From assembly GCA_033065855.1 (NCBI GenBank), contig JAVXUO010003142.1:248001-312000 (forward strand): DNA of 64,000 nt. The letters run 5' to 3'. This DNA is from Escallonia rubra (Eukaryota; Streptophyta; Magnoliopsida; Escalloniales; Escalloniaceae). The notes beneath the pieces are model-generated. The model made no database searches, was not told the origin of the DNA, and saw nothing but the letters and a program-made list of their open reading frames with translations. Position 1 is the stretch's first letter. Every line of letters begins with the position of its first letter. Shown here in pieces: positions 1 through 64,000 of this stretch. A program made the translations under genes and the position numbers.

Positions 1-883
1 GACGGACACCCCGACACCCTCCGGACACCGCCCGACACCCTCCGGACACCGCCGATCGGTGTCGGGAATTTTTTATTTTTTTTTAATTTTCCGACACCGT
101 GTCGGACACTTCACCGAGGAGTGTCGGACACGGCGTGGAGCAGTGTCGGACCATTTGCTTCTCTTACCTCACGGCCGATTCCTTCTCCCTGACCTCACAG
201 GTGCTTCTCTTACCTCACGGCCGACTCGGAGCTGTCGCCGGAGCTCAATCGCCAACAGAACCAGTCGCCGGAGCTCAGTCACCAACAGATCCAGTCGCCG
301 AAGAAGCCGAGGCCGACAGATCCAGTCGCCTTCACCGTCGCCAGATACCGAAGCAGCTGTCGCCGTCGCCGTCGCCATCGCCGGAGCTCACTTGATCGTC
401 GCCGGAGGTCCTCCACCGCCGTCGCTGACCCACAGATCCTTCTTCCTCATCCCTTCTCCTTTTTCTTCTATTTCCCGTCGTTTCTTTCTCTGTGAAGTGT
501 GACAGAAGAAAGTCTCTCTTTCTTTCTTTCTTTTTATTCCGTCAATAGTCCTTTGACTCATTTCTTTCTTTCTTTCTTTTTATTTTTTCTCCCTCTGTTT
601 CTTGAATTAGTACTACTATTAAGTGAAGAAAGTCTCTCTTTATTTTTTGTTTTTTTTTTTCTTTTTACTTATTTAGTTATTTTATCCAGAACATTTTAGA
701 AATATTTTTTTGACTTAGTTATTATTTTAGATTGTGAAATATATTTGATATATATATAAAATAAAAATATATTAAAAAATAGCGGTGTCCTGCGGTGTCC
801 AAAATCTGATGTTTTGAAAATTGCGGTGTCCGGTGTCCCCGTCGGTGTCGGACACCGTGTCCGTGTCCGTGCTACCTAGGCCT
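1..883. mobile_element. DNA transposon end with GGACAC-rich subterminal repeats (hAT-like candidate)
   Basis: Both flanks of this segment carry dense GGACAC/GTGTCC motifs in opposite orientation: 1-120 and 783-880. The right flank ends in a sharp boundary, GTGTCCGTGCTACCTAG at about 863-880, whose reverse complement starts CTAGGTAGCACGGACACGG. That is the layout of terminal and subterminal repeats of a DNA element. The interior (130-480) is GC-rich with a repeated CAGTCGCCGGAGCTCA-type motif, then T-rich from 490 to 780 with repeated TTTCTTTCTTTCTTT and a duplicated GTGAAGAAAGTCTCTCTTT. The reading frames inside are low-complexity and I do not call them genes. The left end may lie outside the window. 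Superfamily assignment is a guess from the terminal motif. Confidence 0.4.
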
Positions 884-1336
884 AAACTAGTTGCTGCTTT
901 ATTTTTAGCGACGAATATGCAATAAAATGTGAATGTACTTTAAATAATGTGCAGCATTAACTGAGACCTTAGTTGCACAAAGCGGGGGCGGGTGCGGGGG
1001 CGGGGGAGCGTAAGCACCAAGAAGAATCTGAGGTTGGGAGCGGCTTGAATAAATAAATGCGTAAAGAGTATTATCATTTGTTTAGTATAGTTTACATAGT
1101 CAGTAACAACAGACAAGGAGGCTTTAAGGACTTGAAGGATGAGAGAAACAAGGAATTGAGTTGAAAAGGGCTTGATTTTCAGGTATTCTCTCACTGGTTC
1201 CATGCATCTCTATCCAGCTAACGGGATCGAGTTCCCATATTTGCTTGGGACGAGATCCCATGGAGCTCCTAACTTGGGATCGCAAAAGCGAGTTTTCGAG
1301 AGAGAAACGTCACCTTATTAGGAGTTTCCTGCAGCT

Positions 1337-1552
1337 AAGACTGAGACCCTGTGGGTCTAAAATATAAATATGCATTTGCATGTAAAATTTCATGCTTTGA
1401 AAAGCGTTTGGCCCATGTCAAATAAATGAGACCCTAGGGTATTAAATATAAATATGCATTTTATGGGGTGACATATCAAATGCTTTAAAACAAATGTGGC
1501 TTAAGCTGAAAAAACCAGACCCTTTGGGTCTTAAACATAATTATGCATAATC
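1337..1552. repeat. About 86-bp tandem repeat, three decayed units
   Basis: Three units begin with a GAGACCCT..GGGT motif followed by an AAATATAAATATGCAT-like stretch, at about 1340, 1428 and 1510. The third copy is partial. The flanking 884-1336 shows no gene I can support. Confidence 0.5.
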
Positions 1553-2711
1553 ATGGGGGGGGGAGAATACGGAATTCTCTAAAAGGAAGGAAAGCACCTG
1601 GTAATATCTACCCGTTCTTTTCTTTGACCGAAGGGTGGCAGTTGGCCCGACGAGGCGGCGGCGCAATGAGGGCGAGCGTCGTAGCCGGTGGCAACATGAG
1701 GAGGCGTCGGTCAGATCAGCGTGGAGCCTTTTGCCCTCATTGTGCAAGTCAGTATAGATTGGAGTTAGAGTTAGACGGTCGCCGGAGAGGCAGTGGTACA
1801 ATGGTGTGGCTGCGGCGCCGATCTGTTGCCTCGAGGTTGGCGCTGATGGCGGCACTGTTGTGGTGAGCAAGAGGCCGATAAAAAAGTCTATGTTGTGGCG
1901 CCTAGCTCCGCGTTGCTTGTCGCGGTGGAGTGGATCTAGAGTCGATCCGACCAACAGTGATGCAGATTTCGAAGCTGGTAGCGGCAAGACAGCGATGCAA
2001 CGGCGCCGATTAGTGCTATTGCTAGTCACGATGGTGGTGGGGCCGATGGGTACTGCCGCTCGTCGCGGTGGTGGCGTCTCTACGGCGCGGGTCTCATGGT
2101 GGCGCTGTCGTGGTGTCCTCTTCTCTTCTGTCTTGTTTATTTATTTATTTTTTTGGTCGTTGCTCTGGAAGTTGTACGGCGGTGGCTGTTTGTGACACTG
2201 GTGACCCCGGTGGCTTGATGGTTGTGCGGGCGTGGGGCTGCCATGTAGGTGCTGTTAATGGCGGTAGCACCGCTGCTGTTTAGGGTTTTGCCCATGAGGG
2301 CAGCAAGCGGAGGGGAGTTTGCCAACTGATGCGTTTAAGGGTCACGGTCACGGCACCGATTGGCGCAGATCTGGTTGTGGTTGTTGCGACTGTGCGGTGA
2401 CAATGGCTAAGCTGCTGTTGTTTGGTTGTCGGCGTACTTATGATCTCAAATTTTTTTCTTCGATGTGGTAATGGTACCCCCATGGTGGCTGTGTGGCCGT
2501 GAAGGCTGCTTTTGGCAGCTCTGCAGATGGCAGTAGTGGATGCAGACCTGTGTTTTTCCGTTCTCTTTTTTTCCTCAACTGTTTGACGATGGTAGGACCG
2601 TTTTGACGACGGCGGGCTGTCGGTGGCTTGGCTGCTGGCGGCAGCTTGTAATGAATGAATAATCTTGAGGTCAATCAGCTAGGCTGGTGGGTCCCACGGA
2701 TGGCACAAATC
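1553..2711 (-). mobile_element. Internal region of a minus-strand LTR element, non-coding or decayed
   Basis: On the minus strand a motif TTTGTGCCATCCGTGGGA (2692-2709) matches the primer-site neighbourhood typical of Tat-type Ty3/gypsy elements, and a near-relative occurs at 10144-10163. Downstream on the minus strand (toward low coordinates) is a GC-rich tract whose ORFs (for example 2438-2674) are arginine- and proline-rich without a recognisable domain. I infer the leader or gag start of a decayed element. Nothing here looks like an intact gene. Confidence 0.35.
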
Positions 2712-3570
2712 TGTTCCTGTTAAAAATATGCTCCGGGTATGCTCTGGAACCCTAGCCAAGAACAATGACCTGCAAGACAAAAAACGAGGGACTGCCGGGT
2801 GGGGTTCTCGGAGAAGAACTCTCCGATGCTTGAGTCAGAGCAAAGCTACACGGTAGAACTCTGAGAAAAGCAGGAAAAGACTGTGTGTCTGTGTGTGGTT
2901 GTTTGTGTACCTGGGGGTAGTCCCCTTTATATAGTTGTAGGTAGAAGACCCTTAGTAGGATTGGGCCGTGGGCCAGATCTGTTAGGATCCTTGAGGATCA
3001 TGTCACGATCCTTGAGGACTCTTTTAGAATCCTAATTCTTGATAAGATAATTATCAAACTTGTAGATTGACCCAGTTTGACTGGGAATGCCGGGTCCCCT
3101 CTAAATATTGGAGTTGAGTTATATCATAGAGTAAAAGAGAAATGGGTTGATCTGGGAGGATCTCAGTTATATTGATTGAAGACCTCTAGGAACAATGGTA
3201 GAGGAACTGAGAAGCAATTGTGGCATTTCGAGCAAGTTCGACTTTTACCATTGTGCACTGTTTTTCGAAAACAGGCATAAGTTTGTCATAGAGACTCGGA
3301 TTTAGGTGATCTATACACCATTGGAAAGATACCACGACATCATGGCAGTTCGGAGCGGCAAAATCAATAGCAAAGACCCTCGTAATTTACTGTCAAAGTT
3401 CGGTCAACCCTTTAACCAACTTTGATCGAACTGTTTGCCCATGTTTGGGTTGTTTTCTTGCGTTGGTTCAAGAGAAACACTTGATGCTTATCCAACAAAA
3501 AATCCATCCATGCAAGGGTTTGCACAAGTACCGCAATTTGGTCATATATGAAATTACCTCTCTAGCCTTG
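2712..3570 (-). mobile_element. LTR-like region of the same minus-strand element
   Basis: The minus strand holds a TATA-like CTATATAAAGGGG (about 2924-2936) some 200 bp before the primer-site-like motif, and the region ends next to that motif as a 5' LTR should. Plus-strand 2985-3040 repeats GGATCCTTGAGGA / GATCCTTGAGGACTC. The outer LTR boundary is not clear, and no second copy is in the window. No gene is seen in this stretch. Confidence 0.35.
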
Positions 3571-3625
3571 TTGTGGTGAATATCTAGACCGACCAGAGGG
3601 AGCCCGAGCAAATCTGCACAGCACA
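3571..3625 (-). repeat. Short LTR-end homology to the Tat element at 10169
   Basis: The stretch starting TGTGGTGAATATCTAGACCG resembles TGTGGTCGAAATCTGGACCG at 10168, and similarity runs on for about 50 bp. In both cases this would be the 3' terminus of a minus-strand LTR. After about 3625 the two copies diverge, so this is only a related fragment. Confidence 0.35.
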
Positions 3626-3645
3626 AACAAGACAAATCTGCATCG

Positions 3646-4000
3646 TGGTGACGAGCAGACAATAGGTATTCATCATAGCTCTTCTTGCCGGTCTGACGAG
3701 CAAATAATTAGGAACCCAAAGCAACTCATTTGCTCGATCTGACGAACAGAGAGATTAGAGTCCATCGCTGCTCTTCTACTCGATCTGACAAGCAGAGAAC
3801 TAGGAACCAAAAGGAGCTCGTCTGCTAGGTCCAACGAGTAGAGAGACAAGAGTCCATCGCAACTCTTATGCTCGGTCTGACGAGCAAAGAACTAGGAATC
3901 CAAAGGAGATCATCTGCTCAGTTTGACGAGCTGAGAGATAAGAGTCAATCGCAATTCTTCTGCTCCGTCTGACGAGCAGAGAACTAGGAATCCAAAGGAT
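3646..4000. repeat. 46-bp satellite with a 92-bp dimeric higher-order unit
   Basis: Units start with a TGCTCG..TCTGACGAGCAGAGA core, itself an imperfect dyad (TGCTCGTC / GACGAGCA). Two unit types alternate: one continues ATTAGAGTCCATCGC, the other ACTAGGAATCCAAAGGA. At least six consecutive units are present between 3690 and 3998. Confidence 0.65.
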
Positions 4001-4039
4001 TTACCAAACTTTCTCATGATCGAAAGGTCCACTCAGATT

Positions 4040-5535
4040 TACTGAGATTTCATTCAATGGGCACAAGAGTAATCTTTGCCCCCAGCATCGTTTATTGTGT
4101 ACAAGGAGATTCGTGGAGTCACGCCACGTGTCTACTACCCCAATGGTCATGTAATCCTAGCCGTTGGATGTTGACTCATCTCCTATATAAAGAGAACTCC
4201 CTTCATTTGTGCTCATACCATTTCATTCGAAGCGAAAGGGGAGTTGTTACACTTCAGAGATGTTGTGAGAGTTGGAAGATTCTTTAAGGGGGAGCAGCCG
4301 GAGAATACGGAGAGAGGCGGGGTTCTTGATACTTAGAATATCCCTCGCCACTACTCTTTTAAGTTTCAAGTAAGGCTCAAAACCCTCCAACTTCCTTACA
4401 ATCTTCTTTGTTTGATCCAAAACATGTCAACCGCCAATAGCGACTATGTTTCTGAGCTTAACGATAATGCTAGGAGCATTAGGGTAGAGAAAGGAAGGAC
4501 TTTCAGTCGTATGGTTTTAGAATAGGTACTACTGTGATAGCCTACATTAAGCCTTGTCAGCCTTCTGCAAAGGAGGTTTTGGCCGAGAAGGCTCACAATC
4601 AAAGCCCTTTTACGCACATACCCTTAGGATAAACTAAGCAGTGCAAGATCCCTAGGTATGTAAAGCTAAGGTTGCTGAATGATGGAGAGGCGGCAAACAC
4701 GTGCACCATAGACAAAATAGTTGTCTATGCAGATATTTTTTACAAATGTTTTAGGTACCAATCCACATGTTCTTTGCTAAAATGCTTAATAGGTACGACC
4801 TGGCACCCGGCCAGTTGTCTCCCCATGCTTGGCATTTCATCCAACCACAATTGGAAGGATCGATTTTTGTTTATCAAACTCCCTGAGGGTGTAGCATGTC
4901 TATTCCAAATAAGTGGAACCCATAGAGACAAGATCCTGTGATGCTCCGACATAAATGGACTTACACGAAACGGATTTGAAGCACATTGAACGGCTCAGAG
5001 TAGGTGAGCCCATAAATTAAAAACACTCATTAAGTAATGAACATCTTTGTGGAATTATTCAAGACTACGAAGGCTTGGATGAAGAGGAGGGCCAACATAA
5101 TCTTGGTAATTGTCTTTGCATATGTGGAGCTCATTCTTCGCCTTTTCACTTACTAACAACATTATTTGCAGAGAATATGACGTCCGGAGACCCTCAAGGC
5201 AGTGGAGGTAGCCTAGCCATCAAAAAGGACCAACCTCTATTAGCAGCGCCTGGGTTCGTGTTAGGGGAGGTCATACCAGACGACCTTCATGCAATCAGGA
5301 CTATGAGGTCCAAGACATTGATCTTGACGCCTTGGAGACAACACAGCCACCAAAGAGGTCAAGGCACGAGCGGGTTGTACTTGGTCTGGGAGCTGCTAAG
5401 GAGGTGCCCAAGGAGGGGCCAATGAAAGGCTGCCCTTCTTCATCTGCAAAGTCTGACACCCCCCAACGGCAAGATTGGAGTGTCGCGATCGATGAATCAG
5501 TTTTAAAGAGCGCTCAAACTGGGATGGTTTAGAGT
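4040..5535 (+). pseudogene. Decayed gypsy-type element with Transposase_28-like (gag-like) protein
   Basis: A TATA-type sequence (CCTATATAAAGAG at about 4190) precedes an ATG at 4425 whose frame reads MSTANSDYVSEL and stops near 4525. Downstream, broken frames between 4660 and 4930 contain a run resembling RYDLAPGQLSPHAWHFI, which fits the plant family Pfam calls 'Putative gypsy type transposon' (Transposase_28). Further frames at 5177-5530 (starting MTSGDPQGSGG and ending near GMV) look like the hydrophilic continuation. Several frameshifts and stops exist, so it is not functional. Family assignment is from recall of the conserved motif and is moderate. Confidence 0.4.
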
Positions 5536-5543
5536 ATGACCCC

Positions 5544-5846
5544 TCAGAGTATGACCCCATTGCCAGGGCCAAAAATGGGATGGTTCAGCACACCGCACAA
5601 GTAAGTGAAACCAAAGGTGTTGGTGCCTGTAAAGGATAGAGAAAAGCATTGACAAGTATCACATCGCTTGGTGTAGTCCAAGGTGTCTCGTTTCATAGTT
5701 GGCCAGTAGTACCTTTGACGGAGGACTTTGTGCGCGAGTACGCGCCCTCCTAGGTGTTGTCCGCAGATTTTTTCACATACCTCTCGAAGGGCATTTTTGC
5801 CTCGGAGGGTGTGAGGCAGCGAAGATATGGTAGCGTGAACGATCAT
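5544..5846 (-). pseudogene. Ty3/gypsy integrase N-terminal zinc-binding fragment
   Basis: The translated minus strand shows H..H then C..C spacing in a context ending RYYWPTM..D..DYTKRCDTCQ, the typical H2C2 integrase zinc-binding module of plant Ty3/gypsy elements. It follows the RNase H remnants of the same element. The frame leaves family similarity after the CDTCQ motif and ends at 5544, and no DDE core follows. It is a terminal fragment of a dead polyprotein. Confidence 0.7.
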
Positions 5847-6999
5847 TTGTAGAGAATGTCTTCTATGATTGCATATCTTACCAAACGGGTCACAATGCTC
5901 TTTTCTTGTCGGCAGGTAGGGTGTCGTGCTCGAGGCAGGTCCTGATCAGGTCGATCCACGAAGGCTCCTGTGCTATGTCCATCACTTCTTGCTCAATGAT
6001 GCTACGTTCTTGCAAGAGCTCCAGGTGGACGGTGCGGCCGAAGCCTGACGTGTCAAGCGAGGCTAGTCGCGATAGAGCGTCGGCTTACGCGTTATCATCC
6101 CTGCTGATTTGAGTGATGGCGAAACGCTTGAAAGCTTTGGCAAGCTCCTTGGCTTTATTGAGGTATTCTGCCGTTCGCGGGCTTCGTATTCTCCAAATAG
6201 TTACTTAGACGACGAGCTGGGAGTCACTGTTGGCCTGAAGGGACAAGATGCATTCCTACTATAAGGGCTTTGTATTCAGCTTCATTGTTTGAGGCTGGGA
6301 AGCCGAAGCAGAGGGCATACTCAATGGCAAGACAATTAGGCCTTTTGAGGATGAGCCCTGTTCCACTTCCACTGGCGTTGGAATATTCGTCCACGTATAG
6401 CCTTCATGTAAAGACTTCTTCTGTGGGATCATCGTTCTGCAGAGCTTTGTCTTCAACAGGGAAAGTGCACTCGACGATGAAGTCTACGGGGGCTTGGCCC
6501 TATAAAGAAGCGCGAGACTTGTACCGTATGTCAAACTCACCCAAGTTCTACGGACCATGCAACTATTCGTTGGATATATTAGGCTTGTGTAATATCTGAC
6601 GAAGGGGTTTATCCGTGAGCACGGTGATGGAATGCAATTGGAAGTATAGTTGAAGCTTGCATGCCGCGATCAGGATTCTGAAGGCGAGCTTTTCAGTACC
6701 CGGATAATGGAGCTTGGCTCCTTAAAGGACCTTGCTCACATAGTAGATGGGGAGCTGCATACTATCCTGCTCCCGAATGAGGACAGCGCCGACGGTGGAG
6801 TCAGCGATGGCTAGATAAAGAAGCAGCTCTTCTCCAATGAGCGACTGGGATAGGAGTACGGGCGAAGGGAGGTCGCCTTTTAAGGCGTCAAATGAGGTTT
6901 GACACTCGGATGTCCATTTAAAGCTCTTCGGTCCTGGTTTTGAAGAATGGCAAACATCTTTCGATCGACTTAGAGAGATATCAACTCAGGGCCACTATT

Positions 7000-7729
7000 C
7001 GTCCAGCCAATACTTGTACTTCCTTAAGATTGCATGGCATGACCATGTCTTGAATGGCCTTGACAGGATTAGCCTCAACACGTGGATGGGAGACCATCAA
7101 CCAAAGGAACTTGCCCGAAGAGACTCCAAAGGCACATCTAGCGGGTTGCGGCGCATGCGATACTTGCGTAAAAGCGCGAAGCAATCTTCTAGATCGGTTA
7201 TGTGATTTTTTGGGTCTGGACTTTTGACGAGCATTTCATTGACATGAACGTCCATGTTCTTCCCAACTAGCAGCTTGAATATCTTGTCGACTAATCTCTT
7301 ATACGTGGCTTCGGCGTTTTTAAGACCAAATGGCATAACTTTATAACAGAAGATCATCTTGGGGACATCGTCTTTGTGAATGTGGATCTAGTTGTATCCG
7401 TAGAAGGCGTCCATGAAGCTTAAGAGTTCATGTCCAGAAGTCGTGTCGATAAGGATATCGATGCGCGGGACGGGATAACTATCTTTGGGGCATGCCTTGT
7501 TGAGGTCGATGTAGATGCGCCATTTGCCGTTAGGTTTGGGCACCATCACGACGTTGGCCACCCAATCCAGATAGTCAATCTCTCGGATGAAATTGGCAAT
7601 CTCAGGTGAGCTTGTCGACTTCTTCTTGGCTTGTCGTTCGGGCAAAAAGGGGCGTTTCTTCTCCTTGACTAGTTTATGCTTGGGGTCGACCGCGAGGCGA
7701 ACGATCACAGCGGAATCTATGCCCAGCAT
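7000..7729 (-). pseudogene. Ty3/gypsy reverse transcriptase pseudogene
   Basis: Two broken frames cover most of the polymerase domain. The first (7729-7388) has VANVVMVPKPNGKWR, DLNKACPKDSYPVPRID and ELLSFMDAFYGYN. The second (7357-7097) has VMPFGLKNAEATYKRL. The catalytic Y-V-D-D box appears as H-V-N-E before MLVKS, so both active-site aspartates are lost. A stop at about 7388 separates the two frames. The domain is certain; activity is excluded. Confidence 0.8.
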
Positions 7730-8239
7730 GTCTGCTGGGCTCCATGGAAAGATGTTCGCTTTAAAGGAATCAGATCAGCTCATTGCGGAGGATTGGTTCC
7801 ATAGAGGAGCCAATGTGTAATTGCCGTCATTATTCCTTTCTTCCAATGGTATGGATACGTTCTTCTGCTGGTTTGGCGCGCTGCATCGTTCGTTCGTCCC
7901 TATGGTCTTTGATGGCCAAGGTTTTCTTTGCTTTTACAAGACGCTAGGTAGCACTTGCGTGCTAAAGTCTAATCACCTCTGACTATACCGTTGCTCCGTT
8001 GCTGTTCGACATGGGGAATTTCATTGCCAAATGAAGGGTTGAAGCCACAGCTTGCAATTTGTTGAGCCTTGTTCTTCCAAGAATCCCATTGTAAGAGGAC
8101 TTCACCTTGACTATGAGGAACTCAATTCTCTGGGTGGTTGGAGAGGGGCCACGCCAGCGACGACTGTGAGAAAGATAATGCCTTCCACTAGCACAGGTGC
8201 TCCCGTGAAACCATATAAGGGAGAGGAGATGGGTTTTAC

Positions 8240-9406
8240 TCAGTCCCTGGAGATCTTCATCTTCGAGAAGGTTTCGTCAAAGATGATGTCGGCTAAGCTG
8301 CAAGTGTCGACCAATGTGTTTGCCTGTGTATGCATCGATCTGTAAGGTGATGACAAGAGCGTCGTCATGCGGAAAAAGCACACCCTCAAGATCTGAGTCG
8401 TCAAAGCCGAGGGAGGTTTTGAGCCACTCGCAGGGCCTTGTGTAAGATTAAATTGACGAGCGTAGGCCTTGCGTGAGCAGTGAGATATCCCGCCAGAACT
8501 AGGTCCGTCAGAGATGGTGTTGATCACAAAAAGATCCCTCGGGGCAGCAGCTTCTTGCTTTTTCTGATTTCTGCCCTTGCGGTTTTCTTGGCGATCATTG
8601 GTCTTGACGAACTGTTTCAAATACCAATTGGAGATGAGATTCTCTATCTCGCGCAGGAGGAGTTTATAGTTTTCTGTCGTTTGACGGTGATCTTTGTGGC
8701 AGTGGTAATACAGCTGGGAATATATTTTCTCAGGTGGCATTCTCATCGATCTGGGCCACTTGACAATGTTTTGGCCTTCGATTTGGTGACGAATGTGCTC
8801 GCGGGAAGCGCTGAGGGTCGTGAAAGGCCCTGGATATGTCCTCCCAGGGCTCAAGATTCTAGTCACTCTCTCCTTTTCCGAACAGTGTAGGCCTCCTCCT
8901 GGTGCAATACCGAGTCTTCTTCAGCTCCTAGGTACTTTTCTACTTTGTCGAGGAGGTCGGTTATGTCCTCCGGAGATCGCTTGTTATGCAAGAATCTGAG
9001 CGACGAGCCTGGGCGAACACCTCTGGCCATAGCCACAAAGGTGACTCCGGAATCGAGGTTGTCGATCAGGAGCTTTTCCACTTCAAAGCGGGCATAGTAG
9101 GACTTCAACGACTCTTTGGGGCCTTGTACTATGCGGAAAAGGGCGGCCGAGTGTTTGCGTTGTACTCGACTCGTCAGGAAATTGTCCAGGAAAGACTCGG
9201 ATAGTTGAGCCCAACATCATATGGAACGGGGTGATATATGCTAAAACCACACATGGGGCTGCTCCTTTCAGAGTAAAAGGGAAGGCGCGACTGATTATCT
9301 GGTCGGGCACGAGATGCAGGTTCATGCTACCAGAGAAGCGGGCCAAGTGCTCGATGGGGTCATTGGTGCCAACATATGACTTGCAAGGAGGCATCTTGAA
9401 GTTCAC
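8240..9406 (-). pseudogene. Ty3/gypsy gag and protease-region pseudogene
   Basis: Minus-strand frames at 9406-9083 (motifs YVGTNDPIEHLARF and LVPDQIISRAFPFTLKGAA) and 9108-8863 (SYYARFEVEKLL) match the retrotransposon gag domain. The frame at 8866-8240 continues into the gag-protease linker, with a Tat-like CHYHCHKDH-type run (YYHCHKDHRQTTENY) and a GGISHCSRKAYARQ-like segment. Frameshifts break it at least twice. It lies directly upstream of the reverse transcriptase on the minus strand, as expected. Confidence 0.65.
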
Positions 9407-10167
9407 TGGGGTTGGAAAGAGTTTGATTTCTTCTGTGAGTTATCGTCCAACGGTGACTGGAGAAGTGATGTTTCGTTCCGAGCGGTTATCCCAAGTCCGT
9501 CGAGAGAAGTGTTGTCAGGCCGAGTAGCTCTCACCCAGCTTTCGCATGGAATTGTGGCGTTCATCGTCTGACGGCTCGTCATCGGCCTCGTTAGGATGCT
9601 TATCATACTCTTTGTGGTTATGTATTTGAAAGCCTTCGCGCCCGAGAGGGTACGTGAGACGTCTAAGAACGACTGCCTCTGGGCGGCGGTAATGCGTCGT
9701 GCCTTGGGGGCCCTTGGTGGAGAGTTCTTAGGCTGGGATCAGTGCTCGATAGAGGCCCGCAGTTGCTCAATAGACTTCTGCATAGCCTGAATTGTGGTGG
9801 GCAGATCTGGCTCGTCTGCCATGATCTGTGATGGGGCTGAAGTGTCTGCTACAGTGGTTACAGTTGTAGTGTGGCGTCTGAACGGATTGGTGAGCAAGCA
9901 GATTGTTTACGGAAAATGGGATTCTTTGTTGGAGCTGGTGTCTTGACCGGGGTGGTGGCGACACCTTTGCCATGATTCCTTATTGGAAAGCTAGCTGCAA
10001 CTGCGCGGGCCATGGCTTGAGAAGTTGAAGTAGAGGATGACTCTGAGGCAATCTGCCCATCATGGTTCACCGGCTGGTTTTGCTCACGAGGATCGGGGTG
10101 ATCGAGGGATTGCGCCATAAGATCTTTTGAGCTAGCTAATCGGTCCCGCAGATGGCACCAAAATGTT

Positions 10168-10850
10168 GTGGTCGAAATCTGGACCGAACAGGGGAGCTTG
10201 CGAGCAGATCCGAACAGCATAAACAAGACAACAATGACACACCAGAGGGGATTCCAGCAGAGAATCTCCAATGCCTATGTTCAAATCTGAAAGAGGGAGG
10301 TTTAATATATGAGTGGGGAACTTGTGAACATACCTTTAGCGCAAGTCAGACTTGTGTATATATGGAGAGGGAGAGACATGCTCTTCCATTAAAGGCAACT
10401 AGCTTCTCCTATTAGAGACTACTAACTATGACTATCCTGAAGGAGGAGGCACGGATAAGGGAGGATGCTTATTATATTAATGGGAAAGAAGCAAGATCGG
10501 GTCAGAAGTTGATCCAAATAGTAGTAAGAGCCCATAAGTGGTCCCTACATGACACTTGTCTCGCAAGGGAAGGGTGTATATTTTCCCATATCAAGCCTTA
10601 ACATGGATTAGGTTGTAAGAGTACCCGAATGCTATAAAAGGGACTCTATATGTTGTTTTTAGTAGTGTGTTGAAAGCAATAAAATTTGAGTACGAAGAAG
10701 TTCTTCCACTCAAAACTTGTTATCGTATGTTAATACTTCGTGATTTTTATCACTACTAAAGTCCGCAAATCCGATTCTAGCGAATTAGAGAGATCGATTT
10801 CTCTTCCTCAATTAGTATTAAGGGTAAATAAATTAGGAAATTTCTTAAAA
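10168..10850 (-). mobile_element. 5' LTR-like region of the Tat element
   Basis: This lies outside the primer-site-like motif and starts, in plus orientation, with TGTGGTCGAAAT, the complement of an LTR terminus. A minus-strand TATA-like run (CCATATATACACAAG) lies near 10355. Confusingly, a plus-strand promoter-like run (CTATAAAAGGGACTC at 10630) and an AATAAAA signal (about 10678) sit in the outer half, so a second LTR of opposite orientation may be fused here. The outer boundary is not resolved. Confidence 0.35.
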
Positions 10851-12429
10851 TATGAAAATTTTCTAAAACATTTTGCAAAGTCAACGGTTGCACATATTTA
10901 GGGACGAAGGGAGTATCTTATTTGCATTAACAACCTCCTAAGCATGCGCATCAGTAGCGTCCAAGATCGACTTTGGCAGCAGAAATTAATGCTATGTGGT
11001 CTTTTCTTCAGTCTAGATTACTCTTACGAGGAGAAGAGTCAAAAGTCCCTCAGTTTTCACTTCAAGCAAGGATATAATCAGGATTAGTCCAGCATCCCAT
11101 ATACACTATGTGATCTCTTCATAAGATGCTTAATTGACACTACCTCGCGTCATTTCTTCAAAATCTCAAACCTTAACACTGCAGTAACAGCATAGCTGAA
11201 TCTTTTTTCCGTCAATTCCTATGGTTAGAACCAAAAATAGCTGTTCTTGGGCTACTGTCCAAACGACTGCTTTCCAGTATCTAACATATATCCTAGAAGT
11301 GCCCAATTGACCAAGGCTGCAAATTGAACACCAAAACAAGTTTCTATTTAAAACATCTCGTGACAACTAAACAAGTTTCTATTTAAAACATCTCGTGACA
11401 ATTTTCCTGGAACTTTTATAAGTCCCAAGTCTGTAGTTTCTCTTCTATCAGCTATTATATAACCTCTTATACTTCAACACATCCCATTTTGGTGCGGTGC
11501 AACCTAAATTTTCTGAGGTTGTCCGGTGCTGTTTACGTATCAAAATGCAGAGCACAAGAGTTCATCTTTAATTAGCTACATTATGGTATCAGCATGGTAA
11601 CTAATGAAGACTTTTTGGCTAAGTTTAAAGCAGTCTCAAGATTATGATGCTACTAAGTTAACAGTCAATTAGCAAGCTGTAGAACTATGGACCAAATAAA
11701 ATAATGCAACGAAGCATCGGCGGCCACTTATATGCACTCTTCAAAATGCATCAAGTGGATAAGGGTCTGGTATATGTGTCCAAGACTACTAATTAAATGG
11801 ATCTGACAATATCTCGCCAACATGCATATCTAGTAACTAAAGGTTATTACAAAGTTGGATAGAAAACTATCTTATTCGATTCTTTATCTCAAAGTTGCTT
11901 TGGAATGAGTGATCTTCCAGTTTGAACACCAGATGTTACACCATTTTAACTCGGAATGAATAAAAGATAATAATAGGTATCAACTAATTAAAGAAGCTTT
12001 TTCCGATTTCGAACTTTGAAGAACCCAACGATCCGCATGTGCGAAGACCGTGTACCATACACTCGACAAGCCATTATTCAACTTTAGAAAACTTTGGGGG
12101 CTCCATTCCCAGGAAAAAACTTATTGTAACAGCTACTATTCTATGATAGGTTATTGTTTCTACAAGCGCTGTTCAAACACATAAGGGCCCACAACTTGCA
12201 CATTTACCTTCAATCTCTTGAGAATCTGCACAGAGGTATAAACTTTTTTTTCTCACAATCCTAATAATTTTGCTTCCCGATTTACTATCAATCAAGCTCA
12301 AAACAGAAATAACTATGTAGTTGACTGACATTGTAATAGCACACAGCAATGAAACTGTTATCATGACTCATGAGGAGTAACAAGACATTGAATATCTTGG
12401 GCATTAGTCATCCTCAATCACTACACAGA
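10851..12429. other. AT-rich stretch without a recognisable gene
   Basis: I see no coding signal on either strand. A possible single Stowaway-type end (GGGACGAAGGGAGTA, complement of a TACTCCCTTCGTCCC terminus) lies at about 10899-10915, without a clear partner. A 36-bp direct duplication containing CAAGTTTCTATTTAAAACAT lies at 11334-11402. The stretch may be intronic if the PSI1-like gene continues to the left, but nothing proves that. Confidence 0.4.
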
Positions 12430-12799
12430 CCTTTTCTCTTTTGGTAAGTATTAGTATTCACAAAAAAAAAGGGCCAATCAAGGGGCCAACTCCATTTACA
12501 AAAAGTACATATCCAGCAAGAGGAGCACAGGCAGAATCTATCCAAAAAAGCTATGAGGCTTCATTAGATCTATAATCGTCCTCAGCCCAGCTGTGAAGAG
12601 TGAACAAAGAAAATATCCTTCAACTTCAGTAAGGTAAATCCAAGCCCTCAAAAGCTCTACTATCTCTTTCCTTCCAAATGCACCAGAACAGACAAAGGGG
12701 AATCAAACCCCACAGTTTCCTAAGCTCCTTCTCCTGGACATAGTCCAGCTCCCAAAGAATTCTAAAACATCACCCGGCTCAGCTCAAGAAGATTGAAAA

Positions 12800-15700
12800 T
12801 CAAATGCTAAACTTCGTAGGCAAATGGACAATGCAAAAGAAGATGGGCCACAGATTCGCCTGCTTGTTTACACATAAAAGGCCAACATCAATTATCTTTC
12901 GCTTTTGTAAATTATCCCCCGTCAAAATACCATTTCTGGCTGCTTCCCAAGAGAAAAAACATACTCTGGAGGGAGCCAAGGACCTCCAAATGGTCTTCCA
13001 AGGAAAAGAAGAATCAACAGCAGCCAATAGGACTTCACCAAAAACATGCCCTTACGACTTCCTTTCCAGACCACCCAATCGTCCTCCCCTCTACGTACCT
13101 TTGAAGAATAAAGCAGCCCTAAGAAGGCAGAAACTGAATTCATCTCCCAATCCTCAAATATCTCCTGAAAATGGGATTCCAAGAGCCATTCTCCTGAAGA
13201 ACTAACGCCTCCGCCACCGAAGCCTCGCGATTACATGCAATACAAAATAAACCGGCGAAAGATTTAAAGAGCTCCTCCTCCCCACACCACAAATCATGCC
13301 AAAAACTCACGCTACCGTTGTTTCCCACCTCAAAGCAACAATGCTTCATAAAGGTGTGCAATTCCTTGCAAATGACTAAGGCCAACAGGTCTCGAATTTT
13401 CCACAGGAACTAAAACCGTCAACTCTCAAATTTTCCTACCACAACTCTTCTCCATAAAGAATCCCGCTCACACGTATATCTCCAAAGCCACTTTCCCAGA
13501 AAAGAACGACTAAAGGGAATGAGATCCTTGACACCTAAACCACCATTTTGGACCGGAGAGCACACAGCTTTCCACTCAACTAAATGAATTTCCTTTCTTT
13601 CACCGAACCTTCCCATAAAAACACTCTTTCCAACTTCTACAGCCTCTTAGCAACCGAAGCAGGCATCCCCATCGATGACAAATAATAGGAGCGGAGGCTG
13701 CACAAAACGCTTTTAGTAAGGGTACTTCTGCCTCCCTTAGAAAGGAACTGCTTCTTCCAATGTGCTAAACGCTTTTGAGTTCGTTCAATAACCGGGTTCA
13801 AACATGACTTATTTCTAAACAAAGTTCCTAATGGAACACTCGAGTAAGAGAACGGAAGACTGCCTACTCGGCATCAAAATGACTGAGCAAGACACATAAC
13901 ATCAGGAACATTACCAACCGGGATGAGCTCACTTTTAGTGACATTCACATTAAGACCCGAACATGCCTGAAGAAATAAGAGAATCAACTGAAGATACCTC
14001 AACTAAGACTCCTCCGCGTCGCAAAAAATGATTGTATCATCGGCAAACAGTAAGAAATCTGAACGCCCAACTCCGATGAATCAGCCACTAAAAAGCCCTT
14101 AAAGAAGCCGCCTTCAACTGGCTCAAGGCTTCCATTACAGTTAAGAACAAAAAAGTCGATAAAGAGTCGCCTTGGCGAAGACCCCTTGAAGCAGAAAAGA
14201 TGCCCGCTTGGGAACCATTCAGCTGAACTGAAAAATTAGCTGTTGAAATGCAAAACTTTATCCACGATCTCCATCTACCACCAAAGCCCATCCTTTCCAG
14301 TAAGTACAACAAAAACTCCCAGTTAACGTCATCATAGGCTTTTTCCACATCCAATTTACACAAAAGCCAAGTGGATCTCCACCTACCACCAAAGCCCATC
14401 CTTTCGATTAAGGACAACAAAAACTCCCGGTTAAGGTGATCATAGGCTTGGATCTCCATCTACCACCAAAGCCCATCCTTCCCATTGAGTACAACAAAAC
14501 CTCCCGGTTAATGTGACCATAGGCTTTTTCCTCATCCAATTCACACACAAGCCCAGGCAAGCCCGCTCTTATCCTGGAATCCACACATTCCTTAGCAATA
14601 AGAACAGCATTCAGAATCTGCCAGCTTCCAGCAAACAAATCCTGTGACTCAGAAATAACATAACCCATGATCTTTCAAAGTCTGCGAGCTAGCATTTTGG
14701 AGAGTAACTTCTACACGCTCCCCAATAAACTGAGGGGCTAAAATCATTGATATCCAGAGCACATCTTTTCTTGCGGATCAAACATAAAAATGCAGCAGTA
14801 AGGCTACTTTTAAAACTCCTAGGTTTGACGAAAACTCGAAAAATGCCAAGACATCATGCTTATTAATAGGCCAACATTTTGGAAAAACGCAAAATTAAAG
14901 CCATAGGGACCAGGGGACTTGTCTCCACGCATGGACTTAAGTGCCCCCACAATCTTTTCCTCCTCAAAAGGGGCCTGGAGAGAAACACTAAAATCCTGCC
15001 CAAGGACCGGAAAGCTCACACCATCAAGACGAAGGCGCCACTGATCAGGCAGGCTCAGCCAGCAGCCTCTGGTAGAAGCCTACAATTTCCTCTTTGATGT
15101 AGTTAACCAAAGAAAACTCCACACCAGTCGACCACAATCCTCCCGATCTGATTAAAACCTTCTGGAAATTAGCAACTCCGTGGAAAAATCTGGTATTACG
15201 GTCTCCCTACTTGATTTTTGTCTCCAAAACATGTCCTCGGACAAAAGAAGATGGTTAGCTTCTAATTTCACATCCAAACGTTGCGAAGACTCCTCAGTGA
15301 ACAAGGGCCTCCAAACTTCCAAAAGATTAATTTCCTGAATATTAGAAAGAACCCTAGACAATCTCAGCTCAACCCTCCCTAAGATCTCCTTATTCCACTT
15401 CCTAAGGTTCAACTTTTACAAATTCGATTTCAGAAAACCCTGACTCTTTAAGCCACGTGTTTTCGAACCTGATGGGGGAGTTACCTCGACGAAGCCATCC
15501 ACTATCAAGAAGTGAAGGAACATGATCAGAAATAACACGAGGTAACAAGATTGAGTGACACCCATAAACCTCTCTTCCCAATCTGGTGACATCAAAAATC
15601 GATAAATTCTGGAACAAGATCGATTGAGCAACCCATGCAACCACATGAAAGAGCCTCCTTCCAAAGGAAGATCAACTAACTCCATCCTATCAATAAAATT

Positions 15701-16199
15701 ATCAAATTCCTTCATATTCCGAGACACTTGGAGACAAGCAAGCTTTTCGTGAGGAAACGAAGAACGCTGAAATCACCACCAATACACCAAGGACGATCCC
15801 ACCTCTGGTTTACCAAAGACAATTCATGCCAAAGGTCTCTATCCTTGCTAACCTTGCCCAGACCGTAAAACCCCAGAAAAAACCCAAGTAAAGTTCCCAT
15901 CGACTACCTTCAGCAAACAGGAAACTGAATGCAAACCAATAGCGACATCCACCTTCATAAAAACACAGATGTCCCACACTGTAAGACCCTTGACGCACCC
16001 ATTGCGTCCAAAGTAACCCAATCAGCCCATCTAGTACCAACAAAGGATCTATGTCCTGTAGAGACGTAGATACCACTATGGTCTCCAGAATAGAAACAAT
16101 GTTAGGATGCCATCTATTTATAAATGAAGCTTTCACAATCATCTTTTTCCTCCTACCATTAAGACCCCACACCTTCCAAGATATGCTCCTCAAATGCAT
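12800..16199 (-). pseudogene. LINE ORF2 (endonuclease / reverse transcriptase) pseudogene
   Basis: The start at 16199 reads MHLRSISWKVWGLNGRRKK, where the usual W-N-x-R-G of the apurinic-type endonuclease has become W-K-V-W-G. Endonuclease-like frames follow to about 15400. The polymerase has DKSPGPYGFNFAFFQ (about 14930), [15 protein letters not shown] (about 14180) and an intact F-A-D-D box (about 14040). A zf-RVT-like SWEAARNGILTGDNLQKR lies near 12940. Breaks are frequent. The region coding KAYDHxNxEFLL..MGFGGRWRS is present three times in a row (14265-14556), an abnormal internal expansion. Confidence 0.8.
14265..14556 (-). repeat. Tandem triplication inside the LINE reverse transcriptase
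   Basis: Three copies of about 80-105 bp follow each other at 14265-14372, 14373-14451 and 14452-14556. Each contains GATCTCCATCTACCACC or GATCTCCACCTACCACC, then AAAGCCCATCCTT. All three code the same motif on the minus strand. Confidence 0.75.
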
Positions 16200-16406
16200 G
16201 ATGAAAGAATGATTAAAGCAAGGCCAATCACCCCATCTCTAACTGCACCCAAGCTCCTTCCTGCCGTGAATCGTAATCACTACTACAATTTTTTGAAACT
16301 GTGCGTCCTTCATAGCTTTCGAGCGCCATGCATTGCGTCGATTACCCACCTGCTCACCACCACCACCACTACTCTTTTCAATTTCTAGAAGAAGGTCAGT
16401 AAGTAG

Positions 16407-17344
16407 GGGTCTGTTTGGTAACACTTTCAGTTTCAGTTTTTTTTTGGAAGAAAACTGGAAAGAGTTGTGGTTTAGAGTTTATTTTTTCAAAAAACAGAAA
16501 AGAGCAAGCGTTTGACATCACCGCTCTTTAGGGTTTTTTTTTTTAAAATATACAATTACTCCATGCCGGCAATACCTGTCGGCATCACCCATCAGCAACT
16601 CGCAACACCCTCCACCGCACAACAACCTACGGCAACCCACAAATCTGTCCATCACCGCCGGCAACTCGCAACACCCACCACCGCACAACAACCTACGGCA
16701 AACCACAAATCTGTCCGCCACCTAGAGCACCACCGCACCAATCAAATCTGTCAATCACGCCAACCCACCACCGCCGGCCACGAAGGCAACCATTTGCCGA
16801 TGTAAATCCAGCACAACCACAACAACCTACGGCAACCCACAGCCACCCACAACAACGTACCGGTACAACGACGACCACCGACCGCCACCAAGCCCAACCG
16901 TACGAGACCCATCTCCAATGGCAGATCGGCAGAGGCCGCCAGTTTCGGAAGGTACCGATTCCCAGGAATTGGTCGCAACCACTCCAATGGTTGTGTTCAT
17001 CTTGGACCGAAGAGTGGCCGGTGGAGGCGGTGACGGCGACGGGCTGTGGAGTCTGTGGTGATGAAAGAGGTGAAGAAGGGTTTTATACCCAGAGCGAAAA
17101 AATGGAAAGATGTTGCTAGTGAGGCTCAAAGCCTCAACCTCATTTAACGAGCCTCAACCCCGTGTGAAAAAGAGCCAAAAAAAAGAGCTCCGAGCTCTTT
17201 TCAGAAATGGGCAAGAGTTTAAAAACTCTTGGACCCTTTTTAAAAAGAGAACCCAACCAAACACCCTAACTGTTATGGGCTTTTGCAAAAAAAAAAAAAA
17301 AGTGGGCCAAAAAAGAGCAAAAAAAAAGAGTGTCAAACGGCCCC
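16407..17344. mobile_element. Non-autonomous terminal-inverted-repeat element nested in the LINE
   Basis: The left end reads GGGTCTGTTTGGTAACACTTT and the right end, reversed, GGGGCCGTTTGACACTCTTT. Both are flanked by TAG (16404-16406 and 17345-17347), a possible 3-bp target duplication. The interior has a repeated block around CCGGCAACTCGCAACACCC (about 16600 and 16660) and T- or A-rich subterminal zones with many AAAAGAG motifs. No transposase is visible. The short duplication and GGG..GTTTGG ends suggest PIF/Harbinger, but hAT is possible. Confidence 0.6.
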
Positions 17345-19460
17345 TAGGTGTTCAAAGTCATCCATCAAAACCCCCAGAAACTGCCTGAACCCCTTAACAT
17401 GCTTCCTAACCCAGGGGGAATGATCCTCCCTTACACCAAGCCCAGACCCCCTCTTGCTAGGTGCCTCAGTCCCTACCTCCGGTAAAACAAAATGCAAAGG
17501 CGCAACTGTTTCTAAAGGGACCAATTTAAGACACGATTCCCCGGGATTTTGAGCTCTACGTTTGCCTAACTCCCTGCTGACTACCACTGAAGGCCTCAGA
17601 GGAGTCCCAAAAAGTCTGACCGCCAAAGAATCCCCATCACAATCAGAAGAAAAAGCAGAACTCAACTCTGCCTCATAAGCCCCATCACACCTTTCCTAGA
17701 GCGATCCAAGCAGTCAAAAGGGCCATCACTTCTACAAAGCACCTCTTCGCCGTTGTCGCCACAGCCAGGCTAATTTCCCGATGACCAAGCACATCGCCTT
17801 TGGTCTCACTCCACAAAATTCTGTTCCACCCAAAACGATTTACCAGAATGATCTAGAAACCCCGAGGAAGAAGAAGAAGAGCATAGAGAGCGTCAGCACC
17901 TCCCGACACTGACTGACTATGGGTTATCAAGGACTGCGCACAAACCTGAGAAGAGGAAGAAGCGAAGAACTTTCTGAAGCCTGGACAGAATCAGCTCGAC
18001 AATTAGGTATGGAACCAGATTCTATGACCAAGGGCCTAGACATCTACGGCCTATAAATACAAGGAATGATGGTCTTGAATGAACCAAGAGCCTTCAACAG
18101 ATCTAAAAAGGAATTAACCTGAACCAGCCTACAAACAGGCCTAACAGCTTATGGACAGGAAAAGGCCCAAATACTATGACGATGATACTCACCAGGCCCA
18201 ACTCCTTTAGTCCACAAACATAACCCATGACCTTTAGTAGAAAAAGAAGAGTTTTTGAGCCCGGCCAAAAGGACCTTTATACAAACCCACCTCCATGTTA
18301 AACCTGGCACGTGGCTTGACCAACTGTCTCTTTCGCCAGCAATCGAAACGCTCTTCTTCTTCGTGTAAAAGACACGTCATATAACCCAGATCAATAGAGG
18401 AAACTCTACTTGAAGAGGCATCCCAGAAATCACAAGTAGTAGTCGATTGAACCCAGATGGGGACCTGGTATCTTAACCCTTCACACCGAAGCTAACTGTA
18501 GCTGGAATACGAATACCTGCTCCCACCTCCAGGCAAGCCCACCTCATATCAGGTTTGCCCACTTTAGCTTCATCTACCTGAATAAAACCTCCACATTTAT
18601 CCCCAATTTATGCCAGATCATTCCCCCCCCCCCCCCTCCCCTCCTTCCTCCTTCTCACTGCTCCAGTCCAGACGGATATCGGCCGACAATTACCACGGAA
18701 AGATACAACCAAAGGATTCCATAGCTCTAACGGGATGGCTGCAACATTAGACTTCAATCCTTATGCTTCAGCAACCTTGAAACGGGAACTCATACAGGAT
18801 AAAACACCATCCAAAACAACATGTACACCACCTGCCAATTTCCACTTCTGTTAAACCAAGATTGCATCTCCGTATAAGATGATGCAGGAGCCCTTAAATC
18901 CTCCACCCTGCCCACTAAAAATCTACGCAGAAAATCACACCGATCCTTAAACTAGTCATCATCAACTTCACAATCTACTGAGATACCCGACTTCGTCGAC
19001 CTAATCTCAAGGGGGAGAGCAAGAAATGCTTGCAACATCCAGACTGGACTTCCGCAAGGCGGGAGATGAGGTCGAAGAAAGTTAATTACCACCTGAAAAC
19101 CTTTGATCTTATCGGCGACAGAAACCCACCCATTCTTCCGGTCAGATTCAGGTATCAATACATAACTACCACCGCAACCAAAAGTCCCTCAACCCACAGA
19201 AACCTCCCTTCGGAATTGGAAACCAAATTAACCGATAAAGCTCTATTCTTTCCCCAAAGCTTTCTTTGAAATCTCTTGTGAGCCCTAGAGGCTTCTTCTA
19301 GACATTTACAGAACCAAGACACTGCATCCTTCCACAAGCAAACCTCCTGACTACCCCTCTGCCTTTTTCCACCAGCCAAAAACCAGCCAGGGGAATTCCA
19401 CTTGATCAAATCGAAAGTCTTCCAGCTCAACTGGAACACAAGCGATCTAGGAGCGGACAT
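17333..19460 (-). pseudogene. LINE ORF1 (DUF4283-type nucleic-acid-binding) pseudogene
   Basis: The frame starting at 19460 (MSAPRSLVFQLSWKTFDL) and the frame at 19158-18952 (PESDRKNGWVSVADKIKGF) resemble the N-terminal part of plant LINE ORF1 proteins, which bind nucleic acid and carry DUF4283 and a zinc knuckle. The rest to 17333 is hydrophilic and broken into short frames; I could not find an intact CCHC knuckle. A poly-C run lies at about 18626-18640. It precedes ORF2 on the same strand. The family call is inference from position and these motifs. Confidence 0.5.
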
Positions 19461-19470
19461 GAGATTGTCC

Positions 19471-20290
19471 TAACACCAATGCCTTATTTTATTGGAACAT
19501 TCTACTCTGCATACTTCAATAAATCAGTTGTAGGGATAGTCATACTCTTAGAAAGTTCGTATGCAGTTCAACTTTCTCATATTAGATGAATCATTCTATT
19601 CATTCTCGAGTATCAAGTCTCTCCAAAAGTTCTTACTGCTTACTGCCTGGCCTAAATGGTTTGTTATTGGGTTGAATGCAACCGCTGCAATCAATGGTGC
19701 TCCGGCCGGCGACTAGGTAGGGTGTGACGGTGGATAAGGGGCTGAGCTAGGGTTTTGGCGATAGGCGGTGGATGGTGGCCTGGGTGGTGATTTTGGCAGA
19801 ATGGATGAAATGTGGCGTTTGGAAGTTTTTTGGGCTGTTCGGTAATTACACAAACTTTGTTACCCTGATATAGATAATTCACCTTATAGCATTCCTTCCA
19901 CAATAATTCTAAGGGGCATCCAAGACAAGCAAGTAAAAAGGCCAGAGAAAGCATCGTTAAGATACAATTAGCAGCATCACGAGCTTCTTTGCCATGGACA
20001 TAGCATGCACTAGAGCAGTATGAAGTCAGTTCTTCACTTGTAGGATTCTTTTCAAAGAACCAATATGGATAGTTCTTTGTTATGAGCTCTCTATTTCCTT
20101 TAGAATTGCATAGGGTAGAACAAGAACTTCAATAGTTTAAAATCTACTTGCATCAAAATATTAGCAATGACAGCATGTTATAGTATCTCGAGTCATTTTA
20201 ATCCAGTGACTTGTTCGTCTTGAGGATCAGTGAACTAATGAAGAATACAGCTAGTCAATTGAAGTATTAAACAAGGGTAGAGTGCGTCAC
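19471..20290 (-). other. Region below the fifth PSI1-like exon, with one coding-like segment
   Basis: On the minus strand a frame from about 20096 to 19882 is open for over 70 codons. It contains NYPYWFFEKNPTSEEL, YCSSACYVHGKEARDAANC and LSLAFLLACLGCPLELLWKE, ending at AAG|GTGAAT, a good splice donor. A possible acceptor (CTAAAG|GA) would join in phase to the fifth PSI1-like exon. The residues do not look like the expected DUF668 part of that family and I do not recognise them. It could be an exon of another gene or a captured fragment. Confidence 0.35.
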
Positions 20291-23200
20291 CTCTCTGAGT
20301 GGCATTAAAACTATCCACTTCTTGAAGCTTATGCTGATGATCTTGCTCCAGTCTATCCAATATATGTAACTCATGGTACAATTCCTGTGGTTAAAAGTAT
20401 TCAATGTTTTGCTTCTAAAATTAAAAGTCCCTATGCCTCACTAGCTACTTTGCATAAACCTTAATGTTGGAAAACAGTCGGTCAACTCTGCAGTAACTAA
20501 CATTGATAAACATTTAATGCATGTTAATGGCATCAAGTACGCGCTATCCAAATCTGAATGGATAAAACTTGGTGCGGTCAGAATGGTGCATGCGGTGGTG
20601 ACTTGTAGTGAGGGAAGTGGCAGACCCCATTGCTATTGCTAGATGACTTGTATCTTTTTCTGGTCTGTTCCTACATTTTCTACACAACAGGCATAATTTG
20701 ACGTCTGAAAAGTTCAGTTCCCATGTATTCACTGTTAAATGATTCCAGCTTACATACATGTTCACGACTCAAATGTACATGTTATTGAAATCCTAAAATG
20801 CCATTAGTCTCTCCAAACATCTCCTTGGACTGAAATATTCAAACAGCTATCTGAGTATATGCAAGGTTAGCTATTATGTTAACACGGATGTAAAATTTCA
20901 TATCATATCCAAAATAATTCACTTCAACTAACTTACTATCTAGAAATAGATATGGCCTTTATCAAATTTATGGTACCACTTTGTCCAACTTCTTCCTCTT
21001 CTTTTAGCTCTCATTAAGAAAGGGTATAAAGCTTTCTTGATATTTGTATGGCCCTTTGGACCTGAACTAGAAAAGTAATGACGCCTTTTAATAGTAGAAG
21101 TATACTAACAGCTGTATATTGGACTAAGGTCATCAATTGCTGCGTCACCAAATCTGCTTCTTCCTTCAACAATTTTGGAGGATCTCTGCTATGTCTGGAA
21201 AATCAACATGAGCAATCACTAAGAGAAAGTGCGGTAAACACATGTCATCACTAGAAGAGAATATGCAATGAATTACTTCTCAAAATAACGGTCCAAGTTG
21301 TGCCATTGAGGGTCTTTACACCGGTTTCCAAAACGGATCACTTCGACTGAAAAAATTTTCAACTCTTCCCTGTGTACATGTCCACAAATCCATAATTTGT
21401 TACATCATTGAAAAGAAAATAAAGAGTACAACGTAAGCATTAAGAACAGGCTTATAATGGCAGGAACTGTAGGAATAGATTCATGCTTTTGTATAATACA
21501 AACCTTTTGTCAGCGGCAACAATTCTTAAGAGTTCATCCGTGTCTTTTGAAACTAAAAGTTGTACACCTTCGGAAGGAAGCACCTTTTCTTTTAATTGCC
21601 GTATGCTTCTTTTTGAAAGAGATTGCATAAGACTGTAGCCCTTCACAATTGTGTTGGCAACCTCAAACGCTAAAATTGAGAGTTCATTGCCTTTGGTCGT
21701 GGGCCCAGAAACAAACCCGCCTCCAGAGTTCAAATTAGTCATGCTACTCCCAAGGGTGTCCAAGACCTCCGCAGCCTTTTCAAGCCCAAGGGTACCAGCT
21801 CTGCCTAATCGTGAACTGACTTCTGAACCCTACAACACGACAGCACTGATACAGTTACTTGATAGCATGATCTCTTCAGAATAGTTAACTTGTTGCAATC
21901 TGTGATCTTTTAGTTGTGGAATTCGGTATTTGGTAGAAAACAAAGCAACCCTATCTTACTACACAAGAACCTCCCATTATTTAAATCAATCATCGGAGCA
22001 TAAAGTTGAGAAACATCAGAATTACAAAACTTAGACAAAAAGTATACGAGGCCCTTGAAGAAGAACTCACAATACCGGATTCTACTTATCAACATATACC
22101 AGGCTCTGTAACATGAAACAGATATTAGTTGCAAGAACCTCCTCTACTAGCACCATTCCGGACCCAAGAACCCACACCCGCTCCCTGCGCCCACCAACAG
22201 AACTTCTTTACTAGTGACGCTCCTCCTAAACTTTGCAACTGCTCCCGCTCCCACATTCGCTTCATGCAAAAAAGAAACAGCTAAGCCTCAAGATCAAGCC
22301 ATCGCTTCTTCAACTGTGAGATCACAGGAAAAATTAATATGACAGTGATTCCATCTGGCCCTCTGCAGTCCAAATCCTTCGTTGGTAAACCCAAATTTGG
22401 CATCACTGCTCTAAGTAGGCCTAGCAGTTGACTCCAGCCCCAGTCCACGTCATCCATCCAACAAGAATGCCAATTTTAATTAGCATTAACCAGACGCACT
22501 TTGGGAAATCATAATTATAGCCTGCTGCCAGCCCAAGGAACCTTTGTTAACAAGCCCTTGTATGCAAAAAAATTAAAATACAAATTGAGATAACTTATAA
22601 GTTGCCCCTACCCGATACACCTTGCTAGTGCACACCAGTTATCATCCTTAACTTATGATCTGAACATGTACTGGGTTTTTCCCTCTATTCGCAGATGGAA
22701 ATAGAGACACATAGGAATAACCTAAACTCCACAGGAACATGGAGCACTGTGGGGATATCACTTCACGTACGATGCTAGACGCTCTCGCCCATCTCAGATG
22801 ACCCTCCTGGCCAAGTCTTCATCCACCCTAAAAAGCTCGCACTCTTCATTCCAAATCCTTGAGGACCTCAAAGTTACTCACTTGGCACTAAAGGCCCGTG
22901 ACCCTGATCACATCCCGGGGCTATCTGTTGCCAAAGTAGGAGCTAACCTGCCCATAGTACTAGCACTTGCAGAACTAACTCAGCCTCAATATACCAGTGA
23001 AGCCCAGTGCGGGAGGCTCTTAGCATTGCAGGCCTAGCAACGATCAGACGTAACAAGCCCAAACCAAACAATACGCTCCACCATCCTTGTCATTCTAGAA
23101 AGAATAGTGTTCTTCGAGCACCTCCCTCTGGAGAAAGAAGCCTGTAAACTCCTCCACGTTCCACCACCTCTCCAGAGGGACAATCAAAGCATTCCTTAAT

Positions 23201-26200
23201 TCTCGTCTGCTAGTTCCTCCTCCCAATAGCTGTACTTTAGCTAATTCCTTCCAAGATTTCACGCTTAAACCACGCTCTATTTCCTGAATCATGATGCAGC
23301 TTATGTGACATGGTAAACCCCACTCTTTCTGCTTTGAGCAAGTAAAAGACGTCGGCGTAGAGCAATCTCAACAAGACACTACCCTGACTACATATTTTAA
23401 GAAAACCGTCCACTTCACTGCAATCCAAAACCAAATCAAGGAAGGAAGAAAGCCTTAACAACCTTAACCCTGTTAAGCCAACTCCAAAGACTAGGGGGAG
23501 CCACCACAATCCACTGAATCAACTAGAGTTTACCAGCCAATCAAATTGAAGAATGGAAATAAAGGTAAATGGAAAGTTCAGATATGAGCAATTACCATAA
23601 GAGTTAGCTACACTTGCACCATTTGTTGTGACAGGCTTTTTGATGAGGCTATTTTGAGTTGAGTTGGGTGAGTGGTCCTACAAGGACAGAATGTTGACCA
23701 TGCATAATTTGACTTGTGGACAACCCCCTCAAAATCAAAGGATTGATGTCCCCTCATTTTTGTTTTTGGGGTGGGGGTGTGGGGGTGGTATTGAATTTCT
23801 TTGATTGCAGTTGTTTATAGTTATAGAACCTTTCCCCATAAAACTTCTCTGAAGACACTAAAGTATTGGACTCTTCATAAAAAGCCTGCAGATATCTGCC
23901 ACGAATTCAGTGCTTAGTCAAGCAACGACTGCAAAATGAAAATTGTACAGATGTAACGAGACATAATCCAAAGCAAACAACTTTAAATTTAGAAATGTAC
24001 AGGAGAAAGGAAAATCCGACCCATATTGTAATGACCCAAGTCCACAGCACCTATGAGTTCATGGGTCGGGACTATAAGGCCAATATTATACTATCCGACA
24101 ACTAATGTGGATAATAATAACAAAAGGGAAAAAATCTACCATTTTACCTTGGTTAACGGTTAATATCTTGTTAAGCGTGCTAAATAGCAAAAGTTATTTA
24201 ACGCCTTCATCTTACTTACGCATCATAAATATAACAGTAAATTCGCAGTTAACCATGTTTTAAGATTAACAGAACAATTAACCAGTTAATCAAGATTAGG
24301 GCCTCGCACATAGAGTTCAACAAGATGGTAACAAAAACACAAGGCATAGAAGCAATTAAAGAAGCTTTACTAAATCTTCTTCTCTTTTTTATCTTTTTCA
24401 GTAAGTAACCCAGTTTATTTTATTGGACTTATCTTACTTTCTTTTTTAGCTTATAGGGCCAGAGTGATGCATGTAGTTTTGAAGAAATAAATAAAGGCAA
24501 GCTTGAGGAGGTGGCTCTACTAAACCTAAAGCATGGGATCTTAGTATGAGGAGGTGGCTCAATTGCCATTATACTCATCACGGTGCATACATAGTGAAAC
24601 TCAAAATATTCAACTCAACTAAGCCCTCGTCACAAACTAGTGAGGCTACATGAATCTGTCTCTTCCTCAGCCCTTTCTGAAAACATGTTACAGTACATGT
24701 CTAACACTCAAGTCCCTTCTTACTACTTCTAAGTAATCATGTGCCTCTTTATCTATACCAACTCTTTCAATCCTTATCAGCCGAAGCAATTGTCCCCAAC
24801 TTATTCATAATTGGTCCTATCCCGACCTTCTTGCCAATATTTTCTCTTCAAGAATGTGTGTATGTGGAGAGAGGGAGAAGATAAAAGGCTTCATAGGTAG
24901 CTCTACAATCTTCTTGTTAATATACAGACTGTATAGTTGACTTACCTTGTAGAGAATGCTAATTTGTAGGCAACTAATTTCTAGGAATTCTTGTATATTT
25001 CCTAGTATAGATCCTGTAACTTGTATAAATTGCCTTCTATTCAGATCAATGAAACAACAGAAAGTGCATTTGCTTTCTGAATTATTTCATGGTATCAGAG
25101 CCTTTGGCTCGATTTTTCTGGGGTTTTTCTTCTGGGTTCACTGGTTCTGTTTTCAGTCTCGGGACTGATTTGGTATCGTCACCAGTTCCGGTAACCGTTT
25201 AGTCTCACCGCCACCCCAGGGAGGTGCGCACGGTGGTTTCCGGCCGGTCCTCAAAGTCCGGTGGCTGGGTTCCGGGCGAGTGGGTCTCACGCGCCAGATG
25301 AAGAAATCTGTCCTTCTCTGGCTGGGTTCCCGGCGAGGGGGTCTCAAGCACCAGTTGAAGAAATTTGTCCTTCTCTCACGCGCCGGCGAGTGGAGGCATG
25401 TGGCTGCTCCGATCAGCGTCCGCTTCTTCCTCCGACATTGCTCCGACTTTTCTGGCCTGTCTCAGGTGGTGCTTTTCTATTCTGATATTTTTTGAAGGCA
25501 GTCTTTATCTTGCTATCTTCGGTACAGGGTCTGTGCTTTGCTCCAGTTTTATCTGCTTTTCTTTTGGGTTGTTTTTGGTACTTTGTGTGTTGAACAATGG
25601 TTGGTAGTAAGGTTCAAATAGGTGAGGTGGTTCCAATATTGTCTAAGATTGCTGAAAATAAGCTAAATGGCACTAATTACTTAGATTGGAGCAAAACTGT
25701 AAGAATATATATGCGTAGTATTGATAAGGATGATCATTTGCTTAATGAACCCCCCACTGATGACACTAGGCAATTGTGGTTAAGGGAAGATGCGCGACTC
25801 ATTTTACAGATTTGTAATTCCATTGACAGTGAAGTTCTTAGCCTGATTAATCATTGTGAATTTGTGATAGAACTTATGGATTATCTTGAATTCTTATACT
25901 CTAAGAAAGGCAATATATCCCGGATTTATGATGTCTGTAGGGCTTTCTATCGTCCTGAGAAGGAGACCAAAACTCTCACAGCCTTTTTCATGGATTTCAA
26001 GAAAACCTACGAGGAATTGAACATGTTGCTGCCTTTTAGTTCAGACATCAAAGTACAGCAGGCTCAAAGGGAACAAATGGCGGTGATGAGTTTCTTGGTT
26101 ACACTTCCATCTGCGTTTGACACTGCTAAATCTCATATTCTTTTCGGTATTGATATTACTTCTCTTCAAGAGGTGTTTAGTCGAGTGCTACGCACAGAGT

Positions 26201-29200
26201 CCACTTCATCTAATCAGCAAAGCAGCGTTCTTGTTGCTAGCAGACGAGGGGGGAGTGGAGCTGGCAAAAGGAATAATAACAGAGGAGACAGAGGAGGCGG
26301 AGACCGAGGGGGTAACAATGGAGGAACGAGTGAGATTGTTTGCTATTATTGCAAAGAGCCTGGACACACAAAGCGTTACTGTAAGAAATTACATATTCGC
26401 AACCAGAGAGCTCAAATTACCACTGCTACTGTTGCTGCAACTTCCGGTTCATCTTCTGAGAAAACAGTCACAATCTCAGTTGATGAATATGCCAAATTGT
26501 CTCAGCGTCAAGAATCAGTGAAGGAAACATCACAAGTTGCTGCTTTTGCTGAGTCAGGTAAAAAGTGTCTTATTTCCTCCTCAAACAAATGGGTCATTGA
26601 TTCTGGTGCCATAGATCATATGACAGGTAATCCCAAAATCTTTTCCAGTTTTCAGTCTCACACATCCCCATCTCCTATAACAATAGCTGATGGGTCCAAT
26701 TATACTGTCGAGGGATCTAGGACTGTAAAACCCACTTCTTCTATTACCTTATCTTTTGTACTCCGTTTACCTAGCCTTGCTTTCAATCTGATTTTTGTAA
26801 GCCGTCTCACAAAAGACCTTAATTGTTGTATCTCATTTTTTTCCTGATCACTGTCTTTTTAAGGATCTTATAACAAAGAAGACTATTGGTAAAGGACATG
26901 TATATGATGGTCTTTATATTCTGGATGCATGGGTGCCTCATTCAGTTGCGTGTTCTGGTGTTGTGTCTCCATTTGAAGCTCATTATCGGTTGGGTCATCC
27001 TTCTTTGCCAATGTTGAAGAAGTTGTGTCCTCAGTTTCATGATGTATCTTCAGTGGATTGTGAGTCTTGTCATTTTGCAAAACATCATCGAAGCTCGTTG
27101 AGTCCTAGAGTTAATAAGCGAGCTGAGTTTGCTTTTGAGTTGGTCCATTCTGATGTTTGGGGACCGTGTCCTATTTTGTCTAAAATTGGGTTCAGATATT
27201 TTGTTACATTTGTGGATGATTTCTCTAGAATGACTTGGATTTATTTTATGAAAAATCGTTCTGAGGTGTTTGCTCATTTTTCTGCTTTTTGTGTTGAAAT
27301 CAAAACTCAGTTTAATGTGCCTGTGCATATATTAAGGAGTGATAATGCTAAAGAATATATGTCAGGATCTTTTCAAAATTACATGAACCAACATGGCATC
27401 CTTCATCAATCATCTTGTGCTGATACTCCTGCCCAGAATGGAGTTGCTGAGAGGAAAAATAGACATCTCCTTGAGACTGCTCGGGCATTGTTATTTCAAA
27501 TGAAAGTTCCTAAGCCATTTTGGGCAGATGCTACCTTCACAGCTTGTTTTTTGATCAATCGTATGTCCTCTACAATTCTCAACGGAGATGTTCCTTACAG
27601 TGTCCTTTTTCCTACCAATCCTCTGTTTCCAGTAGAACCACGGACATTTGGGAGTACTTGCTTTGTTCGTGATGTGAGGCCTCATCTTACCAAACTGGAT
27701 CCTAAAGCCCTTAAATGTGTCTTTTTGGGCTATTCACGGCTTCAGAAGGGATAACCGTGCTACTCTCCTGACCTCCACAGATATTTGGTATCAACAAATG
27801 TTGTCTTTTCTGAACACATTCCATTCTTTTCCTCAAAATCTGATTCTAGCAGTAAGGGGGAGGATGATGACTGGTTGATGTATGAGATCTTCTCTTCGAT
27901 ACCGATTGAGCCACCAATTTCTGAGGATAGAACCCTTGAGGATAGTCTGTCTGCTCATGTTTCTATTCCAGTTGAACCATCTAATGCTACTAATGGTGCT
28001 AGTTCTGATGCTGAGCAATCAGAGGATGTGTATTGTTTGGGTGAGCAGGCTATTGTTCCTTCAGCTCCTGTGAAGCCGCCTATTGTTCAAGTCTATTCAT
28101 GGAGGCCTGAACACCATGATACATGCCCTGCACTAGCTCCTTCGTCATCTGATCCTCCATCAAATAATTTTGATTTACCCATTGGTCTTCGTAAAGGTAA
28201 ACGCCAGTGCACCCTTCCTTCCTAAATATCCCATTGCTAATTTCATTTCCTATGATCACTTATCTTCGTCTTCTAGCTCTTTAATTGTCTCTCTAGACTC
28301 TGTTTCAATCCCAAAGACAGTTAAAGAAGCTCTATCCCATCCGGGTTGGCACAATGCTATGCTTGAAGAGATACAGGCTCTGGATGATAATCATACATGG
28401 GATCTTGTCAATTTACCTGAAGGCAAGAAGGCAGTGGGGTGCAAGTGGGTTTATGCTGTTAAATTTAATGCAGATGGCTCAGTGGCTCGACTTAAAGCCA
28501 GATTGGTGGCCAAAGGGTTTGCTCAAACTTATGGAGTTAACTACTCGGACACTTTCTCTCCAATGGCCAAACTCACCTCTGTTTGCTTGTTCATCTCTTT
28601 AGCGGCTTCCCAGAATTGGTCTTTACATCAGCTAGATATCAAGAATGCCTTTCTGCATGGTGATCTTGTGGAAGAGGTGTTTATGGAGCAACCACCAGGT
28701 TTTGTTGCTCAGGGGGAGTATGGCAAGGTATGTCATTTGAAGAAATCTTTGTACGGCCTGAAGCAAAGTCTTTGTGCTTGGTTTGGAAAATTCAGTGAGG
28801 TGGTTCAGGAGTTTGGGTTACAGAAGAGCAAGTGTTACCATTCAGTCTTCTACAGAAAGTCAACTGTTGGGGTTATCCTACTTGTTGTTTATGTTGATGA
28901 TATTGTCATTACGGGAGATGATTGCACATAATCACTTCTCTCAAGACATTCCTACAGACCAAGTTTCATACAAAAGACTTGGGTCAGTTAAAATACTTCT
29001 TGGGAATAGAAATGACAAGAAGCAAGAAGGGAATCTTCCTATCTCAAAGGAAGTATGTTCTTGACCTGCTTGCAGAGACTGGAAAGGCAGGAGCCAAGCC
29101 GTGCAACACACCAATGAATCCTAGTGTTCATCTTACAAAGGATGACGGTGATCGTTTTAATGATCCAGAGAAGTAGAGAAGATTGGTTGGGAAGTTGAAT

Positions 29201-31657
29201 TATCTCACAGTGACTCGTCCAGACATTGCCTATGCAGTTAGCATTGTTAGTCAGTTTATGTCTGAGCCCACAGTTAAACATTGAGCAGCTTTGGAGCAGA
29301 TTTTGTGCTACTTGATGGGAGCTCCAGGCTTGGGCTTGCTATATAGCAACCATGGACACTCTTGCATTGAGTGCTTTTCAGATGCTGATTGGGCTGGATC
29401 GAAACTTGATAGAAAGTCCACTACGGGCTACTGTGTTTTTGTTGGTGGGAATCTAGTCTCTTGGAAAAGTAAGAAACAAAGTGTCGTCTCGCGGTCCAGT
29501 GCAGAATCAGAGTATAGAGCTATGGCTCAATCCACTTGTGAGGTTATGTGGATTTGTCACCTATTAGAAAAAATCAGTTTGAAGCCTCCCTTGCCAGCAA
29601 AACTTTGGTATGATAACCAATCTGCTCTTCACATTGCCTCAAATCTTGTTTACCATGAAAGGACTAAACATATTGAGGTAGATTGTCACTTCATTCGAGA
29701 GAAGATTCAGGAGAATTTGATCTCAACCAGTTATGTGAAGACAGACGAGCAAATGGGGGATATTTTCACAAAGTCCTTAAATGGGACTCGGGTTGAGTAT
29801 CTTCGTAACGAGCTGGGCATGATCAATATCTATGCTCCAGCTTGAGGGGGAGTGTTAATATACAGGCTGTATAGTTGACTTACCTCGTAGAGAATGCTAA
29901 TTTGTAGGCAACTAATTTCTAGGGATTCTTGTATATTTCCTAGTATAGATCCTGTAACTTGTATAAATTGCCTTCTATTCAGATCAATGAAACAACAGAA
30001 AGTGGAATATCAAAAATACTCTAGTGGAATATCAAAAAGAGGCATTCTCATATCTTAGGACACTCTCCCCTAACAATATTCTATGTATGCATTCCCAATT
30101 GCTTATAAACTTACTTCAACAAACTTCCAACCTCTTCTTAAATTTCCTTCATTTTTGAAATGGATACCAAATAAAGTTTCTAATACTTCCCATTTGATCT
30201 AAGAATCTGCCTCTGTGACACACTGTTGCTTCTATGAAGTAAAAAGTGTAGATAGTTTCTAACTGAGACTACGTCTGCCTCAGGTCAAATGTTTTAATCC
30301 ATCATTTTAAGTTTCTCCATGGTTTTCATTTGTACAAGCATCCATGCATAACTAAGAACCTAGTCTTATAAGAATTCCGCTCGAATCTAGATCATGAAAA
30401 CGCCTCCAAAATCTTAGTGGTAGTTGTAAAAAATTACATCAGAAAAGTAGCAGCAGCAGCAGTAGTTGCATCAGAAATTTCTCTACTATCAAAATGAGAA
30501 GCTGTGCACATATGCAATGGTCAATGATGTTTAGGATGTAGGATTGTCGGCTTATAGAACAAGTATTGCTTGCTAGTATTATCTTTGATAACGTTCTCTG
30601 TGCGATAAGCAAAGTCTAGCGTAACCAATGTTCTTCATGCAGTACCTTTGCTGCATGTCGCATGGGTATCTGGCTATCTGTATACTTTAGATGCCCAATT
30701 TCTGCGTATCGTCTCTAGATTTTGGATATCACTGCTGCTACTTAGATTTGGTTGCCGCAAGTCATGAGTCACATATCAACCAAAATTCTCTAAGTAGGTG
30801 TACCCAAACTTTATAGTACACACATTACCTACTATAGCTCATTAGAGCACCATCTCACTCAACGTCTGTACTGAATTATCTGCATTGAATTTCTAGCCTA
30901 TATTATGCAGTAAGAAGCCTTATTCAGGAAAATCTAACGCTAATGGCTTGTTTTCCTAGATTTTAGGAATTAGGAGAAATTAGTATCTGTCCATAGTCTA
31001 GGTTGTTTAGTCTCTCATGGAAGAGAGTGTTTGGCTGGCCTTTTGGCTCGTTTGATCTTTTGTTGTATATCTTGTCCTCACATGTGTAGGCTAATGCCTC
31101 TAGTGTTGTTGGAGCTCTATGGCTTGCCCAAGAGTGTCCTTAGGTTGAATGAATGCTTTTGTCTATTTCTTTTATAAAACAATCCGAATTACCAAAAGCA
31201 AAAAATCATATTCACTGGAAGCTACTAGCTTCATCAATGGAGAGCAAGTGCAGAACAGATTATACAGTTCAAACAGATAAAGAAGTTATTCACTCTAACC
31301 AAGCACAAAATTGAGAGGCAAGGTTACTTGTAGGAGTACCTTCTTGGACCTGGCTGATCTAGATTTCTGGGATAGACCTCTGGGGAATCGAGGTATGCCA
31401 TCATAAAAATCTTCCTCATTGCTCTCATAGCCGGTCATGCCCACCTCACCAAATAAAACTGGTTCGTTTATTTGCATCTCATCTTGCGATTGCTTCTCCA
31501 TGCTTTTCCGCGTGTGTGGAGAAGATGACTTACTCTGCGTGTTAGACTGCACCGACTCACGTGGCCAGTATCCCCCAACACCAGACCCATAAGGATTAAC
31601 ACCTACACGTGAGGACTCCGCATGCGCAGCTGAACCCTTGGAACAAATCCCTCCCAT
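20291..31657 (-). CDS. PSI1-like: PSI1-like protein (PSK SIMULATOR 1 family), first five exons
   Basis: Five exons on the minus strand join in consistent phase: 31657 to 31328 (or 31340, two candidate donors), 21829-21504, 21369-21277, 21194-21110 and 20384-20291. The start codes MGGICSK, an N-myristoylation signal with adjacent Cys, as in Arabidopsis PSI1, which works with phytosulfokine signalling in growth. Exon 1 ends in the family motif [19 protein letters not shown]. Exon 2 has the DUF3475 start ([33 protein letters not shown]). Exons 3-5 continue with [39 protein letters not shown] and [15 protein letters not shown]. The C-terminal DUF668 half is not found in the window, so the gene is either truncated or continues left past the LINE. 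Intron 1 is about 9.5 kb and holds a Ty1/copia element. Family identity is firm; function is by homology. Confidence 0.85.
22135..23600 (-). mobile_element. LINE ORF1-like scrap in intron 1 of the PSI1-like gene
   Basis: Minus-strand frames at 23509-23237 and 23292-23095 contain [32 protein letters not shown] and similar runs that look like the hydrophilic middle of a plant LINE ORF1 protein. No reverse transcriptase accompanies them. The rest of 22135-23090 has no clear gene. This is a weak assignment. Confidence 0.35.
23601..24914. other. Intronic DNA without recognised features
   Basis: AT-rich sequence between the LINE scrap and the copia element. It has a G-rich tract at about 23769-23791 (GGGGTGGGGGTGTGGGGG). 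No coding signal is seen. Confidence 0.5.
24915..25089 (+). repeat. 5' LTR of the copia element
   Basis: A 175-bp LTR, with TG..CA ends, starting TGTTAATATACAGACTG. It is short compared with many plant copia LTRs. Confidence 0.85.
25597..29845 (+). pseudogene. Copia gag-pol polyprotein, broken at several points
   Basis: Gag (25597-26847) starts MVGSKVQIG, has a UBN2/DUF4219-like domain ([13 protein letters not shown]) and a zinc knuckle [14 protein letters not shown]. Protease follows with [11 protein letters not shown]. Integrase (26933-27754) has the [16 protein letters not shown] zinc module and catalytic contexts [16 protein letters not shown] and [16 protein letters not shown]. Reverse transcriptase (28170-28931) has intact [12 protein letters not shown], and RNase H (29291-29845) has [15 protein letters not shown] and ESEYRAM. 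Lesions: a frameshift near 26847, an in-frame stop at 27752, frameshifts near 28200 and 28925, and stops at about 29174 and 29282. All active-site motifs survive despite these, which fits recent decay. Confidence 0.9.
29853..30004 (+). repeat. 3' LTR of the copia element, 3'-truncated
   Basis: It matches the 5' LTR from its first base to about 30004 and then stops before the last 23 bp. Beyond it GTGGAATATCAAAAA occurs twice (about 30003 and 30024), a short duplication at the broken junction. Confidence 0.8.
30005..31327. other. Intron 1 of the PSI1-like gene, no other feature
   Basis: AT-rich sequence with a short CAG/GCA repeat (about 30450). I see no coding signal and no clear transposon end. 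Confidence 0.5.
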
Positions 31658-32688
31658 AGTGATCCTTAAGCTTTAACTCCACCAACAAGCTTCCAGTATA
31701 TATTACTATAAAGCAAGAGTTAGTGGAGAAGAATGATCATCCCCCACCCAGCCCCCAAACAAAGATTCTTTAGTAACTCAACGTCTCAATCCCGCACTGC
31801 ACCCAAAACAAAATCATCAAGGACGTGCAGATTACTTTCTAAAGCTTAATACTAGTCAATCAGGAGGCAACAATGCAACATACAACAATACACCAGTATT
31901 GACTACAAATAGACCATCGAAAAGCAAAAGCAAATACGTAAGATTATGTGCAGTTCAATCTAGGAAGTCAGATCATCGTCAAATAGTGACCAAAACAGGA
32001 ATCATATTTGAGATGATTAGTGTTGATATTATTGTTGTTATTATCATTAATGCCGTTATTAATTTATTGTCATCGTTGTTAATTTATTACCAAAGTCTAC
32101 CATATGTATCTACTATGTATACATAAAATTTGCAGACACTCTTTTTTTTTTTTTACTACAATCAGCAGCAGCAGAAGAAGAAGAAGAAGAAGAAGATACC
32201 CTCGGGAGACAGAAGAGAGGGGGACGAAGTGGATCGTCCGACTAACAAAAAGCAAGGGGAGGAAGAGGATGTACTGAAAATCCAAGCGCAACAAGTCGCC
32301 GCCAAATATGAGTTTTCGTGATGTATAGATACAAGAAACAATGTTAGCAACATTATTGTTACCACAGCCCCCTTGGCAATGGCCGCTGAGATCGACCACC
32401 GCCTTAGACTGGGAATTGGTCAATTCAACGCCAAAGTCAAACACAGACATCACCCCTGTACTCGATTTACCCCTAGAGGCAAAACACAATAAAAAAAAGG
32501 TTAAAATTGGCTCTAAACCTCCTACTTCGATAGCATCCTTCCTACTGAGCATTTGCGCAGAAAGACTTCCGTGCCCAATATACTTATAGATATCTATTTG
32601 TATCTATCTATCTGTTTATAACTATGTATATCTAGTTATATTTATATCTATATACCGTTTTTCGGTGAATCACATATTTTCATGTTAT
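31658..32688 (-). promoter_or_regulatory. Upstream region of the PSI1-like gene
   Basis: Directly upstream (minus strand) of the start codon at 31657. It has a poly-T run at about 32143-32154 and an AGAAGA microsatellite at 32163-32199. A 151-codon minus-strand frame (32552-32097) is open but ends in poly-leucine from the microsatellite, and I recognise no domain; part of it may be leader exon. No TATA box can be assigned with confidence. Confidence 0.35.
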
Positions 32689-34212
32689 TAGAGATGTCAA
32701 ACGGGTGGGACCGCCGACTGGCTGGCCCGACCTAGCCCTAAACTGACCCAGGCTGGCCCGGCCCTCAATATGAACAGTGTCGGCCCTAACCCGTGGGGCC
32801 TTGGGCCAGGGCCAGGGCCAGGCCTGTTTTCTTCCAATTTTCTCTGGCCCAGCCCTAAAAAGGCCCGGGTCAGGCCCTAAAAAACGGGCTGACTTGAAAT
32901 TAGCCCGTTTTTTAGGGCCTGACCCATTTTTTAGAACCGGCCCGTTATTGGCCCCGATTTTGGCCCTCCTCACAGATCTGCTTCTCCTCTCATTCATTTG
33001 ACTCTCTCTCTTCTCCTCTTCGGCCTCTCTTTACCTCACCCACCACCATCACACCTACAGGCTACAGCCACCATAACTTTACCCACGGCCACCCGCCATA
33101 ATCATCCCTGCAACCAGTCACTACTGCTCCGACCAACCACCACCGCACCCATGGCCAAACGCCACCATACCCACACAATCAATATACAACCAATCTCCAC
33201 CATTGACAGATCTGATAAAAGAAAATAAAAAGAAATGCATATAGATCTCTTGGCGTCTCAGGTGTGGTGACGACGACGCTCACGAGGTGGTGACGACGAC
33301 GCTCACGAGGTGGTGACGGCGGTGCTAGCGAACAGCAGCGGCGGTGGCAGCTTTGCCAAGGGCGGTGGTGGCATCTGCATCGCCTTTAGGTGTCGGCATC
33401 GACACAATGTCGTCCTTTAAGCGGCGGCAGCCGGCAGTGAAGGCTTCTGCCGTCAGATCCCACCTCCACCATCGCCTACCATCAACCTCAGCTCTGTCAA
33501 TCTAATCTTTTACCTTTTATGCTTCATTTTTTTTCTCCCTTGAAAGTTAGATCTAAATTAATTTTTTTAATTTTTCTTGCAACTAATTGTGTTGGACTTT
33601 GATCAATTGATGTGGTGAATCAGATAATGGCATGTGGTGGGTGATGGGTGTTGGTGATGGCGACATTGCGAAGGTGGTGGTCGGACGTTCCTGGTAAGTC
33701 GTTAACGGTGGTGTGTATGATGGCGGAGGTGGTGGGTACCTTGTTGTTTGACTGTTTGTAATGGTGGTGGTGGTCATGGTAACGGGTGGGTGGTGATGAA
33801 ACAAGGAGGGGTTACGTTCAATTATCTACGTTTAGAGAGTAAATTGAGAGAGAGGCATCAGCAGTTCAAATCCAAGATCGAGTTTGCAAAAAAAATCCGA
33901 CTTATAAATTGCAAACATACGTTCGCTCTAACGAGAGACTGTAAAGAACTGAGAATGGAATGAAAAGAATTGGGAATGGAATGTTGGAAATGCAACATAA
34001 AACAGGAATAGGAAAAAAAACATAGGCTCGGCCCAGGTCCTTGGCCCGGCTCTAAAGTTAGGGCCTAGGGCTTGGGCCTAAACAGGGCCTCCATTTCTTA
34101 GCTTTGGGCCCAGCCCGATTTTCAAGGCCCGAAGCCCTAAATGGCCCGACCCATTTTCTGGCCCTCTAGGCACGGGCTAGGCCGGCCCGAGCCTGGCTCT
34201 TTGACACCTCTA
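32689..34212. mobile_element. Non-autonomous hAT-like element, about 1.5 kb
   Basis: The left end reads TAGAGATGTCAAACGGG and the right end, reversed, TAGAGGTGTCAAAGAGCC, a TAGAGRTGTCAAA inverted repeat known from plant hAT elements. The 8 bp outside (CATGTTAT and GATGTTAC) match at 6 of 8 positions, a plausible eroded duplication. Both subterminal zones are packed with GGCCC/GGGCC motifs (32720-32960, 34020-34200). The middle has (GGTGGTGACGACGACGCTCACGA) twice near 33270. No transposase is coded. Confidence 0.7.
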
Positions 34213-34889
34213 GATGTTACATAACTATCCACCTAATATGTTGACACGTAACATTAAAAAACTGTTTTTTAATTAACACAAAAGATAATATTTAAATGTT
34301 AAATGACTACATATAGTTCATGTTTGTTTTCTAAAATTTTAAAATCATTCTAAAACATGTAGTCAAAATACATCCAAAAATCATGGTTGATATTATGAAT
34401 ATCAAGCATGACATAGAAATATCATATTTTATTTTTATTTTTGCACCCATTTTATCGAATGTGACAATAGACACTTATACATGATGCTTAATTTTTTTAC
34501 AAAATTCAAATCAATAACTTTAGTTATGCACGCGCGTGTCACGGTGGCTAGTTATCTTAATATATGTATTTGGATTTGGTTGGCAGCTTCTATGACATCC
34601 AAACCTCACATTCTAATTTCTTGAATTTTAAAATGGAGTTAAATAGGTGTTAAATTTTAATTGGTCACAAAATAACCTTTAAACCCATGAACTCCAATCA
34701 TCCAACGCCACTATCTCCATTAACCCACTTCATAATTCACTAACACCTGTTTCTTCCTAATCACATTTCCTCATCAAAACTTCTGCATGAAACCTCACTA
34801 ACCTATCAAAGATTAACACCATTATCAAAGATTAACACCAAGCATTTTTTACTCAAGCAAAAACAGAGTCTAGCATTATGACCAAACGC
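34213..34889. other. AT-rich spacer without recognised genes
   Basis: No coding frame or repeat boundary is seen, apart from a short tandem ATTATCAAAGATTAACACC duplication at about 34801-34840. Confidence 0.45.
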
Positions 34890-34891
34890 CT

Positions 34892-36060
34892 TTACAAATA
34901 TACCTGATGTAGAACCCACAGAAGAAGGAGAACCAGCGAGCGTGTGGGAGGAATCGGCCTGAGGTTGGGGATGGGCCAGCGGCTGGGACTGGGCCTGCGA
35001 CTGTGGCTGGGCCCCCGCCTGCTAGATGTGAGCACTATGTGCCTCGTCATCAATGGGCAATGACGAGACGGAAGCCACCAGGGTGGACGTAGCTCGGCGT
35101 CCACCACGACCACGAATGGCCCGTAATTTATCCATGTTTGACTTCGTGTACAACAAGTCCAAAGAAATTAACAAATTAAAAATAATGTATAGTCCACAAC
35201 ATGTTACAACACTATATAAATGAACCGAGTATATATATGAACCAAGTATAAAAACACTATATGAACCGAGTACTAAAAGAATGCATGTTACAACAGTACA
35301 AGTCAATCATCTTCATTTTGGAAATCATCGCCATCATCATCGTCGAACTCGTCATCCGCTTCTTCTTGGGACTCGTCATCCTCTTCATCGAGTAATTCTT
35401 CATCTTCGTCAGTAGACTCAGCCTCATCATCTTCAACACTTTCTATGTCTTTCGCGTCATCATCTATGACTTCTTCTCCTACATCAAGTGTTGGTTGAAG
35501 AGGGAGATCGTCCTCCTTGTTGTTCACATCAATAGGTACTATGACAGGTGCTTGGTTGGCTTCAAAGGTGTCTACCTTATTGTCAAATGCCACGAGAAAA
35601 TTCTTAGAATTGATAATTGTATACCAACGAGATTTGGGATTTGCGACATCCTCCTCGTAAAAGACTTGTGCAGCTTGACTAGCAAACACAAATGGCTCGT
35701 CTGATGCAAGTCTTGTCTTATCATTGACATCTACAATCCCTTGCGAGCTAACACAGATTCCTTTACTGCATGTGACATTGAACCATGTACACTTGAACAT
35801 TATCCGGTGGTTTTGGGAACCCCAGATATATTAGCTCAACAATCTCATCCAACTCTCCATAAAATTCCATGCAATTCTTGTCATAACTGTCGCTGTTGAC
35901 CAAGACTCCACTATTTTGATTTTGTTTTGTCCGGTCATCATCTTTTACGTTAAACCAAAACACATTGATGATATAGCCTCCATGACAGGGTGCTTGTTTA
36001 CTAGGGCCTTGAGCTAGTAATTTCAATAAGGAGGCTATTGGAGCATCGACCGATTGAACC
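34892..36060 (-). pseudogene. CACTA (En/Spm) transposase C-terminal fragment, DUF4216 region
   Basis: The minus-strand frame 36026-35763 contains GGYIINVFWFNVKDDDRTKQNQNSGVL (in pieces) and YGELDEIVELIYLG. After a frameshift near 35800 the next frame has MFKCTWFNVT, EPFVFASQAAQVFYEED and an acidic C-terminal tail (35500-35303). This pattern is the DUF4216 domain plus acidic tail found at the C-terminus of plant En/Spm transposases, which cut and paste CACTA elements. The catalytic part is absent. A further frame (35150-34892) starts MDKLRAIRGRGGRR and may begin a second element protein. No CACTA end is visible. Confidence 0.65.
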
Positions 36061-36375
36061 TATTATATAACACGATGAAAGTTAATAAACCACATATGAA
36101 GTTCATATAAAACATAGTATATTTTGGTTAAAGACTTACACGTATCAATGGGTTTTGGTTTAACGTAAAAGATGATGATCGGACAAAACAAACCCAAAAC
36201 AGTGGAGTCTTGGTCAGGCTGCTTGTTTACTAGGGCCTTGAGCTAGTAATTTCAACAAGGAGGCTACTGGAGCATCGACCGATTGAACCTATTATATAAG
36301 ACGGTGAAAGTTAATAAACCACATATGAAGTTCATATAAAACATAGTATATTTTGGTTAAAGACTTACACGTCTT
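35890..36375. repeat. Inverted plus direct duplication in the CACTA remnant
   Basis: About 70 bp at 35897-35965 recur inverted at 36150-36218 (shared GTTTAACGTAAAAGATGATGA). Immediately after it, 35990-36138 recurs in direct orientation at 36222-36373 (shared TGTTTACTAGGGCCTTGAGC). Divergence is low. Confidence 0.75.
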
Positions 36376-36429
36376 TTGAACCACTTTACAAATTGCAATT
36401 TTCGATGAGATTCAAGTCCAGCTGGACCA

Positions 36430-38680
36430 GTGAGTAGAACATTGAATGGTTCGGGTGTGAGGTTTCTCCTTATAACAACGGTGCAAAGGTCACTCCTATC
36501 GGCTCGACTGTACCATATACCTCACTAGTGCGTATACAAGTTGTTTAATATACCAAGAGACCAGGAGGAATCTTTAGTACAATGTCGTGGAGTTGAGAGC
36601 TCAATCGAAAGATTACCTTGAGCCCAGGAGGACTAAGGGCTTCAACTATCGCTCTCGAATGGGTGGGTCGGGGTGAGACGTGCATGTGTGTGACGTATGG
36701 AATTAAAAGCACAAGTACCATAGTTATGTCATATTGTACATGCCACAAAATACAAATAAAATACAATAAGGCCAATAATCAATAAAAACTTTTAAAGTCC
36801 AGTTCTCTTAGTATTTTTAGTGCCTAAGAGAGTCGCCACTGTGACGAACCTCCTTGGAAAAAATCCTCGAAACGATTTTAATTCGGAGTCGCCATCTTAT
36901 TTGATTAGAGGAAAATAAGAAAAACCTAGAAAATGACTCTAAGATGTCCAAGAAGAACAAATAATCTATCAAAAGGCACCCGCCATGCCCTTTCAGTCTG
37001 TTCTTCGTTTTTAATGAATTTTGGCCTTAAGAACACATAGCATGTAAAATTTGATAAGACTCACCTTAAGTTAATTTTTAGATTTTTAGCTAGAATTCGA
37101 CAGCAGGGATCGAATGCCTTACGTATCCGATCAGACTAATCAGAATCAAAATCGCTGTAGTTAGACTCTGGTCCTACGGGGAGTAATCTATATTTCGAAC
37201 CTAGACTTTAGATAAAGAAAAGGCAAAAGACTATTTCTGTTGTTTTTGAAATGAAATGCGATCATGGGAAGGGAGGACAATCTATATGACTTTTTATGCT
37301 ATGAAAGCTGGTAAAGATTATTTTGCGATGTAGCTCGCGTTGATGATTCGGGGATATTCTATGTGTTATCCACAATGCAAAAGGCAAAGAAACGTTTTAG
37401 GAGTGGTTTGAATGGCTAAACTTCTCAAGAGAAATAGTATGGCACTTTACTATGAAATGACACACGAGCTCTAAAGAGAATAAGTTTCCGGACTTAAGAT
37501 CGGAAACCCTTAAAAAAGAACGCTAAGGGTCCTACTGATAGTCCTCAGGGTCGTAGAATTTGATAAGATTGACAATGTTAATCTGCAAGGCTAGAAATAA
37601 GTCAGAATAAGTGATAAAATCGCAGATTGATAAAAGTCAACCAACCAATCGATTAATCGAAAACCAGTCGGTTGACCCCATTAATTAAAAATAATTTTCC
37701 TGAATTTCAAGGTATTACTTGCCCCATTTTTAGTAACTATCTCTGAAATCATAAATGACATGTACCAGATTCTGGATAGGTAATTTCCTAACCAAAAAAT
37801 AAATTGATTTGATCTCTATATCAAGGATAAATCATGGATTATTTTCCCAAGTCATTTAGACAAACTATATCAATTAGAATAATCTAGACCTTAGACCAGA
37901 CTTGACACACATGGACTGAACTAATACAATTGGACCGAACTGATGGACTAGACTTAGACTATTCATGCAACTGGACTGGACAATTAAACTGGACTGGACT
38001 AAATTAATTAAACCCCATTACTGAGATTAAACTCAATGACGCATTCTTATAAATAATAAAGCTCATTATTTATTTAATGAAATGTCTACAAAAATGGAGT
38101 GTCTATACCGAGTCTTTTAGGCAAACGCACTCACAAGATATATTTATTACTTTCTAGGCTAGTTTGATATAATAATCTAGAGTATTCCCCTTCCCGGCGA
38201 TCACATTTTCATTACACAAAACTTATCAAAAAAATTAATTCATTTCATTTCGTAGTTCGAGTTTAAGACCGAAATGTAGGTCACCTACATAAGGTCCGAG
38301 TCGAACTACCATGATTTTGATTCTGACTTGTTTGACCAGTATGTAGGTCACTTGACCCCTGTTATCGAATTCAAACAAATAAAATAGAACGAGGATCAGA
38401 TTAAATGCTTTATTGTATGTTTATGTGTTATGTTAAAGGCCAAGAATCAACAAAAATCAAGTAGAGACCAAAAGGGTATGGCAGGTGCCTAACACCTTCC
38501 CGTCATATAACTTAGTCTTTGGACATTTTAGAGACATATGTAGGGTTTTAAAATTTTCTTTTGTTTAATAAAATAAGAAGGCGACTCCTAAAATATTTAG
38601 ACCTTTTTCCAGGTCAAGGGATTTTTTTCGAGGCGTTCGCCACACTAGTGCCTAAAAAGGACACGATAGCATCGCACACC
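36430..38680. repeat. Dispersed repeat family, copy 1 with inverted arms
   Basis: The left part holds AACCTCCTTGGAAAAAATCC, GGAGTCGCCATCTTATTTGA and TCTGGTCCTACGGGGAGTAA (36845-37190). The reverse complement of 38290-38665 contains the same landmarks in the same order (GGAGTCGCC, GGCACCTGCCATACCCTTTT, CAGAATCAAAATC). The two arms of about 375 bp therefore form a long imperfect inverted repeat around a 1.1-kb centre. No protein is coded. Confidence 0.6.
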
Positions 38681-38869
38681 ATAACATGAATAGGAACCAA
38701 CACATAAGCTGGCTAGTAAACATGTAAACCACCCATTACATCCACAGGGTGTAACGATTGATTTATCAGGGTATAATTCAGAGCGAAAAATCCCTTCAAA
38801 TATACCGGCCGATATACCTATGAACTTGCTAGCACGTATGCTTGTGGGTCCATAGTTTTTCCAAGCCTG

Positions 38870-39000
38870 AACCTTTTTTTTGGGGGGGGGGGGGGGTTCA
38901 CCTGCTCATTTTCACAACCCAGGAAATAGCCCCTGGTGACCCGTCGGGTACACTTGTTAATGTGTACCGACTGGTAACAAGTGTACCCGACCGGTTCACC
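38870..39000. repeat. T8G14 homopolymer block and a 16-bp perfect hairpin
   Basis: A T run followed by a G run lies at 38875-38897. TCGGGTACACTTGTTA (38944-38959) is perfectly inverted at 38975-38990, with a 15-base loop. Confidence 0.75.
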
Positions 39001-39219
39001 AGAGACCTGTTTTGATAATTTTTACTCTATGAGGGTACCGGTCGATAACTTGTACACCATAACATCAACATGTACTCTCGTTAAAGGGAAAATCCCCAAA
39101 AGTTGGTCTAGGCGTGTGGTTGCTTCAATGTTTGGCTTAATGGTACACCCTCAGCTCAACTTGCATGATATACATCTCATTCGTAATTTCGGGATTTAAT
39201 AATTAGTGGTAATCAGTAC

Positions 39220-40800
39220 ATGTGCAAATTGTTTGATTTACAGAGAAAACCAAGAGGCTCTCATTACTATGGCCTTGGAGGTGATTGTACAATAGCAAAT
39301 TGCCTCACAACTAGAAAGCTCGAGGGTTTCAACTGTTACCCTCGAATGGATGGGATGGGACAATCGCGTGTGCGTGATCTCTAAAAAGGAAGAAAACAAA
39401 CACATTAAACATAAATCATGTAAACATATCAAAATTCTAAAAACAAACACGCAAGCAAGAAAAATCAACAAAATTCACAAATAAGTTTCTTAGAGTGTAG
39501 CGAACCGCCTCGAAAAAAATCCCTCGAGGATTTTAATGGTCGCCATCTTATTTAATTCAAGGAAAATAAGAAAAACAAAGAAATGGTTCTAAAGTGCCCA
39601 AAAGAACGACTAATCTATCAAAACTGGGTGATGGGTTCGGGGACTAAGTTACGCAATGAGACGGTGTTAGGCATTTGTCGCGCCTTTCCGGTCTCTATTT
39701 CATTTTTATTGAATTTTGGCCTTATGAACATCCAACATGCAAACTATGATAAAATTAATCCTAAGTTAATTTTGATGTTTTTGGCTTGAACTCGACATCA
39801 GGAGTCGAATCGCCTACATTCTGATAAGACTAATCGGAATTAAAACCGTCGTAATTCGACTCTGGTCCTACGGGAAGTAATCTATATTTGGGTCTTAGAC
39901 TTAGACCAAGAAAGGAAACAGATTATTTTTGTGTTTTTTTAATAGAAATCTGACTACAAGATTGTAAACAATCTATTTGGTTTCTAAGCTAGAAAATTCT
40001 TGAAAGTTACCTTTTGAAGTTGCTTGCCTTAAAGACTCGAGAACGTTCTCTGAGGGATCCACGACACAAAGACTAGAAAGAGACTTTTATAGAGTGAATA
40101 TGAACATCTAAGATTCTCGAGAAAGATAACATATCACTTCACAAAGAAATGTACGTAGGTTCTAAAGAGAATAAGCTTTATAGACCCCTAAAAATGGAGG
40201 CCTAGGGCCCTTTTATAGTGCTATGGTCACGAAATCTGAGAAGATTGGTTGGCTATGTCAATCCGTAAGGCTGTAGATAAGTCTAAATAAATGATAAAAT
40301 TACAAATTTACAAGCGTCAACTATAGTAAAAAACCTGTCAATTTGCGCCTGAATTTTTATATACTTTTTTACGAATTTCGGGATATTGTCATGTCCCAAA
40401 TTAGGTAATTATCTTAATCAACTGTCAGGAATAATACCAGATTCGGGAAACATTTCCCATATTCACACTAATCACTTTGTCTCTCAAATTGATCCTCAAG
40501 TCTCCAAGTCAAACTTACTTTCTTGACTCCAACCTAACTAGGGTTAACTCTAACTAAGTAGGCTAGATATTCGATGGACCAAACCTAATTAATTTATGCT
40601 AAACTGATAGACTGGACTGATAGACAGACTACTGGACTGGACTGGACTGGACTAAGAAAATAGGCCTATCATTCATTATTAGGTTTACACCCGACATTAA
40701 ATAATAAACTTTATTTATTAATATAGACCAACATAAATTAATGAAAAGATCAAATAAAACTACAAAAATGGGGTGTCTATAAAGCCCTCGGTAAGGGAGC
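39220..40800. repeat. Dispersed repeat family, copy 2
   Basis: It matches copy 1 in direct orientation: the CTCGAATGGATGGG segment (39345), GAACCGCCTCGAAAAAAATCC (39500), GGTCGCCATCTTATTTAA, TCTGGTCCTACGGGAAGTAA (39860) and the closing AAAAATGGGGTGTCTATA (40764). No coding capacity is seen. The spacer 40801-41639 contains repeated ACCG..CGGTT short motifs and no gene. Confidence 0.6.
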
Positions 40801-41639
40801 TCGCGTACTGACGAATATCACTGTAGAACAACACATTTTCGTAGTAGAAATACGAAAAAGACCACATGACTCAAGACAGATTCAAAGACTCACACATATA
40901 TGAGGTAGGACCTTTACAAGGTTTCCTACGTATCCGTGGAAAGGAATCAAACCAACACAATCCAGAAAAGAAGTGTCGTTTAAAGTCGAAGCCAACAACG
41001 CGTAAAAACAGATGGACGTTTAGGCACACGGAAAGACTTATGTATGAAAATCAGAGCTATCAACGTTTGGTAGCGATTGGACGCTTTATGTGTAGAAGTT
41101 GGAGCCAACAAGCGTAAAAGTGGATGGATGTTTATACAGAAAAGACTCATGGAGCCAACGACATTTGGAAGCGGTTGGTCACTTTGACACTAAAAGAAAG
41201 GTGCCTGTAGAGAGGGCCACATGAATTTTTGTGGATACACCAAATGAACTGGAACTGGACTGAGAATAAAACTGGCCGGTTAGCCGGTTGGTCAGTGAGT
41301 TGAGTTATTTTTGGTTTCTTTGAAAATTTATGGAGAGGCCATCGTGTTGACTAACCGTCTGGTTACTTAGTGGGTTAACCGACCAGTTGGTCAGAGGGCT
41401 TAGTGTTTAGAAGGCTCTGGAGAATCAAAATTTTGACTTACCATTAGGTAACCTGGTGGGTTAATCGGTCGGTTAGTCAGTGAGATTAGGGTTTAGGGCA
41501 TAAATCAGTCAGTTTGAATTTGCAAGTATAACACTTACTGATTAACCGTCCAGTTACTAGGTCGACAAACCGGCCACTTAGTAAGAGTCTCCCCTTTTTT
41601 GTGAGATTATCAACTAGCTTACAGAATATTGGTTAGTTT

Positions 41640-42715
41640 CAGGTGTGTGGTTTCTCTCTCAACACCGGTGTAAGGTCACTCCCTTTGCTCAACTTGTACA
41701 TACCTCCTACCCATAACTCAGGCACCCAATAATGGGTGATCACCAGTATGTGTACAAGTCATCTAATATACCAAAAAATCAAGAAGTCCCTTTAGTACGA
41801 GGCCTTAGAGCTGAGAGTACAATCGAATTTGCCTCGCCACTAGGAAGTTCAAGGGTTCCAAGGTTACCCTCAAATTGGTGGGTTAGGGACAAATATGCCC
41901 GTGTATGAAGCAACAAAATAAGAGCACAATTACCACAACTTTAGAACATTGTACATGTCATACACAAAGGCCATAAAAGCAATAGACAAATTTTCAAGTT
42001 TAGTCATGTTAGTTCTTAGTCCCCAACAGAGTCGTCACCGTAGAGAACCACCTTGAAAAAATTCTCGAACCCTGAAAAAATGCCTAATGATTTTAGGAGT
42101 CGCCATCTTACTCAATAAACACATCAAAATAAGAAAAAGCTGAAAGTGACTCTAAAAATGTCTGCAAGTCTACTAATCTATTGAAAACATAAAAATGGAT
42201 TTGGGGACTAATCTAAAAAATGTGAAAGAAATTTGGGAAAAAATATTAAAAAGTTATGGGATGAACCGATTGATTTTTAACAAACCGATCGGTTCATCCC
42301 AAATTTTTTTAATATATTTTCTGAATTTCGGGACATTAGCTACCTCTAATTTAGTAATTATTTCTATTTTTATTAGATGTGATGTACCAAATTCGAAACT
42401 TATCTCCATATTCCATGTAGATCAAGGATTAAATCACTTATATCAAAAACAATTCACAAATAATTCATAAAATCTCCTAGGTAAAATACTATTGGCATAT
42501 GGACTAGACCTACCTAAATGGACTGGGCTAAGCCCAATTAGTGACTGGACTTGATAACTAGACTAGAAAACTGGACTAAGTAATGAACCATATTAATTAA
42601 TTAAGTTTAATATATTATGAGGCCTACATCAATAATAATAAGTTTTCATTAATAATAAAGCCCAAACAATTATTTAACTAAAATGACTACAAAAGTGGGG
42701 TGTTTATAGCTATGC
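41640..42715. repeat. Dispersed repeat family, copy 3 (shorter)
   Basis: It carries the same landmarks in the same order: GGTTTCTCTCTCAACACC (41650), the GAACCACCTTGAAAAAATTC block (42045), GGAGTCGCCATCTTACTC and the closing AAAAGTGGGGTGTTTATA (42692). A short palindromic pair around AACCGATTGATTTTTAACAAACCGATCGGTT lies at about 42264-42295. No gene is seen. Confidence 0.55.
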
Positions 42716-43320
42716 TTGTTTGCTTAATGCTTATTAGGTGTCAGTTGCATACCATCTATAACAACCAGATCCACAACCCACCACATGGCAATGCTTCCGT
42801 CAACTGAACTAGTTAAGCAGGTATCTGCGGCAAGATCTTATTAGGCTAATCTTATACTATCCAACATCTAATCTGGAATATCTCAAAGATGCTATGAGCA
42901 AGTATGCCAAGGAGTAGTCCATATTTACTTTGCTTCACAAACCAGAAAAGAGGAAATTAGGCAACAAAAGGCACCTTAAGGATAGAGTCCACCACACCAA
43001 CAAAGTTTCACGTTTACAAAAAGAGTATTTGACTTCGTTAGGTTTCCTTAGCTTTATCTCGTTTCCTTCCGCCGTCGGGTTTTTTCCTCCTTATTTCTCC
43101 CGTTCCCCTTATCCGACCAACCCTCTTCTGACAGTCTCATCATCACTTTGGTTCTTCTATCTTTATCCTCTTACATCTGTCTTCACATCTTCTAACATCT
43201 CTATCACATTTTATCCATTCCGGCTACTTTAATCTGGACCAGACATTTCTCACTCCTTAGGTCCCAATAGATAGATACTTTTATTTCTTTTTGCATATGT
43301 TCAGCTCCCTGAAAGCATCA

Positions 43321-44805
43321 ATGGCTTCCTCTTCACCATCACCCCAACCTTCTAACCGTTACAATTACTCATCTTCCACCAGTTCCCCTAACCAACGACA
43401 TAGCCCCTTTCCCCCTGTCCCTAACCACTTTCTACCCAACGGGTCTCAACCGCGCCGTGGTCCCCTGTTACAGCTCAATGAACACCTGGTCCTAGCAGAA
43501 CAGATGGAAACTTCACGCCTGCTTATCGGGTCCTTCTGTGATGTTAAAACTTTTAGCGAATCCCAGCTACAGGCGTTAGTCAACAATAATTGGAACCTAG
43601 TGGGCCAAGTCAGAGTTGAAAAACTCCCCATGATCTATCTTTTTCATTTCGACCTTGAACATGAAGCTCACCTGGTGCTAACAAACGGACCCACTATTCA
43701 AGGAGCTCTCCTCCTTCTCCAACCTTGGACGCCGCATATGATCTACTCCTCGCTCACTTTTCCATTAGCGAACTTATGGGTTCGAGTGTCTAACATCCCG
43801 AGCGATTGCTATACGTTCAATCTGGCCCAAACTATCGGTAATCTACTTGGACATGTTATCCGCATCGACTGGTCCCCTCTTCGTTTGAAGTTCAAAGACT
43901 ACTTTCGGATTCAAATTCGACTGGAAGTCTGCAAACCTCTTCTTTCTGGCGTATATCTGTACCTACTCAATCACGCGAGCATTTGGCTCCCTTGTGCCTA
44001 TGAACGAGTATTCCAGGTTTGTTACAGATGTGGTTGCATAAGACATTCTTCAGATGTTTGCACCAAGAGTGAGGCAACAGTGAATCATGCTTTTGATGAA
44101 CTTTATCTTCGCCTGCAACACCAATTCCCTCACCCCACCATCTTTGAACTCCATCAACCTCAGTATGAGCCTTCTCTCCGCATGTTACCCAACTCCGACT
44201 TTAATCGAACTTCCCAGATTGAATCACTTGACACTCCATTTGGCCCTGAACTGCATTACATCTACTCTTCTTTCTTGCCGCCGCAATCCCCTTTGTCTTC
44301 CCCAGATCCCAGTTACCATACAGCCTCTGAAGGAAGTGATGTGGAAGTGCTCTCACCGAACGCAGAATCACACTCTGATATTCCTTCTCAGGTGTTTGAT
44401 GTTATGGACTCCTCACCCTATGATCACCAAAATGGAGACCAGGTAGTTCCTTCATCCCCAAACTCTTGGCCCCCACATGTTACTGCTGATGATCCCCTCA
44501 CCTACGTTACTCCACAAGAGCCAGGATTTTTTAACTTGCTGACCAAGTTTGGTCTCGAGTGGGGCCTTACCCACAAAAATCTTTACCAAAAAATTCTTAG
44601 GATAATAGGTCTACCCTCCACCTATCCTGCATGTCTGTCCTCTAACCACACCAACACTTCATCCCAGTTTCCCTTGTTTAATGAGCCTTCTCTTCGAAAA
44701 CTCTGTCCGGCTCATCCTTATGTCCACCATCGTACTCATGTGCCCTCTCTTCCAGCGGGTCAGCCCTCTTTTTCTACTAATACCCCCTCCTCGTCAACTC
44801 CGTAA
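43321..44805 (+). CDS. LINE ORF1 protein (DUF4283 and zinc knuckle), open reading frame
   Basis: The ORF is uninterrupted for about 494 codons from MASSSPSPQPSNRY; an ATG 10 codons upstream (43291) is also possible. A proline/serine-rich start precedes a DUF4283-type domain (LADRL-like segment QMETSRLLIGSFCDVKTF through LVLTNGPTIQG and LANLWVRVSNIP). A zinc knuckle CYRCGCIRHSSDVC (C-x2-C-x4-H-x4-C) lies at about 44023-44064. ORF1 proteins of this type coat LINE RNA. The C-terminal third is hydrophilic and variable. An intact frame in an otherwise broken LINE is notable, but loss of ORF2 means no autonomous mobility. Confidence 0.8.
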   Translation: MASSSPSPQPSNRYNYSSSTSSPNQRHSPFPPVPNHFLPNGSQPRRGPLLQLNEHLVLAEQMETSRLLIGSFCDVKTFSESQLQALVNNNWNLVGQVRVEKLPMIYLFHFDLEHEAHLVLTNGPTIQGALLLLQPWTPHMIYSSLTFPLANLWVRVSNIPSDCYTFNLAQTIGNLLGHVIRIDWSPLRLKFKDYFRIQIRLEVCKPLLSGVYLYLLNHASIWLPCAYERVFQVCYRCGCIRHSSDVCTKSEATVNHAFDELYLRLQHQFPHPTIFELHQPQYEPSLRMLPNSDFNRTSQIESLDTPFGPELHYIYSSFLPPQSPLSSPDPSYHTASEGSDVEVLSPNAESHSDIPSQVFDVMDSSPYDHQNGDQVVPSSPNSWPPHVTADDPLTYVTPQEPGFFNLLTKFGLEWGLTHKNLYQKILRIIGLPSTYPACLSSNHTNTSSQFPLFNEPSLRKLCPAHPYVHHRTHVPSLPAGQPSFSTNTPSSSTP

Positions 44806-44859
44806 TTCATCACAGCGAATATCAACTCCGAGGTCTCCCACCGTCCAGGAAAAGAGCCC

Positions 44860-46347
44860 TTGACCTCAAGCTCTTCGAACTCCAACCTCCCTTCTACTGA
44901 TCAACCGAAACTTCTTGAGGCAGCTATCAACGCACATCACAGTGTGAACTGGGAGCCTCCACAGCCTAATTCTGTCAAGCGTCTCATGGACGCCTACATT
45001 AGCTATAGGAGTGATACTCTAGTGAATGACTTACCTCTGCTGCACCTTCTCACCAACCTGGTCCAAGAAACTCCAGCTGTTATGGGATCATCTGATAAGA
45101 ACAATACACCATATTCTTGTAACACCAAGCCCTCTGGGACGAGGTTGTATGCCCTAACATTTGCCGAAGCTTTTCCGGAGGATCTAATAGACGAGGAAGC
45201 CGCACACACAGATTGCGCGCTAACTACTTATGCACACTTCCCGGATCCTAGTACTGATTCTGATCCCATTTCTCCTCCAAAGAGAGCTAGAAGCGGAAGT
45301 GATGACGCTGGAACTCATTCTCCTGCAAAACGTATTCGCATTATTGGTCCTTCCAAACCTCCAGGTTCTTCCCATCCCTCGTTCATCTTCAAGACTGCTT
45401 TATTGCATGATTACTACACATGTCTGTACTATAGCTCATTTTACTTCCTCAATGCTTTCATTTCGGCACTCTCATCTATATCAAGCATGTATTCCTTCTC
45501 TCTTCTTGCCCACATTCAAATCCATCAGTTATCTTCCATCTCAAGGGTACTTCACCACCAAAGTTATTGCTCTCTTCCAATCCCAATTGGAAACTCCATA
45601 ACTCTCCAATGTGAACCCTGAAACTTCTGTGGTTCCACCCTCAGTCTCGAAAAAAAACAAAAAAGAAAAATAGAGCTTCATCACCCAAAATTTCTTATCC
45701 AAAAGAAGTGCTCTATAGCTCTTTCTCGGCTCCCTAATATTGCCATTAGCATATCAGAAGAATCTCTGAGATGGCACCTTTATTCCCTAAATCTCACCCG
45801 CCGATACTTGTCTTCCGATGATAATCAGGCCACTCTCTCTTCTGGTGACAAGGATCTTTGCTCCCAAGTCTCTCTCACATTCAGAATAACCTCCCTAAAT
45901 CCATTAACTGTAAACCCTCAACATACCAAAATCCCTAATCTCCAATCTAACTCCCATGACTTTATCTGCACCAACACTCTCCACCTCTACGGTGGTGCGT
46001 GCTCCTGCTGCTCCATGCTCTCGTCGTCGCCTCTATCTTCGAATTCTTTAAAGATGATTAAGGGTTTGAGTACCTCTTGGGTTTTGAATTTTATGGTTTC
46101 AGGCCGGCAGAAGGGCTCTGGCTCAATTACCGGTTACCTTGGTGAATGTGAGGGTACTCTATCAGAGAGTATTGACGTTGTGATCGACCAGTTCCTACAG
46201 ATCTTGTTTTTTTGGTTGAAAGCATGTTTCAGGGAAGAGAAGGGAAGCTATGTGCTCATAATGAAACCGATTCTATCTCAAAAAATGACGGAGACTTTGG
46301 TTGTCCAAAGACAATGGCCTGGACTCTCCTCTTCTGTCCATTTTTGA
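44860..46347 (+). pseudogene. Decayed C-terminal part of the LINE ORF1 / inter-ORF region
   Basis: Frames at 44860-45621 and 45808-46347 continue the hydrophilic composition of ORF1 (PPKRARSGSDDAGTHSPAKR at 45275). They have no recognised domain and are broken by stops. They join ORF1 to ORF2 in position only. Confidence 0.4.
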
Positions 46348-46691
46348 ATCAGTCTTAAGTCTTGGATTGATAGGCTAAATGCTCATTCCACTTTCAAAAG
46401 GAAACGATTGGATAAAGCCTCCTATTTTTCTTACAGACGATATAAACGACCTAAGCTTGAGATTATTCACCCTGCCTTACTGGAATCTCACCACCATAAT
46501 AATCTGAGACAGTCTGATCACACAAGGAAAAGTAAGGTCAGTAATACCTCAAGGAAAAAGAAGGCATGCGATATCCCTCTTACTCTCTGGTACTACTTGG
46601 TTGATAAACGTCCTCGATCTGAAAGGACGAATTCGCTTGCTGAACCTGGGCAGGTTTCGGGGTTTGTCCTTAAACAACCCCTTCACCCCCA

Positions 46692-47234
46692 ATGAAAATC
46701 CTCAGCTGGAACTGTCGGGGGTTGGGTCAACCCCGTACAGTTCGTACAGCCAAACTTTTGATCCATCGGCACCACCCTGATATTCTTTTTCTCCAGAAAA
46801 CAAAGATGGATTCTTTAAAAATTGCTTATCTCTTTCGCAAGGAAGGATTTGAGCTATATTATGGAAATAATCCTATAGGTCTTAAATGAGGCCTTTGGGT
46901 GGGATTGAGACCACCACTGTATGGTACCTTACTCTCTCAATCCAGCCATCTCCTCGTTCTCTCGATCTCCCTTAATAACACCCCCCTTTGGACATCGGGC
47001 TTTGTGTATGGTCACCATGTGGTTGAGAAACGCCAGGAGACGTGGAACTTTATTGGCCACGCTCTTCAACGGATATCTGGACCGTTAATTCTAATAGGCG
47101 ACTTCAACCAAGTCTTATCTATTAAGGAAAAAATGGGGAACCACAAAGATAGTTATCCGGGGCACGCTTATCTTGAAAACCTCATTGAACATCATGGTCT
47201 CCTCAACGTTGCCCTAATCTCTTTCTCTTCCTAG
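46692..47234 (+). pseudogene. LINE ORF2 endonuclease fragment
   Basis: The start MKILSWNCRGLGQPRTV is the classic beginning of plant LINE ORF2 apurinic-type endonucleases, with the conserved N in WNCRG. The catalytic glutamate of the usual LQET motif is lysine here (LFLQKTKMD). An in-frame TGA lies at 46887. The later GDFN motif (ILIGDFNQVL, about 47092-47121) is intact. The frame ends at a junction to unrelated GC-rich DNA near 47220, so no polymerase follows. Confidence 0.85.
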
Positions 47235-48117
47235 CCGCCGCCGCCCAGCCCTCCATGCGCCGCACCCCCTTCGGCCTCGGCCGGCAGCCCTCCCTCGCCG
47301 GCGCCGACCCCTCGGCCTCGTCCCCACCTCTCTCTCTCTCTCCCCCGCCCCTCCTTCCCCCCTTCCCCTCCCATCTCCTTCCTCATCTCCCCCACCCCAT
47401 GTTCCCCCTCGGCCTCGTGCCGCCATCACCCCGTCCCACATCCCTTCCCCCTTCCTCCCTCATCCTCCTTCAGCCTCGGCCTCCTCAACCCCCTCCCCAA
47501 GGCCGAGGCCGACCCTTACGCCACACCCAAGGCCGAGGTCGACCCCTCCCCCCTCTTCAACCTTCGGCCTTCATCATCCTCCCCCTCCCTTCACCTTCGG
47601 CCACCATCAAGGCCACCCATTTTGGCCTTCCCAAAACCAAAGCAACACCACCTTCAACCTTCACCTTGTTTCCATCACCCGCGGCCAACCTTCAACTCTA
47701 ACGCATGACCATCCTCCATGCCTACTACGGCCTCCATCACCAAGGCCACTCTTCGGCTTCATACCACACCAAGGCTTACCCTCCAAACTTCGGCCTACAC
47801 ACATTCACCCAATGGCCGACAACCATCACCAACCATCCTCACAAGCATGCAAAAAAAAAAACTCAACATGACGACCAACGCGCTCCCCCCTCCATAACTT
47901 CTTCACTTCAGTCATAACACCCAAGTTCACCCCGCCACCTTCGACCTTCACATCATGGCCGACATCCAAGGTCGGCAACTTCAAATTTTTTTTTGTAACA
48001 TAGACCGACGTGCATTGACTGCGCACATGCGCCCGTCGTGGATTGCCCCCACATCACGACGTCCGACCGCGCCCTCGTCGCGCCCCTCATGACGATGTCC
48101 CTCGACATCAACATCCA

Positions 48118-48305
48118 TGGTAGGTGGTGCGCGAGGTAGCTCGAACCACCTACTCCTACTCATTGTTCGACACTCGTCGTCAGTCGCCCGGGCGCCGTTT
48201 ACATGCTCGCGCCCCTGCGCCCTTTCATCGTGCCTTTGTCTCAACCCCCAAGCATTCCAAGCTTTAGTAGGTGGTGCACGAGGTGGCTCGAGCCACCTAC
48301 TCTTC
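48118..48305. repeat. Duplicated imperfect hairpin, 150 bp apart
   Basis: GTAGGTGGTGC.CGAGG..GCTCGA.CCACCTACTC occurs at 48119-48155 and 48267-48303. Each copy is itself an inverted repeat (GTAGGTGG / CCACCTAC). Confidence 0.65.
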
Positions 48306-48659
48306 ATCATCATCATGCATTGACGACCTCAACAACTCGCCGGCCAAACAACATCAAAATCTTGCTAAGTGTTTATACGTGCGGTGCCCGCTCGGGTTGC
48401 CCCTCCGCACACACCACACGCAGGGGGCTTATGTTCCCAACCTATCCTGGTCGCACCAAAAGGCCCACAGTGGTCCCATTTTGCATGACACATCCGCACA
48501 AGCAACAGTCATTTTCAACGCTCACAACCGGTCAAAGCATACACTCTCAAGTCACGTGCACTTCTCAATTTCGTTACGTTACTTCATCACATAGAAGCTC
48601 ATTTTCACGCAAAGCCTCATGACACTTCGACTGTCGCACTTCGCATGTCGCCCATCGGC

Positions 48660-48850
48660 ACACCATGGCACTTGCCCAAGGAAGTTGGCCTTGGCCTTCC
48701 CCTTGGGGTCGGCCTCAGCCTTGGCCTTTCCTCTGGGTTCGGCCTCGGCCTCCCCTTGGGGGTCGGCCTCGGCCTTCCCTTGGCGTTGGCCTTGGCCTCC
48801 CCCTAAGGGTTGGCCTTGGACTTCCCCTATAGGTTGGCCTTTGGTCTCCA
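48660..48850. repeat. GGCCTTGG/TCGGCCTC minisatellite
   Basis: Irregular units of roughly 24-30 bp of the type CTTGGGGTCGGCCTCGGCCT, at least six copies. Confidence 0.65.
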
Positions 48851-48883
48851 TACTTAACACCTTCACTTCTCTTCAAGGGACCA

Positions 48884-49000
48884 TGCATAACTCCGCGACG
48901 CCCGTCGCCCGGACACAACTCCGCGACCCCCGTCGCCCGGACACAACTCCGTGACCCCGTCGCCCGAACACAACTCCGCGACCCCCGTCGCCGGCGTCCG
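48884..49000. repeat. 28-bp minisatellite, four copies
   Basis: Units contain ACAACTCCGCGACCCCCGTC followed by GCCCGGAC, starting at about 48888, 48916, 48944 and 48968. Confidence 0.65.
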
Positions 49001-49029
49001 GGCGCCGCACTTAAACACTCCGTCGTGCC

Positions 49030-49240
49030 CGTGCGCCGCGTTGCTGATACAGCCGTGCCCCCAGGCTCTCTGTCACACTACCATGCCCCCGGCACCATAC
49101 GCACTCTGTCGCGCCCATGCGCCGCGCCACTAACACAGACATGCCCCCGGCACCTTACTCACTTCATCGCGCCCATGCGCCACAATCATGTTACATGCCC
49201 CCCAGGCACCACACTCATTCACCACACCATGCGCACCTTG
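49030..49240. repeat. About 60-bp imperfect tandem repeat
   Basis: Units share ATGCCCCCGGCACC and CGCGCCCATGCGCC, at about 49050, 49080 and 49140. Confidence 0.5.
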
Positions 49241-49284
49241 CCTTGGTCGTGGAACATACTTCGACCCACTCTCCGGAGTGTACA

Positions 49285-49810
49285 TCACCCGCGGGGATAT
49301 GCGACTCCTCCGGGACACTATCTCCGCCAGGGAGCTCTTTAACTCCCTTTCCGCCAGGTAGACGGTTCCTACGGGATGCTACCTCGGCCAGTCGGGTAGA
49401 CGGCTCCTCCGAGATGCTGTCTTGACATGCTCTGAGTGCTCCGGCACAAGGACTCACCCGCGGGGATATGCGACTCCTCAGGGACACTATTTCCGCCAGG
49501 GAGCTCTTCAACTCCCCTTCCGCCAGGTAGACGGCTCCTCCGGGATGCTACCTCGGCCAGTCGGGTAGACGGCTCCCCCGGGATGCTACCTTGACGCGCT
49601 CCGAGTGCTCCGGCATAAGGACTCACTCGCGGGGATATGCGAATCCTCCGGGACACTATCTCTGCCAGGGAACTCCAAGTGCTCGGGCACGAAGACTCTC
49701 CTTCTGCCAGGTAGACGGCTCCTCCGGGATGCTACCTTGGCCGGCCAAGTAGACGGCCCCTCTGGGATGCTACTTCGGCCTGCGGAATAGGCGACTCCTC
49801 TGGGACATTA
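49285..49810. repeat. About 168-bp tandem repeat, three units
   Basis: Each unit includes GGGGATATGCGACTCCTC, CGCCAGGGAGCTCTT and GTAGACGGCTCCTCCGGGAT. Units start at about 49292, 49459 and 49630; the last is degenerate. Confidence 0.75.
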
Positions 49811-50536
49811 TCTCCGCCAGGGTGCCTGCGTGAAGGGCCTACATGCTCCGGCACTGGGGGCTTGCATCGGCACCCCTATGGACAATGACCCCCGGGTCAC
49901 TCCGAGACGGGAGCAGGTCTTCGGAGGGCATCGCGCCTAGTTCACCTGGCAGTTGGGTGTCGGGTCTTCCCCACCGCTGCCAGGCCTGTGGGACTCTGCA
50001 AGGGCTTGGATTGGAGGCTAGATCAAGGGGTTCTCTGGCCACACCGACGTTGTTGGAGCCAGTCTTTCCAGACAGACAGAGCGACACTGTGAGGAGCAGG
50101 CCGGGTGAATATGCGATCCGACAATCCGTGGAGCACCGGCACCCGTGGACCCCCCGGTGACGTGTCACTCCCGAGGAGCGCCACGTGTCGGTTAATGACA
50201 TAATTATCTCAATCTCTATAAATAGAGGTCTTGAGAATTCATTTGGGAGACTTCTTCTTCACTCTCACATTTTCACTTTCTCACTCTAGAATCCTAGAGA
50301 GAGAAACATACAGGACCTTGACTCTGGACCTAAGCATCGGACTGTGACTGTCATCGTGTATTCATCCCGCGCCATCGCCCTCACAGCACTGTCACCCTCA
50401 GACTCTGTTTGGGAAGCCCTTGATCTCTGCCCTTATTCCACCCTTGCTGTGTCTCACATCAACATACTTGGAAGCTAACTCGGATTGCAGCCTTTGTGGC
50501 ACCTCCACGTAGGTACGAACCCACTTTCCTTGGCAT

Positions 50537-50540
<4 letters not shown>

Positions 50541-50605
<65 letters not shown>
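50541..50605. repeat. AT microsatellite at the Mutator-like insertion site
   Basis: About 32 AT dinucleotides up to the first base of the element. AT repeat resumes at 59971 on the other side, so the element landed in a longer AT tract. Confidence 0.95.
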
Positions 50606-50608
<3 letters not shown>

Positions 50609-50850
50609 AGCTGATCCCTTGACAGCGCTGGCAAAATAGGAGATCTTGCCAGCGCTATCTGGCCGTCCATGGACGGCTCAGATCACTTTTTTTTGCGGCG
50701 CTGTCAGTCGTCCGCTACATAGTGTAGCGGACGGACCTTTTTACCATCTTGCCCTCGCTCACCCGTCCGCTAGACTGTGTACCGGACGACATTCTTGGGC
50801 CAACAAAAAGTAGTCCGCTACACTGTCTAGCGGACGACTGTTTCCGTCAA
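50606..50850 (+). repeat. Left terminal inverted repeat of the MULE
   Basis: It contains an 11-bp-arm hairpin (50624-50634 with 50646-50656), a 16-bp perfect palindrome GCCGTCCATGGACGGC (50662-50677) and three of the 23-bp dyads (50710, 50765, 50813). A fourth dyad lies just inside at 50920. Confidence 0.95.
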
Positions 50851-50969
50851 ACCACCCACTTCCCCCTGACAGTTGTCACATCAGTCGATGCACGACTGTT
50901 ACTTTGTCGTTATCCCAGCGTCCGCAACACAGTGTAGCGGACATTGGCAAGTATTCGAAACCTTTTAAA

Positions 50970-51170
50970 CTTCTATTCATTCCTTCTTCTCACAATCAAA
51001 CTATTCCTTCTTCTCACGATCAAACCAGCGGCGTTGGCAAGTAGATCGGCGCAATTTCTTTGCAAGAAATCCTTTAATCGTCTCATCAATCACGTAAGTT
51101 CACAAACTAATCCTTTCTTTGTTCATAATCTAGAGTTCATCTTGCGGCGTTGGCAAGTAGATCGGCACTA
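50970..51170. repeat. Short direct duplications in the leader of the fusion gene
   Basis: A 24-bp unit with ATTCCTTCTTCTCACAATCA is repeated in tandem at about 50978-51025. GCGGCGTTGGCAAGTAGATC occurs at 51028 and 51146. Confidence 0.7.
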
Positions 51171-51322
51171 TGCTAGCGTTTGTCAATGTATATACATATA
51201 TATTATATATGTGTATTGCGTATTATCTGATCACATGCTAGCGCTGAATATGCTAGCGTTGTATGTTTGGGAATGTTTACGCTTCCAACCTTGCCCTCTT
51301 TCCATTATTTCAGTTGCAAAAA

Positions 51323-54300
51323 ATGGATTTCAACCCTGGACCAGAAGATTCGTCCGTATTATACGACCAAGCAAACCATATCAGTACGCTCATATGGGAT
51401 GGTGGAGTAAGATACTTATTTTATCGTTTATATCGTTTATTTTGCTTACGTATTTCAGTTGCGAACGTTGTATATCGTTTATTTTGCTTAAATAATATTT
51501 ATTAATTTGTAGGAAAGAGCACTTGTCAACACGGTAGAAGTAAGCGATAATTTCAACGCCTGGAAATTGAACAGAACCCAGAAAAGATTACTGCGTGGGA
51601 TTGGGTTTGGGATTTTCACGCATGGGCAGATCTTTCAACAACTTGACAGGCACTTAATAGGTGCCCTTGTTGAAAGGTGGAGAAGTGAAACGAATACGTT
51701 TCACTTCCCTTTCGGAGAGATGACAATTACCCTAGAAGATGTAGGGTTCATCTTAGGGTTACCGGTGACGGGGCGGCCGGTAATAGCTCATCCGTCCGAA
51801 GCAACGAATAAGAGGACCGCTAGGGACTTCTTTACTTCGATACCCCAGGATGGATTTAGCAGTGGTGGTATCAAGTTGAAGTGGTTGGTAGATACCTACG
51901 GGGTTTTGCCGGAAAACTATACGGGCCATGACCTTGTGCTGTACACACAAGCCTTCCTCTGGTGGGTGATGGGGGCAATATTATTCCCAACGACGTCGAA
52001 GAACACGGTCAGCGTCAAATATTTACCGTTTTTGCGTAACCTGGCTGAGGTTGGGGATAATGCCTGGGGTGCAGCAACTCTTGCATACCTGTACCGAGCA
52101 TTGCACAAGGCAACGAGGCCCGACTCCAAAGCGATATGTGCATGTCTCTCGCTATTGCAGGTATATCATACAATTCTTTATTACGTGCTCTTTGTTGTTT
52201 TTTTTTGTTGAATGGACAATAAATGTTGACGATACTTTTTTTAATGTCTTTGCTCTCAGGTGTGGTCTTATGAACACCTTGTTACCGGCACACCCACGCG
52301 TAGGGACGGAACATATAATGTGTGGCCTCGGTTGTGCGCCTGGGAGTACAGCCGGAAGGAAACCCACTACGAGAGGAGAGACGATCCCCATCACAACATT
52401 TCATACTATCGGGGGGAGCTCGACTCGTTATCTCCTGGCCAGTTGCGATGGGCACCGTACAAACGTTTGGCGCGACGGGTGGGAGAGTCGTTCGTCTTCA
52501 TGCTCTCCGGGTTGCAACGCACACCCCTGATCCACTTCGAGGTCGCAGAGTGGCAGCTGCCAGATCGCGCTATGCGCCATTTTGACTGCCTTCAGGGGTT
52601 GCCAGCCGGAGCGCCAGATATGAGGCTTAACAGGAACCCACCGGGTGTCGGACTGTTTGGCAGGGCGAATGCGCACGAGTTATGCGCGCGTGAAATTGAG
52701 GTCTGGACTTCCTGGCAGGACATGCTGGCGGCCATTGTGTCGGAGCCTGACCCCGTCATCAGCATCGAACAGTACAATGAGTGGTACTACCGCATCACCC
52801 GGAGGAGAGTAGTTCCAGTAAGGTTTGAACGAAGGGAGAAGTACCACCCTAGGGGTCAGATCGATGAGCACATGGCATACAATCTGGTAAGTTGCCCAAC
52901 CAGTGCTTCTAATTGAACTTGATCATTCTAAGTGTGTACGAAGTTACTTATTTATTATCTCTCTGGATGTAGGTTAATGCCTCGTTCGCCTTCTTCCAGA
53001 AGTTGAGCGAGCGGAAGGATTTGGTGGATGCCATGGGCGAGGAGCTTCGCCAACAGGCTGAAGCGTTGGCGAATGGCTGCGGGAATTTTTTGTGGCAAGC
53101 ATCGGGACAGCCAAACCTGGGAATGGGTTATCCGGGGTGGCAGCGGCCGTTTGTTCCCGAGGGATGCACCGATCCCTCGGGACAGACTTCGGGAGTGAGC
53201 CAGGGATATGGTTTTCCCTCTATACCGGAGATGGGTGGTGATTGGGGACCGCCAAGCACCATGGGCCAGGCTCAAGCGCCGTGGGAAGATTACAGTGCGC
53301 CCTCCTTCTCTTTACTATTGGATTCGGAACCTCAACCCCTCTCTCAGAGTCAAGTCACGCAAGACTGGGGTTTCAGAAACATCAGTCTGCCCATTGTCCC
53401 GTGGGCAGGACCATCTATTGCCGAAGGCGGGAAATACCCCCCTCCGTTGACCCCCCTGAAGGAGTGCAATATCCCCCCGTCGACCCCCCGAAGGAGTGCA
53501 ATATCCCCCCGTCGACCCCCTCCGAAGGAGTGCAATACCCCCCGGTCGACCCCCGAGGACAATATCGCAAAGGGCATCCGTTGAAGCCCCTAAAGCCGCA
53601 GAAATGCCAGATAATCAGAGAGCGTTATTTTAGCGGCTACCCGCATGACCAAGCGTTGTATAGTGTGGATCATCCGGAGGGCATGGATTACAATTGCTCG
53701 TGGGGAGAACTGGCCTCCCTGGCTCTGGGGAGTTGGTTAGACAACGGTGTCGTCTCCACCTACGTGGAGATTCTGAAGGAAAGGTGTCGGCAGTAGCCGA
53801 CCTATCCGGCCGTTTTTTTGTTCGATGCCTTTTTTCATGGCATCCTAGTGTCTGAATGGCAGGAGTGGGTCGAAAATAGGGGGAAGAAAAAGTTAGCCCA
53901 GTGGAGACCGTCCGTTAACCTACGAGCGTATCTTAATAGGGATAGTCCGGTGAGCGCAAGTGTTGCCGATGTGTTTCTAATCCCATTTCTAGGGCAAAGC
54001 CACTGGTACTTGGTTTGCTACTCCCCAACAAGTAAAGTCGTATCGGTGATCGACAGTCTCCACGACGATACTCATCAGATGCCTGTGCTGCAGATGTACA
54101 GAGCCCAGTTGGACTCATTGGTAATATTACGATCGCTGTATAATGCTCTGATTCTATCTTGCCATAAATTTTAACTCGTGTCTTACGCCATTTTCTGTTT
54201 CTCGCAGAATATTTTTTGTGCAATGGTCAATCGTGTCCGTGATGTCCCCGTACCGGCGCGGCCAAATCTCGATAGGCGATTGAAGAAGAGGAGGCCCAAG

Positions 54301-54519
54301 CAACATAACACTTCGGACTGCGGCGTCTTCCTTTGCATGTACATGGATTTCATTTGTCGCTCTGAGAGCCTCAAGGCGGCCGTCTGGAGCCAAGCAGAAG
54401 TTGAAGCCTATAGATATATAATAGCTTGGCAAATTATGAAAGGCCGGCCTAGAGCGGTTAGGTTTATAGAAAATCCGGCTAATGACGAGAATCCGCCCCA
54501 ACATGCGGACCCCAGTTAA
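51323..54519 (+). pseudogene. Plant mobile domain protein fused to a Ulp1/C48 cysteine protease domain
   Basis: Five exons join in phase 0 with GT-AG borders: 51323-51406, 51513-52160, 52260-52886, 52973-54120 and 54208-54519, about 940 codons. Exons 1-3 code a plant mobile domain (start MDFNPGPEDSSVLYDQ, then TITLEDVGFILGLPVTGRPV), known from MAIN/MAIL proteins and many transposons. Exon 4 has a proline-rich linker with repeated GVQYPPVDPP. The C48 domain follows with catalytic His in QSHWYLVCY (codon 54001), Asp in VIDSLHDD (54052), and Gln and Cys in QHNTSDCGVF (Cys codon 54319), so the triad is complete. This family removes SUMO or related modifiers. Two lesions exist: a one-base shift in the C-rich linker (about 53440-53560) and an in-frame TAG at 53794. 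Without them it would be open throughout, so sequencing or assembly error in the C-runs should be considered. Confidence 0.85.
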
Positions 54520-54716
54520 AATTGTATCATAACAGTATTTTTTACATAAACCGTACGCCATTGGTGTGATTTGATTTGTGTTGATTTCTGTTGTCGATTA
54601 CTGATTGATTGATGAACGTTGTTGGTTTTTTGGCCTCATTGGGAATGATTGAAATGTGGAAAACGAAATGGTGCAAAAATTTTCTAAGTAGTGAAGTTTA
54701 GTCTTTCTGCTGTGCC

Positions 54717-55556
54717 GTCCGCTATACAATGTAGCGGACAAATGTAGGTAGAGAATTTTTCTAAGTGTTGATGGGTGGAGCTTTCTGCTGCGTCGTCCGC
54801 TATATAATATCGCGGACGTAAATGAAAACCAAAAGTTTCTGCTATGCTGTCCGCTACATTGTATAGCGGACGTAAAATGAAGACCAAATTTTTCTAAGGG
54901 TTGATGGGTGGAGTTTCTGCTGCGCCGTCCGCTACATTGTATGGCGGACGTAAAATGAAGACCAAATTTTTCTAAGTGTTGATGGGTGGAGTTTCTGCTG
55001 CGCCGTCCGCTACATTGTATAGCGGACGTAAAATGAGTTTCTGCTATGCCGTCCGCTACATTGTATAGCGGACGTAAAATGAAGACCAAATTTTTCTAAG
55101 TATTGATGGGTGGAGTTTCTGCTGCGCCGTCCGCTACATTGTATGGCGGACGTAAAATGAAGACCAAAATTTTCTAAGTGTTGATGGGTGGAGTTTCTGC
55201 TGCGCCGTCCGCTACATTGTATAGCGGACGTAAAATGAAGACCAAATTTTTCTAAGTGTTGATGGGTGGAGTTTCTGCTGCGCCGTCCGCTACATTGTAT
55301 AGCGGACGTAAAATGAGTTTCTGCTATGCCGTCCGCTACATTGTATAGCGGACGTAAAATGAAGACCAAATTTTTCTAAGTGTTGATGGGTGGAGTTTCT
55401 GCTGCGCCGTCCGCTACATTGTATGGCGGACGTAAAATGAAGACCAAATTTTTCTAAGTGTTGATGGGTGGAGTTTCTGCTGCGCCGTCCGCTACATTGT
55501 ATAGCGGACGTAAAATCAGTTTCTGCTATGCCGTCTGCTACATTGTATGGCGGACG
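54717..55556. repeat. Palindrome array 1, thirteen dyads with a 280-bp higher-order period
   Basis: Each unit has a 23-bp dyad with arms GTCCGCTA and TAGCGGAC. Dyads start at 54717, 54795, 54849, 54927, 55005, 55051, 55129, 55207, 55285, 55331, 55409, 55487 and 55533. Spacing is 78 bp, with 46-bp short units and one of 54. From 54927 the pattern 78-46-78-78 repeats exactly (280 bp, then 280 bp). The array lies between the 3' ends of the fusion gene and the B3 gene. Confidence 0.95.
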
Positions 55557-55706
55557 TAAAATCAGTTTCTGCAGTTAACGTACGATTCACAATCAACGAT
55601 CTCAATATATCGAGGGAATCTCAAACGACACAATTAAGCACAATTAAGCGAGGAAAAATTTCGAAACACAATCAACAAGAACACAAATTATTTTATTAAT
55701 AATAAA

Positions 55707-56177
55707 TTAGGGTTCATATTGGGGGAAAGAAATTTTTTCACAAGTGCTCCGATCAAAGATTACAACTTGAAAATCCCACCACCCAAGGTGTTCAAACACT
55801 ACAAAGTCCCCGAGTTCGAGGCCATGCTGGCGCACGAAGACGTTCCAACCCTCTGCGAATTGCTTTTTTTGGGGTCGGCCGGGCTTCAGCTTGATTTCAA
55901 CCTGCCATGCCCCTTTGCGGCTATATAATCTTGCACTGTCATGAATTGTTGTAAATTGATTGGTCAAGGCTTCCGGTATGTCCTAACAAACACAATACAC
56001 AAAAAATAGGTTAGTTTTTAACCAAAAGATCAAACCTTTAACACACGAAAATACAGAGATAGAGGGATGGCATACAAGTTCATTCTCAAACCCCGGCATC
56101 ATGACTTTGAAAAAGTGTTTGCCTGCCAGGTGCAAGTTGCCAATAAAATCGTAGGTGGTCTCCGATCCACAAGCCAT
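55707..56177 (-). CDS. B3 DNA-binding domain protein (REM-like), carried inside the MULE
   Basis: Two exons on the minus strand, 56177-56076 (34 codons) and 55982-55707 (91 codons plus stop), join in phase 0 with GT-AG borders. The product is about 125 residues and is essentially one B3 domain: KHFFKVMMPGFENEL, then DIPEALTNQFT, then GWNVFVRQHGLELGDFVVFE and WWDFQVVIFD. The F-K-V-M-x-P-G-F start, the G-W-x-x-F and the G-D-x-x-V-F-E signatures are as expected for REM-type B3 domains, which bind DNA in the nucleus. No activation or protein-interaction domain is added. No stop or frameshift is seen, unlike in its two neighbours. It is flanked on both sides by palindrome arrays. B3 genes are common in plant genomes; finding one between MULE termini suggests capture or a long-standing element gene. 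Confidence 0.85.
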
Positions 56178-56338
56178 CGAGGTCGGCGTTGAGGGGGGGA
56201 CGGTTTATCGCCGGAGTTGTGGGTCACCGGAGATGGAGTAGTGGCCTGGGCTAGATGTTCGAGACAGAGAGAGTGCCCTCCAGATAGGACTGATAACAGC
56301 CGATTGCCCGATATGATTAATATATATCATATAGACTT

Positions 56339-56577
56339 ATCCGCTACATTGTATAGCGGACGTAAAAGAAGACCAAAAGTTTTACTGCGATGACGTCCGC
56401 TATATTATATAGCGGACATTAAAGAAGACCAAAAGTTTGCATGCTGTGACGTCCGCTACATTGTATAGCGGACGTAAAAAGACCAAAAGTTTTACTTCGA
56501 TGCCACCTCTCCGCTATACAATATAGCGGACGTAAAAGACCAAAAGTCGATGACGTCCGCTACATTGTATAGCGGAC
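56339..56577. repeat. Palindrome array 2, five dyads upstream of the B3 gene
   Basis: The same dyad starts at 56339, 56395, 56451, about 56509 and 56555, with 56-58-bp spacing and a last interval of about 46. Spacers share GTAAAAGA..GACCAAAAGT. The array lies between the B3 start and the transposase 3' end. Confidence 0.9.
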
Positions 56578-56727
56578 GGGGCTTACAAAAAAAAAAAAAA
56601 TTTGAAATAAAGACTTTAGATTTGATTCGATGGCCTCTCATAGGTCCATTTTTAAAAAATTTTAGTACTCGGTCGAAAAATTATCCCTCCAAAAATTATT
56701 ACAAATGTCATAAAGTTGTACAAAAAA

Positions 56728-59024
56728 TTAAAGGTCCACTGCAGCTTGTTCGTCCTCATCTTCGGCGTCATCTTCTTCCCCGTCTTGCAAACCCCCTGAA
56801 CTTATCCCCAGTGCCTTGTAATGGTTCCGCTTGTCGTGGTCGGTCATTTTGTTGCACAATACACACCTTCGCAGCTTTTTAGGTTGAGTTGCCGTTTCAA
56901 TAGAGCTTTTCATCCGCGTAGATCTCTTGCGGCCTTTCGTTTACGATATAATTGGATCCAACAAACGGATATCATTGTCGTCTTCCTCCTCTGGCTCGTC
57001 ATCTTCTGATACCCCCATCGTAGGCTAGGTGTCAATCGCATTGGTGACTGAAGCTGCTTCCAACTGGTCGGCGATGGGCTCTTGTTGCTGAGTTACCTCG
57101 AGGAGATGTTTATAACCGACCATTGTAGCAGCACCCTTTACGGACAAACGGGTGAACATCGTCACCAGATGATTATACCGCAACGTCTCTGATTCTTCAA
57201 AGTCAGTATGCGGGTGCTCCGGAAAGGAAATGGTACCGTGCAACCTGTTTGCACCTTTTGTCCACCGTGGCAAGACGTATTTATCAGGGATTGTCCTGAT
57301 ATTCTTCTGGGTGAAAAACCGCAGAACGTGTCTACACAGGATGCCATGGAACTCAAACTTCTTGCAAACACATGTCACCAAGTCCGTCAATGTGTCGTGG
57401 CTCACCGTATACATTCTGCGCAGCTTCTCAGGGACGAGGTCATTCACGAGCGAATAAACCTTGTACTCACGCGTAGACATTTCTGCCACCTTGTTTATAC
57501 TGTATCGTCCGGATTTTCGCAGCTCTACTTGGTATAGCAAGAAGATCTCCTTCGTATAGACTTTGGCACCGTTCAGCTCCAGCGGGGTCTCGAGCAACGT
57601 TCTCCTTTGTTTGTACGTTGTTGCAAAATCGGCAGCCCTTTCTTTTACGAACAACGAAGCTACCGCTTTTTGTGCGGATGCAACGAAAGTCTTCAAATTG
57701 GTAGCTGTACCCACATAACTATCGAATGTGGCATTCATGGATTCACTCCTGCCCGTCGTTTTTATCCCCGCTGAAAAATACCTCCTCGTGTAAACGCCAA
57801 TCCATTGCTCTTTGCGCTCGTACAAGTGCTGGAGCCACTCGTTGTCTTGCAATGAGTAATCCCGAACAAGCTTTTCCCACCTCTCCTCGAATTCCTCAAT
57901 CGTTAACGACTTGAGGACGCACTTGTCAAAATCCTGTTTAAAGTCTGGATACTTTGTGTACACGTGATGTAACCGTTCCGGGTATTTGTTGCTTATGTGC
58001 CAGGTGCACAAGTTGTGCCGAGTGTCTGGGAAGACGGTCGCAATAGCCTTTTTCATTGCCAAATCTTGATCGGTGATGATCACTTTGGGTGCTTTGAAGT
58101 TCATTGCTTCCAGCCACGTCCTAAACAACCATTCAAAAGAACTCTCGGTCTCGTCCCTTAACAAGGCGAACCCGAACGGGATGGAGTGATAATGATGATT
58201 GACCCCCGTGAAAGGGGCGAACGGCATCGAGTACTTGTTGGTACGGTATGTGGTGTCGAACGTCACGACATCCCCAAAATGCTTATAAGCAAGCCTCGAA
58301 CGACCGTCGACCTAAAAAATTGTGCTAACTCGATGCTCGTCGTCAAGTTTATAATCGAAGGTCAACTGCGGGTCCTCCATCTGCATCCGTTTCAATAGGC
58401 TCATTATGGCTTGAGCATCATTGAGGTCATACGCGGCTCGTCTATGGGTTCGGACCGCGTTACGAACGTCTGCGTGTTAAAGGTCAAATTTTGAATTCCC
58501 CCAGCCTGTTCAGCAAGAACATTAATCATGTCGGTAGGTCCTAGTCGCGCATTGCTCATTGTCTGAATCAGGCTCCTTGCGACCTTACCCATCTTCTTGT
58601 GTTGATGCATCTGACTCACCTTAGAAGGGGTTACTAACGGGTGATTGTGTGCCAGTTCCAGGCTGATAATAAGCCAATGGTCTTGATTGGGTTTGTAGCT
58701 TACGAACATCTTGACCTGGCAATTTGTGCGCTCAAAGCAGTCCCGTCTTCTACGCGGATATCCTATTTCGTCATCACTGTCATCATTGCCTACGCGTGTC
58801 TCATTTTGCACTGGGTTTCTGCTCCTATGGCACTCGTATAAGCGAGAGCATATCTTTCTCGTTATGGTGCTCGTTCTTGAAGTCTTTATTCTAATGCCAA
58901 AACCAACCCTCAATGAATACGCTCGAAAACATTCTTCAGCTTCTTCCAACGTAGCAAATGTTCGTCCTAGATACGGATCACTAGCATCTACGAGGACGTT
59001 GGAGCTCGACACGAAATCAGACAT
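56728..59024 (-). pseudogene. FAR1/FHY3-like MULE transposase
   Basis: The minus-strand frame starts MSDFVSSSNVLVDASD at 59024; an upstream in-frame ATG at 59069 lacks family similarity. It has a FAR1 DNA-binding zinc domain (FATLEEAEECFRAYSLRVGFG, then CxxxxxxxC and LAHNHPL), the MULE catalytic region (VTFDTTYRTNKYSMPFAPF, VIITDQDLAMKKAI, NLCTWHISNKY), a SWIM zinc finger C-x-C-x9-C-x-H (about 57375-57320) and a C-terminal CVLCNKM..H..H knuckle near 56850. Total is about 765 codons, near the usual length. Lesions: a frameshift near 58440, TAG at 58312, TAG at 57025 and TAA at 56941. Each stop interrupts otherwise matching sequence. Its job would be excision and insertion of this element. Confidence 0.9.
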
Positions 59025-59447
59025 TGTGAAACAAGAGCTGTGTAGAAATAAACTACGCTTAACAATCAAATGGCATTTCTAACTGAAAATATTACCTAAA
59101 AATTACCTTGGCGAATAGACCAATTTAGGATGACAAACATACCGTATGCATAATCTCAAAAGTGTCTCCAAATTAACAATTATTAATTTATTGAACATAA
59201 CAAATTTAAATTAGTAAGATAAATAGACGAATTCATCATGCCAAAAAATCGAATTAAACTATAATGAATTAAATATAAAGTTAACAAATTATACCTTTTT
59301 GATGAACATCATGTCTAGAACATCACAAAAAATCTAGAGTATAAAATCACAAATTGATGAATACAGTGACAAATTTCTAGAACATCAAGAAAACTTGAAG
59401 CAAACTTACCTTGCTTGAGCGAAGCTTGAAGCAAGTGTTACTCGAAG

Positions 59448-59600
59448 CTTGAAGGCAGCTGAAAATGGAAGCGAGTCCGAAGGAGAAGAAAATTGTGCTG
59501 AAAGAAAATTGAGTAGGCTTGAAGGCAGCTGAAAATGGAAGCGAGTCCAAAGGAGAAGAAAATTGAGTAGAAGAAAATTGTGCTGAAAGAAAATTGAGTA
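59448..59600. repeat. 70-bp tandem duplication upstream of the transposase
   Basis: Two units with CTTGAAGGCAGCTGAAAATG and GAAGCGAGTCC start at 59448 and 59518. They lie between the transposase start and the right terminal repeat, likely in its leader or promoter. Confidence 0.75.
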
Positions 59601-59709
59601 GGTTTTGGGGATGGGCAATACTGTCCGCTATACTGTGTAGCGGACAGAATTGCCGACAACAAGTCACACTTGTGTCAGACAAGTCACAATTGTGTCAGAA
59701 TTACATAGT

Positions 59710-59970
59710 TGTGACAGTCGTCCGCTGGACAGTGTAGCGGACTACTTTTTGTCGGACGATGTGGGCCCAAGAATGTCGTCCGCTACACAGTCTAGCGGAC
59801 GGGTGAGCGAGGGCAAGATGGTAAAAAGATCCGTCCGCTACACAGTGTAGCGGACGACTGACAGCGCCGCAAAAAAAAGTGATCTGGGCCGTCCATCCCT
59901 TCGGGATGGACGGCCAGATCGCGCTGGCAAGATCTCCTATTTTGCCAGCGCTGTCAAGGGATCAGCTCCC
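59710..59970 (-). repeat. Right terminal inverted repeat of the MULE
   Basis: It carries dyads at 59720, 59778 and 59833 (a fourth lies inside at 59623), the same terminal hairpin as the left end, and at 59887-59915 a 13-bp-arm hairpin where the left repeat has a 16-bp palindrome. Confidence 0.95.
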
Positions 59971-60441
59971 ATATATATATATATATATATTAACTAGGAA
60001 AGAGAGGAGAAGTAATAATCCATGTAACCATGATTGTTGTAGCTAATGCATACATTTGAGGGGTTAGAATGTCCTCATATGTGTACATGTATTGTACAGC
60101 AAGTCGTCGAGTGTTACTGCATCCAAGTGGCTCCTTCTTATGCGAGAATACACGGACACACGTAGTAGACCTCGGTCGACTAGACTAACGCGCCAGGGGG
60201 TGGAGTTGGAAAGCACAATCACCGATGATGATACTCTCAAATAAGGACATGCATTTATGTATGTATGTGGGCAGACAAAAGAAAGGACCCCCAACTCTCT
60301 CTCTCTCTCTCTCTCTCTCTCGCTCTCGGGAAAATAATACTATCCACGTTCACTCCAACAAGCAGCCGTCCGCCCACCTCTCTCTCTCTCTCTCCCTCTC
60401 ACCCCCTCACCCAATCTGCTGAGCTGTTCTTCACTGTAGCC
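59971..60441 (+). promoter_or_regulatory. Upstream region and 5' leader of the MAPKKK3-like gene
   Basis: The remainder of the AT tract (59971-59990) is followed by about 300 bp of ordinary sequence and then a CT microsatellite (60296-60320) and a further CT-rich tract (60379-60403), typical of plant 5' leaders. No TATA box is convincing. The MULE ends at the left border, so it lies within 726 bp of the kinase start codon. Confidence 0.55.
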
Positions 60442-60600
60442 ATGGCCCCACTCTCTTTCTTTCTTTCTCGTTTTCTTCTTCGACTTTTCTTCCTCAACCA
60501 CTACTACTACCACCGCCCAATGCAATACCATTACAACTTTAACAATACAATCCCCCCCCCGCCTGCCACATATAATCCAATCACAGCATCCACCTCCTAA
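60442..60600 (+). other. Upstream ORF in the leader of the MAPKKK3-like gene
   Basis: ATG at 60442 opens a 52-codon frame (MAPLSFFLSRFLLRLFF..) ending at TAA 60598, 96 bp before the kinase start. It starts downstream of the CT-rich leader, so it would be translated if transcription begins near 60290. The start is hydrophobic. Whether it is real is not decided by the sequence. Confidence 0.4.
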
Positions 60601-60695
60601 CTCGCTCTCCCTCTCTCTCTCTCTCTCTGCCTTTTCCGTATCTATGCATATATAGTTTGCAGTCGGTCTCTTTTACTGGGGTTATGATTAAGAAA

Positions 60696-63600
60696 ATGCC
60701 TGCTTGGTGGGGAAGAAAATCTACCAAGAACAAAGAAGAATCCACCAAGAACAAAGAAGAATTCCAGCAACAGCAGCCACATAGTAGACATATTAACAGC
60801 TTGACGAGCAACAAAGGAGGTTCAGCTACTAATAAGATTAGCAAGAGAGGTGATCAAAAGCCCAACAAGAGCTTTGACGAGGTCTCTGCGCTGGTGCTGT
60901 CACCTAATTTCCGCAAGGAATCTGTAGGGACCAGTAATGGCGGGTCTTCTTCTGGGTTTTCGGGTTTTGATTCTGAGCGGGGTCACCCTCTGCCTCGTCC
61001 GTCGATCTCCTCCACGCCGTCTTTGGGGATTGATCATGCCGGATCTGGGTCGGGCTCGGGCTCGGTGTCGAGTGTGAGCTCCTCTGGCTCTTCTGATGAC
61101 CATAATACTCATCTTGATCATCCCCTGTTGGCTGTTTGCAGGTTGTTGGAATTCCGATTTTCATTGTTTCCAAATTGCCTTCTTGTTTCTATTTTTTCAT
61201 TTTTTGTGTCCATTGTTGCTTTGGTGGTTGGTTATGATCGATATATATATGCTTTTATTCTCTCCCTGTGGGGAAAGTTCCTTTTCAACAAAACCTAGTT
61301 CCCGTTATGTTAAGGCCTTCTTCAGAATTTTGAAATTGGTACCGCATCACCCAACACCCAACACCCTACCCCACCCCTTCCTTTCCCCCTCATTAGAAGC
61401 AGCTGTATGTGTGTAGTTTGCTTGATGATCTTCTCTGAGGGGTTCTCCTTGAGTTGGTCATTAGAAGTAAATATTCCTCTGGTAGGTATAATGCAGATAG
61501 GGTTTTATGCAGCTTCTAGACTTGATTGGCAAACTTGTTAGAACTAATTTATTTGGATGAAGGTAGTACAGATAGTATTGGGATCATATTCAGCTGCTTT
61601 TGAAACTGGTAGCATGGCAACTTCCAAGTTTTGCAGTAAAAATGGCAGTCTTGAGATATTCTTTTCTTGTCCATATCTAGGAGATACACAATACACCACA
61701 ACTATTATCTAAGTATTGCTTCAGTTATGCTCTCTTGTTACTACAATAACCATAATCATAGTTGTCATTTTTTCATACCAGAGGGCATGGGGATGCAAAG
61801 TTCATTCAACAACCAAGAAGTCCAGGGCCAGGGTCAAGAGTAGCGACCACCACAACCTCACCTCTTCATCCACGATTTTCTGGTACGAGTCTAGACTCCC
61901 CGGGAAAATTAGATGATGGGAGGAGTGAAAGCCATCGACTACCCCTTCCGCCTGGTTCCCCTACCAGCCCTTCTGCCTTGCTTGCACCAAGAACTTCAGG
62001 AGTGTCTGAGACTTCTCTATGTAATTTGTCAAAATGGAAGAAAGGAAGGCTTCTCGGTAGAGGCACATTTGGCCATGTTTACCTCGGCTTTAACAGGTAA
62101 CTTGGACTTTTCACTGTGGCTCGATCAATTATCATCATAGTCAAAGCAATGATAAGACTGTGATTTGTGTTGGTAATATTGGGAACTTATCTGTGATGAG
62201 TGCGGCGACGGGAAACTTGACTCTTGCATGTCGACATACCCAAAGATTTTTCTTCCAAATTCCTTCAACAAGATTAACTACCATAGAAGAGTGTTCCTAA
62301 AATGGGGCCACTATTTAATGTTTGTCTTGATTGACCAAATATAAGGGCATCGTATAGCTTTTGCTGAAAATGACCCATGTTGGTTCGGTTGCTTTTATTT
62401 TTTCTACACATTTCTTAATGGTGTGTAAATTGAACGTAAGAGGTGATGAGTTTTCAAGTAGTGTAGTTCTCTGACTTTGTACTGGGTTACCGACAATTTT
62501 GATAGTGGGAGCGGGCAAATGTGTGCCATAAAAGAAGTAAGGGTTCTCGCTGATGATCAGACTTCAAAAGAATGTCTCAAGCAATTGAATCAGGTCTTCC
62601 CTCCATCTCTTATTTCTTACTGTGTGCCAACTTCGCATCTGAAGTTAACCACGAATTCATATTTTTCCAGTTCAATTCGGAACTTTGCATTCTTGTTGTA
62701 GTGCCTTGTGGGGTCAATTGGGTCTGAGACAAATTGTTTTGTCAACAGGAGATCACTTTGCTTAGCCAGCTTTCGCATCCAAACATCGTCCAGTACTATG
62801 GAAGTGAACTGGTATGAGCTGGCGCTTTGTTTGGAATTTCTTATACTGATAACCACCTAACCTGAGTCCTATAAGTATGCTTAATGTGTATGTATTGCAC
62901 TTTAGAACTCTGGGCATGGCAAGATTTTATTGAGCCAGTTATCCTAGTTTGTTATAGTTCTGATATGTGATATCCCCAGGGTGAAGAAACACTATCAGTA
63001 TACTTGGAATATGTCTCTGGTGGTTCCATCTACAAATTACTTCAAGAGTACGGTCGGTTTGGGGAACCTGTAATTCAAAATTACACGAGGCAGATCCTCT
63101 CAGGGCTTGCCTACTTACATGCAAGAAATACAGTGCACAGGTAACTTTTCACCCTGGTTATAATATGGAAACTTATGATTATGTTTTGCTTTTTTAAAAG
63201 GAAATCTGTACCTTTTGGCAGGGATATCAAAGGGGCAAACATATTGGTAGATCCCAATGGCGAAATCAAGCTTGCAGATTTTGGCATGGCAAAACATGTA
63301 TATCTCATCTTATCCGAAATCAATTAAGACTTATTCCTTCTCCTTACATCCGTCCACAGTATAACAAAGTATAGAGGCATATAGAAATATATCTCCATGG
63401 AAATGCTACTAAGTACTTTACGTTTGATGTAAATATTGGAGAGCACAGCCTGATCTCTTATTATCTGTTAACCAGATTAAATCTTGTTCTTCAATGCTTT
63501 CTTTCAAAGGAAGTCCTTACTGGATGGCACCTGAGGTACGTCTTTCCCTCTTCCACACACAAAAGCACAAATCGACACACGGCGAGTGGACAAAGCTCAA

Positions 63601-64000
63601 AACCAACTTACTGTTTCAGCGCCATGTCTTTGTAAACATGTTTTCCCTTAATAGGTTTGTTCAACGTTCTTGTATGAAGTATATATATCTGATAGCAGGT
63701 CGTAATGAATACAAATGGCTACAGCCTTCCAGTGGATATTTGGAGCTTAGGATGCACAATTCTTGAAATGGCAACGTCAAAACCACCTTGGAGCCAATAC
63801 GAGGGGGTGGGATTTTTTTGATTTTATTTGGTAAGGACAGAGTGCGTGCTTGTGGGACCAATATTTATGTAATTTTGTTGGATTCCACAGGTGGCTGCTA
63901 TATTTAAAATCGGAAATAGCAAAGATATTCCTGAAATTCCTGAGTACCTTTCTGTTGACGCCAAAGGTTTTATAAAGTTATGCTTGCAACGGGACCCATC
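60696..64000 (+). CDS. MAPKKK3-like: MAP kinase kinase kinase, MAPKKK3-like, 3' end outside the window
   Basis: Nine exons join with GT-AG borders: 60696-61141, 61782-62096, 62506-62593, 62749-62811, 62980-63140, 63222-63297, 63476-63535, 63699-63806 and 63891 onward. The start MPAWWGRKS is the conserved beginning of the MEKK-type MAPKKK3/5/YODA group; an ATG 12 bp upstream (60684) is also in frame. A serine-rich N-terminus ([23 protein letters not shown]) leads to the kinase domain: P-loop [11 protein letters not shown], Lys in CAIKEV, catalytic [18 protein letters not shown], and activation segment [12 protein letters not shown]. All key residues are present. These kinases sit at the top of MAPK cascades in immunity and development. 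The residue pattern is closest to Arabidopsis MAPKKK3 as I recall it. No lesion is seen. The open frame reaches the last base. Confidence 0.95.

What the first reader, a model, noticed from the sequence alone, without database searches (positions are those of the whole stretch)
50606..59970. Near-intact Mutator-like element carrying transposase, mobile domain-SUMO protease fusion and a B3 DNA-binding gene
The ends, the long terminal repeats and the 9-bp flanks define one unit. Ulp1-bearing MULEs and plant mobile domain genes in transposons are known; a third gene that is a free-standing B3 domain, with two palindrome arrays, is a combination I do not know as described. It looks like a transposon with its own regulatory toolkit.
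Basis: partly seen in the sequence, partly recalled or inferred. Interest (0 to 1): 0.88.

Follow-up and report, generated by a model that had tools for sequence, protein, structure and literature searches.

The report
Three-gene jumping element targeting TA repeats
This is one damaged copy of a large family of plant jumping DNA that lands in TA-repeat tracts and carries, besides its transposase, a protease fusion gene and a small DNA-binding (B3) gene that looks like an old, inherited part of the family rather than a one-off theft from the host.

Summary
The element is real: 9,365 bp, inverted ends of about 240 bp, FAR1/MULE transposase, plant-mobile-domain-Ulp1 fusion gene and a two-exon B3 gene. 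It is not near-intact: the transposase and PMD-Ulp1 frames are broken here; sister copies with an open transposase exist. The 9-bp flanks carry no weight alone, since both flanks are (TA)n; but 33 of 33 visible ends of 18 copies lie in TA arrays, so this is a microsatellite-targeting MULE, a known kind (MuTAnT, SaTar). B3 is no one-off: 150 listed places and three subfamilies with B3 in the same slot. Of 18 window-type copies read, 4 have B3 and 12 have the other two genes without it. The rooted transposase tree puts the B3-less copies in one nested clade (support 94): B3 ancestral, then lost; Ulp1 and PMD trees do not show this split. A 23-bp palindrome lies upstream of all three genes, about 22 sites per element and 11,428 exact matches in the genome (control 0). 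Best reading: a MULE with its own regulatory set, by analogy with VANC/KIU; that function is inference. No paper found describing a resident B3 gene in a MULE.

The parts
50539..50605 (.). left flank: (TA)n microsatellite that holds the element
   Evidence: 67-bp TA run
50606..50841 (+). left terminal inverted repeat; palindrome sites at 50710, 50765 (one imperfect arm) and 50813, one more at 50920 beyond it
   Evidence: inverted repeats I1, I2, I5; alignment and positions
51323..54519 (+). PMD-Ulp1 fusion gene, 5 inferred exons (51323-51406, 51513-52160, 52260-52886, 52973-54120, 54208-54519); broken here by a frame change in the Pro-rich repeat (about 53450-53554) and an in-frame stop
   Evidence: frames, Pfam PMD 2.2e-72 and C48 1.8e-11; linker-Ulp1 exon open in frame with PMD in copies C397 and C23
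54717..55555 (.). palindrome array 1, between the converging 3' ends
55707..56177 (-). B3 gene, two exons (56177-56076 and 55982-55707 with stop), 125 aa, open
   Evidence: frames, Pfam B3 1.9e-9; 150 listed genome places
56331..56577 (.). palindrome array 2, about 150 bp upstream of the B3 start codon
56728..59024 (-). FAR1-MULE-SWIM transposase, frame broken here; one uninterrupted frame of 760-761 codons in 8 of 16 sister copies compared
59714..59970 (-). right terminal inverted repeat; palindrome sites at 59720 (imperfect), 59778 and 59833, one more at 59623 beyond it
59971..59989 (.). right flank: TA array

Best explanation
It is a degenerate copy of a (TA)n-targeting Mutator-like transposon family in a plant that is very probably Escallonia rubra. 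SHOWN: three-gene copies (FAR1-type MULE transposase, PMD-Ulp1 fusion, two-exon B3 gene in the transposase's direction) and B3-less copies coexist; two further subfamilies have B3 in the same slot; the transposase tree makes B3 ancestral with loss in one clade that still spread; a 23-bp palindrome lies upstream of the start codons of all three genes and in arrays between them. INFERRED: the transposase cuts and pastes the element into TA arrays as safe havens; the palindrome is the family's operator or recognition site, read by its own DNA-binding proteins (FAR1 domain of the transposase and/or B3); B3 and PMD-Ulp1 are accessory regulators that counter host silencing or tune expression, acting in trans on other copies, so that B3-less copies persist, in the manner of VANC/KIU in VANDAL elements.
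For: Domains and order; 33 of 33 visible ends in TA arrays against 97 of 64,000 window bases in such runs, 86 of them this element's own flanks; 4 of 18 copies read with all three genes, 12 with PMD-Ulp1 and transposase only; B3 in the C26 type and a dead B3 in the C1 type; rooted tree, B3-less clade 94, window type 100; B3 exons 1/378 substitutions against 40/378 in intron and flanks (C1376 vs C26, p=1.4e-11); 393 palindromes in 18 elements, 0 in five shuffles; 11,428 genome matches, backward control 0.
Against: Ulp1 and PMD trees do not contain the B3+/B3-less split, C54 (no B3) groups with B3+ copies in Ulp1: recombination or further losses are possible. Palindrome numbers do not differ between B3+ and B3-less copies, so nothing ties B3 to them. 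B3 silent sites are as still as the others, and the dead C1 copy shows no constraint (pN/pS 0.85), so selection on the protein is not proven. Ulp1 pN/pS is 0.66. No binding, expression or methylation data.
Confidence: 0.55

Rival explanations
1. The palindromes are transposase-binding sites only, like terminal and subterminal repeats of other DNA transposons; B3 and PMD-Ulp1 are passengers or act on host targets.
For: Palindromes sit in both ends and stay at about the same number in B3-less copies; B3-less copies spread.
Against: Large arrays also lie internally, one of them just upstream of B3, where transposase sites are not needed; B3 exons are far less diverged than their surroundings.
Confidence: 0.4
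2. B3 spreads between subfamilies as a module by recombination or gene conversion between copies, so its presence in the C26 and window types is recent exchange rather than common inheritance.
For: B3 exons of the C26 and window types are nearly identical, silent sites included, while silent sites of the transposase differ by 15%; Ulp1 and PMD trees conflict with the transposase tree.
Against: The B3 intron (7/91) and flanks (33/287) have diverged like their surroundings (C1376 vs C26), so the block as a whole was not exchanged recently; the C1 type has its own B3 at 69% DNA identity in the same slot.
Confidence: 0.2
3. B3 is a one-off capture of a host gene by a single copy.
For: 12 of 18 copies lack B3.
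Against: 150 listed places; three subfamilies; B3-less copies are the derived clade.
Confidence: 0.03

Closest known systems
MuTAnT / AutoMuTAnT, Medicago truncatula (PMC4486113; parts 1-2 of 4 of the text read)
   Same: MULE inserted in (TA)n, Jittery-like transposase, long fold-back ends, 9-nt duplication where measurable
   Different: AutoMuTAnT is 4,873 bp with a single gene; no PMD-Ulp1, no B3
SaTar elements and autonomous SaTar-MULEs of guayule and rice, including Micron (PMC5907723; passages)
   Same: MULEs in microsatellites, several elements side by side in one microsatellite
   Different: the passages seen name no accessory genes ('Ulp1' and 'palindrom' occur 0 times in the text)
VANDAL elements with VANC / KIU, Arabidopsis (PMC5735166, Results read; review PMC13317346, passages)
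   Same: MULE with accessory genes, Ulp1 in some; short motif in variable arrays in non-coding parts
   Different: described as non-TIR MULEs with DUF1985-type VANC; here long TIRs, PMD instead of DUF1985 (only a sub-threshold DUF1985 match, E=0.036), plus B3; motif is a 23-bp palindrome
PMD captured by MULEs in grasses and Amborella (PMC5418596; passages)
   Same: PMD inside a MULE; authors speculate on anti-silencing
   Different: theirs are fused to the transposase; here PMD is fused to Ulp1. A collinear PMD-Pro-rich-Ulp1 protein is annotated in celery (P0174; PMD 36%, Ulp1 23%)

Membership tests
Mutator-like element (MULE) | MULE-type transposase domain | tested here: met
   PF10551 3e-33, with FAR1 and SWIM
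Mutator-like element (MULE) | long terminal inverted repeats | tested here: met
Mutator-like element (MULE) | target duplication of about 9 bp | tested here: inconclusive
   all flanks are TA arrays; phase odd in 12 of 15
TA-microsatellite-targeting MULE (MuTAnT/SaTar kind) | copies inserted in (TA)n | tested here: met
   33 of 33 ends of 18 copies; also the one end seen of the C1 type
TA-microsatellite-targeting MULE (MuTAnT/SaTar kind) | empty site is (TA)n alone | not tested
   no second genome or resequenced plant was at hand
VANDAL / VANC (KIU) system | encodes a DUF1985-type VANC protein | tested here: not met
   PMD instead; DUF1985 only E=0.036, 14.5 bits against a cut-off of 35.1
VANDAL / VANC (KIU) system | protein binds the repeated motif and removes DNA methylation | not testable with these tools
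   needs binding and methylation assays
Pack-MULE (host fragment carrier without transposase; definition recalled) | no transposase, recently copied host gene fragment | tested here: not met
   transposase present; B3 shared by three subfamilies
B3 domain proteins | B3 domain above Pfam's cut-off | tested here: met
   PF02362 37.8 bits against 30.1; nearest solved chain VRN1 4i1k, E=0.03, weak; AlphaFold2 on exon 2 alone gave mean pLDDT 52.4 and is not used

The most novel reading that the evidence does not exclude
The element carries a private regulatory circuit: its own B3 protein, perhaps with PMD-Ulp1, reads the palindrome placed upstream of all three of its genes and keeps the whole family (11,428 exact sites in the genome) open to transcription, an anti-silencing system that arose independently of VANC and uses a B3 factor.
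Probability: 0.25. Interest if true: 0.82.

Novelty: new variant of a known kind. Interest (0 to 1): 0.6.

Why it matters
In the papers seen, TA-targeting MULEs are described with a transposase only, and Ulp1- or PMD-bearing MULEs without B3. Here these are combined in one family, with a candidate operator repeated about 22 times per element and natural variants with and without B3. That makes it possible to test whether transposons outside the VANDAL group evolved sequence-specific anti-silencing, and which accessory gene does it.

Tried and rejected
Reading the 9-bp flanks as a target site duplication: not supportable, both flanks are TA arrays. B3 as one-off capture: rejected. dN/dS of B3 within window type: 1 silent, 4 replacement and 1 nonsense change in four sequences, uninformative. 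Palindrome number as a sign that B3 reads it: no difference between B3+ and B3-less copies. Trees of Ulp1 (16 sequences) and PMD exon 2 (15) do not contain the B3+/B3-less split that the transposase tree has at 0.999 (17 sequences). Structure of B3 exon 2 (collected after searches found it unfinished): mean pLDDT 52.4 from a single sequence, not used, no fold search made. Whole-genome counts of a B3 36-mer and of Ulp1 did not complete. Papers: (four terms) 0 papers; (plant mobile domain, Ulp1, transposon) 0; 142 papers hold 3 of 5 terms, the 12 listed have 0 occurrences of 'B3 domain'; ('B3 domain' + 'Mutator-like') 3 papers, on wheat nitrogen, somatic embryogenesis and lupin flowering (search listing only); PMC6446971 holds none of the terms Ulp, B3 domain, accessory, Kaonashi, SUMO, microsatellite. 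The KIU coevolution paper (10.15252/embj.2021110070) is not held. The library is open-access only. Rows 'B3ex1' and 'TPN' used wrong frames and are dropped; redone. In one search the last exon of C397 was anchored badly at its end; only its linker-Ulp1 exon is used.

Full report
WHAT IS THERE. The element runs from 50606 to 59970 (9,365 bp). Its ends are inverted repeats: 65 nt at 98%, 137 nt at 96% and 42 nt at 95%, aligned with small gaps over about 240 bp. Pfam finds FAR1 (2.8e-14), MULE (3e-33) and SWIM (2.8e-5) in the leftward transposase, PMD (2.2e-72) and Peptidase_C48 (1.8e-11) in the rightward gene, and B3 (1.9e-9) in a small leftward gene of two exons (frames; splice sites chosen by me). 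The transposase here is broken into frames of 207 and 428 codons; the PMD-Ulp1 gene has a frame change in its Pro-rich repeat and an in-frame stop; B3 is open. In 8 of the 16 sister copies compared the transposase is one uninterrupted frame over the whole stretch (760-761 codons). In copies C397 and C23 the linker-Ulp1 exon is open in frame with PMD (each has one or two stops within PMD), so PMD-Ulp1 is one fusion gene.

HOST. The window is G000:C1174:248001-312000 of a 566-Mb assembly. Among the protein matches are Escallonia rubra entries (RJ640_023953, 97% over 51% of the query; RJ640_015710, 90% over 45%), so the host is very probably E. rubra; that its genome is of about this size is recalled, not looked up. 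The one B3 relative found is from E. herrerae (P0001, 76%).

TARGET. Both flanks are TA arrays, so the 9-bp flank says nothing alone. But of 18 window-type copies read (15 with both ends, 3 with one), 33 of 33 ends lie in TA arrays, a few of them imperfect. In the window such runs cover 97 of 64,000 bases, 86 of them this element's flanks. The TA phase is odd in 12 and even in 3 of the 15 (two of the odd ones with a mismatch), which fits a 9-bp duplication in most. Several TA arrays hold a second family-like end next to the first (C397, C2824, C940; C3031 and C982). This is the MuTAnT/SaTar habit (PMC4486113; PMC5907723). No empty site was seen.

B3 IS RESIDENT. The B3 protein search gives 241 matches from 150 scored of 1,971 candidates; 150 places are listed. 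Of 32 contigs with a scored terminal repeat, 12 have a listed B3 within 10.5 kb inward (both lists are incomplete, so this is a lower bound). Of the 18 copies read, 4 carry all three genes in the same order (C1174, C2950, C2417, C1376), 12 carry PMD-Ulp1 (some incomplete) and transposase but no B3, C33 has transposase only, C423 shows one end and no gene in 10 kb. Two other subfamilies carry B3 in the same slot and direction: C26 type (transposase 94.7% at DNA level over 1,598 bp; layout; a second locus, C1213:70944) and C1 type (end 75%, transposase 84-92%, B3 region a dead copy at 69%, Ulp1 61-66% aa). Rooted on these, the 13 B3-less copies with a transposase are one clade (support 94) nested among B3+ copies; the nodes that order the B3+ copies are weak (48-69). 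So the transposase says B3 was there first and was lost once. Against this, the Ulp1 and PMD trees do not contain the split; C54, without B3, groups with B3+ copies in Ulp1. Exchange between copies, or more than one loss, is therefore possible. In the three B3-less copies printed, the array runs straight into the transposase 3' region, so the junction lies at the palindrome arrays.

SELECTION. Between C1376 and C26 the B3 exons differ at 1 of 378 sites, its intron and flanks at 40 of 378 (p=1.4e-11); the eight cross-subfamily pairs give p between 1.4e-11 and 0.0015; among the six pairs within window type only one reaches p<0.05 (0.0075) (pairs share sequences and are not independent). Against a simple reading: silent sites are as still as the rest, and the dead C1 copy shows no constraint (pN/pS 0.85, exons no less diverged than the intron). 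Transposase between C26 and window type has pS 0.15, pN 0.028. Pooled polymorphism within window type: pN/pS 0.40 (transposase C-part), 0.50 (N-part), 0.48 (PMD), 0.45 (linker), 0.66 (Ulp1); the five tests made between genes give p of 0.13 or more.

PALINDROME. GTCCGCTAYAYNRTRTAGCGGAC: 393 sites with at most 4 mismatches in 18 elements (17 window-type, one partial C26), 0 in five base shuffles. Genome: 11,428 exact matches of GTCCGCTA-N7-TAGCGGAC, backward control 0. In the window all 41 perfect half-sites are inside the element. Sites lie in both ends, upstream of the PMD-Ulp1 start (51323) and the transposase start (59024), in array 2 about 150 bp upstream of the B3 start (56177), and in array 1 between the converging 3' ends. 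The same palindrome is used in the C26 and C1 types. Numbers do not depend on B3, and array length varies between copies.

HOW IT MAY WORK. Transposition into TA arrays by the FAR1-type transposase is well supported by anatomy. That the palindrome is an operator read by the element's own proteins is inference. The closest worked model is VANC21, which binds a 9-bp motif repeated in non-coding parts of VANDAL21 and lowers DNA methylation (PMC5735166, Results read). Ulp1-bearing VANC genes (KIU) and MULE-captured PMD have been linked to, or suspected of, anti-silencing (PMC13317346; PMC5418596; passages). B3 may be the sequence reader and PMD-Ulp1 the effector; the transposase's own FAR1 domain is the strongest rival reader. 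A weak DUF1985 match to the PMD (E=0.036, below cut-off) is a lead to a deeper kinship with VANC, no more.

NOVELTY. TA-targeting MULEs, Ulp1 in MULEs and PMD in MULEs are known. A collinear PMD-Pro-rich-Ulp1 protein is annotated in celery (P0174, the only one of the 120 listed hits with both Pfam domains). A resident B3 gene with palindrome arrays I did not find in print (open-access library only). Hence: new variant of a known kind. The probability of the novel case was set at 0.25 (0.27 in the draft) after the conflicting Ulp1 and PMD trees were recounted.

Noticed in passing
L044 about 656-1088; also L045 (minus strand) and the C1 element, about C1:17018-17341: An unknown open frame (about 143 aa in L044) next to B3 in the C26 and C1 types, no Pfam family above its cut-off; not seen in the window copy's annotation.
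   Followed up: partly
L044 1101-1462 and L045 1564-1926: A 362-bp repeat with 98-bp inverted ends (97%) that carries two copies of the same palindrome; perhaps a non-autonomous relative.
   Followed up: no
window 55707-56177; L044, L045: B3 exons almost unchanged between subfamilies, silent sites included, although the intron between them has diverged (7/91 vs 1/378, C1376 vs C26). Unexplained.
   Followed up: partly
window about 53450-53554; C1376, C54: Tandem Pro-rich peptide repeat in the PMD-Ulp1 linker varies in number between copies and holds the frame change in the window, C1376 and C54, recalling the variable peptide repeats reported for VANC.
   Followed up: partly
L026 (C33), 1188-1739 and 4170-4721: A 5.3-kb copy with a second transposase N-terminal segment in opposite direction.
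   Followed up: no
L029 (C3031), between PMD exons, about 2600-6600: PMD gene interrupted by an insert of about 4 kb with a 588-codon open frame.
   Followed up: no
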